In this document: positions 1 through 64,000 of the stretch, one piece after another
Layout: the number at the start of each line of letters is the position of its first letter
Position numbering within the stretch: position 1 is the stretch's first letter
Source of the DNA: Ureibacillus acetophenoni
GTDB lineage: Bacteria > Bacillota > Bacilli > Bacillales_A > Planococcaceae
Direction of reading: 5' to 3'
DNA: 64,000 nucleotides
Assembly (NCBI RefSeq): GCF_900220965.1
Contig: NZ_OBQC01000001.1
Coordinates: 1 to 64,000 of the forward strand
The notes under the pieces: model-generated
Database searches by the model: none
What the model was told of the DNA's origin: nothing
What the model saw: only the letters and a program-made list of their open reading frames with translations
Program-made: the position numbers and the translations under genes

Positions 1-7
1 TGTGCAA

Positions 8-80
8 AATAGCCCTCTATCTGAAAAAAATTAGCATAGTAGGGCTATTCGTAATGCGTACCAATAAGGTACGTTTTTTT
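8..80 (+). terminator. Hairpin plus intrinsic terminator of a gene lying left of the window
   Basis: A perfect 9-bp inverted repeat (8-16 with 41-49, AATAGCCCT/AGGGCTATT) is followed by a compact terminator: CGTACC (57-62), loop of 5, GGTACG (68-73) and a run of seven T. It should end a plus-strand transcript entering from outside the window, convergent with ilvA. Confidence 0.7.
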
Positions 81-109
81 ATATTTCGGGCTTACTAAAG
101 ATCCAAATT

Positions 110-182
110 TCGCAAGTATACTACGCGAAATCGCAAGTAACTCAGGAATCGCAAATAAGTAGAAGAAACCGCCCGCAAATAA
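110..182. repeat. Short array of 21-bp-step TCGCAAGTAA repeats
   Basis: Four copies of a TCGCAAGTAA/TCGCAAATAA-like core are separated by unconserved spacers at steps of about 21, 18 and 21 bp. This is the same family as the larger array at 30086-30434. It lies between convergent transcripts, next to the ilvA terminator. No coding potential was seen. Confidence 0.7.
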
Positions 183-215
183 AAAACCCCGCACTCCCTT
201 AAAAGGGAAGTGCAG
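181..215 (-). terminator. ilvA terminator
   Basis: On the minus strand a GCACT..CCC/GGG..AGTGC stem with a small bulge is followed by GGGG and a run of T, just beyond the ilvA stop codon. Confidence 0.75.
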
Positions 216-229
216 AGTCTACCAAAACC

Positions 230-1492
230 TTATACTAACAGCCCGAACAATTGGCTATCTTTATTCACTTCAGTAAATTCAAAGCCATTCACGCGCATGC
301 GTTCAATTAGACCTTCGTAATCATCGGGTTTACTTACTTCGATCCCGACTAAAGCTGGACCGCTTTCTTTATTGTTTTTCTTTGTATACTCGAATGTTGT
401 AATATCATCGTTTGGACCAAGGACCACAGTTAAGAATTGGCGTAACGCACCTGCACGTTGTGGGAAGTTCACGATGAAGTAATATAATAAACCTTCAAAT
501 AATAATGATTTTTCTCTAATTTCTGCCATACGACTGATATCATTGTTTCCACCTGTAATAATGACAACGACAGATTTTCCTTTAATTTGATCTGCATATA
601 AATCTAATGCCGATACAGGAAGGGCACCAGATGGCTCTGCCACGATGGCGTGTTTGTTGTACAAATCGAGAATTGTTGTACTTACTTTTCCTTCAGGAAC
701 AACAACGATATCATCCAAATACTGTTTGCAAATGTTGTATGTTTCATTACCAACTAATTGCACAGCAGTACCATCACAAAATTTATCGATTTTAGGAAGG
801 TGGGTAGGGCTGCCGTTTTCAATTGCGGCTTTCATACTTGCGGCACCCGTTGGTTCAACACCAATTACCTTAGTGTTCGGCGAGATGCTTTTCATATAAG
901 CGGAAACCCCAGACATTAAACCGCCGCCACCAATTCCTCCAAAGATGAAGTCTAATGGCTCTTCAATGTCGTTTAATACCTCGACTGCTACAGTACCTTG
1001 ACCAGCAACAATATCTAAATCATCAAAAGGATGAATAAAAATCATATCGTGCTCTTCGCAATAATCTTTCGCAGCTGCAACTGAATCATCAAATGTATCA
1101 CCTACTAAGATGATTTCTACTTGATTGCGACCGAACATGCGAACTTGGTCAACCTTTTGTTTTGGTGTCGTTAAAGGCATGAAAATGGCACCTTTAATAC
1201 CTAAATGTGCACAGGAATAAGCAACACCTTGTGCATGGTTTCCAGCACTTGCACAAACAACCCCGCTATTACGTGCTTCGTTCTCTATTTTTTTAATTTT
1301 ATAATATGCACCACGTAATTTAAACGAACGAACAGATTGTAGATCTTCACGTTTTAAATAAATGTGTGCTCCATATTTTTCTGATAAATAGTCATTTTTT
1401 TGAAGTGGTGTATGTACAACTACATCTTTCAAAAGATGATGGGCTTTCAAAATATTTTCAACTGCATATGATTTCGTACCAGTAACTTCCAT
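230..1492 (-). CDS. ilvA: Threonine dehydratase (threonine ammonia-lyase), biosynthetic
   Basis: IlvA is a PLP enzyme converting threonine to 2-oxobutanoate and ammonia, the first step of isoleucine synthesis, in the cytoplasm. The 420-residue product (B. subtilis form is about 422) has the PLP lysine in SFKLRG (K58), a glycine-rich phosphate loop (GGIGGGGLMSG, about residue 190) and a single C-terminal ACT-like regulatory domain from about residue 345. That fits the shorter Bacillus-type enzyme. The start at 1492 is chosen because GGAGG lies 10 nt upstream; the longer reading to 1531 has no ribosome site. The gene stands alone rather than in an ilv-leu operon, with a possible CcpA site upstream. 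Confidence 0.95.
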   Translation of the reverse strand: MEVTGTKSYAVENILKAHHLLKDVVVHTPLQKNDYLSEKYGAHIYLKREDLQSVRSFKLRGAYYKIKKIENEARNSGVVCASAGNHAQGVAYSCAHLGIKGAIFMPLTTPKQKVDQVRMFGRNQVEIILVGDTFDDSVAAAKDYCEEHDMIFIHPFDDLDIVAGQGTVAVEVLNDIEEPLDFIFGGIGGGGLMSGVSAYMKSISPNTKVIGVEPTGAASMKAAIENGSPTHLPKIDKFCDGTAVQLVGNETYNICKQYLDDIVVVPEGKVSTTILDLYNKHAIVAEPSGALPVSALDLYADQIKGKSVVVIITGGNNDISRMAEIREKSLLFEGLLYYFIVNFPQRAGALRQFLTVVLGPNDDITTFEYTKKNNKESGPALVGIEVSKPDDYEGLIERMRVNGFEFTEVNKDSQLFGLLV

Positions 1493-1570
1493 CGTTTTGT
1501 AACCTCCGTTATTGTTAGAACATTTTATCATTTTAACATAAAAATCAACGTTTTTTCGAAATTTTCAAAA

Positions 1571-1584
1571 TGAAAACGTTTTAA
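1571..1584. promoter_or_regulatory. Candidate cre (CcpA) site upstream of ilvA
   Basis: TGAAAACGTTTTAA matches the cre consensus TGWAANCGNTNWCA at all but one defined position. It lies about 80 bp upstream of the ilvA start, consistent with carbon control of branched-chain amino-acid synthesis. Binding is inferred from sequence alone. Confidence 0.45.
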
Positions 1585-1621
1585 GTACAAAATTAATTTT
1601 TTCCAAATTAATAACTTGCCT

Positions 1622-1656
1622 CAAAAAAAAGAAGCTAGCATTCAAGCCAGCTTCTC
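1622..1656 (-). terminator. Terminator of the YjiH-family gene
   Basis: On the minus strand GAAGCTGGCTTG and a GCTAGCTTC return arm precede eight T. The hairpin lies directly after the stop codon of the transporter gene and separates it from ilvA. Confidence 0.8.
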
Positions 1657-1664
1657 TATCTTTA

Positions 1665-3017
1665 TTAGAATAAAATATGTGCAATTGCTGCAACGATTGG
1701 AATTGAAATAATCGTACGGATTAAGAAGATTACAAACAATCTCCAAATATTTAATGGAAGTTTTGTACCTAAGATTAATCCACCAACTTCAGACATGTAA
1801 ATTAATTGTGTAACAGATACAGTAGCAATGAAGAAACGTGTCATTTCAGATTCAATGCCAGCACCTAATACTGCAGGTAATAACATATCAGCAAAACCAA
1901 CAATCATCGTTTGTGCTGCTGCACCGGCTTCAGGAATTTGAAGTAGCGCTAAAATTGGCTCAAATGGCATACCTAAAATTTTAAAGAAGCTTGTATATTC
2001 TGCAAGAACAAGGGCAATTGTACCAAAAGCCATAATGATTGGTGTGATCGCAAACCACATTTCTAAAACATTCTTTAAACCAGAACCAATTACTTGTCCT
2101 AAATTTTTATTGCTTTCAGCTTTTGTAAGAGCATTTTTAATACCTAAAGAGAACACGTTATAGCCTTCTGGTACATCTTCACGGTTAGCAGGAGGGTTAG
2201 TTCCATCAATCTTTGTATCTGCAATACGACTTAATGGAAATACACGTGGCATAATTAATGCTAAAATAATACTTACAAAAATAACTGATCCATAAAATTG
2301 TACAAAGTAATTGCTCATATCAATTGTTTCAAGAACAACGAAACAGAAAGTAATCGATACTACTGAGAATGTAGTAGCAATTGTTGCTGCCTCACGTGCA
2401 GTATAGTTGCCTTCTTCATATTGTCTGTTTGTTAATAAAACCCCGATAGTTCCGTCACCTACAAATGAAGCTAAACAGTCGATAGCAGCACGGCCAGGAA
2501 TTTTAAATAATGGTCGCATAATTTTAACCATCATTGAACCGAAGAATTCTAATAGACCAAAGTCAGTTAATAACGGTAATAATAATCCTGCAAATAAGAA
2601 TAATGAGAACATCATTGTTACTAATCCGCCATCTGGTGTAATTAATAATCCAGATGTATAGTCACTAGTGAAAGCTTCAGGTCCAATTTGGAATAAATAC
2701 ATCGCTGCAAAAATAACAGCAAGTATTCGCATTATAGTCCAGAACCAATGAACACGGAATAAAGAATCAGCTAGCGTACGATTTTCTTTTGCAGGAATAA
2801 AATGCATAATAATCGATCCCACAGCTGCGATAATAAATACTATAAATGCAAACCAATGTATAAATGAAACGACATTAGCCGATAAGAAATTCGCTAGAAT
2901 AGCGATTGGTACTTTTAGTCCGTCCCCTGTATCAATTGGTGTTATAAATAAGAAAACACCTACTACAGATAAAACGATAAATAAAAACCATGTATATGGT
3001 GTGAATTTTGTAGTCAT
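1665..3017 (-). CDS. YjiH-family membrane protein (nucleoside-recognition/Gate domains)
   Basis: This 450-residue polytopic membrane protein has about ten hydrophobic segments. Its central and C-terminal parts resemble the Gate (nucleoside recognition) fold of the YjiH family, for example the stretches DFGLLEFFGSMM and FADMLLPAVLGAGIESEMTR. The substrate is unknown; related Gate proteins occur in nucleoside transporters and spore maturation proteins. The start is supported by a GAGAGGGAAAG ribosome site. It has its own terminator, so it is probably monocistronic. The family assignment is fairly secure and the transport role is inferred. Confidence 0.75.
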   Translation of the reverse strand: MTTKFTPYTWFLFIVLSVVGVFLFITPIDTGDGLKVPIAILANFLSANVVSFIHWFAFIVFIIAAVGSIIMHFIPAKENRTLADSLFRVHWFWTIMRILAVIFAAMYLFQIGPEAFTSDYTSGLLITPDGGLVTMMFSLFLFAGLLLPLLTDFGLLEFFGSMMVKIMRPLFKIPGRAAIDCLASFVGDGTIGVLLTNRQYEEGNYTAREAATIATTFSVVSITFCFVVLETIDMSNYFVQFYGSVIFVSIILALIMPRVFPLSRIADTKIDGTNPPANREDVPEGYNVFSLGIKNALTKAESNKNLGQVIGSGLKNVLEMWFAITPIIMAFGTIALVLAEYTSFFKILGMPFEPILALLQIPEAGAAAQTMIVGFADMLLPAVLGAGIESEMTRFFIATVSVTQLIYMSEVGGLILGTKLPLNIWRLFVIFLIRTIISIPIVAAIAHILF

Positions 3018-3236
3018 GATCTTTCCCTCTCAGAAGTAAAATTGTATTTGTTGAATATTTATACACTATAAGGGTTTAATATTCATTTGTCTATATGTAT
3101 ATAAAAAGAAATATTATTCAGAAACTTCCGAAACTATTAATGAACTTTTCTATTTTTTATTTTGTGGATAAATAGAGGGAATATACGAAATTCATGGAAG
3201 TTATCAGAGGAATAAACACTAGTTTTTTACAAGATT

Positions 3237-3263
3237 AAAAAGGGCAGGATTAGTATCCTGCCC
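3237..3263 (-). terminator. Terminator of the bshB2-yojF unit
   Basis: A perfect 9-bp stem (GGGCAGGAT/ATCCTGCCC, 3242-3263) with a 4-nt loop is followed on the minus strand by a T run at 3241-3237, immediately after the bshB2 stop. Confidence 0.9.
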
Positions 3264-3274
3264 TTGCATATTTA

Positions 3275-3952
3275 TTAATCTTCAAATGTATAAAGATAAT
3301 AAGATTCCACATTAAACCAACTATCAAGCTTTGTAGTTTCTTCTTCGGATCGATGTTGCGTTTCTTGCATCATCCAAGCGGTTTGAGAATTGTGGGCGCG
3401 TAGTGCTGCTTCTTTGTCTTTTCTTACGCTACTTACATCATGTACGATTGGTGGTACACCGAGTTTAGTCATTGTATTATTAGCAAATCCTACTGCATAA
3501 ATTCGAGGTCGAGATTCTTTTGGAATGCGACGAACAGCTTCAACAACAGCACGGCCAGTAGCCTCGTGATCTGGATGTACAGCAAAGCCGGGATAGAATG
3601 TGATGATTAAGGATGGATTTATTTCATCGATTAAGTCTGTAACGAGCTTCACCATTTTTTCATCATCTTCAAATTCTACGGTTTTATCGCGTAAACCCAT
3701 CATACGAAGATCTTCAATGCCCATTGCTTCGCATGCTGCAATTAGCTCTTTTCGACGGATTTCAGGAAGGGATTCACGTGTTGCAAATGGTGGATTTCCA
3801 AGGTTTCGTCCCATTTCTCCTAATGTTAAACATGCATATGTAACTGGTACGCCCATATTACGATAAAGTCGAATCGTTCCAGCAGAAGAGAAGGCTTCAT
3901 CGTCTGGGTGAGGGAAAACGACTAATACATGACGTTCAGGTTGTAGAGTCAT
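3275..3952 (-). CDS. bshB2: Bacillithiol biosynthesis deacetylase BshB2
   Basis: BshB2 is a zinc-dependent LmbE/PIG-L family N-deacetylase that removes acetate from GlcNAc-malate during synthesis of bacillithiol, the low-molecular-weight thiol of Firmicutes. The 225-residue product carries the metal-site motif HPDDE (H15-E19), the second motif HPDHE (126-130) and the BshB2-type segment GEMGRNLGNPPFATRES. Its length fits B. subtilis YojG (about 221). It lies 14 bp downstream of yojF in the same direction, the same pair as in B. subtilis, and a strong terminator follows. Confidence 0.93.
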   Translation of the reverse strand: MTLQPERHVLVVFPHPDDEAFSSAGTIRLYRNMGVPVTYACLTLGEMGRNLGNPPFATRESLPEIRRKELIAACEAMGIEDLRMMGLRDKTVEFEDDEKMVKLVTDLIDEINPSLIITFYPGFAVHPDHEATGRAVVEAVRRIPKESRPRIYAVGFANNTMTKLGVPPIVHDVSSVRKDKEAALRAHNSQTAWMMQETQHRSEEETTKLDSWFNVESYYLYTFED

Positions 3953-3966
3953 TTGTTCATCTCTCC

Positions 3967-4317
3967 TTAATAAGTAAATGGTGTTTCACTAATTTCTAGT
4001 GCAACCGCAAGTTTTCCACTATAGTCTAATCCAGCCATCAACAGGCGCCCTTGTTCATCTAAAGTAAAATGTGTAATTCCTTGAGCGTACACCCAACCAT
4101 GCTCCATTTTCAATCCGACGCGGTGGGGGGATTCACCGACAACTTTTCCTAATTCATAGCGAATTTTCGCATTTCGAATGAAAGCTCCGGCATTAAAAAA
4201 CTTTTCATCATAATGTGAAGCATATGAACCGTTCGTCGTTTCGAGGTGAATAAAGACGTCTTTGTTCGCGAATGAGTTAAGCAAACCTTGGAGCTCGCTT
4301 ATGTTAACTTCCTTCAT
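3967..4317 (-). CDS. yojF: YojF family protein (DUF1806)
   Basis: This 116-residue cytoplasmic protein resembles B. subtilis YojF, which precedes bshB2 in many Bacilli; its biochemical role is not known. The start at 4317 (MKEVNISELQ) has AAGGAG 7 nt upstream. A longer GTG reading to 4335 would overlap that ribosome site and is rejected. Conserved-looking blocks are GAFIRNAKIRYELG and GWVYAQGITHF. It forms a two-gene unit with bshB2 and is divergent from ung across a region filled with palindromic repeats. Confidence 0.85.
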   Translation of the reverse strand: MKEVNISELQGLLNSFANKDVFIHLETTNGSYASHYDEKFFNAGAFIRNAKIRYELGKVVGESPHRVGLKMEHGWVYAQGITHFTLDEQGRLLMAGLDYSGKLAVALEISETPFTY

Positions 4318-4420
4318 CCTAATTCTCCTTTCCACAGCTTTCGTTTTGTATTTAATAGTATAGTAAAAATTTCTAATTTATGAAATGAAAATGTCTCACC
4401 TTAACCGGTGCCTCTTATTC

Positions 4421-4590
4421 GGTGCCTGGTACCCGAACAATTCTGAATTGTTCGGGTACCAGGTACACAAACAATTTGTAATATTCTGAATTTACTTGAA
4501 TTGTTCGGGTGACAGGTACACAAACAATTCGGAATAATCTAAATTGTATCTGAATTGTGTGTGTACCAGGTACACACACAACCCACACAA
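4421..4590. repeat. Cluster of GGTACC-type palindromic repeat elements
   Basis: The cluster holds several related palindromes. One has perfect 18-bp arms (4425-4442 and 4446-4463) around a 3-nt loop. Another has perfect 13-bp arms (4555-4567 and 4569-4581) around one base, and a third, less perfect copy lies between. Shared cores are GGTACCAGGTACA and CAATTCNGAAT. Related single elements occur at 25037-25102, 25369-25419 and 44363-44418. The cluster fills the divergent yojF-ung intergenic region, where both promoters should lie. Short reading frames across it are artefacts of the repeat. Confidence 0.85.
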
Positions 4591-4662
4591 ATAGGTACCC
4601 ACACAAATCTCGTATTGAAATCTACAACTCTTTGAAGTACCGTGAAGAAGAGGTGTTTGAGT

Positions 4663-5346
4663 ATGAAAAAAGTATTCGAAAATGATTGGCAAGAAATACT
4701 TGCGGAAGAGTTGGAGAAACCATATTATCAACAACTAAGAAAAACTGTTGCACAAGAATACAACTTACATACAGTTTATCCTGCTAAAGAGGATATCATG
4801 AATGTTTTCAATACTGTTTCCTATAAAGATGTGAAAGTAGTAATATTAGGACAAGACCCGTACCATGGACCGGGACAAGCTCATGGCATGTGCTTTTCTG
4901 TAAGAAAGGGTGTACCACATCCTCCAAGTCTTCGAAATATATTTGTAGAGTTACAAAATGACCTAGGATGTCCTACTCCGAAAGACGGCTATTTAATGAA
5001 GTGGGCGCAGCAAGGAGTCTTTTTGCTGAACACAGTACTAACTGTCCGCAAAGGTGAAGCGAACTCACATAAAGGGATTGGATGGGAACAATTTACCGAT
5101 GCAGTAATCGAAAAACTTGCCAGAAGACATGACCCGATAATTTTTGTCTTATGGGGTAAACCTGCTCAAACGAAACAAACGATCATTAAACAAAATGGAT
5201 CCCATCATATCATTTTACAAGCGCCACATCCTAGTCCATTAAGTGCACATAGAGGGTTTTTTGGAAGTAAGCCATTTTCAAAAATCAATGACCAGTTAAA
5301 ACAGTGGGGGAAAGAGCCGATTGACTGGTGTCTAGATGAACAATAA
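4663..5346 (+). CDS. ung: Uracil-DNA glycosylase, family 1
   Basis: Ung removes uracil from DNA to start base-excision repair. The 227-residue protein (B. subtilis about 225) has the catalytic motif GQDPYHG (63-69, with D65 as the water-activating aspartate) and the leucine-loop motif [12 protein letters not shown] from H189. The ATG at 4663 is preferred because AGAGGTG lies 7 nt upstream; a GTG 21 bases earlier is in frame but would include that ribosome site. It is followed by a small Cys protein and ywdI, as one apparent transcript. Confidence 0.97.
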
Positions 5347-5416
5347 ATAGAAGGATAATCCTTTAAATTGACCAGCCAATTTAAAGAATTCGTATTAGAA
5401 AGAAGGGAGTCACTTT

Positions 5417-5593
5417 TTGCGAATAAATTGTTTTCAATGCCAATACTTTAAAGTTACATGGGATCAAAACAATCCAAGAGGCTGTGCTGCCTATGGATTT
5501 AAAACGAGACAATTACCTTCAGTAGTCGTTAAACAATCCTCGGGAATGGATTGCTTGCATTATAAACAAAAAAAGCAGGAGGCGAAACGATGA
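5417..5593 (+). CDS. Small four-cysteine protein between ung and ywdI
   Basis: This 58-residue protein starts at TTG with GGGAG 7 nt upstream. Its stop overlaps the ywdI start (ATGA), so the two are probably translationally coupled. Cysteines at 5, 8, 23 and 46 (a CxxC pair near the N terminus, then GCAAYG and MDCLHY) suggest a small metal-binding or zinc-ribbon-like fold. Orthologues next to ung are recalled in other Bacillales but no function is known to me. The non-ATG start makes it easy to miss in annotation. Confidence 0.75.
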   Translation: MRINCFQCQYFKVTWDQNNPRGCAAYGFKTRQLPSVVVKQSSGMDCLHYKQKKQEAKR

Positions 5594-5874
5594 TATCCAC
5601 TCAAACATTATTACAGCAAATTGAAAAACATACACAACTTGCAAAAAGTACAGAAAATGACCAACTAATTCGCGAGCAATTGATTGCAATTCGAGCGCTC
5701 TGTGAACTTGCTCTAACTGAACAAAGTTCTAACATTTCTGTGACAAAAAATCATTTCCAACAACAAAGTTTACCTCAAACAGTACAATTAAATCGTACAA
5801 CCGAACCGTCTCTACAGTCGAATCCAATAAAAGAAGACGATGGAGCTAACGGAAATTCAATATTTGATTTTTAG
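5590..5874 (+). CDS. ywdI: YwdI family protein (DUF5327)
   Basis: This 94-residue protein has a helical N-terminal half (QTLLQQIEKHTQLAK, QLIAIRALCELAL) and a low-complexity polar C-terminal tail, as in B. subtilis YwdI. The function is unknown. It begins within the stop of the upstream small Cys protein, with GGAGG just ahead of the ATG, and precedes ywdK. The assignment rests on both sequence and synteny. Confidence 0.8.
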   Translation: MISTQTLLQQIEKHTQLAKSTENDQLIREQLIAIRALCELALTEQSSNISVTKNHFQQQSLPQTVQLNRTTEPSLQSNPIKEDDGANGNSIFDF

Positions 5875-5926
5875 GTGACAAACCAATTGAAACATACATT
5901 AATGAACAGAAATTGAGGGAAATGAC

Positions 5927-6307
5927 ATGAAGGGTTCAATTATTTCAGGTAGTATACACGGATTTTTTGCAGTTGCATTAGGAGCTTTTGGTGCACATGC
6001 ACTAAAAGCAGTTCTTGATGATTATGGAACAGGTATTTGGAACACAGCAGTACAATACCAAATGTTCCATGCTGTTGCAATAATAATCATTGGGGTTCTG
6101 ATGAGTACAAAGTTAATGGGAAATGTTAAAACATTAAAGTGGGCAGCTATTTTAATGAATTTAGGCATCGTATTTTTTGCAGGTAGTTTATATGTACTAG
6201 CCCTATCAGGGATTAAAACTTTAGGTGCAATCACTCCAATTGGTGGCGTTCTATTCCTAACAGGATGGATTTTAGTCATTGTTTCAGTAAGTAAACATGC
6301 GAAATAA
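5927..6307 (+). CDS. ywdK: DUF423 family membrane protein YwdK
   Basis: This 126-residue integral membrane protein has about four transmembrane helices and the family signature GAFGAHALK near residues 20-28, followed by a WNTAVQYQMFHA segment. The molecular function of DUF423 proteins is unknown. It closes the ung-ywdI-ywdK unit and is followed by a strong terminator. Confidence 0.9.
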   Translation: MKGSIISGSIHGFFAVALGAFGAHALKAVLDDYGTGIWNTAVQYQMFHAVAIIIIGVLMSTKLMGNVKTLKWAAILMNLGIVFFAGSLYVLALSGIKTLGAITPIGGVLFLTGWILVIVSVSKHAK

Positions 6308-6320
6308 ATGATGGAGATTT

Positions 6321-6362
6321 GGGTATCTGGAAAGCTAGTATTTCTGGATGCCCTCATTTTTT
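6321..6362 (+). terminator. Terminator after ywdK
   Basis: A 13-bp stem with four G-U pairs (6321-6333 with 6341-6353) is followed by CTCA and a T run. The wobble pairs indicate function as plus-strand RNA. Confidence 0.8.
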
Positions 6363-6484
6363 ATCCTTTTACGATTTCGAACGATTCATTCTATTTTTAC
6401 AGAAAAGGTAAAAATAAGGTATCATATCTAAGAAGAATAATTTATTAAATTGAAAATTAATAGAAATAAGAAGGAGGCTTTTTA

Positions 6485-7663
6485 ATGGAGCACTTATTAA
6501 CAAAACTAGAACTAGGATTTGAAGAAATGGTGTCAATTCGACGTTACTTACACGCAAATCCTGAGCTATCATTTCAAGAAGTTCATACACCTGCTTATAT
6601 AGCAAATTATCATCGTGAACTTGGTCTTGAAGTTCGAGAAGGTGTTGGAGGTAGAGGGGTAGTTGCTACATTACGTGGAGCAAAACCAGGCAAGACGGTT
6701 GCATTACGTGCTGACTTTGACGCACTTGCGATTCAAGAACTAAATGATCTACCATACAAATCCAAAGTAGATGGTGTAATGCACGCATGTGGTCATGATG
6801 GACATACAGCTACGCTTTTAGTACTTGCTAAAGTTTTAACTGAAATGAAAGAGGAAATTGAGGGCAATATCGTGTTCATTCACCAATTTGCTGAAGAATT
6901 AGCACCAGGTGGGGCAAAACCGATGATTGAAGATGGTTGTTTAGACGGTGTAGATGTTATTTTTGGAACACATCTATGGGCACCAACACCATTAGGAGAA
7001 GTTTGGGTTCGTCAAGGGCCTATTATGGCTGCGGCAGATCGATTCGAAATTACAATCAATGGAGTAGGTGGGCACGGTGCAGAGCCACATAATTCTGTCG
7101 ATGCTATTTTAATTGCCTCACATTTTGTGACGCAACTACAATCTATTGTTTCTAGAAGAATTAACCCGTTAAAATCTGCGGTTATTTCGGTAGGTCATTT
7201 TGAAGCAAGCAATCCATTTAACGTAATTGCAGGAAAAGTAGAATTAAAAGGTACTGTAAGAACGTTTGATGAAGATATTCGTACTCAAATCGAGAAAGAA
7301 ATTGAATTACTATTAAAATCGGTTTGTGAAGGTGCACATGCAACTTATGATTATACGTTCTTTAGAGGTTATCCACCAGTTGTTAACCACCCTGAAGAAA
7401 CAAAGTTCTTAGCAGAAGTCGCTGGTCAAATCAATGAGGTGGAACAAGTAATAGAGTGTGACCCTCTAATGATTGGGGAAGATTTTGCTTATTATCTTGA
7501 AAAAGTTCCAGGTACGTTTTATATCACTGGTGCTAAAGATCCTTCGTGGGAAACAGCATATCCTCATCACCATCCACAATTTAACTTTGATGAAAGAGCA
7601 ATGCTTATTGCAGCGAAAACATTAGGTTTAGCAACGCTAGAATATTTAAAAGAGAGTAAATAA
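6485..7663 (+). CDS. M20D family amidohydrolase (N-acyl-amino-acid deacylase-like)
   Basis: This 392-residue cytoplasmic di-metal hydrolase belongs to the peptidase M20 aminoacylase-like subfamily. It contains MHACGHDGHTA (99-109, metal ligands C102 and H104), the acidic pair in FAEELAPGG (E137, E138), H163 in THLW and a C-terminal HHHPQFNFDE. Relatives remove acyl groups from amino acids or related conjugates; the substrate here is not determined. It has a strong AAGGAGG ribosome site. It is not part of the B. subtilis synteny and looks like an insertion between ywdK and gerQ. Confidence 0.85.
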   Translation: MEHLLTKLELGFEEMVSIRRYLHANPELSFQEVHTPAYIANYHRELGLEVREGVGGRGVVATLRGAKPGKTVALRADFDALAIQELNDLPYKSKVDGVMHACGHDGHTATLLVLAKVLTEMKEEIEGNIVFIHQFAEELAPGGAKPMIEDGCLDGVDVIFGTHLWAPTPLGEVWVRQGPIMAAADRFEITINGVGGHGAEPHNSVDAILIASHFVTQLQSIVSRRINPLKSAVISVGHFEASNPFNVIAGKVELKGTVRTFDEDIRTQIEKEIELLLKSVCEGAHATYDYTFFRGYPPVVNHPEETKFLAEVAGQINEVEQVIECDPLMIGEDFAYYLEKVPGTFYITGAKDPSWETAYPHHHPQFNFDERAMLIAAKTLGLATLEYLKESK

Positions 7664-7760
7664 TATTAGATTATTTACAAAATATAAATTATTTTAATAT
7701 TACTATTAAAAGGTAATGTATAATAGACTATTCATCTAGAATGTAACTTTTATAGAAAGA

Positions 7761-9455
7761 GTGAAGAGTGTGGGCATAGGGGGAAAACTTAATACAGCGT
7801 TTTATACATTAATAGCTTTACTATGCATTTCAATGGGAGTTAACTTCTTTAACTTAAATAATATTGAAAGCAAAATGGAAGAAACTTTAGATAGTCGGTT
7901 TGTACAAATTCAACTAGCTGATTCTATTCGTAATTCAATTGCGATGCAGGGATTGCATTCTCGAAATATAATGTTAACTGGTTCAACAAAATCCCAGGAG
8001 GAGTTAAGATCTTATCAAGATTCGTTAACGGAAGATCTAGAAGAATTAAATGCATTAGTCATTAGTGATACAATGAAGGGCTATCTAGCACAAATGCTAC
8101 AAGATAAGGAACAGTACGATATAAACCTTGATTTAGCTATTAAAGAGTATCGTTCTGGACAAGTCGAACAAGCAAAACGAATTATGTCTACAGATTTAAA
8201 TGATGCTTTTGAAAGTCTAGTAGCAACTACTGAATTAATAGATGAATATCAAAATGAGCAACTAAATATCGTTAATAAAGATTCTGAATCAGCTATGTTC
8301 ACTTCGAAATTAACGTCCATTGTTATATTAATTGTCAGTTTAATCGTAGCTGGTTTCTTCGTTCTTTATGTACGTAGAACAATTACAACGCCACTTAAAC
8401 AGTCTGTTAAGAACTTGGAAGCAATTGCGGAAGGTGACCTAACATTAGAAGATATGAATCACCATACAAAGGATGAAATTGGTCAGCTTGCGAATTCATT
8501 TAATACAATGAAAAATAACCTAAAATCACTTATAAGAAGCGTGCAACAAAACGTAGATCATTTAAGCGCAGCTTCAAGTGAGCTATCAGCTAGTACTGAA
8601 GAAATTACAGCAACGACTGAGGATATTACATCCCGTGTTAAAACGACAGCGAAAAGTGCTGGCGCAAATGCGCAATCTGCAAATGATAGTGCTATAGCAA
8701 TGGATGAAACAGCTGCAGGAGTAAGTAGGATTGCAGAATCGACCCAAGACTTAAATACAAGTTCAATAGATACAAGCGATACTGCAAGACGTGGTGGTAA
8801 AATAATCATCAATGCTAAAGAACAAATGGATTTAATTTATGATTCAACGAACATGGTCAATAATCTTGTTCAAAAACTAAGTGAACAAACGAATGAAATT
8901 GAAAACATCTCAAGAGTCATTACTGAAATTACGGAGCAAACAAATTTACTTGCTTTAAATGCAGCAATCGAGGCAGCACGTGCCGGGGAACATGGTAAAG
9001 GATTTGCTGTTGTGGCAGATGAGGTTCGTAAACTTGCAGAACAATCAAAAGCATCTGCTAGTCAAATTGTGGATTTAACGGTAGAAATTAAAAAAGATAC
9101 TACTAATGTTACAAAAGCCGTACACAATTCAATTACATCTGTAAAAGATGGTGTGATCATTATAGGAGAAGCAGGGGATGCATTCTCAAACATTGTACAT
9201 GCCATTGAAAAGATGAATGTACAAATAGCTGAAATTTCAGCAACTGCAGAACAGATTTCAGCTAGTGCAGAAGAGGTTTCTGCATCGGTTACAGAGATTT
9301 CAAGCAGTTCTTTAAACTCCTCAAAAGATGTAGAAATAATAGCAACATCAATTGAGGAACAAGCAGCAACGATGGAGCAAGTAAACACAATAGCCGTTGA
9401 TTTAAGTGAAAAAGCGCAATCATTGCAATCTGAAGTTCAAAAATTTAAATTATAA
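7761..9455 (+). CDS. Methyl-accepting chemotaxis protein
   Basis: This 564-residue transmembrane chemoreceptor has TM1 at about residues 10-32, an extracellular four-helix-bundle type sensor (about 35-185), TM2 (about 188-210), a HAMP domain (about 211-265) and a long cytoplasmic signalling coiled coil. The conserved hairpin tip [20 protein letters not shown] is near residue 395, where CheA and CheW dock. The ligand is unknown; no Cache domain is evident. It starts at GTG with a weak ribosome site; a second GTG nine bases on is possible. It is monocistronic and ends at a strong hairpin. Confidence 0.92.
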
Positions 9456-9467
9456 AACGAAAAAGAG

Positions 9468-9504
9468 ACCCACTTCATTGATTGTCAATAATGAAGTGGG
9501 TTTT
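9468..9504. terminator. Bidirectional terminator between the chemoreceptor gene and gerQ
   Basis: A perfect 12-bp stem (ACCCACTTCATT/AATGAAGTGGGT) has T on the plus side and A-rich sequence on the other, and lies between convergent genes. Confidence 0.8.
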
Positions 9505-9521
9505 CAATATATAAGTACATT

Positions 9522-9992
9522 TTATCGTGTTCGTTGATTCATAACCATACCATTATTTAAATAAGTAATTGGTTCTTCAAATCTAGCAAAGTCGAAATAG
9601 ATCATCGGGAATAGGAAATAGTGATCTGTTTCAAATTCGCGAATAACTGCATGGTCGCGACCTGCTTCAACAACTACACCACGAACTTCAACCGTATTTC
9701 CACCTTCTCTTTCCGCTGAAGGAACAGTGAAGAAAAACACAGCTTCCTTCCCTTTGTTTAATCTTAAAATATTCTCAATATATGATTCTTCACCACGAAT
9801 TTGGGCAGCTGTAAAAGCGGCCATAGGATTCATTTGCTGTTGTGATTGAGCTTGACTTGGTGGTTGGGTTGGAAATTGGAATTGTGGTTGAGTTTGTTGT
9901 GTTTGTTGAGTTTGGGTTGGGAACTGAAATTGTGGGAACGCAGTATTCGGTTGTTGCTGATTGCTGTTAGCATTCCAATAATAATAAGACAA
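9522..9992 (-). CDS. gerQ: Spore coat protein GerQ
   Basis: GerQ is a spore coat/inner-coat protein that in B. subtilis is needed for CwlJ localisation and is cross-linked by transglutaminase during maturation. The 156-residue product has a Gln/Pro/Phe-rich N-terminal half (QPQFQFPTQ-type repeats, about 10-55) and a conserved C-terminal domain (about 60-150, with NILRLNKGKEAVFFFTVP and GRDHAVIREFETDHY). It starts at TTG with AAGGATG upstream. The Gln/Lys content suits transglutaminase cross-linking. It is evidence that the organism sporulates. Confidence 0.9.
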   Translation of the reverse strand: MSYYYWNANSNQQQPNTAFPQFQFPTQTQQTQQTQPQFQFPTQPPSQAQSQQQMNPMAAFTAAQIRGEESYIENILRLNKGKEAVFFFTVPSAEREGGNTVEVRGVVVEAGRDHAVIREFETDHYFLFPMIYFDFARFEEPITYLNNGMVMNQRTR

Positions 9993-10420
9993 TCAAAAAC
10001 ATCCTTTCAATTTTAAATTAAAATTCCTCGGTAAACCTAGGACGGAGGCAAAGAAACAGTGGAATTAATAGCACTTTAGTGAACCATTTTAATCACTGAT
10101 AACTGGTCACTCATCTGTAGGTATGAAAAACCAATGAGCACGTTTTTAGAACAATACCGTTACCGTCAAGATTCATTCGTTACAAATACTTCGATCATTC
10201 ATACCTCCTCAAAATAATGTATGCAACAATTAACATTTCAGAATAAAAAATAATAAAATTGTAGAAAATTGTATTACAGTGAAAAATTTTTGAACGATGT
10301 CTGTATTTAAGTAAGTATTAAGTCTTTCATTAATATAATGGTAATAAGAGTGTTCGTAGTCTTTAGGAAGTGTAAAGGGTAAGGAGAATGTATTATACAT
10401 TAAAATGAGGGGTTGGTAAT
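9993..10420. other. 428-bp intergenic stretch with no clear gene
   Basis: No long reading frame is present. On the minus strand a strong GAGGAGG at about 10203-10209 is followed by ATG at about 10197 and only ten codons (MIEVFVTNES, then stop). It could be a tiny peptide, a leader or the remnant of a broken gene. An AT-rich stretch at 10210-10400 probably holds the promoter of the small membrane protein gene that follows. Confidence 0.4.
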
Positions 10421-10591
10421 TTGCATTTAGGACCTTGGATTGCAATTGTCATTAGTGCAGTTTTAGCATTTATTGTTGGATCCTTCTATCATCAACCTTT
10501 GCATTGGTATTTATTTATCTTGATTTTGTTTATTGGTTTTTTCATTAATACAATCATATTAATTTTAAAGTCAAATGATGAACAAAAATGA
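10421..10591 (+). CDS. Small two-helix membrane protein
   Basis: This 56-residue protein starts at TTG with GAGGGG about 9 nt upstream and ends at TGA 10589-10591. It has two hydrophobic helices (IAIVISAVLAFIVG and YLFILILFIGFFINTIILIL) joined by a short polar turn, with a charged C terminus (KSNDEQK). No family recognised. The ribosome site, a clean membrane-protein pattern and an intrinsic terminator right after the stop argue that it is real. Confidence 0.7.
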   Translation: MHLGPWIAIVISAVLAFIVGSFYHQPLHWYLFILILFIGFFINTIILILKSNDEQK

Positions 10592-10626
10592 CCAGTAACC
10601 TAAATTGGCTACTGGTCTATTTTTTA
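10590..10626. terminator. Bidirectional terminator between the small membrane protein gene and hemQ
   Basis: GACCAGTA (10590-10597) pairs with TACTGGTC (10610-10617), followed by TATTTTTT on the plus strand. The reverse strand also ends in a T run, serving the convergent hemQ. Confidence 0.8.
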
Positions 10627-11379
10627 ATTATTTACTGATAAAAATTTAACTAATTTTTCGTTATCTAATAGGTTACCAACTAAAAATTCACCAAATTCTC
10701 CGTAACGTGCAGATACTTCATCAAAACGCATTTCGTATACGATTTTTTTGAATTGAAGCATATCGTCAGAGAATAAAGTTACGCCCCATTCGTGATCATC
10801 TAAACCAACTGAACCTGTAATGATCTGTTTAACTTTACCTGCATATGAGCGACCAATTAGACCGTGAGAACGCATTAAATCACGTCGCTCATCCATAGAT
10901 AGCATGTACCAGTTGTCATTGCCTTCACGACGCTTGTCCATTGGATAGAAGCAAGAATATTTTGTACGTGGTAATTCCGGGTATAGACGTGCACGTACAT
11001 GTGGGTTTTGGTATGGATCTTCATCTGACTCTTTTGATAAATAGTTTGAAAGTTCCACCACAGAAACATATGAATACGTAGGAACTGTAAAGTCTGCAAT
11101 TGCTAATTTATTGAATTCTGCTTCAAGTTCTTGTAGTTCTTCTGGAGTTTCGCGAAGAATCATTAGCATAAAGTCAGCTTTTTGACCAAGAATTGAATAA
11201 AAAGCATGGGATCCTGTTTTTGCCACATGTGCTTCATTTAATTTTTCTAAGTATTGTACAAATTCCTCAACTGCTTTTGTACGTTCTTCTTCAGAAACTA
11301 ATTTCCAAGAAGTCCAGTCAATTGCGCGGAAATCGTGTAAACAGTACCAGCCGTCTAATGTAATAGCTGCTTCATTCAT
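10624..11379 (-). CDS. hemQ: Coproheme decarboxylase (HemQ/ChdC)
   Basis: HemQ catalyses the last step of the coproporphyrin-dependent heme pathway of Gram-positive bacteria, peroxide-driven decarboxylation of coproheme to heme b. The 251-residue chlorite-dismutase-fold protein has the catalytic tyrosine Y145 (in [11 protein letters not shown]) and the proximal heme histidine H172 (in [15 protein letters not shown]), at the positions expected for the Bacillus enzyme. The start has GGGAG about 10 nt upstream. In B. subtilis pta follows in this region; here the divergent neighbour is lipL and no pta is present. Confidence 0.96.
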
Positions 11380-11579
11380 TGGTTGAACACTCCCTTAATT
11401 GATTAACATTATCAATTACAATCTTAGCATAAATCCAAAATATTTCCTTGGTTTGAATGCTACAAATTAGTGAAATTCATCATTTCGACAATAGTGTGCC
11501 CACTTTTCATCAAAATGTAAAACGTGTATGCTTAAAAAGTGTAGCAAATGTTAAAATGGATATTTAGGAGTATACAAAA

Positions 11580-12413
11580 ATGAATCACTTACTAAATCAA
11601 AAAAAATGGCGTTTTATCGATCAATCCATTAGCTCGAAGAATCGTACACCATTAGAATCTTTTGCGATGGATGATACCCTCTGTCATTTAGTAGGACAAG
11701 GGATGTGTGACTCAACTATTCGTACTTGGGTGCACGATAAAACGGTTGTGTTAGGTATACAAGACCATCGATTGCCTTTTGTGCAAGAAGGTATTAACCT
11801 ATTAGAAAATAGGGGATATCAAGCTATTGTTAGAAACTCTGGTGGACTAGCAGTCGTGTTAGATCCGGGAGTACTAAATATATCCATCGTATTATCTGAA
11901 AGAGAACACTTGATTAGTATTAACGATGGTTATGATGTGATGGTTGAACTTATTAAAAATCTATTTCCTGAGGTAGCAAACGATATTAAAGCTTATGAAA
12001 TTGTTGGTTCGTATTGCCCAGGTTCATATGATTTAAGTATTGATGGAAGAAAATTTGCAGGAATATCACAACGTCGAATTAGACAAGGGATTGCTGTACA
12101 AATTTATCTTTGCATTGAAGGTAGTGGAAGCGAACGAGCAGAACTCATTCGTGATTTTTATCAAGTTAGTTTGAAAAATGAGACAACTAAATTTGTCTAT
12201 CCAACTATAAAACCATCTGTAATGGCAAGTTTAAGTGAATTATTAAATAGAGAGATTACAGTTTATGAAACTGTGTTCAACCTTCAAAATTTCGTGCAGT
12301 CTATTGGTGATATGAATCTGGAAAATCTCCATGATACCGAAACGGAATACTATGACTTTTATTTGAAAAGAATTTTTGAGCGAAATAAAAGAATGCTTGA
12401 GAGAAATGAATAG
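11580..12413 (+). CDS. lipL: Octanoyl-[GcvH]:protein N-octanoyltransferase LipL
   Basis: LipL transfers octanoyl groups from the glycine-cleavage H protein to E2 subunits of 2-oxoacid dehydrogenases during lipoate assembly. The 277-residue protein (B. subtilis about 281) has the BPL/LplA/LipB fold, with the RNSGGLAV motif (85-92), the acyl-accepting cysteine C146 in SYCPGSYDLSI and K158 in GRKFAG. Cysteine in this position marks the amidotransferase type rather than a classical lipoate ligase. It has AGGAG just upstream of the ATG and is monocistronic, convergent with rsfA. Confidence 0.9.
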   Translation: MNHLLNQKKWRFIDQSISSKNRTPLESFAMDDTLCHLVGQGMCDSTIRTWVHDKTVVLGIQDHRLPFVQEGINLLENRGYQAIVRNSGGLAVVLDPGVLNISIVLSEREHLISINDGYDVMVELIKNLFPEVANDIKAYEIVGSYCPGSYDLSIDGRKFAGISQRRIRQGIAVQIYLCIEGSGSERAELIRDFYQVSLKNETTKFVYPTIKPSVMASLSELLNREITVYETVFNLQNFVQSIGDMNLENLHDTETEYYDFYLKRIFERNKRMLERNE

Positions 12414-12429
12414 GTAAGAGAAAAACTTT

Positions 12430-12466
12430 GGATGTGCTTAGTGAGGCACATCCACGTTTTCTTTTC
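12430..12466. terminator. Bidirectional terminator overlapping the rsfA stop codon
   Basis: GGATGTGC (12430-12437) pairs with GCACATCC (12446-12453). The hairpin includes the last rsfA codons, with T-rich flanks on both strands, and serves both lipL and rsfA. Confidence 0.75.
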
Positions 12467-13109
12467 CTTGATCACTAACATTAGTAGAATAGTTTGCAAC
12501 GAGATTGCCGTTTTTCTCCATCTTAAACACAGGAGCAATACGCTGTTCGTCTTCTTCTAAAGTTACAAGTCTACGAGCACGATTCATAATTTGTACGAAT
12601 TGTTCATAATCTTCACGAATTGCACGGTTTTCCGATTCTAAAGAAGAAATCTTTTTCTCTAGTTCTTTAATTTTCTCTGTTGCAGCATTGGCAACTTGAC
12701 GCCATTTAGTAGCTTCATTGTCAGAGCCACCGTTATGTTGTAAACGAAGTAAATAAGCAATTACGATATCTAGATTAAGAGCTGAAAGAGGAATAGATTT
12801 AACATCTTCACTAGTTTGAGTGGAAGATGGAAGCAAATAAACACCTTGGTTACGGCGTCTACCGTTCATTCCTAACACTCTCATTCTCTCTTTTCTTTCT
12901 TTTTTAGCTTCTGCTAATTCTTTCTCATATAAACGACGGACAACCGCATTCCAACGAAAACCACATGCAGCTGCCGTACGATTTAATGCATCGCCTGCTT
13001 CCTCAAAAGCGTTTAATTGAGTACTACCTTCTTTAACGTGACGCAAAACAGCTTCCGCTAGCAGTTCATCGTTTTCTTTAAGCCAAGCATCTTGTCTAAT
13101 TTTGACCAT
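12438..13109 (-). CDS. rsfA: RsfA-family prespore transcriptional regulator
   Basis: RsfA is a forespore-specific modulator of sigma-F-dependent genes in B. subtilis. The 223-residue product has an N-terminal Myb/SANT-like DNA-binding region (about 1-70: TRP-rich and charged, ending CGFRWNAVVRRLYEKEL), a basic linker and a C-terminal coiled coil (about 135-195, KIKELEKKISSLESENRAI). It is syntenic with ywfN beside lipL and ywfO. The ribosome site AGGAGGT precedes the ATG. Confidence 0.88.
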   Translation of the reverse strand: MVKIRQDAWLKENDELLAEAVLRHVKEGSTQLNAFEEAGDALNRTAAACGFRWNAVVRRLYEKELAEAKKERKERMRVLGMNGRRRNQGVYLLPSSTQTSEDVKSIPLSALNLDIVIAYLLRLQHNGGSDNEATKWRQVANAATEKIKELEKKISSLESENRAIREDYEQFVQIMNRARRLVTLEEDEQRIAPVFKMEKNGNLVANYSTNVSDQGKENVDVPH

Positions 13110-13373
13110 TATTTAACCTCCTGTGATGTTAATAGTTTTATTTGTTCATAATGTATCATCGCCAATATTTTAGAAAAATATTCATAATTATTATTTTAAT
13201 AGTAAAAAATTTTTAGTGATTTATATCATCTCTTAAGACCTTTGACGGATTAGTCTGTTTTTTGCTTGAAAGGGATGTATTAGTTAATATAAAATAGCAT
13301 TTGTGAAAAAAGACTCGTAAATATTCAATTAATGAATAAAAGAAATATACAAATAGAAAGGGTTGTGGACAAA

Positions 13374-13595
13374 ATGGCAAACGAATTTAAAGTTTGCGAT
13401 GAATGTCAGGCCGTTAACTTAAAAACGTTAATTCCAAAGTTAAAAGAACTAGATCCAGAAGCAACGATTGAAATTGGCTGTCATTCATATTGTGGTCCAG
13501 GTCGTAAAAAAACATTTACCTTTGTGAATGGAAGACCACTTAATGCATTAACAGAAGATGAGTTAATGGAAAAAGTAAAAGCGAAACTGAAATAA
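13374..13595 (+). CDS. DUF1450 family protein
   Basis: This 73-residue small protein has conserved cysteines (C7 and C10 in VCDECQ, C37 and C41 in [12 protein letters not shown]), resembling the DUF1450/YuzB-like family whose function is unknown and which may bind a metal. The start at 13374 ([11 protein letters not shown]) has an AAAGGG-type ribosome site. An upstream extension to 13332 lacks one and is judged non-coding. It is followed by its own terminator. Confidence 0.75.
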
Positions 13596-13601
13596 TAAAC
13601 T

Positions 13602-13639
13602 AAAGACTATCGCCTTAAATGAAGGAGATAGTCTTTTTG
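13602..13639 (+). terminator. Terminator after the DUF1450 gene
   Basis: AAAGACTATC..CCTT (13602-13615) pairs with AAGG..GATAGTCTTT (13622-13636), followed by T. Confidence 0.8.
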
Positions 13640-13725
13640 TGTACAATTAAATAATAGAGTTTAATGAAAATAATTCAAAACTCACATATAATAGATAGTA
13701 AGATTGTGGGAGTGAGGTGTGGACA

Positions 13726-14976
13726 GTGAGTAATTACGCTAATTCTAAGTTAGTAGAAGAAAAGGTATTTAAGGATCCTGTGCACCGCTATGTTCATGTG
13801 CGCGATCAAGTTATTTGGGATTTAATAGGCACAAAAGAGTTCCAACGTTTACGAAGAATTAAACAGCTCGGCACTTCTTACCTAGTGTTTCACGGTGCAG
13901 AACATAGCCGTTTTAACCATTCGCTAGGTGTCTATGAAATTGTTCGTCGAATTGTAGATGATGTCTTCAGAGGACGTCCAGAGTGGGATGAAAGTGAACG
14001 TTTAGTTGCTCTATGTGCGGCGTTACTTCATGATTTAGGCCATGGACCGTTTTCCCATGCTTTCGAAAATGTTTTTCATACAGACCACGAACATTATACA
14101 AGAGAGATATTGTTAGGAAACACAGAAGTCAATGCAGTATTAAGGAAAGTGTCGGAGGATTTTGCTGAAAGAGTTGCCCTAGTTATTGAAAAAAATTATA
14201 CAAATAATATTGTAGTGAGTCTTATATCAAGTCAAATAGATGCCGATCGAATGGATTACTTACAACGGGATGCTTATTTTACAGGGGTAAGTTATGGCCA
14301 TTTTGATATGGAAAGAATTTTAAGAGTGATCCGTCCGCGACAAGGACAAATCGTTTTTAAAGCGACTGGGATGCATGCAATAGAGGACTATATTATGTCT
14401 AGGTATCAAATGTACCTACAAATCTATTTTCATCCTGTTTCTAGAAGTGCCGAAACGGTTCTTAACTTAACATTAAAACGTGCAAAGCAATTATATGATG
14501 AAGGTTATCAATTTAAGTTTGACCCGATTCACTTCCATTCCTTCTTTGAAAATAGAGTAACATTAGAAGACTACTTAGCTTTAGATGAAAATATATTGCT
14601 TGCCTATTTCCAATATTGGATGGATGAAGAGGATGCCATTTTAAAAGATTTAAGTAGAAGATTTATAAACCGCGATTTGTTTGCCCATGTTGATTTAAAT
14701 CCTGAAGAGGAGCCAGAACGTTATGCTTGGTTAATCGAGCAGGTGAGGGCACAGGGATTCGACCCTGAGTATTATGTAAAACCAGATTCCACATCGGATT
14801 TGCCGTATGACTTTTATCGACCAGGTGATAAAACAACGAAAAAACCAATCTACTTGGAAATGCCGAGTGGTGAAATACGAGAACTTTCTGAGCAGTCTCA
14901 TATCGTTTCGGCAATGGCAAATAATATTAAAGTAGATTATAAAGTGTACTATCCGAAAGAGATTATGTTTATTTAA
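13726..14976 (+). CDS. ywfO: HD-domain phosphohydrolase YwfO
   Basis: This 416-residue HD-superfamily metal-dependent phosphohydrolase is related to dGTP triphosphohydrolases; B. subtilis YwfO is about 433 residues. It contains the upstream metal histidine (SRFNHSLGVYEIVRR), the HD motif HDLGHGPFSHAFE and the later aspartate segment QIDADRMDYLQRDAYFTG. The GTG at 13726 is preferred because GAGGTG lies 6 nt upstream; the GTG at 13717 overlaps that site. Its substrate is not proven, and nucleotide or dNTP hydrolysis is inferred from family. Confidence 0.88.
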   Translation: MSNYANSKLVEEKVFKDPVHRYVHVRDQVIWDLIGTKEFQRLRRIKQLGTSYLVFHGAEHSRFNHSLGVYEIVRRIVDDVFRGRPEWDESERLVALCAALLHDLGHGPFSHAFENVFHTDHEHYTREILLGNTEVNAVLRKVSEDFAERVALVIEKNYTNNIVVSLISSQIDADRMDYLQRDAYFTGVSYGHFDMERILRVIRPRQGQIVFKATGMHAIEDYIMSRYQMYLQIYFHPVSRSAETVLNLTLKRAKQLYDEGYQFKFDPIHFHSFFENRVTLEDYLALDENILLAYFQYWMDEEDAILKDLSRRFINRDLFAHVDLNPEEEPERYAWLIEQVRAQGFDPEYYVKPDSTSDLPYDFYRPGDKTTKKPIYLEMPSGEIRELSEQSHIVSAMANNIKVDYKVYYPKEIMFI

Positions 14977-15001
14977 GATAAACAATCTCTGATGTACATA
15001 A

Positions 15002-15033
15002 AAAGAGAATCCTCGTATTGGGATTCTCTTTTA
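15002..15033. terminator. Bidirectional terminator between ywfO and ywhB
   Basis: An 11-bp perfect stem (AAAGAGAATCC at 15002-15012 with GGATTCTCTTT at 15021-15031) lies between convergent genes. Confidence 0.85.
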
Positions 15034-15035
15034 CG

Positions 15036-15221
15036 TTATTTATCGCTAGCGCGAACGCCAGCTTTAGCATAGTGATTTTTAGCCATTTCTTCAATAACGA
15101 TAGTAACGGCTTCTGCAGGGGCATCCACAGTTTCTACTACTGCTTCTGTCACTTTTTCAACTAATGCTTTCTTTTGCTCATCTGTACGACCTTCAATCAT
15201 TTTTATAGTTACGATTGGCAT
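15036..15221 (-). CDS. ywhB: 4-oxalocrotonate tautomerase family protein YwhB
   Basis: This 61-residue tautomerase-superfamily subunit probably assembles as a hexamer. After removal of the initiator Met, Pro1 (MPIVTIKM) is the expected catalytic base, and an arginine (R12, EGRTDEQK) is retained. The physiological substrate of YwhB is unknown. AGGAGG precedes the ATG. It is divergent from ywhD, as in B. subtilis. Confidence 0.92.
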   Translation of the reverse strand: MPIVTIKMIEGRTDEQKKALVEKVTEAVVETVDAPAEAVTIVIEEMAKNHYAKAGVRASDK

Positions 15222-15290
15222 GTTGCATCCTCCTTAGTGGATATAATTAGTGTATATTCATTATAATAGGCTTAGATGGAGGGATTTACA

Positions 15291-15809
15291 ATGACAAGTG
15301 GAGAAAAACCAAAACAAAAAATTGGATTTACTATTATTAAAGATGACCCAACAGATGGACATAAAGGGTATGGCATAGGTTCGTTATCTTTAGAAAATGT
15401 CACGCCGTTATTTATTGATATTGAAGAGAAAAGTGCATTTATTGATATCGGGGCGATGCATGCGAAAAGTGCAGTAGAAAAGGGCATTAAGTTTACAATA
15501 AATCGGGAAGATTCTGAAGGTGGTAAACCTTATTGGCTAGTGTGGATTACAATCGACTTTAAAGAAGATGGTCCATATTATGCGGGTGTCACAGCTTGTG
15601 AAATGGTTGTTAATCGTGAGAAAAGACGCGGATATAAAATACTTGCTGACCATGTAAACAGAATGGATAAATCATTAAAGCGCAAGATTCTAGTTGATAA
15701 CATGGACGATAGTTCTAAGCAAGTACTTGCAGAATTCTTACAAACCCACAACCAAGAAATGTGGGATCGAAGCGAAGAACAGTTAAAAAACGATTTGCAA
15801 GTAAACTAA
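15291..15809 (+). CDS. ywhD: YwhD family protein
   Basis: This 172-residue cytoplasmic protein has the same length as B. subtilis YwhD; its function is unknown. The start at 15291 (MTSGEKPKQKIGF) is chosen because GGAGGG lies just upstream; an ATG at 15276 overlaps that ribosome site. Sequence blocks such as DIGAMHAKSAVEKGIKF and CEMVVNREKRRGYK are family-like. It stands alone between ywhB and the penicillin-binding protein gene. Confidence 0.85.
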   Translation: MTSGEKPKQKIGFTIIKDDPTDGHKGYGIGSLSLENVTPLFIDIEEKSAFIDIGAMHAKSAVEKGIKFTINREDSEGGKPYWLVWITIDFKEDGPYYAGVTACEMVVNREKRRGYKILADHVNRMDKSLKRKILVDNMDDSSKQVLAEFLQTHNQEMWDRSEEQLKNDLQVN

Positions 15810-16081
15810 CTAAACTATTTTAAGATAATTTGAAGATTGAATGAAAGCGCTTTTGTCAACATAAACATCGTTGGAATAGTGTTAATTATGAACAAAGTGT
15901 GACAGTTATCTTTACCAATTAATCCTTTATTGAAACCAGCGGTAAAAAAAGGTACATTAACATTATAGTTCAAATAATGAACTAGGACACTGTGGCTAAT
16001 TGAAGGCTATGAAAACTATGCGGCATTTGAACAATACCCAAGCCGAATGCCCCATAATTTTCATGCCTCGATTGCCCAAAA
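15810..16081. other. Intergenic region with cre-like site and a long imperfect hairpin
   Basis: There is no gene. TGAAAGCGCTTTTG at about 15841-15854 resembles a cre site (12 of 14) but has no obvious target. Positions 15994-16029 and 16044-16077 form a long imperfect inverted repeat of about 34 bp around a short loop; its arms share TATGAAAAxTATG and GGCATT. It resembles a relic of a mobile palindromic element or a structured RNA. Confidence 0.55.
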
Positions 16082-16085
16082 AAAG

Positions 16086-16133
16086 GCTCTCTCTTGTTTT
16101 GGAAAGTTATTTCCAAATAAGAGAGAGCTTTTT
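16086..16133. terminator. Terminator of the pbpG-type gene
   Basis: A 10-bp stem (GCTCTCTCTT at 16086-16095 with AAGAGAGAGC at 16119-16128) contains an inner TTGGAAA/TTTCCAA pairing. It has T-rich sequence on both sides and lies just below the stop. Confidence 0.85.
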
Positions 16134-16140
16134 TGTTACC

Positions 16141-18192
16141 TTAAAATCCGAATATATTTGTAAAACCTTCTAAATCGAACAAGTTGAAGAATTGATCCCA
16201 ATCTTCATTCTCAAAGAGTGAACACTTTTCAGTAGGCACATCTTCTGTTTTCACATAAACGAGTCTTTGTTTAGGACAAGCGTCTGTTGCAATCTTTCCA
16301 GATTCAATATCTACGATAACGCCTTCAACACCACTAGGAACTTTAAAGGATTCGTTATCCTTACCTTTATGAACAGCTTCCATAAATTCTATCCAAATTA
16401 GCTTTGTAGCACTTTTATCGTCCGAATCGGTTAAGGTTTTTCCTGCATCATATCCATTCCAAACACCTGCTGTAACACTCGGTGTATAACCGATTAACCA
16501 GTTATCACTAACAGTTGAACCCGATTTAGCAGCATAAGTATGTGTCATTCGAGGTCTTAACGAGACACCTGTTGCTGGTGAATAATCGTTAAATACAGGG
16601 TCAAATATACCAGTCATTAACTGTGTCATTATGAATGAATCTTGTTCAGAAACGATTTGTTCTGGTGCTGGCGGACTATATTCGTAAACTACCTCTCCTT
16701 TAGCATTATGAATGGAAATAATAGTCGTTGGTTTCCGTTTTTGACCATTGGCAGCAATGATATTATAAGCATTTGTCATATCGTATAAAGACGTTTCAAT
16801 TGTTCCAAGTGCAGCTGAAGGATTATCCCCTGAAGAGTAGGATAAATCAAAACGTTTTAACATATCACGAAAATCATTATGGCCAATTTCTTGTAATGTT
16901 TTCACTGCATAAATGTTATCTGAAATAGCAATTGCTTGCGCTAAAGACATTGCACTATCAGCAAACTTCCCATTAACGTTTTTCGGTTGATATGTTGATC
17001 TTCCACCATCATAGGTAAAAATCGTTTCGCCAACTTCTAAATAAGTTAATGGTGAGAATCCATTTTCGAGTGCGGCAGTATAAAGAATCGGTTTAATTGT
17101 GGAGCCAGGTTGTCGTGCTGCCTGAGTGACACGATTAAAAGGACTTACTCCATAATCACGTCCTCCAACGAGTGCTGTAACATAACCTTTCTCTACATCC
17201 ATACTAACAAAACCTACTTGCAACTCGTTGTCAGGCATATGTTTCTCAACAGCTTCTTCCGCCGCTTGTTGATGAGCCTGATTTAAGGTTGTCCGAATTG
17301 TCCAACCGCCTTCACGGATGTTTAACCCTTGTTTTTCTAATATATTCGTTGCTTCTTGCCAAACAGTATCTAAAAAGTAAGGTGCAATCTTACGTGAAGC
17401 AATCCATTCATCATTTTTTAATACGATTTGTTGGGATTGTGCACGCTCTTTTTCAGTTGCACTAATCATTTTTTGGTCTTCCATTAAACTTAATATTAGC
17501 TTTTGACGATTTGATGCCTTTTCAAAATTAATAATTGGAGAATAAATGCTAGGACCTTTTGGAATTCCTGCTAACATTGCAGCTTCAGCAAGTGTTAACT
17601 CACTAGCTGATTTACTAAAGTAATATTGACTGGCTGCTTCAACTCCGTACATACCATGTCCATAGTTAACGGTATTTAAGTAGCCTTCAAGAATTTCATC
17701 TTTTGAATAGAATATTTCTAATCGATAAGCATAAAGCGCCTCATTAAATTTTCGCGACCAAGTTTTATCGAGTGTTAAGTAGAGATTACGGGCTAGTTGT
17801 TGTGTAAGTGTACTAGCACCTTCAGCCATACTTTGCGTTTTAATGTCAGTTAGAATCGCACTTGCAATTCGAGATAAGTCAAATCCATTGTGTGAATAAA
17901 AATCTTTATCTTCAACAGCAATGGTCGCGTCTAGTAGATAGGGTGACATTTCTTCTAACTCGATCCAGTAACGTCTTTCTTCGGTGTAATAATCGCCGAT
18001 TTTATTTCCATTACTATCTAAAAATACTGATGCTTTTGGTATGATGAGAGGCGGTGCTCCTGCAATTTGGGCGTAAATACGTAATGACAAAAGCCCTACA
18101 GCCATGGCACATATGAAACCGACAAAGGTTAGTACTGTTATTTTTACCCACTTTTGTCGTCTTTTTTTACGAAAATAGCTTCGTCTTTTCAA
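16141..18192 (-). CDS. pbpG: Bifunctional class A penicillin-binding protein, PbpG-like
   Basis: This 683-residue membrane-anchored peptidoglycan synthase has a short basic cytoplasmic tail, a TM at about 18-40, a GT51 glycosyltransferase domain (E94 in VEDKDFYS; EGASTLTQQLARN at 124-136) and a transpeptidase domain with SxxK S364-K367 (GSTIKP), SDN 424-426 and KSG 556-558. All catalytic motifs are intact. Synteny with ywhD and speB and its length (B. subtilis PbpG about 691) point to the spore-associated PBP2d. It starts at TTG with GGGGTGA upstream. No sigma-F/G promoter could be defined by eye. Confidence 0.9.
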   Translation of the reverse strand: MKRRSYFRKKRRQKWVKITVLTFVGFICAMAVGLLSLRIYAQIAGAPPLIIPKASVFLDSNGNKIGDYYTEERRYWIELEEMSPYLLDATIAVEDKDFYSHNGFDLSRIASAILTDIKTQSMAEGASTLTQQLARNLYLTLDKTWSRKFNEALYAYRLEIFYSKDEILEGYLNTVNYGHGMYGVEAASQYYFSKSASELTLAEAAMLAGIPKGPSIYSPIINFEKASNRQKLILSLMEDQKMISATEKERAQSQQIVLKNDEWIASRKIAPYFLDTVWQEATNILEKQGLNIREGGWTIRTTLNQAHQQAAEEAVEKHMPDNELQVGFVSMDVEKGYVTALVGGRDYGVSPFNRVTQAARQPGSTIKPILYTAALENGFSPLTYLEVGETIFTYDGGRSTYQPKNVNGKFADSAMSLAQAIAISDNIYAVKTLQEIGHNDFRDMLKRFDLSYSSGDNPSAALGTIETSLYDMTNAYNIIAANGQKRKPTTIISIHNAKGEVVYEYSPPAPEQIVSEQDSFIMTQLMTGIFDPVFNDYSPATGVSLRPRMTHTYAAKSGSTVSDNWLIGYTPSVTAGVWNGYDAGKTLTDSDDKSATKLIWIEFMEAVHKGKDNESFKVPSGVEGVIVDIESGKIATDACPKQRLVYVKTEDVPTEKCSLFENEDWDQFFNLFDLEGFTNIFGF

Positions 18193-18534
18193 CCATATTC
18201 ACCCCATTCTTTCCAATTAACGATAGTATAGACGTGAAATCTTTCGTTTAATCTAGTTTTTTTCGAAAAAAGTGTTGCACAATACCAGAAAAACACTATA
18301 CTTTTCTGATGGATATGAATTCATATTTTTGTATTGTAGGAAAAGTTTACAAATGAGACCGTATTTCTGGAATAATGGTAACTTTGTATACAAATTAATA
18401 CGGATATAATAGAGAAAAAGTTTCAAATCGAGACTTATTCATAATTTTCAGCGAATTCTTTCGTAGAAGAAAATTCTCGTTTGAGAATTTAAAGAGTTGG
18501 AAAATGGGAAGAGTATTATAGGTATGGGGAATTT

Positions 18535-19400
18535 CAAGTTTGAGGTCTGCGTTGAAGTGATGAAGATCATTTTGTCGTGGAATTCGGATGGTAATGTCCT
18601 TCATAAGGGCGCTGAAGCTCATTTTGGAGTGAAATTCAGGTGGAAATGTCCTTCATAAGGTTGATGAAGCCCGTTTTGGAGTGAGATTTGGGTGGAAATG
18701 TCCTTCATAAGGGTGATGAAGCCCGTTTTGGAGTGAAATTTGGGTGGAAATGTCCTTCATAAGGGTGATGAAGCCCATTTTGGAGTGAAATTTGGGTGGA
18801 AATGTCCTTCATAAGCATGATGGAGCCCATTTTGAAGTGAAAATCGGATGGAAATATCTTTATAAGTGTGATCAAGGACATTTCGAAGTGAAAACAGGTT
18901 AGAAATGTCTTTGATAATATCTATAAAAGACATTACAGCAAGAAAATGGCCTTGAAATGTCTTTAATAAGCCTTGTAAAGGACATTATAGTAAGCAAATC
19001 ATCGTGAAATGTCTTTTACAAGGCCCCTAAAGGACATTACAGCAAGCAAATCGTTATGAAATGTCTTTAATAAGGCCCCTAAAGGACATTACAACAAGCA
19101 AATCATTGTGAAATGTCTTTTACAAGGTCCCTAAAGGACATTACAGTAAGCAAATCATTGTGAAATGTCTTTTACAAGGCCCCTAAAGGACATTACAGCA
19201 AGCAAATCGTCATGAAATGTCTTTAATAAGGCCTCTAAAGGACATTACAGCGACAAAATCGCCATGAAATGTCTTTAATAAGGCCCCTAAAGGACATTAC
19301 AGCAAGCAAATCGTCATGAAATGTCTTTAATAGTGCCTCTAAAGGACATTAGAACAAAAAAATCATTATGAAATGTCTTTAATAATTCAGATAAACACAT
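18535..19400. repeat. Tandem array with 52-bp period (about 16-17 units)
   Basis: Units recur at 18593, 18644, 18696, 18748, 18800, 18853, 18903, 18955, 19007 and 19059 and onward, steps of 50-53 and mostly exactly 52. There are two subfamilies. The left has AAATGTCCTTCAT paired with ATGAAGCCCATTTT; the right has AAATGTCTTTA paired with TAAAGGACATT. Each unit holds a short inverted repeat and a less conserved spacer of about 20 bp. The array lies between divergent pbpG and speB, where B. subtilis has speE. No reading frame of note is present. It is the same family as 52720-54290. Confidence 0.92.
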
Positions 19401-19462
19401 TTCATATAGAAAAAACGTGCTTTTATTACGAAAATACAAAATATAATCAGTAGGTGATATTA

Positions 19463-20335
19463 ATGAGATTTGATGAAACTTATTCAGGAAATGTATTTAT
19501 TAAAAGTCATCCAAATTATGAAGAATCAAAAGCGGTATTATACGGAATGCCTATGGACTGGACTGTAAGTTACCGTCCAGGATCACGTTTTGGTCCAGGC
19601 AGAATTCGCGAAGTATCAATTGGATTAGAAGAATATAGCCCGTACCTTGATCGTGAGCTAGATGATGTGAAATATTTTGATGCTGGTGATATTCCATTAC
19701 CTTTCGGAAATGCACAAAAATCACTAGATACAATAGAAGAGTTTGTAAAGAGGGTTTTAGCTGACGGCAAAGTCCCTGTTGGTATGGGTGGGGAACATTT
19801 AGTATCTTGGCCAGTGATGAAAGCAGTTTACGAAAAATATAACGATTTAGCGATCATTCACTTTGATGCGCACACTGATTTACGTACTGATTATGAAGGG
19901 GAGCCTTTATCCCACTCAACGCCAATTCGTAAAATTGCTGAGCATATTGGTCCAAATAATGTTTATTCTTTCGGAATTCGTTCTGGTATGAAAGAAGAAT
20001 TTGACTGGGCTCGTGAAAATGGTATGCACATTTCAAAATTTGAAGTGCTTGAGCCATTAAAGGAAATCCTTCCAACATTAGCTGGTCGTAATGTATATGT
20101 AACAATCGATATTGACGTGTTGGATCCAGCACATGCACCGGGAACAGGAACTGTTGACGCTGGTGGTATCACATCAAAAGAATTATTAGCATCCATCCAT
20201 GCCATTGCTGGTAGTGATGTAAATGTTGTCGGTTTTGACTTAGTGGAAGTTGCTCCGATCTATGACCAATCAGAAATGACTTCAAATACGGCGTCGAAAT
20301 TGTTAAGAGAAATGATATTAGGCTGGGTGAAATAA
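19463..20335 (+). CDS. speB: Agmatinase
   Basis: SpeB hydrolyses agmatine to putrescine and urea in polyamine synthesis. The 290-residue ureohydrolase (same length as B. subtilis SpeB) has all manganese-site motifs: GGEH (H112), DAHTD (D135, H137, D139), SHSTP and DIDVLDP (D216, D218). ATG 19463 has AGGTGA 6 nt upstream. In B. subtilis speE lies directly upstream in the same operon; here that slot holds a repeat array, so spermidine synthase must be elsewhere or absent. A strong terminator follows. Confidence 0.96.
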   Translation: MRFDETYSGNVFIKSHPNYEESKAVLYGMPMDWTVSYRPGSRFGPGRIREVSIGLEEYSPYLDRELDDVKYFDAGDIPLPFGNAQKSLDTIEEFVKRVLADGKVPVGMGGEHLVSWPVMKAVYEKYNDLAIIHFDAHTDLRTDYEGEPLSHSTPIRKIAEHIGPNNVYSFGIRSGMKEEFDWARENGMHISKFEVLEPLKEILPTLAGRNVYVTIDIDVLDPAHAPGTGTVDAGGITSKELLASIHAIAGSDVNVVGFDLVEVAPIYDQSEMTSNTASKLLREMILGWVK

Positions 20336-20345
20336 TGTGAGTGAG

Positions 20346-20376
20346 GCACAGAGAAAATAATTTCTCTGTGCTTTTT
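20346..20376 (+). terminator. speB terminator
   Basis: A perfect 11-bp stem (GCACAGAGAAA/TTTCTCTGTGC) with a 4-nt loop and a T run, starting 10 nt after the stop. Confidence 0.92.
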
Positions 20377-20714
20377 ATTGTGATGTTTTAGCTATAGCTA
20401 TAAGGAGATGGGAGCAACACGTTTTCTATTGAGTTAAATTAAATTTATCAACTTTTACGCAAAAGTGAAGGTCCACAAGTTTTAATAATGTACATCTCTG
20501 AATAATGTGTAATTAATACCAATTTTTATTATTATGCTGTCTTTCACCGCAAAAATCAAATTTGTTAACATAAGCCCCATAGTACTTTATATGTGAGAAG
20601 GCTCACCACCTGCCTCAGGGACAACTTAACGAATACGGGAAGATGGTTAGAGTATCAAACGTGGCGAAAACAGCCCTATTTAATTTTAAAAAATTATTAA
20701 AGGGGGAAATTGTC
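20377..20714. other. Intergenic stretch with a possible small structured leader
   Basis: There is no convincing gene. At 20564-20630 three short helices can nest as a three-way junction: GTTAA/TTAAC closing, GTGAG/CTCAC (20593-20606) and CCTG/CAGG (20609-20619). It matches no riboswitch I recognise. The stems are short (4-5 bp), so chance is possible. The CC/Se-like gene begins about 85 nt downstream. Confidence 0.3.
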
Positions 20715-21005
20715 TTGAATCTATCGGTCGTTGTAGAAGAAAATGTAAAAATGTATATGAAAAATAAGGGAAACATTATTACTATTTCGAGTTTTATTGT
20801 ACAAGGATGTTGTGTAGTTGCGGAAGAAACAGATGTTTCGTATAAAGTGCCGAAGGATAAGACGAAGTACGTAATTGTAGAACAAGACGATTTAACGATT
20901 TATATAGATAAAATACTGCGCTTTAAAGATGACCGTGTTATATTATCCGTTTCTGGTTTTGGCCCCTTTAAATACATCTATGCAGGTGAATTAAAACGAA
21001 TATAA
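20715..21005 (+). CDS. Probable CC/Se-motif family small protein
   Basis: This 96-residue protein starts at TTG with AGGGGG 8 nt upstream; an upstream in-frame extension to 20643 lacks a ribosome site. The layout (helical VVVEENVKMYMKNKG start, then a beta strand with QGCC at about 36-39, then KDKTKYVIVEQDDLTIYID) resembles the CC/Se-motif (seleno)protein family, in which some homologues carry selenocysteine at the CC position. Here both positions are cysteine. Function is unknown; a thiol or metal role is possible. Confidence 0.55.
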   Translation: MNLSVVVEENVKMYMKNKGNIITISSFIVQGCCVVAEETDVSYKVPKDKTKYVIVEQDDLTIYIDKILRFKDDRVILSVSGFGPFKYIYAGELKRI

Positions 21006-21237
21006 ATTCAGGTTCTTTTTAATCATGACTGCCGCAAGCTTTTGCCACTGTCAAAACATGTGAACTGCACTTTGGAAGCAATTAAACTAGATGTAAAAAT
21101 AGCGTTAAATTACTAATAAAGCATTCCCACTTTATTTTTCCGATTTATGATGAGTACGAGGGAAATCGTAGAAAAACGTAAATATTCTATGAAAGTTTGT
21201 AATAAAGTTTTATAGATTTATATAACATGTTACAAAA

Positions 21238-21251
21238 GGAAAACGTTTACA
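21238..21251. promoter_or_regulatory. Candidate cre (CcpA) site upstream of cstA
   Basis: GGAAAACGTTTACA matches the cre consensus at 13 of 14 positions and lies just 22 bp upstream of the cstA start codon, where CcpA would block transcription. cstA is a recognised carbon-catabolite-repressed gene in Bacillus. Occupancy is inferred. Confidence 0.65.
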
Positions 21252-21272
21252 AAAGTATGAGGGGGGAAACAT

Positions 21273-22706
21273 TTGATTACCTTTTTAGTTGCTGTTGTTT
21301 TATTGGTTATTGCTTATTTTACGTATGGAAAATTTGTTGAAAAAGTGTTTGGTATAAATCCCAACAGAAGAACACCTGCCTATGTGAATGCGGATGGCGT
21401 TGACTATGTACCAATGGGTAAACAAAAAAACGCTTTAATTCAGCTATTAAACATTGCAGGAACAGGTCCAGTTTTCGGTCCAATTATGGGTGCATTATTT
21501 GGTCCTGTTGCATTTTTATGGATTGTCTTTGGGGCAATTTTCGCGGGAGCTGTTCATGATTATTTAACAGGGATGATTTCAATTCGTAACAGAGGAGCTC
21601 ACATCCCTGAATTAGCAGGTAAATTTTTGGGGAAGATATCTAAACACTTAGTGAATTTCTTTGCGCTACTTCTCTTATTGTTAGTAGGAACAGTATTTGT
21701 AAGTACACCTGCGAGTTTACTTTATGTTCTAATAGATGGTAAAATCGCACTTATTTTTTTAATATTTGCAATTTTTATTTATTATCTCTTATCTACTATA
21801 TTGCCAATTGATAAGATTATTGGTCGTATTTATCCTTTTTTTGGTGCGATCCTCTTAATTGGAACAATAGGGGTTGGCTTTACATTATTATTCTCTGAAT
21901 ATAGGATTCCTGAATTATCATTTGAAAACTTACACCCTGCCAATTTGCCAATTTTTCCGATTTTATTTTTAACAATTACATGTGGAGCATTATCTGGTTT
22001 CCATGCAACACAATCACCGTTAATTGCCAGAACGACGCAAAATGAAAAACAAGGTCGCTATATTTTCTATGGAATGATGATAGCAGAAGCTGTAATTGCC
22101 ATGATTTGGGCAGCAGCTGCAATGAGTATTTTTGATGGTCAAACTCTTCAAGGTTTAATTAGTGAAGGGACAGTTTCCCTAGTTGTAAATGAAGTAGCAG
22201 TTACACTTTTAGGTGCGGTTGGTGGTACGATTGCTGTACTTGGTGTAGTTGTACTCCCGATTACATCCGGCGACACTGCGTTCCGTGCAGCGCGAAATAT
22301 CATTGCAGATTATTTAAATATCAACCAAATAAAAATGGCAAAGCGCTTAATGATTGCTATTCCAATGTTTGTCGTTTCGTATTGGTTAACAACAATTGAT
22401 TTTAATATTTTATGGCGATATTTCTCCTTTGCGAACCAAGGAACGGCCGCACTTGCCCTCTGGATCGCAACAATGTATTTACTTGTAAAGGGACGGAATT
22501 ACTGGATTTCCCTTATTCCAGCTCTCTTTATTACAGCTATGGTAATGACCTATATATTATACGACAGTAACTTAGGGTTTGGTTTAGCACTTAACATTGC
22601 ACAAATTGGTGGCGTTATTATTACAGCCGTTATAGCAGTCTTATTCTTTATGAAAGCGAATAAGAATAAAAAGGAAAATCTTCAGATCGATCTTGAAGTG
22701 GAATAA
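21273..22706 (+). CDS. cstA: CstA family carbon starvation/peptide-pyruvate transporter
   Basis: This 477-residue polytopic membrane protein of the CstA family has about 13 hydrophobic segments. Signatures are NAxGxGPVFGPIMGALFGP (about 62-80), the HDYLTGMISIRNRG segment and a C-terminal CstA-type 5-TM region. Relatives import peptides or pyruvate when preferred carbon is scarce. It is shorter than E. coli or B. subtilis CstA (about 600-700) and belongs to the short-form group. TTG start with GGGGGG 6 nt upstream. A near-consensus cre site immediately upstream suggests catabolite repression. A terminator follows. Confidence 0.88.
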   Translation: MITFLVAVVLLVIAYFTYGKFVEKVFGINPNRRTPAYVNADGVDYVPMGKQKNALIQLLNIAGTGPVFGPIMGALFGPVAFLWIVFGAIFAGAVHDYLTGMISIRNRGAHIPELAGKFLGKISKHLVNFFALLLLLLVGTVFVSTPASLLYVLIDGKIALIFLIFAIFIYYLLSTILPIDKIIGRIYPFFGAILLIGTIGVGFTLLFSEYRIPELSFENLHPANLPIFPILFLTITCGALSGFHATQSPLIARTTQNEKQGRYIFYGMMIAEAVIAMIWAAAAMSIFDGQTLQGLISEGTVSLVVNEVAVTLLGAVGGTIAVLGVVVLPITSGDTAFRAARNIIADYLNINQIKMAKRLMIAIPMFVVSYWLTTIDFNILWRYFSFANQGTAALALWIATMYLLVKGRNYWISLIPALFITAMVMTYILYDSNLGFGLALNIAQIGGVIITAVIAVLFFMKANKNKKENLQIDLEVE

Positions 22707-22718
22707 GAAGTTTCTTAA

Positions 22719-22748
22719 AGAATGTCCGATTGGGCATTCTTTTTTTTA
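22719..22748 (+). terminator. cstA terminator
   Basis: AGAATGTCC (22719-22727) pairs with GGGCATTCT (22732-22740), followed by seven or more T. Confidence 0.9.
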
Positions 22749-22803
22749 CTAAAACCTACATTAATATAGAATGCTGATTAAGCTAGTTTAGCTCCGTTAT
22801 ATG

Positions 22804-22833
22804 TTGTGCTTTGTGCTGGGTCTAATGTATAAT
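22804..22833 (+). promoter_or_regulatory. Likely sigma-A promoter of ywiB-argS
   Basis: A TTGTGC -35-like box and a perfect TATAAT at 22828-22833 with an 18-bp spacer lie 35 bp upstream of ywiB. Confidence 0.5.
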
Positions 22834-22868
22834 ATGAAGGTTATATAAGGAAAGGAAGTGACCACAGT

Positions 22869-23309
22869 ATGATCGATGTTGAAAAACAAGTAAAAATCAA
22901 ATTACAATCAACGATCACTCCAACTGAAGGGGAAAGCGAATCATATGAGCTTTGGTTACAAGGATCCTTTATTCAAAAAAGAGATAAAATGTATTTACGT
23001 TACGTGGAAGAATTAGATGGAAAGAGTATTCGCACTACGGTTCGGCTGAATGAAGATAAAGCTTCAATATTACGAAGCGGCGGTGTCAATATGAGACTTC
23101 CATTTAATTTAGAAATAAAGGAAAACGGACATTATGAATCGCCATACGGTATGTTACCGTTACTTACAAAAACGCATCAATTAAATCATGCTCACAATGA
23201 TGAAACTTCTATCGAAGGAAGTTTTTATGTAAACTATGATTTAATTATTGGTGGACAAGCCGTTGGAGAATATCAATTGGAAATACACTATTCGGAGGGA
23301 CAAGCATGA
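22869..23309 (+). CDS. ywiB: DUF1934 family protein YwiB
   Basis: This 146-residue protein is predicted to be mostly beta-strand (B. subtilis YwiB, a calycin-like beta barrel, is about 142). Function is unknown. It carries the family-like [21 protein letters not shown] and [14 protein letters not shown] stretches. Its stop overlaps the argS start codon (ATGA), indicating translational coupling; this pairing is conserved in Bacillus. AAGGAAGTG is the ribosome site. Confidence 0.88.
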
Positions 23310-24973
23310 ACGCAGTAGAACAATTACAACAGTCAATTAAAATTGCGTTAGCACAGGCTGTAACAAAAGCTGGAATCGTTGAAGATGCAGCTGAACTTAA
23401 CATTCATCTAGAAACACCAAAAGATAAAGCAAATGGTGACTATGCAACTAACCTTGCAATGCAACTAACAAAATTAGCGAAAAAGCCACCTCGTGCAATC
23501 GCTGAAAGCATTTTAGAAAATCTTGAAACAGAAGGAACAGATATTGAAAAAGTTGAAATAGCTGGACCAGGTTTCATTAACATAACTGTTCGTAAAGATT
23601 TCTTAGCTCAAGTAGTAAAAGCTGTTGAAGCACAAGGTGAAAACTACGGTCGCTCAACATCTGGTGGTGGCGAGAAAGTACAAGTGGAGTTTGTATCTGC
23701 AAACCCAACTGGTGACCTTCACTTAGGCCATGCACGTGGTGCGGCATTTGGTGACTCATTATGTAATGTGTTAGATTTTGCAGGCTATGCTGTTTCTCGT
23801 GAATATTACATTAATGACGCTGGAAATCAAATTAACAACCTAGCATACTCATTAGAAGCACGTTATAAACAAGCACTAGGTCTTGATGCAGAAATGCCGG
23901 AAGATGGCTACCATGGACAAGACATTATTGCTATTGCTGGAAAAATTGTTGAAGAACACGGTAATTCAATCTTAGATAAATCGGATGAAGAACGATTCAA
24001 TTTCTTCCGTGAAAATGGTTTAAAACTAGAATTAGACAAACTAAAAAATGACCTAGCAAACTTCCGTGTAAATTTCGATGTTTGGTATTCAGAAACATCT
24101 TTATACAAAAACGGAAAAATCGATGTTGCGTTAGATAAATTAAAAGCTAACGGTCATGTGTTTGAAGAAGAAGGAGCAACTTGGTTCCGTTCAACGACAT
24201 TCGGTGACGACAAAGACCGTGTGTTAGTGAAATCAGATGGCTCATACACATACTTAACACCTGACATTGCTTACCATGAAGATAAAATCCAACGTGGTTT
24301 TGATAAGTTAATTAACATTTGGGGTGCTGACCACCATGGTTACATTCCGCGTATGAAAGCTGCCATTCAAGCACTTGGATATGACCGCGAAAAATTAGAA
24401 GTTGAAGTAATTCAAATGGTTCAACTTTATAAAAACGGCGAGAAGTACAAAATGAGTAAACGTACAGGGAATGCTGTAACAATGCGTGATTTAGTGGAAG
24501 AAGTAGGGTTAGATGCAGTACGTTACTACTTCGTGAAAGCTGCATGTGATTCACACATGGACTTTGACTTAGATTTAGCGGTATCACAGTCAAATGAAAA
24601 CCCAGTTTACTATGCGCAATATGCACACGCACGTATTAGCTCAATTCTACGCTCAGCGGAAGAACAAGGTTTTGCGGCGACACTTGATCACTTGGATTTA
24701 TTAACTGCAGAAAAAGAAGAGGAAGTATTAAAGAAAGTGGGCTCATTCCCACAAGTTGTGGCGGAAGCGGCAAAACACCGTACACCACATAGAGTAGCAA
24801 ACTTCATCCAAGAACTTGCTGCAAGCTTCCACAGCTTCTACAATGCAGAAAAAGTACTAAACCCTGACAATAAAGAATTAACAGAAGCACGCTTAGCTTT
24901 AATTAACGCAGTACGCGTAACATTAGCAAATGCGTTACGCTTAATCGGCGTAAGCGCTCCAGAGAAAATGTAA
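23306..24973 (+). CDS. argS: Arginyl-tRNA synthetase
   Basis: ArgRS charges tRNA-Arg with arginine. The 555-residue class I synthetase has an N-terminal additional domain (about 1-110), the HIGH-equivalent HLGH (139-142, in [15 protein letters not shown]), the KMSK signature in [11 protein letters not shown] (about 378-388) and a C-terminal DALR anticodon-binding domain ending [13 protein letters not shown]. Coupled to ywiB by a 4-base overlap. No T-box was seen upstream. A strong terminator follows. Confidence 0.98.
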
Positions 24974-24980
24974 TACATTA

Positions 24981-25015
24981 AACCAGCCCCCTGGAAAAGG
25001 GAGGCTGGTTTTTTT
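24981..25015 (+). terminator. argS terminator
   Basis: AACCAGCC..CCCT and AGGG..GGCTGGTT form a long stem followed by seven T. Confidence 0.92.
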
Positions 25016-25036
25016 ATGTTTAGAAATTGTTTAATT

Positions 25037-25102
25037 GTGTGGGTACCAGGTACAGATACAATTCAGATTATTCTGAATCGTTTGCGTACCTGGTACCCAC
25101 AC
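25037..25102. repeat. GGTACC-type palindromic element, single copy
   Basis: Perfect 17-bp arms (25037-25053 and 25086-25102) enclose a second inner pairing of CAATTCAGA with TCTGAATcG. It is the same family as 4421-4590 and 44363-44418. It lies only about 20 bp past the argS terminator. Confidence 0.9.
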
Positions 25103-25144
25103 AATTTAGGACAAAAGTTAGATGAATTATCAGGGGAACTTCAA

Positions 25145-25363
25145 GTGTTCACTTCACTAGATGATGCCATGCAAACATTTGAAGGAAAGCATTTTGCTGA
25201 AAAAATGGCGTTAATTTATGAAAGTGTCGTTGCTGTAGAATGGGCAGCAAAATATGGTGGAAAGTACGAGAAATTAGCTGAAGTTTATTTAGAAGATAGT
25301 TGGAAACTGAGGAAAATTGGAGATTCGATGAAAACAGTCGAATACTATAACGAAATCGTTTAA
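25145..25363 (+). CDS. Small unknown protein, possibly a gene remnant
   Basis: A reading frame open from 25016 passes through the palindromic element and is not credible there. From GTG 25145, with AGGGG 8 nt upstream, it encodes 72 residues (MFTSLDDAMQTF start, then FAEKMALIYESVVAVEWAAK and YGGKYEKLAEVYLE), an amphipathic helical pattern with normal codon use. It could be a genuine small gene or the 3' end of a larger gene truncated at its 5' side by the palindromic element. No family recognised. A second palindrome with a T run lies just downstream. Confidence 0.4.
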   Translation: MFTSLDDAMQTFEGKHFAEKMALIYESVVAVEWAAKYGGKYEKLAEVYLEDSWKLRKIGDSMKTVEYYNEIV

Positions 25364-25368
25364 TTTAT

Positions 25369-25424
25369 TGCCAGGCACTCAAACAATTCAGAATTTCAGG
25401 AATTGATGAGTAACTGGCACTTTT
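25369..25424. repeat. Divergent GGTACC-family palindrome, possibly acting as terminator
   Basis: TTGCCAGGCACTCA and TGAGTAACTGGCAC arms enclose CAATTC/GAATTG. Here GTACC has become GGCAC in both arms. A TTTTC stretch follows, so the RNA hairpin could terminate transcription. Confidence 0.6.
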
Positions 25425-25456
25425 CTAATTCCAACAAAAAAACTCTGAATTGCCTA

Positions 25457-25485
25457 TTGACTTATTAATTATCAGAAGATAAAAT
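25457..25485 (+). promoter_or_regulatory. Sigma-A promoter of the acyl-CoA-dehydrogenase-like/ABC operon
   Basis: TTGACT (25457-25462), 17-bp spacer and TAAAAT (25480-25485), each 5 of 6 with optimal spacing. The 5' leader would be about 80 nt. Confidence 0.75.
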
Positions 25486-25570
25486 CAATTCAATACAATT
25501 AACCGACTTTTCAAAGGGAGAAAGTAGGAATTGATTTACGGTTGGAAAAGGAAAAGGAGGTTTTGTCTTT

Positions 25571-26776
25571 ATGAAGGATCTATTCATAAAAACGGAACAA
25601 CAAAAAATTTGGCTTGAAAAATTAGCGACATTAGAACAAACCTTTAAACTCAATGCACAACAAATCGACGAGGAATCATATTTTCCAAGGGAGCATATTC
25701 AAGCTCTGCGGGAAATTGGATATACGAAAGTAACATTACCAAAAGAATTAGGTGGTGAAGGATTCAACATTCACGACACAATAGTCCTTCAAGAAACATT
25801 AGGTAGTTACGATGGAAGTACAGCACTATCGATCGCTTGGACGCTTCTAACAGTTGGAGATCTTTTTGAAAATAAAAACTGGGAACCATCTAAACTTGAA
25901 TCTCTAGCTAAAGCGGTTGAACAAGGCGCAATTATTAACCGTTCAGTAAGTGAAGCTGCAACAGGTAGCCCAATCCGTGGTGGACGTCCTGGAACACAAG
26001 CAGTACGTGAAGGGAACAAGTGGGTGATCAATGGACGTAAAAGTTATACATCAGGATCTCCTGAACTAGATTACTTCCTTACTTCTGCTTGGATTGAAGA
26101 AAAAGAAACAATCGGTTTCTTCTTAATCCATAAAGATACAGAAGGGCTATCAATCGATGAAACTTGGGATGTAATTGCGATGCGCGGAACAGGTAGTCAT
26201 GACTTAGTACTTGAAAATGTAGTAGTGGATGAGTCAGATTTAGTTGAACTTCCTACTTACAGTACAGGCTTTAAGTTAAATGGTTGGCTTTTATTAATAC
26301 CAGCTACATATTTAGGGATTGCTCAAGCTGCACGTGATTACGCATTAAGATTTGCAAATACTCACTCACCAAACAGTATTAAAGGTACAATCGCATCTTT
26401 ACCAAACGTACAAAGTTTACTTGGTGAAATCGAATTGGAACTTGCAACGGCTCGTTACACTTTATATGGTGCGGCACAAAACTATGTAGAGTTAAAACAA
26501 AAGGAAAGTGAAGGTCACAAACTTTCAGAAGATGAAGGCACGATGCTTGTGAACGCAGTCAATACAGCAAAGCATGTTGTTACAAATGCTGCGATTACAG
26601 TGGTGGATAAAGCAATGCGTGTTGTTGGAGCAAAAAGTTTACAAAGAACAAATCCATTACAACGTTACTATCGTGACGTTCGTGCAGGGCTCCACAACCC
26701 ACCAATGGATGACATTACAATTAAAAAATTAGCGGAATTCGCTTTAAAACAAGATGAACATAAAGGGGAACAATAA
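25571..26776 (+). CDS. Acyl-CoA-dehydrogenase-family flavoprotein
   Basis: This 401-residue protein has acyl-CoA dehydrogenase architecture: an N-terminal helical domain (about 1-125), a middle beta domain (NRSVSEAATGS, then INGRKSYTSGSPELDYFL and MRGTGSHDLVLENVVV at about 150-225) and a C-terminal helical domain. The usual C-terminal YEGT catalytic stretch of true acyl-CoA dehydrogenases is absent; the end reads YRDVRAGLHNPPMDD. It therefore may be a DszC/SfnB-like flavin monooxygenase rather than a beta-oxidation enzyme. It leads an operon with a solute-binding protein 2 bp downstream. Ribosome site AAGGAGG. Confidence 0.75.
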   Translation: MKDLFIKTEQQKIWLEKLATLEQTFKLNAQQIDEESYFPREHIQALREIGYTKVTLPKELGGEGFNIHDTIVLQETLGSYDGSTALSIAWTLLTVGDLFENKNWEPSKLESLAKAVEQGAIINRSVSEAATGSPIRGGRPGTQAVREGNKWVINGRKSYTSGSPELDYFLTSAWIEEKETIGFFLIHKDTEGLSIDETWDVIAMRGTGSHDLVLENVVVDESDLVELPTYSTGFKLNGWLLLIPATYLGIAQAARDYALRFANTHSPNSIKGTIASLPNVQSLLGEIELELATARYTLYGAAQNYVELKQKESEGHKLSEDEGTMLVNAVNTAKHVVTNAAITVVDKAMRVVGAKSLQRTNPLQRYYRDVRAGLHNPPMDDITIKKLAEFALKQDEHKGEQ

Positions 26777-26778
26777 TC

Positions 26779-27654
26779 ATGAAATTCAATAAATTACTTA
26801 AATTTGCTGCTGTAGGATTTGCATCAATTTCAATTTTAGCTGCATGTGGAAACGGTGAAAGTGAAAAATCATCAGGAACGAAGACGACAGAAGACGGTCA
26901 AGAAGTTCGAGTTGTAAAAGTAGCTTACGACCAAGCGGGTAAACCGATGACATTCATCGATGAAAATGGAAATGCAACAGGTTATGACGTAGAAGTTATG
27001 AAACTAGTAGATGAACTTTTACCAGAATACGAGTTTGAATTTGTAGGTACGACAAATGACGATCTATTAATTGGTGTAGAACAAGGAAAATACCATGCTG
27101 GAGTAAAAAATGCCTTCTGGACAGAAGAGCGTACACAGAAGTTCATTTTCCCACAAGAATTCCTTGGCTTAAGTAGTGCAGGTCTAGTGTTGAAAAAGGA
27201 AAATGAAAATATTAAGGACTTAAGTGACTTTGCAACAGCTGGTATGACTCTAGCACCAATTGCAGCTAACAATGCACAATACACGGTTATTGCTGAATAC
27301 AACGACGCAAACCCAGACAATCCTGTAAAACTACAAGCAGGTGAAGAGTTTACTGTAGACGTTGTTCAATGGGTAAATGAAGGTCGTGTTGATGGTGGGG
27401 TAATCATTGAAGGTGCATTCAAAGGGCAAGTATTAACTGAAGGCGGTCCGTATTACAACTTAAAAGATGAAGTTGTCTATAACGAATTCGCGGTAATTAA
27501 AACATGGCCATTATTCAACAAAAATGAACAAGAATTTGCTGATGCATATGACAAAGCACTAGCAGAGTTAAAAGAGACTGATAAATTACGTGAATTAAGT
27601 GTTGAGTTCTACGGTAGAGATTTATTTGAAGTGTTAGATAAAGTAGAACGTTAA
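26779..27654 (+). CDS. Amino-acid ABC transporter substrate-binding lipoprotein
   Basis: This 291-residue extracytoplasmic solute-binding protein (family 3 type) has a signal peptide with lipobox ILAAC, so lipidation is expected at C23. After a polar linker, the bilobed domain runs from about residue 43 (VRVVKVAYDQAGKPMTF, then YDVEVMKLVDELLP). The ligand is probably a polar amino acid or sulfur compound but cannot be told by eye. It starts 2 bp after the flavoprotein stop. A hairpin terminator after it may lower expression of the permease and ATPase genes relative to this protein. Confidence 0.88.
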   Translation: MKFNKLLKFAAVGFASISILAACGNGESEKSSGTKTTEDGQEVRVVKVAYDQAGKPMTFIDENGNATGYDVEVMKLVDELLPEYEFEFVGTTNDDLLIGVEQGKYHAGVKNAFWTEERTQKFIFPQEFLGLSSAGLVLKKENENIKDLSDFATAGMTLAPIAANNAQYTVIAEYNDANPDNPVKLQAGEEFTVDVVQWVNEGRVDGGVIIEGAFKGQVLTEGGPYYNLKDEVVYNEFAVIKTWPLFNKNEQEFADAYDKALAELKETDKLRELSVEFYGRDLFEVLDKVER

Positions 27655-27661
27655 AAAATGT

Positions 27662-27705
27662 AAGAAAGGGCTGCCAGTGGTCAGTTTCTCTGGAGCCCTT
27701 TTCTT
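27662..27705 (+). terminator. Hairpin between binding protein and permease genes
   Basis: AAGAAAGGGCT..CCAG pairs with CTGG..GCCCTTTTCTT. It probably acts as a partial terminator inside the transporter operon. Confidence 0.75.
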
Positions 27706-27816
27706 ATATTTGTGTGATTAACATCTTTTAGATTAGTTTTCTATGAAAATAGAAAAAGGTTTCGGAACATAATTTTCTCTCTCTAATGAATTTCTCATTT
27801 GGAAAGTGGTGAGTAG

Positions 27817-28527
27817 ATGGAAAAGTATTTTGATATAAATTATCTTTGGACGGCACTTCCTCAACTAGTACCATTTTTATGGATTACCTTATTTGTAGCT
27901 GCGTTGTCCGTAATTTTTGGAACCTTGCTTGGTTTAATTATTGCTGTCTTTAAATTATCTAAAAATAGATTTTTACAATTATTAGCAAATAGCTATATTA
28001 CAATCATGCGTTGTACGCCTTCAATTGTACTATTATTCCTTGTTTATTATGGAATACCTGCTTTTGCTGATTCTTTCTTCGGTATATATTTACAAGATGT
28101 ACACACTGGAGTATTTGTAGTTATTACGTTTAGCTTACAATTCGCAGCGATGATGGCAGAAGTAATTAGATCCGCTTATTTAGCTATTGATAAAGGACAA
28201 TATGAGGCTGCAGTAAGTGTTGGGTTAACACCATTCCAAGCATATCGACGAATCATCTTCCCACAAGCTGTAGTTGTTGCGCTACCAAACTTCGGTAACG
28301 GACTCATTTCAGTCCTACAAGAGGGAGCACTAGCTTATACAATCGGATTTATTGACATTGTAGGAAAAGCGAATCTAATCATTGCGAATAATTACAATAC
28401 ACACGCGTTAGAGATCTATATTGCTTTAGCAGTATTTTATTGGGTACTTTCCGTTGTGATTGCAAAAATCTTTGAATTGCTAGAAAAAGCATTTAGTAAA
28501 GGGCAACGTTCATTAAAAACAAGTTAA
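27817..28527 (+). CDS. Amino-acid ABC transporter permease
   Basis: This 236-residue HisMQ/GlnP-type permease has about five transmembrane helices and the EAA coupling loop AAVSVGLTPFQAYRRIIFPQAV (described here in part, about residues 128-150). An N-terminal segment MRCTPSIVLLFLVYYG is typical of the family. It pairs with the second permease 16 bp downstream to form a heterodimeric channel. The ribosome site is weak (AAGTGGTGA). Confidence 0.9.
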   Translation: MEKYFDINYLWTALPQLVPFLWITLFVAALSVIFGTLLGLIIAVFKLSKNRFLQLLANSYITIMRCTPSIVLLFLVYYGIPAFADSFFGIYLQDVHTGVFVVITFSLQFAAMMAEVIRSAYLAIDKGQYEAAVSVGLTPFQAYRRIIFPQAVVVALPNFGNGLISVLQEGALAYTIGFIDIVGKANLIIANNYNTHALEIYIALAVFYWVLSVVIAKIFELLEKAFSKGQRSLKTS

Positions 28528-28543
28528 GGAGGCGCATTAAAGG

Positions 28544-29263
28544 ATGAATTCTAGTTTTATTAATATGGAATTTCTAATTGATACATTTTTCGTAGCACTT
28601 AGTGGCGTTCCAATTGCGCTTCTTGTAACTGTTGTTGCACTTGCGATCGCTTTGCCAATCGGCTTTTTCCTCGCATTAACACGAATCAATGAAATTCCAA
28701 TACTTAATGGTTTTACAAAAGTGTATGTGTCCTTTGTTCGAGGGACGCCTATCATCATTCAAATATTTGTTTTATATAGTATTCTACCATTAGTTTTAGC
28801 AAGTATTTTTGAAAGGTATAATATTGATTTCCCAATATATGAAGTCAATACACTATGGTATGCATTTATTATTTTCTCGTTTAATACAGCTGCTATTTTA
28901 GTCGAAGTCTTTCGTTCGGCACTGAAAACTGTAAATGCAGGACAATTGGAGGCAGCTTACTCTGTTGGGTTAACAACAGCACAAGCGTATCGCCGAATTA
29001 TTATCCCACAAATGCTTGTATCTGCAATGCCTAATCTATGTACAGCAACGATTAATTTGATCAAAGCAACGTCATTAGGTTACGCGATTTCATTACAAGA
29101 AATTACGCTAAAAGCGAAAGTGGCTGCAAACGTAGGGTACAACTATTTAGAAGCGTATATTGATATATTTATTGTTTACTTGATTTTGTGTATTACGGTT
29201 GAGTATTTATTTAAAGTCTTTGAAAAACGACTAAGTCGCTATAAGGCTGTTGCTACGGCATAG
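28544..29263 (+). CDS. Amino-acid ABC transporter permease, second subunit
   Basis: This 239-residue HisMQ-type permease has a [13 protein letters not shown] segment and an EAA loop ([19 protein letters not shown]). It is paralogous to the upstream permease, consistent with a heterodimer. AAGGAGG lies in the short gap after the first permease gene. Confidence 0.9.
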
Positions 29264-29274
29264 GGGGGAAAACG

Positions 29275-30030
29275 ATGTTAGAAATTCAAAATGTCCATAA
29301 ATCATTTGGTAAAAATGAAATATTAAAAGGCGTCGATCTTTCAGTAGATAAAGGCGATGTAGTTGTAATACTCGGTCCAAGTGGATCCGGAAAAACAACA
29401 CTTTTACGATGCATAAACTTTTTAGAAAGAGCTGATCAAGGAACAGCGACTTTAGGGGATTTGAAGGTAGACTTGCATTCAGCTTCGAAAAAAGAAGTAT
29501 TGGCCGTTCGTCAACGATCTGCTTTCGTTTTCCAAAACTATAATTTATTTAACAATAAAACAGCCATTGAAAATGTGGCTGAAGGTTTAATAATTGGAAG
29601 AAAGATACCTAAAGAAGAAGCATACAAAATTGCTCGTGAAGCATTAGATAAAGTAGGTCTATCTGAGAAATACGACTCCTATCCTAGCCAATTATCCGGA
29701 GGGCAACAGCAACGTGTCGGGATTGCACGCGCGGTTGCATTAAATCCAGATGTCATTCTTTTCGATGAGCCAACTTCTGCACTCGACCCAGAACTAGTTG
29801 GAGAAGTACTCGAAGTTATGAAAGAAATCGCCCGTGAAGGAACTACAATGATTGTCGTAACCCATGAAATGCAATTTGCTAAGGATGTTGCGAAAAAGGT
29901 GATCTTTATGGATGGTGGCAACATTGTTGAAGAGGGAACACCCCATGAAATTTTTGTCACACCAAAAGAAGAACGAACACGCCGATTTTTACGACGCGTG
30001 CTACCAGGGGAATATGATTTTGAAATTTAG
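29275..30030 (+). CDS. Amino-acid ABC transporter ATP-binding protein
   Basis: This 251-residue polar-amino-acid-type ABC ATPase has Walker [10 protein letters not shown] (about 34-42), Q-loop FQNYNLF, signature [14 protein letters not shown], Walker [14 protein letters not shown] and H-loop VVTHEMQFA. It completes the transporter operon. Close relatives are GlnQ/TcyN-type ATPases. Ribosome site GGGGGG upstream of ATG; terminator after the stop. Confidence 0.93.
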
Positions 30031-30054
30031 CCAGTCCTATTTAGGGCTGGTTTT
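30031..30054 (+). terminator. Terminator of the ABC transporter operon
   Basis: CCAGTCCTA and TAGGGCTGG form a 9-bp stem (one G-U pair) with a tiny loop, followed by TTTTA. Confidence 0.7.
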
Positions 30055-30085
30055 ACCATATTTTTATGAAAATAGTTTCTCAAAC

Positions 30086-30434
30086 TCGCAAGTAAGCTCA
30101 TTAGAATCGCTAGTAACGTACTGAAAATCGCAAGTGAATTCCATCAAATTCGGAAAACGCAAATAAGTAACCAAAACTCGCAAATAAACTCCATAGAATC
30201 GCAAGTAACGTTCTGAAATTCGCAAGTAAAATTTATCAATTTAAGAAATCGCACGAAAGTATTCAAAACTCGCTCATAAGTTTCTGAAATTCGCCCGTAA
30301 TCTTAAGAAAAGCGCTCGTAAAAACCTGAAATAAGCTAAAACGCCCGTAAGTATGCAAATGTCGCCCATAAGTACGTGGAACTCGCCCGTAAATATCAGA
30401 AACTCGCACATAAACACCTGAATTTCGCCCGTAG
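30086..30434. repeat. Array of 21-bp-step TCGCAAGTAA/TCGCCCGTAA repeats
   Basis: About sixteen copies of a 10-base core (TCGCAAGTAA at the left, changing to TCGCCCGTAA or TCGCCCATAA at the right) are separated by unconserved 11-base spacers. The step is 21 bp for most units, with a few of 29-30. The cores are conserved while spacers are random, the opposite of a simple satellite. It lies between the ABC operon terminator and mmsA. No reading frame of note is present. Confidence 0.9.
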
Positions 30435-30594
30435 ACCCAATCCAAACCAACCCATGCAACAAAATGTGAAAAGAAAGCATAACTTTCTTTACCATATGTC
30501 CATTTAAAATTAGCAAAAATAAATTTACATTAAAGTTAGGATGTTCTTTCTCATATATATAAGAGGGAGACTGAAAAAATAAGGGGTGTAGCAA

Positions 30595-32121
30595 ATGACT
30601 GTTGATCAAAAAGTTAGAGAATTACAGCATTTTATTAATGGTTCACTAGTGGATGGGACAAGTGGACGTTATTCAGATGTTTACAATCCGAGTACTGGTG
30701 AAGTTATTGCACGAGTGCCATTAGCATCGAGAGAGGAAGTTATAACTGCTATTGAAAATGCAAAAGCAGCATTTCCAGCTTGGAAAAAAGTATCTGCAGG
30801 AAAGCGTGCAGAAGTTGTTCAACGTTTCCGTCAATTAGTCTCTGAAAATATTGAAGAGCTCATCGAAGTCATCTGTGAAGAAAGTGGAAAAACGAAAGAA
30901 GATGCTAAAGGTGAAATTACTCGTGGTTTAGAATCTGTTGATTTAGCTATCAACGTTGCCCACATGACTAAAGGGGAATACTCAGTCAATGTTGGTGGAG
31001 GCATAAACGCATATTCTGCAAAATATCCACTTGGCGTCGTTGCTGCCATTTCACCGTTTAACTTCCCGGTAATGGTACCACTTGCTCAAACAAGTATGGC
31101 TGTTGCTGTTGGAAACGCGGTAATTTTAAAACCATCTGAAAAAGTACCTATCTCAGCGCTATACATGTCAAATCTGTGGAAAGAAGCTGGATTACCAGAT
31201 GGCATTTGGACAGTTATCAATGGTGACAAAGAAGCGGTTGATGAACTATTAGAAAATAATACAATTGAAGCTATTTCCTTTGTCGGCTCAACTCCAGTAG
31301 CTGAGCATATCTACCAAAAAGGAACAAGCTATAACAAACGTGTGGCTGCCCTAGGTGGTGGTAAAAACTTTATGGTAGTTATGCCGGATGCTGACCTAGA
31401 GAAAACAGCAAATGCATTTTTAGGAGCAGCCTATGGAGCAGCATCGCAACGTTGTATGGCTATTTCGGGTGCAATCCCAGTTGGTAAAGAAACAGCAGAC
31501 AAGTTCGTTGCGATCTTAAAAGAAAAAATTGCAAACTTAAAAGTGGGACCATATACTGACGAAACAGTAGATTTCGGACCAGTCATCACACAGCAATCAA
31601 AAGATGCGGTTCTTGCAGCGATTAATAAAGGAATCGAAGAGGGTGCGCAAATCGTTGTTGATGGTCGTAATCCAAAAATCAGTGAAACATCAAAAGGTTT
31701 CTATCTTGGGCCGACACTTTTAGACGAAGTGACACCATCAATGGAAATCTATGAAAAAGAAGTTTTCGGTCCTGCACGTATTATCGTTCGTGTAGAATCT
31801 CTGCAAGAAGCGATTGATTTAATTAATGACCACGAATTAGGTAACGGTGTAACGATCTTCACAAATAGTGGAGCGGCTGCTCGTAAATTCCAAGAAGAAA
31901 TTGAAGTTGGTATGGTAGGGGTAAACGTACCGATACCAATTCCAGTAGGCTATCATAACTTTGGTGGACTAAAACGTTCAAAATTTGGTGAGGGTTACAT
32001 GTTTGGTCCAGACCAAGCCCGCTTCTTCACAAAAGTAAAAACGATTTCAGAACGTTGGTTAGAAGAAGATGATGAAACTGCATCAACGTTTTCCTTCCCA
32101 AGTAATGAAAGTGGAAAGTAA
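30595..32121 (+). CDS. mmsA: CoA-acylating methylmalonate/malonate semialdehyde dehydrogenase
   Basis: This 508-residue ALDH-superfamily enzyme of the MmsA/IolA type oxidises malonate semialdehyde or methylmalonate semialdehyde to acetyl-CoA or propionyl-CoA with loss of CO2. The catalytic cysteine is C287 (ASQRCMAIS). The motif PFNFPVMVP (154-162) and the ALGGGKNFMVVMPDAD stretch are typical of the CoA-acylating group. With the downstream PucR-type regulator and omega-aminotransferase it forms a likely beta-alanine or beta-aminoisobutyrate catabolic set. Ribosome site AAGGGGTG. Confidence 0.9.
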   Translation: MTVDQKVRELQHFINGSLVDGTSGRYSDVYNPSTGEVIARVPLASREEVITAIENAKAAFPAWKKVSAGKRAEVVQRFRQLVSENIEELIEVICEESGKTKEDAKGEITRGLESVDLAINVAHMTKGEYSVNVGGGINAYSAKYPLGVVAAISPFNFPVMVPLAQTSMAVAVGNAVILKPSEKVPISALYMSNLWKEAGLPDGIWTVINGDKEAVDELLENNTIEAISFVGSTPVAEHIYQKGTSYNKRVAALGGGKNFMVVMPDADLEKTANAFLGAAYGAASQRCMAISGAIPVGKETADKFVAILKEKIANLKVGPYTDETVDFGPVITQQSKDAVLAAINKGIEEGAQIVVDGRNPKISETSKGFYLGPTLLDEVTPSMEIYEKEVFGPARIIVRVESLQEAIDLINDHELGNGVTIFTNSGAAARKFQEEIEVGMVGVNVPIPIPVGYHNFGGLKRSKFGEGYMFGPDQARFFTKVKTISERWLEEDDETASTFSFPSNESGK

Positions 32122-32134
32122 CAAATAACATATT

Positions 32135-32169
32135 AAAAGAGGTATACCGCATTGGTATGCCTCTTTTTT
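32135..32169 (+). terminator. mmsA terminator
   Basis: AAAAGAGGTATACC pairs with GGTATGCCTCTTTT, followed by T. Confidence 0.9.
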
Positions 32170-32271
32170 GATTTTATTAGAAAAGTAGAAAGGTTTCTTC
32201 TATAATATCAATAGAATAATAGTTTAAATATTTTGAAAAGTGAAATCGGTGTAGAACAGGAGGGATGTTTA

Positions 32272-33843
32272 GTGACTCATTCATTGCAAATGGAAGATGT
32301 TTTAAAAAATAAACATTTTGCTCGAGCGGAAGTAATTGCGGGAAGCAATGGACTTAGCAACCTTGTGAAATGGGTACATATTTTAGAAACCTACCATGTT
32401 GAAAAATTACTAAAAGGGCAAGAACTTGTATTAACGACAGGTGTAAGTATTAAACAAGATACAGAAAAGTTTCTTCTTTTTGTAGAAGGGTTAATTAAAG
32501 CAAAAAGTGCAGGTTTGTGTATTGAATATGGTGAGTATATACAAAGCATCCCGGAAGAAGTTATAGACCTTGCCAATAAACATCAGTTCCCTATCATCGT
32601 ATTCCACGAAATTGTCGCATTTGTTGAAATAACTCAAGAACTTCATTCCTTAATTATTAATCAACAATATTTAATGATCTCGAAATTAGAAAAATATGCA
32701 CAGCAATTAAATAAAGAAACATTATCTACACAAACACCGAGTCATCTTATGAAAATGATGTATCAATATTTAAAGGTTCAGACAATCCTCAAGATTGAAG
32801 GGCAAGAACCGTTGTTCATTCCGAATTTATCACAACAACAGAGATCCTCATTACTAAAAAAAATAGAATATCATTCAGAAGATTCATGTTTTATTAGCCA
32901 ATCAATTCATTTATTTGAACATCCATATGCTGAAATTATGTTATATAGCGAGGAAAAAGCAATTACAGAATTTGAATCCCTCATTTTAGACAGAACGGCA
33001 ACGGCATTAGGGGAATTATTAATTCGAAATTTGTATGTGGAAGAGAAAAAAGGGATAGAAGATGCCAAGTGGTTGGAAGAATGGTTAGAAGGAAAGCATT
33101 TAAAGGAAGCGATCGATCAATTTATTTTATCCCAATGGACAAGTTATGTACCAAAAGGATGTACGGTTGTCCTCACATCCATTTCCGAAATGAAAAGAAA
33201 TCAACAACTTGATAAAACATATTTGAAATTGTATTGTAAGTCGATTTTTGAACAGTATGGATTTTATTCATTTGTTGTGGAAAAGAACAAGTTTCTTAAT
33301 TTTATTTTGCTGAATAAACGTGAGCAAAGCTCGATGAAGGATAGAATCTATGAATCTCTGAAAAAAATAGAACAGTCCGATTTGATAACGAATCAAGATG
33401 CCTTTCATTTTAAGTTTGTCGTTGGTAAATTAGTCGACCAGGTTCACCACATTGGGGAGAGTTATCAATCTGCATTAGATGCATTATATATCTCCAGAAA
33501 AATTAAGACATCCTCCTACTTCTATGATGATCTTCATCTGTACCGTTTAATTTATCAAATGCAAATGCACACCGATTTACATGAGATGGTTAATGAATAT
33601 TTACAGCCATTAATAGAGTATGATGAAAAAAATAATGGGCAGTTGATTGATACATTGGAAGTTTATTTGCAAACGAATGGCTCGAAGCAAGAAACGGCAA
33701 AGCGTTTGTTTATTGTGAGGCAAACACTATACCATCGGATTCGAAAGATTGAAAGTTTAATAGGTGAAGATTTTATGGATGGAGAGAAGCGGCTTGTTCT
33801 GGAATTTATGTTGCTCTCTCGTAAGTTCATGGCAAATGTATAG
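32272..33843 (+). CDS. PucR-family transcriptional regulator
   Basis: This 523-residue protein has an N-terminal purine-catabolism-regulator-like domain (about 1-120, with VLTTGVSIKQD and GLCIEYGEY) and a C-terminal PucR helix-turn-helix (about 465-520, DTLEVYLQTNGSKQETAKRL then HRIRKIESLIGEDF). GTG 32272 is chosen because GGAGGG lies just upstream; the reading 39 nt longer has no site. Located between mmsA and the aminotransferase gene, all in the same direction but separated by terminators, it is the likely activator of both. The effector is unknown. Confidence 0.88.
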   Translation: MTHSLQMEDVLKNKHFARAEVIAGSNGLSNLVKWVHILETYHVEKLLKGQELVLTTGVSIKQDTEKFLLFVEGLIKAKSAGLCIEYGEYIQSIPEEVIDLANKHQFPIIVFHEIVAFVEITQELHSLIINQQYLMISKLEKYAQQLNKETLSTQTPSHLMKMMYQYLKVQTILKIEGQEPLFIPNLSQQQRSSLLKKIEYHSEDSCFISQSIHLFEHPYAEIMLYSEEKAITEFESLILDRTATALGELLIRNLYVEEKKGIEDAKWLEEWLEGKHLKEAIDQFILSQWTSYVPKGCTVVLTSISEMKRNQQLDKTYLKLYCKSIFEQYGFYSFVVEKNKFLNFILLNKREQSSMKDRIYESLKKIEQSDLITNQDAFHFKFVVGKLVDQVHHIGESYQSALDALYISRKIKTSSYFYDDLHLYRLIYQMQMHTDLHEMVNEYLQPLIEYDEKNNGQLIDTLEVYLQTNGSKQETAKRLFIVRQTLYHRIRKIESLIGEDFMDGEKRLVLEFMLLSRKFMANV

Positions 33844-34017
33844 TGTAGGGAGTAGCGATTGGATGGAGTTTCGATCGTTACTCCTTTTACGTTATGTATG
33901 AATTTTTTGGTATTATTTTACGTTTTGTTTAGTGAAAAAAATGAAGGGACAAATCATAATTGACTGTAAATTAAAGTTTGATTCGATGCTTTAAAAAATG
34001 GATAGGGGTGTGTGGTT

Positions 34018-35373
34018 ATGTTAGAGACAAATGTCGGTAAAGAACTGATGAGTAAAGATGAAAAATATGTTTGGCACTCCATGAAACCGTATAATCCAAA
34101 TGCAACATTGGTGGTTGAACAGTCCAGTGGTGCACGTATTACAGATGTTGATGGAAAAGAATATATTGATGCGATGGCTGGTTTGTTCTGTGTGAATGTT
34201 GGTTACGGTCGACAAGAGCTAGCACAAGCGGCATATGAACAATTATTAAAAAATCCATATACGCCACTTTCTCAAGGACACGTGCCAGCTATTGAACTTG
34301 CGGAAAAGCTAAACGAAATGCTTGGCGGTGATTATGTCGTATTCTTCTCGAATAGCGGGTCGGAGGCAAATGAAGCTGCATTTAAGATTGCTAGACAATA
34401 CCATCAACAAAGAGGGGAAGGCTCACGTTATAAAATTGTGTCTCGATATCGGGCTTATCACGGAAGTAGTATGGGTTCTCTTGCAGCAACTGGGCAGGCT
34501 GAACGGAAATATAAATATGAACCGCTAGCACCAGGTTTCCTGCATGTAACACCTCCTGATTCATACCGTCGAAACGAAGATGAGTATACAGAAGCGCAAG
34601 AAATTCCAAGTGTAAAAGAAGTGGATAATTTGATGACTTGGGAATTTAGTGAAACAATTGCGGCAATGATTTTAGAGCCGATTATTACTGGTGGGGGAAT
34701 TTTAATTCCACCTCAAAATTATTTAAAAGGTATTGAGGAAGTTTGTAAGAAACACGGTGCTTTATTAATTGTCGATGAAGTTATATGTGGTTTTGGTCGT
34801 ACTGGTAAACCATTTGGCTTCATGAACTATGATGTGAAACCGGATATTATCACAATGGCAAAAGGACTGACTAGCGCTTATTTACCGCTTTCAGCGACTG
34901 CGGTGAAACGCGAAATTTACGAAGAGTTCACAAAAAGTGGAAATTACGATTTCTTCCGACATGTGAACACGTTTGGCGGCAGTCCCGCTGCATGCGCATT
35001 AGCATTGAAGAATTTAGAAATTATGGAGAATGAAAAATTATTTAAGCGTTCACTAGAAAAGGGTAGTGAATTACTTGAAAAGCTTCAAAATGCTTTAGGA
35101 GAGCATCCTTACGTTGGGGATGTGCGCGGAAAAGGTTTGTTAATAGGTGTAGAACTAGTTAAAGATAAGACAACGAAGGAGCCACTTGATGTTGCTTTGG
35201 TTAACCAAGTGGTAGCGACGTGTAAAGAAAACGGAGTTATTATTGGGAAAAACGGTACAACAGTTGCAGGCTATAACAATATCCTTCAATTATCTCCACC
35301 ATTAAGCATTCCAGATGAAGATTTAGAGATTGTTCTAAAAACGTTAGTGGATGCGATTAACAAGTTAAACTAA
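34018..35373 (+). CDS. Class III omega-aminotransferase (beta-alanine/omega-amino acid:pyruvate type)
   Basis: This 451-residue PLP enzyme has the class III signature including D253 (IVDEVICGFGR) and the Schiff-base lysine K282 (MAKGLTSAYLPL), plus the phosphate-binding SNSGSEANEAAF. It would convert an omega-amino acid such as beta-alanine to the semialdehyde, which the upstream MmsA-type enzyme can oxidise. The ATG at 34018 is preferred over a GTG two codons earlier. Substrate is inferred from context. Confidence 0.88.
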   Translation: MLETNVGKELMSKDEKYVWHSMKPYNPNATLVVEQSSGARITDVDGKEYIDAMAGLFCVNVGYGRQELAQAAYEQLLKNPYTPLSQGHVPAIELAEKLNEMLGGDYVVFFSNSGSEANEAAFKIARQYHQQRGEGSRYKIVSRYRAYHGSSMGSLAATGQAERKYKYEPLAPGFLHVTPPDSYRRNEDEYTEAQEIPSVKEVDNLMTWEFSETIAAMILEPIITGGGILIPPQNYLKGIEEVCKKHGALLIVDEVICGFGRTGKPFGFMNYDVKPDIITMAKGLTSAYLPLSATAVKREIYEEFTKSGNYDFFRHVNTFGGSPAACALALKNLEIMENEKLFKRSLEKGSELLEKLQNALGEHPYVGDVRGKGLLIGVELVKDKTTKEPLDVALVNQVVATCKENGVIIGKNGTTVAGYNNILQLSPPLSIPDEDLEIVLKTLVDAINKLN

Positions 35374-35382
35374 TAAACAATT

Positions 35383-35426
35383 GCTGACCTTAAGAGAAGA
35401 ATTCATTCTTTTTAGGTCAGCTTTTT
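35383..35426 (+). terminator. Aminotransferase terminator
   Basis: GCTGACCT (35383-35390) pairs with AGGTCAGC (35414-35421), plus internal A/T pairing, then five T. Confidence 0.9.
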
Positions 35427-35505
35427 ATGTAAAGGGTGCCATTTTGCTATATATTATAAATAATGGATAAAAAATTGATTGAGCATTAATTAAGGGGGAA
35501 GAAAT

Positions 35506-36066
35506 TTGAAACTATATACGAAAACAGGCGATAAAGGGAAAACGAGCTTAATAGGTGGGCGAGTGAGTAAAGACGATCTTCGTGTAGAAGCTTATGGAAC
35601 AGTTGATGAACTAAATTCTTTTATCGGTAAAGCCGTGACAGAACTAGATAAGAATGTGTTTAAAGATTTAATAGAAGACCTTGAAACGATTCAACATGAA
35701 CTTTTTGATTGTGGTGGCGATTTAGCAAATGTGATGAAAGAGAGAAAGTACAAATTAGAAGAGGCATCGATTGATGTGTTGGAAAAACGTATAGATGTTT
35801 TAACTGAGGAAGTTCCACCTTTAAAACGATTTATTTTACCTGGAGGGTCAGAAGCTTCTGCGACTCTTCACATTGCAAGAACCGTTTGTCGACGTGCAGA
35901 GCGACGTGTTGTATCGTTAATGAACGCAACAGACGATGTTCCGACAATTATCCAAAAGTATTTGAATCGTCTATCTGACTATTTCTTTGCAGCGGCAAGA
36001 GCTGTGAACCATCGTTTGAATGTGAAGGACGTTGAATACATTCGCGGTGGAGATGTATTTAAATAA
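35506..36066 (+). CDS. PduO-type cob(I)alamin adenosyltransferase
   Basis: This enzyme adenosylates cob(I)alamin with ATP to make adenosylcobalamin. The 186-residue protein carries the N-terminal ATP motif TKTGDKGKTSL (about 4-14) and the C-terminal RTVCRRAERRV helix. The TTG start has AAGGGGG at good spacing. The B12-dependent mutase IcmF is encoded 10 kb downstream and is the obvious client in this window. Monocistronic with its own terminator. Confidence 0.93.
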   Translation: MKLYTKTGDKGKTSLIGGRVSKDDLRVEAYGTVDELNSFIGKAVTELDKNVFKDLIEDLETIQHELFDCGGDLANVMKERKYKLEEASIDVLEKRIDVLTEEVPPLKRFILPGGSEASATLHIARTVCRRAERRVVSLMNATDDVPTIIQKYLNRLSDYFFAAARAVNHRLNVKDVEYIRGGDVFK

Positions 36067-36076
36067 TTGATAGGAG

Positions 36077-36105
36077 CCTAGCATCTGGATGGATGCTAGG
36101 TTTTT
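36077..36105 (+). terminator. Adenosyltransferase gene terminator
   Basis: CCTAGCATC/GATGCTAGG 9-bp perfect stem with a 6-nt loop and five T. Confidence 0.92.
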
Positions 36106-36160
36106 AGTTTGAAGAAATTAAGGGAGAGGATCTTACATCTGGGGAGCTAATAAAAGATTA

Positions 36161-37620
36161 AGGCGAATTACTCCTTTAATTTGGCGAATAAGTCTATCAA
36201 ACTGGCGAATATCTTCAGGATTTGGCTAATATTAACACATTATTAGCATCCAAAAAGTCTTCCTGGCGAATAACCCCTTTAATTTGGCGAATAAATCTAT
36301 CAAACTGGCGAATATCTTCAAGATTTTGGCTAATATGCCCCCATTAACAGCTCCAAAAAGTCATCCTGGCGAATAACTCCTTCAATTTGGCGAATAATTG
36401 TATCAAACTGGGCGAATATCTTCAGGATTTTGGCTAATATGCCCCCATTAACAGCTCCAAAAAGACATCCTGGCGAATAACCCCTTTAATTTGGCGAATA
36501 ATTCTATTAAACTGGCGAATACTTTCGCGATTTTGGCGAATATCCCTCCATTAGCAGCTCTAAAAAGTCTTCCTGGCGAATAACTCCTTTAATTTGGCGA
36601 ATAATTGTATCAAACTGGCGAATATCTTCAGGATTTTGGCTAATATGCCCCCATTAACAGCTCCAAAAAGTCATCCTGGCTAATAACTACTTTAATTTGG
36701 CGAATATCCCTCCATTAGCAGCTCCAAAAAGTCATCCTGGCGAATTACTCCTTTAATTTGGCGAATAATTCAAACTGGCGAATATCTTCAGGATTTTGGC
36801 TAATATGCCTCCATTAGCAGCTCTAAAAAGTCATCCTGGCGAATAACTCCTTTAATTTGGCGAATAAGTCTATCAAACTGGCGAATACTTTCGCGATTTT
36901 GGCGAAAATCCCCCCATTAGCAGCGCCAAAAAGTCATCCTGGCTAATAACTCCTTCAATTTGGCGAATAAGTCTATCAAACTGGCGAATATCTTCAAGAT
37001 TTTGGCTAATATGCCCCCATTAACAGCTCCAAAAAGTCATCCTGGCGAATAACCCCTTTAATTTGGCGAATAAGTCTATCAAACTGGCGAATATCTTCAG
37101 GATTTGGCTAATATTAACACATTATTAGCATCCAAAAAGTCTTCCTGGCGAATAACCCCTTTAATTTGGCGAATAAATCTATCAAACTGGCGAATATCTT
37201 CAAGATTTTGGCTAATATGCCCCCATTAACAGCTCCAAAAAGTCATCCTGGCGAATAACCCCTTTAATTTGGCGAATAAGTCTATCAAACTGGCGAATAC
37301 TTTCGCGATTTTGGCGAATATCCCTCCAATAGCAGCTCCAAAAAATCTTCCTGGCTAATAACTCCTTCAATTTGGCGAATAAGTCTATCAAACTGGCGAA
37401 TACTTTCGTAATTTTGGCGAAAATCCCCCCATTAGCAGCTCTAAAAAGTCATCCTGGCGAATAACTCCTTTAATTTGGCGAATAATTGTATCAAACTGGC
37501 GAATAACTACAGGATTTTGGCTAATATCAACACATTATTAGCATCCACTAAGTCTTCCTGGAAAATAATAGAGGATAAGTCTATTAAACTGACGATAACC
37601 TTCATGATTTTGGCGAATAT
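36161..37620. repeat. Tandem array, 103-bp unit made of 21-bp TTGGCGAATAA steps
   Basis: About fourteen units occur. Unit starts (CCTGGCGAA) are at 36262, 36365, 36469, 36572 and 36675, steps of 103-104; a few units are shortened (61 and 99 bp). Within a unit TGGCGAATA-like cores lie at offsets 0, 21, 42 and 63, followed by a 40-bp stretch (gccccc and agctccaaaaag). The core TGGCGAATAA resembles TCGCAAATAA of the 30-kb array (8 of 10). It lies between a plus-strand terminator and the convergent HXXEE gene. No coding capacity. Confidence 0.93.
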
Positions 37621-37640
37621 CAATACTTTACCAGGCATCA

Positions 37641-38176
37641 CTATCCAATCTTCTTCCCAACCCAATGTGCAAAAAATAGCACCGGAAAGATAAATAACAA
37701 AAACGGCAGGGAGATCCAAAGGTTTGCCATGAAATAATCCCATATTCAAATAATGCGAGAAATAAGAAAGAACTATAAGGAATAATAATTGCAGAAGTGA
37801 TAACCCCTGGAGTAATTGAATGTAATAAAATGGACTGTCCGATATGAGTGAAGGCATGAAGAAAGAATACTAATTGGACGACTACTGTGAATAAATAAAT
37901 ATTACCAAAGGGGCCGTCAACAATGTATTGACCTGCGAGAATTGTAGAAGTTGAAACAAATAGAAAAATCACTAATACTGCAACAGAAAATTGAGCCGTT
38001 GTCATTGAAAACTGCTTTACGATTCGATCAGCCATCTTCTTAGGAAGTAATTGATACAGCTTTACTTCATTTTGCTTCAACCACTTTTCCACCATAATTA
38101 TTTCCTCTAAGTCGTGAAAAATAAAGGCGATTGGAAACAGCCAAATTAATGTAAGTAAATAATATGTTGTATCCAT
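37641..38176 (-). pseudogene. HXXEE-domain membrane protein gene with a frameshift
   Basis: The first about 145 codons encode a membrane protein with the family motif HDLEE near residue 21 and about five hydrophobic segments. Near 37735-37745 the frame is lost: the uninterrupted frame runs into a cysteine/arginine-rich tail (GSPCRFCYLSFRCYF). Another frame gives a proper last helix and ending (MANLWISLPFLLFIFPVLFF, then AHWVGKKIG and stop at 37641). One missing or two extra bases explain this. HXXEE proteins have no established function. The gene is either a recent pseudogene or a sequencing error. Confidence 0.75.
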
Positions 38177-38294
38177 AATTAATCCACCTCTACATACAAT
38201 CCCTAAAAAATCCCTAGTAATAAGTTAATTCCTTTTAATATACTATAATTCAAATAGCATTCTTTATAATATTTAGAAAATTATCAACAATCCA

Positions 38295-38324
38295 TTGACT
38301 GAATGCTCATTCATATTTTAAAAT
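38295..38324 (+). promoter_or_regulatory. fadF promoter with overlapping FadR-like operator
   Basis: TTGACT (38295-38300), 18-bp spacer, TAAAAT (38319-38324). Overlapping it, TGACTGAATGCTCATTCA (38296-38313) matches the B. subtilis FadR consensus TGAATGAMTANTCATTCA (recalled) at all but two positions. A repressor bound here would cover the -35 box and spacer. Confidence 0.7.
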
Positions 38325-38439
38325 GAATGCATAAACGAAGAATTTTTGTAGAAAACGGTTAAAATCTCGTAACATATTTGAAGTGAAGTAGGAATAAGAA
38401 ATAAAAACGTCTAAAGGGGAAAATTAGGGGGGAGACAAT

Positions 38440-40578
38440 ATGAATCCATTGTTAATTGCAAACTGGATTTTGTTCATTGTAGTAGTGCTCTACGGGGTTG
38501 GACTATTTATTTATCTATTAAAAACACGTTATGAGTATATTAAGCTCGGGAAAAAAGAAGAGTTTAACGACAGTGTAAAAGAACGACTCGAAAAAATTTG
38601 GGTCAATGTCTTTGGACAGTCAAAACTGTTAAAAGATCCGAAAAGTGGTTTTATTCACGTTCTATTTTTCTATGGATTTATTCTTGTCCAATTTGGAGCG
38701 ATTGATTTTATTTGGAAAGGACTAGCTCCTGGATCGCATTTGCCACTTGGACCATTGTATACGATTTTTACACTATTTGAAGAAGTTGTCGCTTTAGTTA
38801 TTTTAGTTGCCGTAGTTTGGGCATTTTATCGTCGTTACATTGAAAAACTTGTTCGCTTAAAGCGCGGTTGGAAAAACGGACTTGTTCTTATTTTTATCGG
38901 GGGCTTAATGCTTTCAACTTTAATTGGAAATGGGATGAGCTTAGTTTGGCTTGACCATGGTTTTACAGGTAGCGAGCCTGTTGCTTCAAGTATCGCATTT
39001 GTTTTTGGATTTTTACCACCTGCAGTTGCAGCAGCTGTCTTTTATATTATGTGGTGGGTACACTTACTCATTTTATTAACATTCTTAGTTTACGTACCAC
39101 AGTCAAAGCACTTCCATTTAATTACTGGTCCTGTAAACGTTTATTTCCACCGATTAGATCGTGCTGGAACACCACGTCCGATTGACTTTTCAGCAATGGA
39201 AGAAGCAGAAGATGAAGACGAGATGCCTACGTTTGGGGTAGGGAAGATTCAAGACTTTACTCAGAAACAATTAATAGACTTATATGCTTGTGTTGAATGT
39301 GGTCGCTGTACGAATATGTGTCCAGCAACAGGTACAGGAAAAATGCTTTCTCCAATGGATTTAATCGTAAAGCTAAGAGACCACTTAACAAATACAGGTG
39401 CCGTTGTAACAAAGAAAAAACCATGGGTACCAGCTTCTTTCTTCAATAAAACTAATGGCAACCAATTAGCGCTAGCTGCTGGGGCAGAGGGAGCTGTTAT
39501 TGAAAACATTTACAATCCTTCTTTAATTGGAGACGTCATTACAGAAGAAGAAATTTGGGCTTGTACAACATGTCGTAACTGTGAAGACCAATGTCCTGTA
39601 ATGAATGAGCATGTAGATAAAATTATCGACCTTCGCCGTTACCTGACAATGACTGAAGGAAAAGTTAACCCAGATGCGCAACGTGCGATGAACAATATCG
39701 AACGTCAAGGCAATCCTTGGGGAATTAACCGTAAAGAAAAAGAAAACTGGCGTGATCTTGATCCAACAGTAAAAGTACCTACTGTAAAAGAGGCAAAAAA
39801 ATCAGGTGAAGGCTTTGAGTATTTATTCTGGGTTGGATCTATGGGTGCATTTGACAGTCGTTCACAAAAAATCGCAATATCCTTTGCTCGTTTAATGAAT
39901 GAAGCTGGTGTGAAATTTGCGATTTTAGGAAATAAAGAAAAAAATTCTGGGGACACACCTCGTCGATTAGGAAACGAGTTTTTATTCCAAGAATTAGCGA
40001 CTGCAAACATTGAAGAGTTTGAAAAAAATGATGTAAAGAAAATCGTTACAATTGACCCTCATGCTTACAATATCTTTAAAAATGAATATAAAGATTTTGG
40101 TTGGGAAGGCGAAGTATATCACCATACGGAACTGTTATACGATTTAGTAAATGAAGGTAAGTTAACGTTGAATCATCGAGTTGACGAGACAATCGTATTC
40201 CACGATTCTTGTTACTTAGGGCGTTACAACGATGTGTATGATCCACCACGTGAAATTTTAAAAGCGATTCCTGGTGTGAAACTTGTAGAAATGGAACGTA
40301 ACCGTGATGAAGCGATGTGCTGTGGAGCAGGTGGGGGATTAATGTGGATGGAAGAACATGTTGGAAATCGCATTAACGTAGCTCGAACAGAACAAGCAAT
40401 AGCAACTAACGCATCTGTTATTTCATCAGGCTGTCCATTCTGCTTAACAATGCTGTCAGATGGTACTAAAGCAAAAGAAGTAGAAGACAAAGTCGGTACG
40501 TATGATGTAGTTGAATTGTTAGAAAGATCCGTGTTCGGTGCACATGTGAAAGAAGAAGCAGTTAGTATTGCAGAATAA
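38440..40578 (+). CDS. fadF: Membrane-associated iron-sulfur oxidoreductase FadF
   Basis: FadF is thought to link acyl-CoA dehydrogenase/ETF electrons to the quinone pool during fatty-acid oxidation. The 712-residue product (B. subtilis about 705) has an N-terminal membrane part with about six helices (to about residue 225), two 4Fe-4S cysteine sets (C284, C287, C290, C294 and C375, C378, C381, C385) and two C-terminal CCG-type domains (HDSCYLGRYND, MCCGAGGG, SSGCPFCLTML). It is preceded by a FadR-like operator and followed by a terminator, then the thiolase gene after a repeat-rich gap. Confidence 0.92.
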   Translation: MNPLLIANWILFIVVVLYGVGLFIYLLKTRYEYIKLGKKEEFNDSVKERLEKIWVNVFGQSKLLKDPKSGFIHVLFFYGFILVQFGAIDFIWKGLAPGSHLPLGPLYTIFTLFEEVVALVILVAVVWAFYRRYIEKLVRLKRGWKNGLVLIFIGGLMLSTLIGNGMSLVWLDHGFTGSEPVASSIAFVFGFLPPAVAAAVFYIMWWVHLLILLTFLVYVPQSKHFHLITGPVNVYFHRLDRAGTPRPIDFSAMEEAEDEDEMPTFGVGKIQDFTQKQLIDLYACVECGRCTNMCPATGTGKMLSPMDLIVKLRDHLTNTGAVVTKKKPWVPASFFNKTNGNQLALAAGAEGAVIENIYNPSLIGDVITEEEIWACTTCRNCEDQCPVMNEHVDKIIDLRRYLTMTEGKVNPDAQRAMNNIERQGNPWGINRKEKENWRDLDPTVKVPTVKEAKKSGEGFEYLFWVGSMGAFDSRSQKIAISFARLMNEAGVKFAILGNKEKNSGDTPRRLGNEFLFQELATANIEEFEKNDVKKIVTIDPHAYNIFKNEYKDFGWEGEVYHHTELLYDLVNEGKLTLNHRVDETIVFHDSCYLGRYNDVYDPPREILKAIPGVKLVEMERNRDEAMCCGAGGGLMWMEEHVGNRINVARTEQAIATNASVISSGCPFCLTMLSDGTKAKEVEDKVGTYDVVELLERSVFGAHVKEEAVSIAE

Positions 40579-40678
40579 TTTGTGGAACGAAGATATTATC
40601 GAATTAACGAGAAAAAAACAACTTTTTAGAGAAAATTCGATTGAATGAAAATTGCGAATACAGTAAAATAAATGTAAA

Positions 40679-40709
40679 GAAAGGGGAGTTCTACCAGACT
40701 CCCTCTTTT
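40679..40709 (+). terminator. fadF terminator
   Basis: AAGGGGAGT pairs with ACTCCCTCTT across an 8-nt loop, then TTTTC. Confidence 0.75.
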
Positions 40710-40722
40710 CATATGAATATTC

Positions 40723-40740
40723 CGAGCGAGCGTTCAGTCA
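40723..40740. promoter_or_regulatory. Second, degenerate FadR/TetR-like operator
   Basis: On the minus strand this reads TGACTGAACGCTCGCTCG, sharing TTGACTGA and GCTC with the fadF operator. It lies between the fadF terminator and the mmgA gene. It may be an operator of the thiolase operon or of another TetR-type acyl-CoA regulator. Confidence 0.4.
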
Positions 40741-41003
40741 ACGTGTCGTCTGTAAACTTTGTTTTGAGACGACACGTTTGCGCCGAGGATGGTGACAACT
40801 TGTTGTGACCACCGCAGAAGCACATGACAAAACTGAAATTAAGTCATTTGTTTGCGCCGAGGATAGCGAAGCGACGCAGAAGCAAATTAAAGAGTAGCCC
40901 AATTTAGTAAAGGCATGGGTACAGAAGCTAGTAAGAAACAACTGAAATCGTGTCATTGAATTTGCGCCGAGGATAACGAAGCGATTCGACGCAGAAGCAC
41001 ACA
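40740..41003. repeat. Repeat region with three GCGCCGAGGAT elements
   Basis: A perfect 12-bp hairpin (40740-40751 with 40767-40778) comes first. Then three copies of a roughly 40-bp element start TTTGCGCCGAGGAT at 40777, 40851 and 40961 and end GCAGAAGCA. The middles differ: copies 2 and 3 keep GCGAAGC-like loops, while copy 1 holds a different hairpin sequence. An ACTGAAAT..GTCATT segment precedes copies 2 and 3, so the direct repeat is longer. It lies between fadF and mmgA and has no coding capacity. Confidence 0.8.
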
Positions 41004-41106
41004 TTCTGGAGTAGTTCACAATTAATTCAACAGGGGATATTAAGATCAGTACGCTTTTAGATTGTTAGAAAAAAAGATTTCAAACAATAACAATAGGGGT
41101 GGAAAA

Positions 41107-42300
41107 ATGAGTAAAACTGTGATTTTAGATGGAGCAAGAACGGCATTTGGTAAATTTGGCGGGGGATTATCTTCATTATCCGCAAGTGATCTTGGTGGAA
41201 TTGCGATTAAAGGGGCACTAGAAAGATCAAACATCCAACCTGATGAAGTAAATGAAGTTATTATGGGAACAGTACTTCAAGCTGGTCAAGGGCAAATTCC
41301 ATCACGACAAGCTGCTACAAAAGCAGGTATTCCGTATTCTGTTAAAACAGAAACAATCAATAAAGTATGTGCATCCGGTATGAGAAGTGTCACTCTTGCA
41401 GATCAGTTAATTCGTTTAGGGGACGAAGATGTGATTGTTGCAGGTGGTATGGAGTCCATGTCAAACACACCTTACCTTTTACCAAAAGGGCGATGGGGTC
41501 TTCGTATGGGAGATGCTCAACTAATCGATGGCATGGTTTATGACGGCTTATCTTGTGCATTTGATCCAAATCATGTGCACATGGGGACATATGGAAGTAG
41601 CACAGCAAGTGAGTTCAATATCACTAGAGAATCACAAGATGAATGGGCTCTTCGCAGTCATCAACTTGCATTAAAGGCAATTGAAGAAGGCAAGTTTGCA
41701 GAGGAAATTGTACCAGTTGAAATAAAGGGACGTAAAGGTGATTTGACAGTTGTAGCACAAGACGAAGCGCCTCGAAAGGATACGTCATTGGAAGCGTTAT
41801 CAAGGTTAAAACCAGCTTTCGATAAAGACGGCACTGTAACAGCAGGAAATGCACCTGGTGTGAATGATGGAGCTTGTGCAATGGTTTTAATGAGCGAAGA
41901 ACGTGCAAAAAATGAAGGCCGCACACCACTTGCGTATATTTTAGCTCATGCTGAAGTAGGGGTAGCACCTAAAGATTTTCCACAAACACCTGGTCTAGTA
42001 ATCAATGAATTACTAAACAAAACAGGTAAAACTGCTGATGAAATTGATTTAGTAGAGATCAATGAAGCATTTGCAATGGTTGCATTAGTAGGCAATCAAA
42101 TCGCAGGCATTAACCCTGAAAAAGTAAATGTCAACGGTGGTGCAGTTGCATTAGGTCATCCAATCGGAGCTTCTGGTGCAAGAATTATTTTAACCCTTGC
42201 TTATGAATTAAAACGCCGCGGTGGAGGTATCGGAATCGCAGCAATTTGTTCAGGTGGTGGTCAAGGGGACGCAATCATGATTGAGGTACCAAAACAATAA
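41107..42300 (+). CDS. mmgA: Acetyl-CoA acetyltransferase (thiolase)
   Basis: The enzyme cleaves acetoacetyl-CoA to two acetyl-CoA (or condenses them). The 397-residue protein has the nucleophile C88 ([10 protein letters not shown]), the [10 protein letters not shown] histidine (about 350) and the second cysteine in [11 protein letters not shown]. Start at 41107 has AGGGGTGG; the longer reading to 41062 has none. It is the first gene of a six-gene run (thiolase, dehydrogenase, two acyl-CoA dehydrogenases, TetR, then IcmF). It resembles B. subtilis MmgA. Confidence 0.93.
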
Positions 42301-42363
42301 TTGATGTTGAATCCATATATTTTTATTAATAACAATTAGAGCAAAAAATAGGAGGAAAACATA

Positions 42364-43215
42364 ATGGTAATCCAAAAAGTAATGGTAATCGGTGCAGGTC
42401 AAATGGGCTCAGGTATTGCTCAAGTATGTGCGGGGTCAGGATTCGAAGTAATTTTAAATGATATTAAGCAAGAATTTTTAGATCGTGGATTATCGAACAT
42501 TACAAAAAATCTTTCAAGAGATGTTGAAAAGGGAAGAAAAACAGAGGATGAGAAAGCGGTCATTCTTAGCCGTATTACACAATCTCTTGATATTAAAGAT
42601 GCAGTTGATGTGGACATAGTGATTGAAGCAGCAACTGAAAACATGGATATTAAACAATCCATTTTTAGAGAAATTGATGCCATCGCACCGAAAGATGCAA
42701 TTCTAGCAACAAATACATCGTCTTTACCAATTACTGAAATTGCAGCGGTTACCGAAAGACCTGAACAAGTGATTGGGATGCATTTTATGAATCCGGTCCC
42801 TGTTATGAAACTTGTAGAAATTATTCGTGGTCTTGCAACTTCAGATGAGGTATATAAAGCAGTTCAAGAGATGACTGTTACGTTAGGAAAGACACCTGTT
42901 GAAGTAAATGATTTCCCTGGATTTGTGTCAAATCGAATTTTAATGCCGATGATTAACGAAGCAATTTACACATTGTATGAAGGGGTTGCTACTAAGGAAG
43001 ATATCGACAGTGTCATGAAGTTAGGAATGAATCATCCAATGGGTCCACTGACGTTAGCTGACTTTATTGGTCTAGATACATGTCTATATATCATGGAAAT
43101 TTTACATGAAGGATTCGGAGATAGTAAGTATCGTCCTTGTCCTTTACTTCGAAAATATGTAGCGGCAGGTTGGTTAGGAAAGAAATCTGGTCGCGGCTTC
43201 TATGTGTATGACTAA
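42364..43215 (+). CDS. mmgB: 3-hydroxybutyryl-CoA dehydrogenase
   Basis: This enzyme oxidises 3-hydroxybutyryl-CoA to acetoacetyl-CoA with NAD(P). The 283-residue protein has the N-terminal dinucleotide-binding [11 protein letters not shown] (10-20) and the catalytic histidine in [16 protein letters not shown] (about 140). The C-terminal helical domain ends [15 protein letters not shown]. Length fits B. subtilis MmgB (287). AGGAGG precedes the ATG. Confidence 0.93.
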
Positions 43216-43230
43216 AAGGGGAGATTTCCG

Positions 43231-44361
43231 ATGAACTTGCAATTTACAGAAGAGCAAATCATGGTTCGAGACATGGTTCGCGACTTTGCCCAAACTGAAA
43301 TCACACCATTCATTGACAAAATGGAGCAAGGTGAATTTCCAAGAGAAATCTTAAATAAAATGGCTGATTTAGGCTTAATGGGGATGACCACACCAGAAGA
43401 TTTAGGTGGAGCCGGAATGGATTTCACATCCTATATATTAGCCATCAATGAGCTTTCAAAAGTAAGTGCTGTTGTGGCAGTAATCTTAGCCGTACACACA
43501 TCTGTTGGCACAAATCCAATTCTTTATTTCGGAACGGATGAACAAAAGAAAAAATATGTTCCGAAGTTAGCTAGCGGTGAATATTTAGGTGCGTTTTGTT
43601 TAACGGAGTCAGAAGCAGGATCCGATGCTGCCTCTCTTAGAACCCGTGCAGTAAAATCGGGAGACCATTATATATTAAATGGTTCAAAGGTGTTTATTAC
43701 AAACGGTGGTGAGGCAGATGTTTATATCGTCTTTGCATCTACGAATCCTGAAAAAGGCGCGCGTGGTATTTCTGCCTTCATCGTTGAAAAAGATACACCA
43801 GGCTTTATTGTTGGAAAAAATGAAGAAAAGATGGGGCTTCACGGGTCCCAAACTGTCCAAATTACCTTTGAAAATATGAAAATACCAGCAAGTCAATTGC
43901 TAGGTGAAGAAAACCAAGGATTTATAATTGCCATGGCGAATTTAGAAGTTGGCCGGATTGGCATTGCAGCTCAAGCGCTTGGGGTGGCAGAAGCAGCATT
44001 TGAAGCAGCGGTAGAATATGCAAAACAACGTGTCCAATTTGGCAAACCGATTGCTGAACAACAGGGAGTAGGCTTTAAATTAGCGGATATGGCCACAATG
44101 GTTGAAGCTGCTAAATTACTAGTTTATAAGGCGACTGATTTAAAAAATAATGGCCTTGCTTGTAGTAAAGAAGCATCTATGGCGAAACTGTTTGCTTCTA
44201 GAACGGCAGTAAAGGTGACAACTGAAGCAATACAAGTATTTGGTGGCTACGGCTACACAAAAGACTACCCAGTTGAACGATATTTCCGAGATGCAAAAAT
44301 AACAGAAATTTACGAAGGAACAAGTGAAATTCAAAAAATCGTAATAAGCAAAAATCTATAA
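43231..44361 (+). CDS. mmgC: Acyl-CoA dehydrogenase MmgC
   Basis: This FAD enzyme introduces the alpha-beta double bond into short-chain acyl-CoAs. The 376-residue protein has the flavin/substrate motif CLTESEAGSDAASL (about 125) and the catalytic glutamate in EIYEGTSEIQ near the C terminus. It resembles B. subtilis MmgC and short-chain or branched acyl-CoA dehydrogenases. Located 15 bp after mmgB. A GGTACC palindrome begins at its stop codon and separates it from acdA. Confidence 0.92.
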   Translation: MNLQFTEEQIMVRDMVRDFAQTEITPFIDKMEQGEFPREILNKMADLGLMGMTTPEDLGGAGMDFTSYILAINELSKVSAVVAVILAVHTSVGTNPILYFGTDEQKKKYVPKLASGEYLGAFCLTESEAGSDAASLRTRAVKSGDHYILNGSKVFITNGGEADVYIVFASTNPEKGARGISAFIVEKDTPGFIVGKNEEKMGLHGSQTVQITFENMKIPASQLLGEENQGFIIAMANLEVGRIGIAAQALGVAEAAFEAAVEYAKQRVQFGKPIAEQQGVGFKLADMATMVEAAKLLVYKATDLKNNGLACSKEASMAKLFASRTAVKVTTEAIQVFGGYGYTKDYPVERYFRDAKITEIYEGTSEIQKIVISKNL

Positions 44362-44362
44362 T

Positions 44363-44418
44363 GGTACCAGGTACAAAAATAATTCGGAATATTCGGAATT
44401 GTATGTGTACCTGGTACC
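44363..44418. repeat. GGTACC-type palindrome inside the mmgC-acdA intercistronic gap
   Basis: Perfect 13-bp arms (44363-44375 and 44406-44418) enclose an AATTCGGAATATTCGGAATT-like core. It starts immediately after the mmgC stop and ends about 20 bp before acdA, leaving the acdA ribosome site (GGGGGGAAA) just outside the hairpin. Confidence 0.9.
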
Positions 44419-44436
44419 CACACAATCGGGGGGAAA

Positions 44437-45579
44437 ATGATGAACTTTCAATTATCTGAAGAACATGAACAATTACGCGAGATGATCCGTGATTTTGCGG
44501 TAAATGAAGTAGCACCAACAGCAGCAGAGCGAGATGAGAATGAAACTTTTGACCGTGCTATTTGGGATAAAATGGCTGAGCTTGGTTTGGCAGGGATTCC
44601 ATGGCCAGAAGAGTATGGTGGAGCAGGCTTTGACTATTTAGCTTATTGTATCGCTGTGGAAGAGCTTTCTCGAGTTTGTGCTTCTACAGGTGTAACTTTA
44701 TCTGCACATACTTCACTTGCTGGTTGGCCTGTGTATAAATTTGGTACAGAAGAGCAGAAACAACAATATCTACGTCCGATGGCAGAGGGTAAGAAAATCG
44801 GAGCTTATTGTTTAACTGAATCCGGATCCGGAAGTGATGCTGGCGGTATGAAAACGACAGCAAAACTTGAAGGTGATGAATACGTACTAAACGGTTCTAA
44901 AATCTTCATTACAAATGGTGGGGAAGCAGAAATATACATCGTTTTCGCGGTAACGGATCCTTCTTCCAAACATAAAGGAACAAGTGCGTTTATCGTTGAA
45001 TCGAATTTCCCTGGATTTAAAGTAGGGAAAAAAGAAAAGAAAATGGGCATTCGTTCATCACCTACGACAGAAATTATCTTTGAAAATTGTCGTGTTCCTA
45101 AGGAAAATCTATTGGGGAATGAAGGCGATGGCTTCATCGTCGCAATGAAAACATTAGATGGTGGACGTAACGGAATTGCTGCACAAGCGGTTGGAATTGC
45201 ACAAGGGGCATTAGATGCTGCTATCGACTATGCAAAAGAGCGTGTGCAGTTTGGAAAACCAATCGTTGCAAATCAAGGTGTGTCCTTTAAATTAGCAGAT
45301 ATGGCGACAGCAGTTGAAGCTTCTAGACTATTAACATACCAAGCAGCTTGGTTAGAATCGAATAATCTTCCATATGGAAAAGCTTCTGCAATGGCAAAAT
45401 TGATGGCAGGTGATACTGCAATGTCAGTAACAACAGATGCAGTTCAAGTATTTGGAGGGTATGGCTATACGAAAGAATATCCAGTAGAACGCTTTATGCG
45501 CGATGCAAAAATAACTCAAATCTACGAGGGTACACAGGAAATTCAACGTCTTGTTATCTCTCGACTAATTACAAAATAA
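44437..45579 (+). CDS. acdA: Acyl-CoA dehydrogenase AcdA
   Basis: This 380-residue acyl-CoA dehydrogenase is very similar in my recollection to B. subtilis AcdA/FadE (segments [54 protein letters not shown]). The catalytic glutamate is in YEGTQEIQ. It starts ATGATG, and the second ATG may be used. It could oxidise butyryl-CoA or isobutyryl-CoA in this cluster. The TetR gene starts 3 bp after its stop. Confidence 0.92.
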
Positions 45580-45582
45580 TCG

Positions 45583-46221
45583 ATGGCTGAAAAAGAGAAA
45601 ATTGTTGTCCAAACATCTGTCAAAGATGAGAGCCTAATAGAAATTAGACGACTTCAAATTGTTAATGGAGCGGTCAATCTTTTTAAAGAAAAAGGATTTC
45701 ATCGGGCAACAACAAGGGAAATCGCAAAAGCGGCTGGATTTAGTATTGGCACTTTGTATGAATACATCCGAACAAAAGAAGATGTTCTTTACTTAGTTTC
45801 TGATCATATCTATGACAAAGTGAAACAACAACTTGCGGAAATTAATTCAGATACAGGAACAGTAGATGAATTAAAAGAAGCAATAAAACAATATTTTTGC
45901 TTAATCGATCGAATGAGCGATGAATTTACGATTATGTATCAAGAGACAAAATCGCTTTCCAAAGAAGCGATGCACTATGTGTTTGATAAAGAATTCGAGA
46001 TGGTTCGATTATTCGAGGGAATTATAAAAAATTCTTTACCTTCTTTAAGGATAGAATTAACAGAAAAAGAAGTCTTTTTAACTGCTAACCATATCGTTGT
46101 TCAAGGGCAAGCATGGGCGTTTCGAAAATGGGCGTTTAAAAAGCGATACACAATTGAGGAATATGTGGAAGATCAAACAAAACTCATTCTTTCAGGATTA
46201 CTACATTTCCAAGATAAGTAA
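45583..46221 (+). CDS. TetR-family regulator of the acyl-CoA cluster
   Basis: This 212-residue protein has an N-terminal TetR helix-turn-helix (about 20-70: FKEKGFHRATTREIAKAAG, then SIGTLYEYIRTKEDVLYLV) and an all-helical ligand domain. It differs from B. subtilis FadR in my reading, so it may be a separate acyl-CoA-responsive repressor, as found beside icmF in other Bacilli. It starts 3 bp after acdA with no visible Shine-Dalgarno sequence, implying coupling to acdA translation or a different start. Its operator may be one of the sites at 38296 or 40723. Confidence 0.85.
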   Translation: MAEKEKIVVQTSVKDESLIEIRRLQIVNGAVNLFKEKGFHRATTREIAKAAGFSIGTLYEYIRTKEDVLYLVSDHIYDKVKQQLAEINSDTGTVDELKEAIKQYFCLIDRMSDEFTIMYQETKSLSKEAMHYVFDKEFEMVRLFEGIIKNSLPSLRIELTEKEVFLTANHIVVQGQAWAFRKWAFKKRYTIEEYVEDQTKLILSGLLHFQDK

Positions 46222-46287
46222 ACTAATAGATTCAAGATTCATTGGGGGAATAGGGAGAAAAAATTATACAGAAGTAAACAACCGACA

Positions 46288-46336
46288 CCGCTAAGTAGCA
46301 TAGTTTTCACGACTGCCATTAGCGGTCTTTATTTTA
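46288..46336 (+). terminator. Terminator after the TetR gene
   Basis: ACCGCTAA and TTAGCGGT arms form a stem followed by CTTTATTTT, separating the mmg-acd-TetR operon from icmF. Confidence 0.65.
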
Positions 46337-46371
46337 CAAATGTTTACGTTCAAAGAAAGGGGTAAAGTCGT

Positions 46372-49300
46372 ATGGTGAAACTTGAAAAATCACAAGTGGA
46401 AAATGGAGTATATCGTCCGAATCATCACGTACGATTTGTAACGGCATCAAGCTTATTTGATGGTCATGATGTTTCAGTAAATATAATGAGAAGAATTTTA
46501 CAAGCAAGTGGAGCAGAAGTTATTCATCTTGGGCACAACCGCTCTGTAGAAGAGGTAGTGAACGCAGCAATTCAAGAGGACGCACAAGCAATTGCTGTAT
46601 CTTCCTACCAAGGTGGCCATATGGAATACTTTAAGTATATGTATGACCTACTTCGCGAAAAAGGTGCACCTCATATTAAAATTTATGGTGGGGGTGGAGG
46701 GGTAATCCTTCCACGTGAAATTAAAGAACTTCATGAGTACGGAATAGCAGGAATCTTCTCTCCAGATGATGGTATGAAGTTCGGTCTTCAAGGAATGATT
46801 AATAAGCAACTAGAAGGTGCTGATTTCTCAACATTAAAAGAAAATTACCTAGAACTTCTAGACGAACTTTCAACAGACAAACCTGAAATTTTGGCAAATC
46901 TAATAACAGCGGCAGAAATTGGCGGAACACAGGAAGTTGCAGAGCTTCTAAGAGAAGCAGAAAAGAAAGATAAGAATACACCAATCTTAGGGATCACTGG
47001 AACAGGTGGAGCAGGGAAGTCTTCATTAACAGATGAATTAATTCGAAGATTTTTACGAGAGTTTCCAGAGAAAAAAGTGGCCATTATTTCTGTGGATCCA
47101 ACGAAACAAAAAACAGGTGGGGCATTACTTGGTGACCGTATTCGGATGAATGCAATTTTCGATAAGCGTGTGTATATGCGTAGTTTAGCAACGCGTGGTT
47201 CTAGAACAGAACTATCTGCGTCTATTGGTGATGTGCTTACTGTTGTAAAAGCAGCTGGCTATGACTTAATCATTGTTGAAACAAGTGGTATTGGGCAAGG
47301 GGATGCAGAAATTACAAAGTTTACAGACTTGTCTATGTATGTCATGACAAGTGAATTCGGTGCACCAACGCAACTAGAAAAAATTGATATGATTGACTTT
47401 GCAGACCTAATTGTTATTAACAAATTCGAGCGTAAAGGTTCAGAAGATGCATTAAGACAGGTACAAAAACAGTACCAGCGATCCCATGAAAGATGGTCTG
47501 AAAGCCTTGACCGTATGCCTGTTTACGGCACAATTGCTAGCCAATTCAATGATAAAGGTACGAATTCATTGTTCGCAGCATTGGTCGATAAAATCAATGA
47601 AAAATTCGGTTTCAACTGGAAAACTTCTTACGAACAATTCGTTAAAACACAGAAACAAAATGTAATCATTCCAACAAACCGTAGATATTACTTAAGAGAA
47701 ATTGCAGATACAGTTCGCAATTATCATAAACAAGCCGCACAGCAAGTTGAACTTGCACGAAAACTTTATCAATTAGAAGGAACGATTGAAACAGTTCGTG
47801 CACAAAATCCAGATGCAAATGCAATGCTCGCTTCATTAACATCATTGGCTGATGGCGTAAAAAATCAACTAACAAAAGAATCCCTACGCATCTTAGAAAA
47901 TTGGGAGAAATTGAAGGAAGCATATTCTGGCGATGAATTCATTACAAAAGTTCGGGATAAAGAGATTCGTACAATTTTAAAAACAACTTCTTTATCAGGA
48001 ACAAAAATTCCTAAAATTGCACTTCCGAAGTTCAAAGACTATGGAGAAATTTTACGCTGGGTATACGCAGAAAACGTTCCAGGACAATTCCCTTACACAG
48101 CGGGCGTCTTTCCATTTAAACGAGAAGGAGAAGACCCGAAACGTCAGTTTGCTGGGGAAGGTACGCCAGAACGTACAAATAAGCGATTCCATTACTTATC
48201 CAAAGATGATGATGCGAAACGACTTTCAACAGCCTTTGATTCAGTTACACTTTACGGAGAAGACCCAGATTATCGACCAGATATTTACGGAAAAGTAGGA
48301 GAATCTGGTGTTAGTATTTGTACATTGGATGACATGAAGAAACTGTACGAAGGTTTTGATTTATGTGCACCAAGTACTTCGGTATCTATGACGATCAATG
48401 GCCCTGCACCAATTATTTTAGCAATGTTCTTAAATACAGCAATTGATCAGCAAGTGAAGGAAAAAGAAGAAGAACTTGGCCGCATATTAACTGTAGAAGA
48501 ATTTACTGATGTAAAAGAAAAGACATTACAAGTAGTGCGCGGAACTGTGCAAGCGGATATTTTAAAAGAAGATCAAGGTCAAAATACATGTATTTTCTCT
48601 ACGGAATTTGCCCTTCGTATGATGGGGGATATTCAACAATATTTCATTGACCATAAAGTACGTAATTATTATTCCGTATCAATTTCTGGTTACCACATTG
48701 CCGAAGCTGGTGCGAATCCAATTTCACAACTTGCATTTACTTTAGCTAATGGCTTCACTTATGTGGAATATTATTTAAGCCGCGGTATGCACATTGATGA
48801 TTTTGCACCGAATTTATCATTCTTCTTCTCGAATGGCCTTGATCCTGAGTATACAGTGATTGGTCGAGTAGCGAGAAGAATTTGGGCAATTGTTATGCGA
48901 GACAAATATGGCGCAAACGAAAGATCTCAAAAGTTAAAATACCATGTTCAAACGTCTGGTCGTTCATTACATGCACAAGAAATGGCATTTAATGATATAC
49001 GTACAACATTACAAGCATTAATGGCGTTACAAGATAACTGTAATTCATTGCACACAAATGCTTATGACGAAGCGATTACAACGCCAACGGAAGAATCAGT
49101 TCGTCGAGCAATGGCAATCCAAATGATCATTACAAAAGAACACGGCTTATCGAAAAACGAAAATCCATTGCAAGGCTCATTTATTGTTGAAGAACTTACA
49201 GATCTAGTAGAAGAAGCAGTTCTTGAAGAATTTGAGCGTATTGATGATCGTGGTGGCGTGCTTGGAGCAATGGAAACGCAATATCAACGTGGGAAAATTC

Positions 49301-49641
49301 AAGAGGAATCAATGTACTATGAACACTTAAAACATTCAGGTGAACTACCGATTATTGGTGTAAATACGTATATTAATCCGAATGCAGAACCAACTCAAAT
49401 TGATACATTACAAGTTGCTCGTGCAACAAAAGAAGAAAAGGAACTTCAAATTAATAATTTGAGGGACTTCCAAAAGCGCAATGAATCTAAATGTCATGAA
49501 GAGATTGAAAAGTTGAAACAAGTTGCACTTTCAGGGGAGAATATATTTGCTCAACTCATGGAAACGGTAAAATATGCAAGCCTTGGTCAAATAACGAATG
49601 CACTATATGAAGTCGGCGGACAATATCGAAGAAATATGTAA
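46372..49641 (+). CDS. icmF: Fused isobutyryl-CoA mutase IcmF
   Basis: IcmF is an adenosylcobalamin enzyme interconverting isobutyryl-CoA and n-butyryl-CoA, with a built-in MeaI-type G-protein chaperone. The 1089-residue protein has an N-terminal B12 domain (about 18-150; ligand H32 in FDGHDVSV, glycine stretch YGGGGGV at 105-111), a GTPase domain with P-loop [12 protein letters not shown] (207-218) and a C-terminal mutase barrel (about 560-1080; [25 protein letters not shown]). The fused order separates it from methylmalonyl-CoA mutase. Some relatives also act on pivalyl- or isovaleryl-CoA, which cannot be excluded. Confidence 0.94.
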
Positions 49642-49754
49642 TAAAACTGTAATAGAAATATTAAAAATTATTAGAGCAAAACGTTCTTATCAGTGGTATG
49701 TTTATGGAAGTACCGATGCACAAAAGTAAACATACTAGAAGGAAGGTTGCAACA

Positions 49755-49913
49755 ATGTGGCGTTTCGTACACTATTTCATTATTATTGCTTGTGTGATTA
49801 CTACTTTTCTAATATATAATAGTGGAAAAGGTGCGATACCATTTTTAATATTATCTGCATATTTCTTCATACTAGCTTACGTTGAAATATATAAAATAAA
49901 AAACAGTAAATGA
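49755..49913 (+). CDS. Small two-helix membrane protein between icmF and rpoE
   Basis: This 52-residue protein has two hydrophobic helices (FIIIACVITTFLIYN and IPFLILSAYFFILAYVEIY). The ATG at 49755 is chosen for its GGAAGG ribosome site 8 nt upstream; longer readings to 49698 have weaker support. No family recognised; it occupies a position like B. subtilis ywjC but I do not claim orthology. Confidence 0.65.
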   Translation: MWRFVHYFIIIACVITTFLIYNSGKGAIPFLILSAYFFILAYVEIYKIKNSK

Positions 49914-49998
49914 AGCTGGCATAGAATATAGCACTTTGTATATAATGGTTATTATTGCAAACTCGTTTGCCGTGTGAGTAATGTATTAAGGAAAGGAC

Positions 49999-50592
49999 GT
50001 GCATGAATTGAACCTTCGTGAATTAACAAAGGCACAGCTAGAAGAAGAATCATTGATTGATCTAGCATACGCACTACTAGAAGAAAGAAAGTCACCTCTT
50101 GCATTTTTAGATCTATTAAAAGAAATCCAAAATTTAAATGGTTTATCTGATGAAGAAATCCAAAATCGTTTAGTACAGTTTTATACAGATATGAATGTAG
50201 ACGGACGTTTCTTACTAAATAACGATAACACTTGGGGTCTTCGTGAATGGTATAAAATTGAAACAATCGAAGAAGAAACAGCACCAACTGTTAAATCTCG
50301 TAAACGAAAAGCAAAATCTGCTCTTCTTGATGAAGATGAGGAAGAAATCGAAATTGATGAAGACGATCTAGTATTTGAAGAAGATCTAGATGAATTCGTC
50401 GATGAAGAAGAAGAAGAAGAAGTAGATGAAGATCTTGATTTTGATGAAGATATTGATGCGGTTGACGACGACGTAGACGTAGATGTCGACGTAGATGTGG
50501 ATGTGGATGATGAAATCGACGAAGATTTAATCGACGAGGAAGACGCATTTATTATCGATGAAGATGAAGCTTTAGAGGAAGAAGAAGAGTAA
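49999..50592 (+). CDS. rpoE: RNA polymerase delta subunit
   Basis: Delta is a Gram-positive RNA polymerase subunit that promotes core recycling and sensitivity to initiating NTPs. The 197-residue product has a folded N-terminal winged-helix-like domain (about 5-90, with NRLVQFYTDMNVDGRFLL and WGLREWY) and an acidic disordered tail rich in D/E (from about 110), including an almost pure DV run of about 14 residues (about 157-170). The GTG at 49999 and TTG at 50008 both have AGGA-type sites; either could be the start. Confidence 0.93.
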   Translation: MHELNLRELTKAQLEEESLIDLAYALLEERKSPLAFLDLLKEIQNLNGLSDEEIQNRLVQFYTDMNVDGRFLLNNDNTWGLREWYKIETIEEETAPTVKSRKRKAKSALLDEDEEEIEIDEDDLVFEEDLDEFVDEEEEEEVDEDLDFDEDIDAVDDDVDVDVDVDVDVDDEIDEDLIDEEDAFIIDEDEALEEEEE

Positions 50593-50665
50593 AATTAGGC
50601 TACTTTATTTGAAAAGTTTGAACGTGAACATTTGATGAAATGTCAAATAATCATTCTGAAATATC

Positions 50666-50694
50666 TTGACTTCTTATAGTGTTCCGTTTAATCT
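50666..50694 (+). promoter_or_regulatory. pyrG promoter
   Basis: TTGACT (50666-50671), 17-bp spacer, TAATCT (50689-50694). The start site predicted 8 nt on is G at 50702, giving a transcript that begins GGGCUCC, the initial sequence type required for CTP-sensitive reiterative transcription. Confidence 0.8.
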
Positions 50695-50701
50695 TTTACT
50701 T

Positions 50702-50777
50702 GGGCTCCTTGAAAAAGGAGAATGGCCGTGATTATTAATCGCTCCCCCTGCAAATGATATGCAGGTGGGGCTTTTTT
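50702..50777 (+). promoter_or_regulatory. pyrG leader attenuator (CTP-sensitive, reiterative transcription type)
   Basis: The predicted transcript starts GGGCUCC at 50702. The terminator is GCTCCCCCTGCA (50741-50752) with TGCAGGTGGGGC (50760-50771) and six T. In B. subtilis low CTP causes extra G addition at the pause before C4, and the poly-G tail pairs with the pyrimidine-rich 5' strand of the terminator, allowing readthrough. The CCCCC run here is ideally placed for that. The remaining leader to 51024 has no other obvious element. Confidence 0.85.
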
Positions 50778-51024
50778 GTTTTTTATAAACTAATTGCACA
50801 CATTTCAAATGTATCTGTGTGTTAGATAGATAAGCTACATAAAGAAGATGTGTAATTTGCCAAGTGCCCTTCCAATCACATCAAAGAAAAAAGAAAAAGA
50901 AAAGTAAATAGAGATGTTTATGTATAGCTATGAAAAACTCGTGGAAAGTTGCTTATAAGGTGAATTTAAAACGAGGATCTCAAGGCTTTTCTTATTTTAA
51001 TCGTATAAGAGGAGGAAATTTTTA

Positions 51025-52626
51025 ATGACGAAGTATATTTTTGTAACAGGTGGAGTTGTTTCATCTTTAGGGAAGGGAATTGTCGCATCTTCATTAGGAA
51101 GACTGCTTAAAAACCGTGGTTTACAAGTAACGATTCAAAAATTCGATCCATATTTAAATATTGACCCAGGTACAATGAGTCCTTATCAACATGGTGAAGT
51201 ATTCGTAACAGATGATGGCGCGGAAGCAGATTTAGACTTAGGACACTATGAACGTTTTATTGATATTAATTTAGGGAAACATTCAACTGTAACTTCTGGA
51301 CGTGTTTATCAATCAGTTCTTGCTAAAGAACGTCGTGGTGATTATAACGGGAAAACAGTTCAAGTAATTCCTCACGTAACAAACGAAATTAAAGACCGTA
51401 TCCAACGTGCTGGTCGTGAAACAAATGCAGATATCGTTATTACAGAGGTTGGTGGAACAGTAGGTGACATCGAATCACTACCATTCCTTGAAGCAATCCG
51501 TCAAATGAGATCTGACCTTGGTCATAAAAATGTAATGTACATTCACTGTACTTTAATTCCATACATTGCAGCTGCTGGTGAGTTAAAAACAAAACCAACA
51601 CAACATTCTGTAAAAGAATTACGCTCTTTAGGAATTCAGCCAAATATTTTAGTTGTACGTACAGAACAACCGATTTCTCAAGACATGCGTGAAAAGTTAG
51701 CATTATTCTGTGACGTAACTGCTCGTGATATTATTGAATCTGCGGATGCAGAGCATTTATATGAAATTCCATTAAAGTTACATGCTCAAGATTTTGACGA
51801 TATCGTGTTAGAGCACTTTGGTATTGAAGCGCCCGAGGCAGATATGGCAGCTTGGAAAGAGCTTGTTGTAAGAGTGAAAAACTTAACTCACAAAACGCGT
51901 ATCGCATTAGTAGGGAAATATGTTGAACTACAAGATGCTTATATTTCAGTTGTTGAAGCGTTAAAACATGCTGGTTATACGTTTGATTCAGATATTGAAG
52001 TAGATTGGATTAATGCCGAAGAAGTAAATACTGAAAATGTACAAGAATTATTAAAAGACGCTGATGGTATTTTAGTGCCTGGTGGATTTGGTGATCGTGG
52101 AATCGAAGGGAAAATCGCAGCAATTCAATTTGCACGAGAAAACGATATCCCATTCCTAGGTATTTGTTTAGGTATGCAATTAGCAACGATTGAATTTGCT
52201 CGTAACGTACTAGGTTTAGAAGGTGCCCACTCAACAGAATTAAACAAAGGAACACCATACCCAATTATCGACTTCTTACCAGATCAAAGCGATGAGGTAG
52301 ACCTAGGTGGTACGTTACGTTTAGGTTTATATCCTTGTAAGTTAAAAGAAGGTTCTCGTGCAGAGGCAGCTTACAATGACGAATTAGTTTACGAACGTCA
52401 CCGTCACCGTTATGAGTTCAATAACGAGTACCGTGAAGCGATGGAAGCAGAAGGCCTTGTATTCTCTGGTACAAGCCCAGACAATCGCTTAGTCGAAATT
52501 ATCGAATTACCTGAGAAAAAATTCTTCATGGCATGTCAATTCCACCCAGAATTCGTTTCTCGCCCACAACGTCCACAACCACTATTCCGTGAGTTTGTCG
52601 GCGCAGCGTTTAATTTTAAACGATAA
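51025..52626 (+). CDS. pyrG: CTP synthase
   Basis: PyrG aminates UTP to CTP using glutamine and ATP. The 533-residue protein has an N-terminal synthetase domain with the P-loop-like [11 protein letters not shown] (about 9-19) and a C-terminal class I glutamine amidotransferase domain with the oxyanion segment [12 protein letters not shown], nucleophile cysteine in GICLGMQLA (about 379) and the FHPEF histidine/glutamate (about 511-515). AGAGGAGG lies upstream. Its leader carries the attenuator described at 50702. Confidence 0.98.
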
Positions 52627-52644
52627 TAAATTATGAGATATGAG

Positions 52645-52678
52645 ACCCCAAATGCCGGATTGGCATTTGGGGGTTTTT
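52645..52678 (+). terminator. pyrG terminator
   Basis: ACCCCAAATGCC pairs with GGCATTTGGGGgT, a 12-bp stem followed by TTTTT. Confidence 0.93.
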
Positions 52679-52719
52679 GATTTTGATTCATAGTGGGGCA
52701 TTTTTATTTTGGTTTCGTT

Positions 52720-54290
52720 CTAAAGGACAAAAGTGGGAGGGAGTTGCATTGAAATGTCTTTAATGAGCTTCTAAAAGACAAAAGTGGAAGGAAATTGGAT
52801 TGAAATGTCTTTAATAGGCCTTATAAAGGACAAAAGTTGAAGGGAACTGCGTTGTAATGTCTTTTATCGGACTTATAAAGGACAAAAGCGAGAGGGAGTT
52901 GCATTGAGATGTCTTTAATAGAGCTTATAAAAGACAAAAATTGGAGGAATTCGGGTTGAAATGTCTTTTATAGACTTTATAAAGGACAAAAATGGAAGGA
53001 AATTGGGTTGAAATGTCTTTAATAGGGCTTATAAAAGACAAAAGTGGAAGGAAATTGGGTTGAAATGTCTTTTATCGGCCATATAAAGGACAAAAGTGGA
53101 AGGGAATTGAGTTGTAATGACTTTAATAGAGCTTATAAAAGACAAAGATGGAAGGAAATTGGGTTGAAATGTCTTTTATCGGCCATATAAAGGACAAAAG
53201 TGGAAGGGAATTGAGTTGTAATGTCTTTTATCGGACTTATAAAGGACAAAAGTGGAAGGTAATCGCGTTGAAATGTCTTTTATAACCCTTATAATGGACA
53301 AAAGTGAGAGGATATTGCGGTGATATGTCTTTTATAAGTGTGATGAAGGACATTTGAAGGTGGAAAACGATTAGAAATGTCTTTCATAAGGATGATGAAG
53401 GACATTTAAAGGTGGAAATTGGTTAGAAATGTCTTTCATAGAGGTGATGAAGGACATTTAAAGGTGGAAATTGGTTAGAAATGTCTTTCATACAAGTGAT
53501 GAAGGACATTTGTAGGTGGAAAATGATTAGAAATGTCTTTCATACAGGTGATGAAGGACATTTGAAGGTGGAAAACGATTAGAAATGTCTTTCATAAGGA
53601 TGATGAAGGACATTTGAAGGTGGAAAACGATTAGAAATGTCTTTCATAAGGATGATGAAGGACATTTAAAGGTGGAAATTGGTTAGAAATGTCTTTCATA
53701 GAGGTGATGAAGGACATTTAAAGGTGGAAATTGGTTAGAAATGTCTTTCATACAGGTGATGAAGGACATTTGTAGGTGGAAAATGGTTAGAAATGTCTTT
53801 CATACAGGTGATGAAGGACATTTGAAGGTGGAAAATGGTTAGAAATGTCTTTCATAAGGGTGATGAAGGACATTTAAAGGTGGAAATTGGTTAGAAATGT
53901 CTTTCATAGAGGTGATGAAGGACATTTGAAGATGATAAAGGATCAAAAACGTCTTTCATACAGGTGATGAAGGCCATTTTGAATCAAAAACTGACCAGTA
54001 CTGGTCTTGATAAGACGGATAACGACCATTTTGAACTAAAAATCAAACAAAACTGGTCTTGATAAAACGGATGAGGACCGATTTGAACCGAAAAATAATC
54101 AAAACTGGTCTCGATAAGGCGGATGAAGACCATTTTGAACAAAAAAATGATCAAAACTGGTCTTGATAAGGCGGATGAGGATCAATTTAATTCAAAAGGC
54201 AATCTAAAAAGGTCTTGATAAAGCAGATGAAGACCGATTTGATCCAAAAAACGAACAAAATCGGTCTTCATTAGTACTTCAAACTATTTT
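52720..54290. repeat. Tandem array with strict 52-bp period (about 30 units), three subfamilies
   Basis: Landmark GACA/GACC positions are 52881, 52933, 52985, 53037, then 53349, 53401, 53453, then 54024, 54076, 54128, 54180 and 54232. All steps are 52 within blocks, and block-to-block distances are 312 (6x52) and 675 (13x52 minus 1). Subfamily A has TGTCTTTA..TAAAGGACA arms, B has AAATGTCTTTCAT/ATGAAGGACATTT, and C has TGGTCTTGAT/ATGAAGACCA. Spacers of about 20 bp vary. Lies between convergent pyrG and ywjG. No gene present. Confidence 0.95.
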
Positions 54291-54305
54291 AGGATACTTC
54301 TGAAA

Positions 54306-54836
54306 TCACAACTCGTCATCATCGAAAATTATCTCATCATAGCTTAACTTAATTGCTTCATAAACAAATAGCGCGGAAAATAAATGCGGGATTAATGTGC
54401 GCTCCCCTAATTTAGTAGGGTGGGGTAGAATGCCGCCTCTCACTTTCATTGAAATATAAGTGTAAGCGAGTTCACTCAATTCATTTCCTTCATCTGGTTT
54501 CTCACTAGCAACCGCAGCAAAAGGAATAAATTCCTCAGCCAACTGTTTTGCAAGAGCCAACGCATCTTCATTCTGACTACTTTTTGTAAATATACAAACA
54601 CGATCTACATCATTAATCACGGTGTCTGGAGTCCATTTTTCTAATTGATAGAATGGCTCTGAATTATGTAAAGCATTAAGCTCAACACCTTCTAATCCAT
54701 CAAAACATGCAAAATAAACTTTCCCTTCACCAACAGATGCTTGGGCGAGTAATCTTGCAGTTTCTTCGATGGCTTCTTCTTCACTCTGTGAGATTCTTTG
54801 TAATAAACCTGTTAATTGGGTTGTAAGTATTTTCAT
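54306..54836 (-). CDS. ywjG: DUF2529 family protein YwjG
   Basis: This 176-residue protein resembles sugar-isomerase (SIS)-like folds, as does B. subtilis YwjG (about 172); no activity is established. The start at 54836 (MKILTTQLTGLL) has GAGGTG 7 nt upstream; a reading seven codons longer overlaps that site. It is divergent from spo0F as in B. subtilis, and its 3' end abuts the 52-bp repeat array with no separate terminator visible. Confidence 0.82.
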   Translation of the reverse strand: MKILTTQLTGLLQRISQSEEEAIEETARLLAQASVGEGKVYFACFDGLEGVELNALHNSEPFYQLEKWTPDTVINDVDRVCIFTKSSQNEDALALAKQLAEEFIPFAAVASEKPDEGNELSELAYTYISMKVRGGILPHPTKLGERTLIPHLFSALFVYEAIKLSYDEIIFDDDEL

Positions 54837-55046
54837 TCCGTTCACCTCTAAAATCATTATAAAGTTATATTAGTAAAATTAAAATCCATGTACTTTGTCT
54901 CATCAAGTTTAGTTATAAATAGGTCATTATTCAAGCAAATGAATATTATATGGAGAATAAAATATCAACTTAAAAGGTTTTAAACTCAAAATAATAGGGA
55001 ACGTAATAGTTAAATAGATTAATAAATTTTGGAATGGGAGAGAATC

Positions 55047-55430
55047 GTGGTGAAAGAACTATTAATTGTAGATGACCATCAAGGGATTCGATTGTTATTA
55101 AAAGAAGTGTTTAATAAAGAAGGCTATCTCGTTCATCTTGCAACTAGTGGAGCTGAAGCAATTCGACTAGTAGAAAAATACAATTTACATTGTGTACTAC
55201 TAGATATGAAAATTCCAGATATGAATGGTCTAGAAATTATTAAGAGAATTAAAAACATAAATTGCGATTTACCTATTATTATGATGTCTGCTTTTTCAGA
55301 GCAAACTTTAATTGAAAAAGCGCTTGAACAAGGTGCTTCATGCTTTTTTACAAAACCGTTTAATATTCATGATTTAATTACAACTGTAAAAAATAAAGTG
55401 TACATAGATAAAAATCAGAATGAGCAATAA
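55047..55430 (+). CDS. spo0F: Sporulation phosphorelay response regulator Spo0F
   Basis: Spo0F receives phosphate from sporulation kinases and passes it to Spo0B, leading to Spo0A activation. The 127-residue single receiver domain has the acidic pair D9-D10, phosphoacceptor D53 (LLDMKIPDM), S81 in the Thr/Ser switch position and K103 (FTKPF). No output domain. GTG start with GGGAG 6 nt upstream; the next codon is also GTG. Upstream, AGGTCAT and GAAT near 54932-54956 weakly resemble a sigma-H promoter. Placement before fbaA matches B. subtilis. Confidence 0.93.
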   Translation: MVKELLIVDDHQGIRLLLKEVFNKEGYLVHLATSGAEAIRLVEKYNLHCVLLDMKIPDMNGLEIIKRIKNINCDLPIIMMSAFSEQTLIEKALEQGASCFFTKPFNIHDLITTVKNKVYIDKNQNEQ

Positions 55431-55627
55431 ATTATTGATCTTTGAATCTGTCACGAAAATGTTAACAAATTTTAACAAATTAAATTTCTACTATTTTAAG
55501 TTAATGGATAGTGTCTTTTCAATCGCGTAGTATAACTAGATTATCGATTATCAAACATTACTAACGAGAGTTGAAAATGACGAAATCATTTCTAAAGTTA
55601 AGAAATCCTAACAAAGATGTTTTTTCG

Positions 55628-55691
55628 CCTGCCGCAAGCTTTCGGCGTATGAAAGGCTGTTGTCTCCTTACTTGTGAGACAACAGCCTTTC
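55628..55691. terminator. Two stacked hairpins after spo0F
   Basis: A small GCCG..CGGC hairpin (about 55628-55648) is followed by a perfect 16-bp stem (GAAAGGCTGTTGTCTC at 55651-55666 with its complement at 55676-55691). No long T run follows, so it may act as a transcript-stabilising or rho-assisted structure rather than a classic terminator. Confidence 0.6.
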
Positions 55692-55748
55692 TGCTAATAT
55701 GAAATGGAATATTTAAATAAAAATACTATCTTCAGGAGGATTTTCACA

Positions 55749-56603
55749 ATGCCATTAGTATCGATGAAGGAAATGTTAATTAAAGCAAAAAAAGAAGGTT
55801 ATGCAGTAGGTCAATTTAACATTAATAACCTAGAATTTACTCAAGCAATTTTACAAGCGGCAGAAGAAGAAAAGTCTCCAGTGATCCTCGGTGTATCTGA
55901 AGGCGCAGGAAAATATATGGGCGGATTTATCGCCGTTGTTCATATGGTAAAAGGTTTAATGGAAAGCTATAAAATTACTGTACCTGTTGCAATCCATTTA
56001 GACCACGGTTCAAGCTTTGACAAATGTAAAGAAGCTGTAGATGCAGGTTTTACATCTGTTATGATTGATGCTTCTCACCACCCATTTGAAGAAAATGTGA
56101 AAATCACAAAAGAAGTTGTTGAATATGCACATTCAAAAGGTGTTTCAGTTGAAGCGGAATTAGGAACTGTAGGTGGAGAAGAAGATGGCGTAATTGGCGG
56201 CATTATCTATGCAAATCCGAACGAATGTAAAGCTCTTGTTGAGCAAACTGAAATTGATTGCTTAGCACCTGCATTAGGTTCAGTACACGGACCTTACAAA
56301 GGTGAGCCAAACTTAGGTTTCGCTGAAATGGAAGAAATTTCAAAATCAACAGATATTCCACTTGTATTACATGGCGGTACTGGAATTCCAACAAAAGATA
56401 TTCAACGTTCTATTTCTTTAGGTACTGCAAAAATTAACGTAAACACTGAAAATCAAATTGCAGCTACAAAAGTAATCCGTGAAGTATTAGACAATGACAA
56501 AAAAGTTTACGACCCACGTAAATATTTAGCACCAGCACGTGATGCGATTAAAGCTACGGTTATCGGTAAAATGCGTGAATTTGGTAGCTCTCAAAAAGCA
56601 TAG
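55749..56603 (+). CDS. fbaA: Fructose-bisphosphate aldolase, class II
   Basis: FbaA is a zinc-dependent aldolase of glycolysis and gluconeogenesis. The 284-residue protein has D85-H86 (HLDHGSSF), the zinc ligand block [13 protein letters not shown] (about 132-144), SVHGPYKG and the phosphate site LHGGTGIP and INVNTEN. ATG 55749 has AGGAGGA just upstream; a longer reading to 55704 has no support. The gene precedes tal, an arrangement found in B. subtilis. Confidence 0.97.
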
Positions 56604-56849
56604 TTAGTAGCCTATACAGGAAATTGTGGGCTTTTGACATAAAAGAGCTAGTAAGCATATGTTATATTTAGAATACAACAGCAAATTTCAATAAAAATTT
56701 ATCATAATATGTACAATAATCAAAAATATGGATACACTGAATAAAGAAAGCAGCCCATTTTAATTTCCAATTTATCCTATAAGTAAATAATGTGTTTATT
56801 TATACACTGCTTTTCTTAATTCATTTAATACAAGGTAAATGATCTTGAG
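56604..56849. other. AT-rich intergenic region between fbaA and tal
   Basis: No gene, no repeats of the families found elsewhere. It leads into the terminator at 56850 and then the tal promoter. Confidence 0.5.
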
Positions 56850-56891
56850 GAGAAGTGTCTGATTTTTTAATATCAGCCTTCTCTTTGTTTT
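56850..56891 (+). terminator. Terminator between fbaA and tal
   Basis: GAGAAG..CTGAT pairs with ATCAG..CTTCTC with one bulge, followed by TTTGTTTT. It lies about 250 bp beyond fbaA, so may end a longer 3' region. Confidence 0.7.
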
Positions 56892-56934
56892 AACATAATT
56901 CTGGATAAATCCCCCAATTATTAAATTGGGAAGA

Positions 56935-56964
56935 TTGTCAAAATTGATTAGGTGTCAATATAAA
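56935..56964 (+). promoter_or_regulatory. Likely tal promoter
   Basis: TTGTCA (56935-56940), 18-bp spacer, TATAAA (56959-56964), 33 bp before the tal start. A small CCCAATTT/AAATTGGG hairpin lies just upstream. Confidence 0.55.
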
Positions 56965-56996
56965 ATGCACCAATACTATGCAGGAGGAACAGCGAA

Positions 56997-57647
56997 ATGA
57001 AATTTTTTATCGATACAGCAAACTTTGAAGAAATTAAAGAAGCCCACTCATGGGGTATTCTTTCAGGAGTAACTACGAATCCATCATTAGTTGCAAAAGA
57101 ACAAAACATTTCTTTTCATGATCGCCTACGTGAAATTGCAGAACTTGTGAATGGTTCAGTTAGTGGAGAAGTAATCTCTCTAGATGCTGAAGGAATGATT
57201 AAAGAAGGACTAGAACTTGCAGCAATTCATCCAAATATTACTGTGAAATTACCTATGACACCAGAAGGTTTAAAAGCATGTAAGTTTTTTGCTGAAAAAG
57301 GCATTAAAACGAACGTTACTTTAATCTTTAGTGCAAATCAAGCTTTAATGGCTGCACGTGCAGGAGCTACTTATGTTTCACCATTTGTTGGTCGTTTAGA
57401 TGATATCGGTCAAAGTGGGATGGAGTTAATTTCCACAATTGCTGATATGTTTGCAATTCATGATATTCCAACTGAAATTATTGCCGCTTCAATTCGTCAT
57501 CCTCAACATATAACTGATGTGGCTTTGGCAGGAGCCGACATCGCTACAACACCATTCAAAGTATTAAAACAATTATTCCATCATCCACTAACTGACAAAG
57601 GGATTGAAGGCTTTTTAGCGGATTGGAAAAAGCGCGAAGGTCAATAA
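56997..57647 (+). CDS. tal: Transaldolase (small TalC/MipB-type)
   Basis: Transaldolase interconverts sugar phosphates in the non-oxidative pentose phosphate pathway. The 216-residue small form (B. subtilis YwjH about 212) has the Schiff-base lysine K84 ([11 protein letters not shown]), the start [13 protein letters not shown] and TTNPSL (26-31). AGGAGG precedes ATG. The related fructose-6-phosphate aldolases have similar length, so activity should be considered transaldolase by synteny. Confidence 0.93.
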
Positions 57648-57700
57648 TAATGATATGTTGTTTAAATACAAATTTATTTAGGTATAAGTAATGGAATTCA

Positions 57701-57753
57701 CATTAGAAAAACATCATTTCGTCGTATTATGACCGAATAGTGTTTTTCTAATG
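57701..57753. terminator. Hairpin between tal and murA2
   Basis: Perfect 13-bp arms CATTAGAAAAACA (57701-57713) and TGTTTTTCTAATG (57741-57753). The T run is inside the descending arm, so it may act as a terminator. Confidence 0.55.
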
Positions 57754-57881
57754 TAATGAAATCTCGTTTCGTTCCTATTTTTTGTGAAATTTAAACGAAT
57801 TTCACGGATAGGTACACATACAAAAATTGTTGAAGTTGACTATAATAAGGGAAACTTTCCAATTACGAGGGAGAACGCGTT

Positions 57882-59162
57882 ATGGATGTTTATAAAATTA
57901 TTGGCGAGAATCGTCTAAAAGGTACAATTAAAGTCAGCGGTGCCAAAAATAGTGCGGTAGCGTTAATTCCAGCATCAATTCTGGCAAATTCGTCAGTTAC
58001 CATCGGCGGGATACCTGAAATTGCAGATGCTTGGACGTTAAAAGCATTATTAGAAGAAATCGGTGGGGAAGTAAATTTTGAAAACGGACAAATGACTATT
58101 GATCCGTCAAATATGCTTGCCATCCCTTTACCTAATGGTAATGTTAAAAAGCTACGTGCTTCATATTACTTAATGGGTGCCATGCTTGGTCGTTTTAAAA
58201 AGGCAGTTGTCGGTTTACCAGGTGGTTGTTTCTTAGGGCCAAGACCGATAGACCAACATATTAAAGGGTTTGAAGCATTAGGTGCCAAAGTGACAAATGA
58301 ACACGGTGCGATCTATTTGCGTGCAGATGAGTTACGGGGAGCAAAGATTTATTTGGATGTGGCTAGTGTTGGTGCCACAATCAATATAATGCTTGCAGCA
58401 GTTCGAGCAAAAGGACGTACAGTTATTGAAAACGCCGCTAAAGAACCAGAAATCATTGATGTAGCAACACTATTAACGAATATGGGTGCGAACATTAAAG
58501 GTGCTGGTACGAGTGTCATCCGAATTGAAGGTGTGGAAGAGCTCCACGGAACAAAACATACGATAATCCCAGACCGCATTGAAGCAGCAACATATATGGT
58601 AATGGCCGCAGCAATAGGTGATGGAATTACAATCGATAATATTATTCCTTTACATTTAGAAGCAGTCATTGCAAAACTTCGAGAAATGGGTGTAAAAGTA
58701 ATCGAGGGTGAAGAAAGTGTGTTCATTCCGAGAGTAGATTCACTACAAGCTGTTGATGTAAAAACACTTGTATACCCGGGAATCCCCACAGATGTTCAAC
58801 AACCACTATCCGTATTAATGACTCAAGCTGTTGGAACTTCAAAAGTAACAGATACGATCTATTCAGCAAGATTCAAACATATCGATGAACTACGTCGTAT
58901 GAACGCAAATGCTAGGGTAGAAGGCAATACTGCTATTATACAAGGACCTACCCAATTACATGGGTCATCTGTTACGGCTACAGATTTAAGAGCTGGTGCA
59001 GCCCTTGTTTTAGCTGGACTATTAGCAGAAGGTGAAACAATTGTTCACGAAATTCATCATATTGAACGTGGATATAGCTCCTTAATCGAAAAATTAAATT
59101 CACTCGGTGCAAATATTCGCCGCGAAACAATTGCTGTTAGTTCACTCGAACTAAAAGAATAA
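57882..59162 (+). CDS. murA2: UDP-N-acetylglucosamine 1-carboxyvinyltransferase (second paralogue, MurAB/MurZ type)
   Basis: MurA catalyses the first committed step of peptidoglycan synthesis (enolpyruvyl transfer from PEP). The 426-residue protein has K22 ([10 protein letters not shown]) and the catalytic cysteine C116 in [15 protein letters not shown], the residue alkylated by fosfomycin. The location between tal and glpX matches B. subtilis murAB (murZ), the non-essential paralogue. GAGGGAG ribosome site. Confidence 0.94.
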
Positions 59163-59248
59163 ATTTCATAAATGCAAAAATTATTTTATGTTACAATTAA
59201 ATGTGACATAAAGACATTCGGGTAACCGAATCAGGAGGAAACACACAA

Positions 59249-60211
59249 ATGGAACGCAGTTTAACGATGGAAGTAGTCCGCGTCACAGAAGCAGCAGCGA
59301 TTGCATCTGCAAAATGGATGGGACGCGGATTAAAAGATGAAGCAGACGATGCAGCAACTACAGCAATGCGTGCTTTATTTGACACGATTCCAATGCACGG
59401 AACCGTTGTTATTGGTGAAGGTGAAATGGATGAGGCTCCAATGTTATATATTGGGGAAGAATTAGGTCTTCGTAATGGTGGACCCCAAGTAGATATCGCA
59501 GTAGATCCACTTGAAGGAACAAATATTGTTGCTAAAGGTACAAATGGTGCCATGACGGTACTAGCTATTGCAGATCGTGGCAATCTATTAAACGCACCAG
59601 ATATGTATATGGAAAAATTAGCAGTTGGACCTGAAGCTCGAGGTAAAGTGGATATTACTGCATCGGTAACTGAAAATTTACATGCAGTTGCAAAAGCGAA
59701 AAACAAAGATATTTCAGACGTGGTAGCAATTCTATTAGATCGTCCACGTCATCAACATATAGTCGATGAAATTCGAGCAGCTGGTGCTCGAATCAAATTC
59801 ATTCAAGATGGAGATGTAAGTGCTGCCATCAATACCGCATTTGATGAGACTGGTATTGATATTATGTTTGGAACAGGTGGAGCACCAGAAGGAGTTATTT
59901 CTGCTGTTGCATTAAAATGTTTAGGTGGCGATTTCCAAGGACGACTTGTCCCAGAAGATGAAGCACAACTTGAACGTTGTCAAAAAATGGGCATCGATGT
60001 AGAGAAAGTATTATACTTAGATGACTTAGTAAAAGGCGATGACGCAATTTTTGCGGCAACAGCAGTAACAGATAGTGAGTTAATGAAAGGTGTACAATAT
60101 AAAGGGGCATATTGTTTAACTAATTCGCTTGTTATGCGTGCAAAAACTGGTACCGTTCGATTTATCGAAGGTCGTCATAATATCGAGAAAAAACCTAGAT
60201 ATGTTAAATAA
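59249..60211 (+). CDS. glpX: Class II fructose-1,6-bisphosphatase GlpX
   Basis: GlpX hydrolyses fructose-1,6-bisphosphate in gluconeogenesis, using divalent metals. The 320-residue protein has [11 protein letters not shown] (about 54-64) and DPLEGT (about 86-91), the metal-binding elements of this lithium-sensitive phosphatase fold, plus [17 protein letters not shown] lies 10 nt before ATG. It sits between murA2 and rho as in B. subtilis. Confidence 0.95.
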
Positions 60212-60242
60212 TCTAGATATTTATAAATAACTTCTAAACTAC

Positions 60243-60400
60243 GATGTCTGATAATATGATATAGTTATCCCGATGTAACCGTCCGTAAAACTCCGACAAA
60301 AAATAGGTGGGATTTAACGGATGCTTACACCCAAAATGGTTAACTAATCTACATAGGGACTGAAAAATCCTATGATGGAAGTTTCTATTTATCAGACATC
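60243..60400 (+). ncRNA. Possible structured 5' leader of rho
   Basis: A perfect 12-bp inverted repeat, GATGTCTGATAA (60243-60254) with TTATCAGACATC (60389-60400), encloses nested helices: GTAACC with GGTTAAC, TCCGTAAA with TTTAACGGA (each with one bulge), and a CATAGG/CCTATG hairpin (60352-60374). This fits a multi-branched RNA. It matches no riboswitch I can name. The left arm could instead contain a promoter -10 (GATAAT), in which case the outer stem would not be transcribed. Confidence 0.4.
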
Positions 60401-60485
60401 CTTCCTACAAAACTTTCAAAAAACCCTACAATTTGAATTATCCAATGAGTAGTAAACTTAAAAATTAAAAGACTGGAGTCATGCT

Positions 60486-61769
60486 ATGTCTGCACTTACT
60501 ATAGCTCAGCTTGAGAATATGACTTTAAAAGAATTATATTCTTTAGCGCGCGATTATAAAATTTCCTATTATAGTAAATTAACAAAAAAAGAATTGATAT
60601 TTGCTATTTTAAAATCTCGATCTGAACAAGAAGGCTTTTTCTTCATGGAAGGTGTTTTAGAAATTGTATCTAGTGAAGGATTTGGGTTCCTTCGTCCAAT
60701 TAACTATTCACCATCTAAAGAAGATATTTATATTTCCGCTTCACAAATCCGTCGATTTGATCTTCGAAATGGGGACAAGGTATCAGGAAAAGTACGACCA
60801 CCGAAAGAAAATGAACGTTACTTCGGTTTATTACAGGTTGATGCTGTAAATGGTGAAAATCCTGAGATTGCTAAAGAGCGTGTTCACTTCCCAGCGCTTA
60901 CTCCACTTTACCCAGACCGTCATATCAAACTAGAAACAGAGCCAAATAAATTATCAACTCGTATTATGGATTTAATTGCGCCTGTAGGATTTGGTCAACG
61001 TGGGTTAATCGTTGCACCGCCAAAAGCAGGGAAAACGTCTTTATTAAAAGAAATTGCCAATGCAATTACAACAAATTATCCAGAAGCAGAATTGATTGTT
61101 TTATTAATTGATGAACGTCCTGAAGAGGTAACGGATATTGAACGATCTGTAAACGCAGATGTTGTTAGTTCAACATTTGATGAGCTACCAGAAAACCATG
61201 TAAAGGTAGCAGAATTAGTGTTAGAAAGAGCGCGACGCTTAGTTGAACATAAACGTGATGTAATCATTTTAATGGATTCAATTACACGTCTTGCCCGTGC
61301 ATATAACTTAGTCATTCCGCCAAGTGGTCGAACACTTTCAGGTGGTATTGACCCTGCGGCATTCCATAGACCAAAACGATTCTTCGGTTCTGCTCGTAAT
61401 ATTGAAGATGGTGGAAGTTTAACGATTTTAGCAACTGCTTTAGTTGATACAGGATCTCGTATGGATGAGGTTATTTACGAGGAGTTCAAAGGTACAGGGA
61501 ACTTGGAGCTTCACTTAGATCGTAATTTAGCGGAACGTCGTATATTCCCAGCGTTAGATATTCGACGCTCTGGTACTCGAAAAGAAGAGTTATTAATTCC
61601 AAGTGAACAATTAGAAAAGCTTTGGGCAATTCGCAAAACCTTTACAGATGCTCCTGATTTCACAGAACGTTTCTTAAAGAAATTACGTGGGTCAAAAACA
61701 AACGAAGAATTCTTTGAAAAGTTAAATGAAGAAATGAAAAAGGCAACAAAAGGTAAAGGATTAATATAA
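60486..61769 (+). CDS. rho: Transcription termination factor Rho
   Basis: Rho is a hexameric RNA helicase ending transcription. The 427-residue protein has an N-terminal Rho-N helical region (1-45), a cold-shock-type RNA-binding domain (about 52-125, [19 protein letters not shown]) and a RecA-type ATPase domain with Walker A PPKAGKTS (178-185), Walker [15 protein letters not shown] and the Q/R-loop segments [20 protein letters not shown] ribosome site. Followed by a strong intrinsic terminator. The leader upstream may be structured. Confidence 0.97.
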
Positions 61770-61789
61770 AATAATAAATACAAGTAGCG

Positions 61790-61826
61790 GATCACAATTA
61801 TATTTTGCTACTTGTATTTTTATTTT
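61790..61826 (+). terminator. rho terminator
   Basis: ACAAGTAGC (61790-61798) pairs with GCTACTTGT (61807-61815), followed by ATTTTTATTTTT. Confidence 0.88.
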
Positions 61827-62014
61827 TAGAAATCAATTTGAATGTGTAAAATAAAAACTTGAAATCTTCTAATTGGCGAAATTAGTATACGACTTATTAA
61901 AAATTATGTGTATTTGCACATAATTTCAGATATGTCCTATGTGAATTTCGCTTTCTGAAAGTTTATTTATTTTTAAAATCGGTATTGGTAATTTTTAAAA
62001 TATATTATTTATAC
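61827..62014. other. AT-rich gap before the rpmE promoter
   Basis: Nothing gene-like. One 9-bp hairpin, AATTATGTG (61902-61910) with CACATAATT (61917-61925), without a T tail. Confidence 0.4.
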
Positions 62015-62043
62015 TTGAGTATTTTTTTCGATTATGCTATCCT
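62015..62043 (+). promoter_or_regulatory. rpmE promoter
   Basis: TTGAGT (62015-62020), 17-bp spacer, TATCCT (62038-62043). A start near 62050 would give a leader of about 100 nt. Confidence 0.55.
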
Positions 62044-62049
62044 AATTCA

Positions 62050-62152
62050 GTATGAAACGTGCACATATGTAGTCGACATATTCGGGCTATGTAAGGTGCA
62101 GTTCGAATATAACTCTGTTCCAGATGGTTCAGGGCGAGAGGAGAAAACGAAT
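62050..62152 (+). promoter_or_regulatory. Candidate L31 ribosomal-protein leader
   Basis: A stem-loop with GTGC/GGTGC-ACATA..TATGT pairing (about 62071-62108) and a second part rich in GTTC repeats precede the GAGAGGAGA ribosome site. Firmicute rpmE genes are known to carry autoregulatory L31 leaders; I cannot confirm a match to the published consensus by eye. Confidence 0.35.
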
Positions 62153-62353
62153 ATGAAACAAGGAATTCATCCAGATTACAAAACTGCAACAGTAACTTGC
62201 TCTTGCGGTAACACTTTTGAAACTGGTTCAGTAAAAGAAAAGATTGCAATCGAGTTTTGCAACGAATGTCACCCATTCTATACTGGCCGTCAAAAATTCG
62301 CGTCTGCTGACGGACGTGTGGATCGTTTCAACAAAAAATACGGTCTTAAATAA
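62153..62353 (+). CDS. rpmE: 50S ribosomal protein L31, zinc-binding type
   Basis: L31 bridges the ribosomal subunits. The 66-residue protein has the zinc ligands C16, C18, C36 and C39 ([14 protein letters not shown]), marking it as the C-plus type replaced by YtiA-like L31B under zinc limitation. The start at 62153 ([10 protein letters not shown]) has GAGAGGAGA; the open frame upstream to 61985 is leader RNA. A strong terminator follows. Confidence 0.97.
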
Positions 62354-62365
62354 TATGAAACACAA

Positions 62366-62397
62366 AATGCCTGCCATCCTAATGGCAGGCATTTTTT
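62366..62397 (+). terminator. rpmE terminator
   Basis: AATGCCTGCCAT pairs with ATGGCAGGCATT over a short loop, then six T. Confidence 0.95.
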
Positions 62398-62520
62398 AAC
62401 TTCATTCAAGTGACAAGTACGAAATGATGGACTTGAATGTGAAATTATATAAAGTGAACCTCCTGAAGGCGGGAATCAAAAAGAAACGGTAAGTTCATGA
62501 TAAGAAAGAGGTTGTTTTTA

Positions 62521-63102
62521 ATGGCGCAATTATTTTTCAAACATGGCGCAATGAATAGCGGAAAATCTATTGAAATTCTAAAAGTTGCACATAACTATGA
62601 AGAACAAAACAAACCAGTATTACTCTTTACTTCAGGAATAGACGATCGAGACGAAGTAGGTTATGTATCAAGTAGAATAGGCCTACGAAGAAAAGCGATT
62701 CCAGTGTTTGATCACACAAATGTTTACGAGTATGTAAAGCATCATCACGAGCAAAATGAAAAACTATACTGTGTACTCATCGATGAAGTTCAATTTTTAA
62801 GAAAAGAACAAGTGTTACAGTTAACAAAAATTGTCGATGAGCTAAAAATCCCTGTAATGGGCTTCGGGTTGAAAAACGATTTCCAAAACGAACTTTTCGA
62901 AGGCAGTCGTTATATGCTGATCTATTCGGACAAAATTGAAGAGATGAAGACGATTTGCTGGTTCTGCCATAAAAAAGCAACAATGAATTTACGAGTAGAT
63001 GACAATAACAAGCCAGTGTACACAGGAGAACAAATTCAAATTGGTGGAAATGATACATACTATCCTGTTTGTCGAAGATGTCATGGGAATCCACCACTTT
63101 AA
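62521..63102 (+). CDS. tdk: Thymidine kinase, type II
   Basis: Tdk phosphorylates thymidine in the salvage pathway. The 193-residue protein (B. subtilis about 195) has the P-loop GAMNSGKS (9-16), a VLIDEVQFL Walker B region and four zinc cysteines in the lasso domain (CWFCHKKA and CRRCHG). The GAMNSGKS variant differs from the usual GPMFSGKS of type II kinases but occurs in some Bacilli. Start at 62521 has AGAGG upstream; a reading eight codons longer is less likely. Confidence 0.92.
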
Positions 63103-63332
63103 TATTTGTCTATTATGGTGAATGATCAACTAGCAAGTTTTTACCCAAAATACTTGTGAAATTTCCCAGTTCATTTACGAAAATCTTAACAATTACTTAA
63201 CAGATTTTTTCCATAACACTAGCGATATAGCGCATTTTTCTATATACTAATGTAGTGGTTTTTTCAATAGATACACGGCTAATAACCGATGATAAATAAA
63301 CAAATTAAACAGTCTAAATAGAGGTGAAGTAC

Positions 63333-64000
63333 ATGTTTGATCGACTGCAAGCGGTTGAAGATCGTTATGAACGGTTAAACGAATTACTAAGCGATCCAGA
63401 TATCGTTAGCGATAGTAAAAAACTTCGTGAATATTCAAAAGAACAATCAGATATTCAAGAAATGGTTGAAGTTTATCGTGAGTATAAACAAGTAAAACAA
63501 CAACTAGCAGATGCGAAAGAAATGCTGGAGAACGAAAAAGATCCAGAAATGCATGACCTAGTAAAAGAAGAATTTAATGAATTAAATGCGCAAATTCCAG
63601 ATTTAGAAGAACGTCTTAAAATTCTTCTTATCCCTAAAGATCCAAACGACGACAAAAACGTTATTATGGAGATTCGTGGTGCTGCTGGTGGGGACGAAGC
63701 GAACATTTTCGCAGGGGATTTATTCCGTATGTACACTCGTTATGCTGAAGCGCAAGGGTGGAAAATTGATATTATGGAAGCTACCCCAAACCCTGCAGGT
63801 GGATATAAAGAGGTAATCTTTATGATTAACGGTCAAGGTGCGTATTCACGATTTAAATATGAGAATGGCGCACACCGTGTACAACGTGTACCAGCTACTG
63901 AATCACAAGGACGTATTCACACTTCAACTGCAACAGTTGCATGTTTACCTGAAGTAGAAGAAGTAGACGTTGAAATCCATGAAAAAGATATCCGTGTTGA
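63333..64000 (+). CDS. prfA: Peptide chain release factor 1, 5' part (window ends inside gene)
   Basis: RF1 terminates translation at UAA and UAG. The first 222 residues are present: N-terminal coiled domain (1-100), then [27 protein letters not shown] and the codon-recognition region with the PAT-type motif ([17 protein letters not shown], about 187-203). The GGQ peptide-release motif should lie just past the window end. GAGGTGAAG ribosome site. It follows tdk as in B. subtilis. Confidence 0.96.

Follow-up and report, generated by a model that had tools for sequence, protein, structure and literature searches.

Tandem arrays whose units repeat every 51 or 52 bp, each unit built around a 27-bp inverted repeat, form a real family that is restricted to a single genus. 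Two of them lie in the window, i.e. the whole 64-kb stretch of Ureibacillus acetophenoni DNA that was analysed, and the larger one (array A) is the subject of this report. The family looks to be under selection for its half-sites and for their helical phasing, and the arrays are most likely bound by a protein, for which a catalytically dead serine resolvase encoded in the same genomes is the leading, as yet unproved, candidate.

Results

Structure and register of array A

Array A consists of about 30 units spanning 52,721-54,280, all in one 52-bp frame (Table 1). Tandem Repeats Finder (TRF) returned period-52 rows at 52,721-53,336, 53,325-53,979 and 53,966-54,268, and identity at a lag of 52 bp was 0.81 over 1,548 bp, compared with at most 0.32 across 500 shuffles, so that the tandem register of the original prediction is real. 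Its repeating element is an inverted repeat, one per unit, which the first description overlooked together with the wider family; array A is not unique even within the 64-kb window, which also holds array B. When the dyad centers are followed, the register does persist across the subfamily borders, as had been claimed, and from 53,301 onward, where 18 dyads were matched, all 17 steps are exactly 52 bp; the claim of an exact 52-bp register fails at a single 51-bp step near the array start (52,755 to 52,806). A landmark distance of 675 bp, read earlier as 13 x 52 minus 1, reflects a landmark displaced by 1 bp at the border to the third subfamily, where the arms change from GTC-N19-GAC to GGTC-N17-GACC; the shortening of both arms leaves the centers 52 bp apart. 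By eye, a terminator-like hairpin (approximately 52,645-52,680) separates array A from the preceding gene.

Table 1. Coordinates of arrays A and B and of the genes that flank array A
Feature	Position	Strand	Description
Array B	18557..19385	+	Second 52-bp array, of the family of array A; ~16 units, upstream of a presumably agmatinase-like gene
pyrG (CTP synthase), presumed	51025..52626	+	Upstream neighbor of array A
Array A, subfamily 1	52721..53326	+	~12 units of 52 bp, dyad TGTCTTTWAT..ATAAAGGACA, one 51-bp step
Array A, subfamily 2	53327..54002	+	~13 units, dyad ATGTCTTTCAT-N7-ATGAAGGACAT
Array A, subfamily 3	54003..54280	+	~6 units, of which 5 match the class II dyad GGTC-N17-GA[CT]C; centers 52 bp apart
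DUF2529-family gene, presumed	54306..54857	-	Convergent neighbor of array A; marker for finding the locus in relatives

Spacing is kept while linkers drift

We assembled a catalogue of 62 arrays, each with two or more dyads; they come from seven sample sources and 40 fetched loci, mostly picked via search matches. Counting any step of up to 80 bp between neighboring dyads, 405 steps were 52 bp, 65 were 51 bp and one was 53 bp, i.e. 470 of 471 were 51 or 52 bp; left out of this count were gaps above 80 bp, in which a dyad has diverged beyond the pattern and most of which lie near multiples of 51 or 52 (104, 156, 208; the exceptions include 105, 106, 144 and 205), and a 55-bp step at the edge of one array (G010, 109,950-110,296), which falls outside the edges used. 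Linker interiors compared between 45 period-52 arrays were 31% identical, vs 28% after shuffling, and these near-saturated linkers keep a length of 24-25 bp, so the earlier observation that register is conserved better than sequence extends well past array A. Open frames of at least 90 codons cover most of the array in 9 of the 62 cases and are taken for chance frames. At one orthologous locus, whose flanks align at 92-93% identity between two sister genomes, one array has 19 matched dyads and the other 14, all steps being 52 bp (18/18 and 13/13); copy number thus varies between relatives, as it does in minisatellites (VNTRs). Selection on spacing and local duplication had been offered as alternative causes, and both apply: duplication evidently occurs, and the sequence comparisons indicate selection on spacing and half-sites.

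Divergence within units

The 27-bp dyad has the form TGTCYNNNA-N9-TNNNRGACA, with two half-sites TGTCYNNNA. We cut 661 units from 57 arrays by register and compared the 579 period-52 units with the consensus of their own array. Difference rates were 4.1% at TGTC/GACA, which had belonged to the search pattern, 3.0% at A9/T19, which had not, and 8.8% at stem positions 5-8 with the positions they pair with; the rate was 16.2% for the loop and 19.3% for the linker interior. The low divergence of the half-sites relative to the linkers is, as far as sequence can tell, the binding-site footprint of a putative binder. Position 9 is an A paired with T in 56 of 62 arrays. Positions 5-8 differ between arrays, yet are complementary in 168 of 248 pairs, a symmetric covariation that is not predicted by a simple half-site model and might arise from quasi-palindrome correction at replication. 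Where the array consensus is non-complementary, 200 of 347 unit changes restore pairing, and within arrays few cells (23) show a double complementary change. Mismatches of the G.T and A.C types are nearly equal, both in array consensuses (30 vs 28, positions 5-11) and among single changes in units (91 vs 71, p 0.14), which therefore favors recognition of double-stranded DNA over an RNA stem.

Distribution within and outside the genus

The genome from which the window derives (3.98 Mb in 39 contigs) contains 238 forward and 248 reverse matches to the middle-subfamily pattern at up to three mismatches, compared with 0 and 1 for the reversed control. A generalized pair pattern (TGTC-N19-GACA, N12 to N42, TGTC-N19-GACA, allowing steps of 39-69) gave 460 paired matches in this genome and matched 13 of the 25 genomes of the genus, while the other 236 genomes of the family yielded three single pair matches only, at spacings of 41, 49 and 60 bp; its reversed control matched none of the 25 genus genomes and seven of the 236 others. 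A looser pattern added G012 (13 matches) and G006 (one), gave 102 matches in G005 and found no match in the 236 family genomes outside the genus, and an order-wide search covered the same 261 genomes. Counting looser matches, arrays are present in 15 of 25 genus genomes, two of which (G006, G017) have a single pair only; three array-bearing genomes (G002, G005, G013) are each a single contig. The array family is therefore not a product of one assembly, and comparison among relatives, which could have revealed variable unit lengths, found arrays that keep 51/52 bp.

Among 14 named relatives read at the pyrG-DUF2529 locus, only Ureibacillus manganicus, the closest named record by its DUF2529 gene (85% identity), has a 52-bp array there, and the other 13 are without one; a search of plasmid relatives for array A gave no match. 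In a 400-kb stretch chosen regardless of matches, the repeat clusters longer than 250 bp comprised one with a 52-bp period (770 bp), two with a 51-bp period (320 and 279 bp), one with a 103-bp period (353 bp) and one with a 172-bp period (556 bp); one further 52-bp array measured 151 bp. Samples of 100 kb each from G017, G001 and G012, 60 kb from G003 and 40 kb from G016 contained no 51/52-bp array. An unbiased stretch of G010 (at 187,625) has a 52-bp array of the GGTC class without any TGTC-N19-GACA.

Polarity and gene context

The arrays have a direction, which we called from the linker (GACAAA...GAANTGTC when read on one strand). Among the 46 catalogue arrays that could be assigned (16 of 62 could not), 42 follow the leading strand as judged by GC skew and four run against the local skew, which in one case is 0.002. 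The single-contig genome G002 has 232 forward and 80 reverse matches; among the matches listed, all reverse ones lie below 1.94 Mb and all forward ones above 2.79 Mb, and the sign of the local skew matches the array strand in all pieces of this genome with assigned arrays except one at 0.002. As the linker motif used to call polarity is purine-biased, composition could be a partial cause of the strand polarity. Co-orientation with the array holds for 34 of 46 upstream genes and for 23 of 45 downstream ones; 1,154 of 1,429 open reading frames of at least 150 codons lie on the leading strand. Arrays occur in convergent, tandem and divergent gaps, which rules out a role at one promoter or one 3' end.

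A catalytically dead serine resolvase as candidate binder

The likeness of the array half-site to that of gamma-delta resolvase was recorded before the protein search. Each of the 25 genus genomes contains at least one HTH_7 match; a search of the genus with this domain yielded 18 similar proteins (180-215 aa, 17 genomes), which form the only cluster present in many genomes among the proteins of 30 HTH_7 loci. One genome (G000), in which the dead resolvase is encoded at C30:55,068-55,622 on the minus strand, has three more HTH_7 matches. The Pfam matches of the clustered protein (Resolvase 1.7e-17, HTH_7 2.5e-11), PDB sequence searches and fold searches with a predicted model (pLDDT 78.7, pTM 0.57), for which the best matches were gamma-delta, Sin and Tn3 resolvase (E ~1e-9 to 1e-8, TM 0.4-0.55), place the protein among the serine resolvases, the fold as modeled. 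It has the fold and the HTH_7 domain of that family and lacks the catalytic serine and the DRLGR arginines: the motif GYxRPLYND...GISKSTLYRYLE is characteristic, GY.RPL replaces the catalytic-serine motif of active enzymes in 28 of 28 rows read, and 13 genus proteins, aligned to gamma-delta, have other residues in place of both DRLGR arginines (as in ERMFVLAD) and share an identical recognition helix.

The gene is syntenic, adjoining what we take to be a SulP-type transporter gene in 18 of 18 loci read, and 20 of the 25 genus genomes have a close orthologue (at least 62% identity). Of these 20, 15 carry arrays and five gave no array match, vs no array-bearing genome among the five without the orthologue (Fisher 0.005, a value that ignores kinship). 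Outside the genus, the protein has matches at 1e-10 in 146 genomes, and in three of these (G184, G195, G179) the identity is 62-65%; some of the 146 are probably other resolvases, and no arrays were found in the family genomes outside the genus that carry such matches. Of 30 loci of the dead resolvase, two have an array as a neighbor of the gene.

A conserved inverted repeat, with variants, lies about 33 bp upstream of the dead resolvase gene in the 31 loci read. Outside the genus, nine of ten loci have a GTCY half-site in this element, which ranks 1-15 of 2,978 by the array matrix, and the tenth (G195) ranks 105. Within the genus, GTCY is absent from all 21 loci; TTCCY half-sites occur on at least one side, the element ranks 10-149 of 2,978, and the array matrix fails to pick it out in these 21 loci. 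Because of this split, the upstream element makes a link between arrays and dead resolvase suggestive outside the genus and leaves it unsupported inside.

Other neighbors of the gene vary. A gene that we take to be kinase-like is next to it in several array-bearing genomes (L200, L217, L215, L210, L213, L224), and presumed SDR/TetR-type genes in L207, L208 and L212, from genomes without array matches, the SDR-type also in L216 and L218, from array genomes. G014 (contig C11, L225) and G007 (contig C16, L226) each carry another, more divergent copy of the dead resolvase gene, and the segment is apparently the same in these two species.

Discussion

From these sequence data we infer binding by a protein, the identity of the binder as the dead resolvase and its role. 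Each 27-bp dyad, with its two TGTCYNNNA half-sites, is a predicted dimer site, and centers 51/52 bp apart, about five helical turns, would place bound dimers on one face of the DNA, where they could touch their neighbors and fold it. The dead resolvase, which is predicted to keep the resolvase fold and DNA-binding domain without the catalytic serine, would dock on the arrays as an architectural or nucleoid-organizing protein, much as resolvase does at res accessory sites. We hold this account, helically phased inverted-repeat sites for a dimeric protein that acts architecturally, with the dead resolvase as best candidate, tentatively, as possible rather than probable. A broader version, in which a domesticated dead resolvase polymerizes in phase on many res-like intergenic arrays, oriented with the leading strand, and so folds or marks the chromosome throughout the genus, is doubtful.

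The closest known system is found in the res sites of Tn3-type resolvases. The gamma-delta resolvase half-site is TGTCYNNTA, which the array half-site TGTCYNNNA resembles; a literature search for the resolvase half-site sequence gave no match. In one published account, res sites have inverted half-sites of 12 bp in boxes of 25-34 bp, a range that includes the 27-bp dyads, and phasing is important; the centers of sites I and II generally lie five helical turns apart (range four to seven), comparable to the 51/52 bp of the arrays in 470 of 471 steps (PMC12217951). A catalytically inactive S10A domain can serve Tn3 res accessory sites II and III, according to PMC9943657. Unlike res sites, the arrays comprise up to about 30 equal sites of 27 bp, an odd length, at many loci, have no three-site layout and are mostly away from the dead resolvase gene. 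The protein is similarly close to gamma-delta, Tn3 and Sin resolvases in fold, length and helix-turn-helix, and differs from them in its replaced catalytic residues. Other repeat classes share fewer features. REP/BIME elements are intergenic palindromic repeats at many loci, as the arrays are; the arrays in contrast are head-to-tail repeats with a step of 51/52 bp, and their distribution does not follow that of Y1 transposases. A RAYT/Y1 transposase as driver is rejected, Y1_Tnp being absent from the array-bearing genomes G002, G004, G007, G010, G011 and G013. MIRU/VNTR loci are intergenic tandem minisatellites with units of about 50 bp and variable copy number, which the arrays again match, while being constrained at the dyad and in phasing with linkers near saturation. 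A CRISPR array was also rejected, as linkers are similar within an array, in contrast to identical repeats with unrelated spacers. Our literature search, at listing level and with subscription literature mostly outside its reach, found nothing like these arrays.

The evidence also has to be weighed against readings that do without the dead resolvase. The arrays might be neutral minisatellites, with neither protein nor function, in which hairpin-prone units expand through slippage or unequal exchange without change of unit length, and the arms stay complementary through template switching in quasi-palindromes. Such a process would account for orthologous arrays of different copy number, for internal arm positions that covary between arrays with changes that often restore pairing, and, through replication-linked mutation, for strand-linked polarity. 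It fits poorly with half-sites, A9/T19 included, whose divergence is some 5- to 6-fold lower than that of the linkers of the same units, with near-saturated linkers that still keep their length, and with the rarity of double complementary changes within arrays; moreover, a 103-bp family in the window does drift in length (long steps of 103 bp x 9, 104 x 2, 61 and 99, a control of one array only). We consider the neutral reading unlikely.

That footprint argues for some binder, and this might be a different protein, e.g. an active Tn3-type or plasmid resolvase, a repressor or a nucleoid protein. HTH_7 proteins are found throughout the genus, the dead resolvase's own upstream element there is unlike the array half-site, and some genera have the dead resolvase without arrays. 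Half-site, spacing and fold nevertheless point to the resolvase family, and no other cluster at the 30 HTH_7 loci recurs in many genomes, which makes another binder rather improbable in our judgment. Transcribed arrays could alternatively work as RNA, serving as protein sponges or as 3' end or stability elements, given that the inverted repeat would allow one stem-loop per unit and that units are polar and mostly co-oriented with the preceding gene. A selected stem should favor G.U on one strand, and RNA hairpins are discounted on the mismatch types; array A comes after a terminator-like hairpin, and an Rfam search of the window gave no match in its arrays. We give the RNA reading in general very little credence.

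If the dead-resolvase account is true, a recombinase has taken on a structural role on DNA along with its expanded sites, and arrays in which spacing is selected and sequence is free would make helical phasing directly testable in a bacterial chromosome. Even if neutral, the arrays offer a natural archive of the way in which unit length is held in tandem repeats.

Other repeats in the window and in other genomes

Further repeats were seen alongside the 51/52-bp family. The 103-bp-unit intergenic family (window 36162-37568, and G000 C28 97-449, L045) has TGGCGAATA-type motifs mostly every 21 bp. A related-looking family (window 30082-30430, and G017 at 13,613 and 19,725 of L259) has TCGCNNRTAA or CGCACATAAA motifs about 21 bp apart, with a period of 42 bp in G017. 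A short 53/54-bp tandem repeat of 2.6 copies (window 4443-4581) lies upstream of a gene that is presumably uracil-DNA glycosylase-like. In several Lysinibacillus and Ureibacillus species, arrays with units of 105-144 bp lie upstream of DUF2529 (L003-L008, L010, at ~2270-3370); an Rfam search of those in L004 and L007 gave no match, and many of the units carry a hairpin-like motif, TTTTCTGCGCCGAAAGC..GGCGCAAAA.
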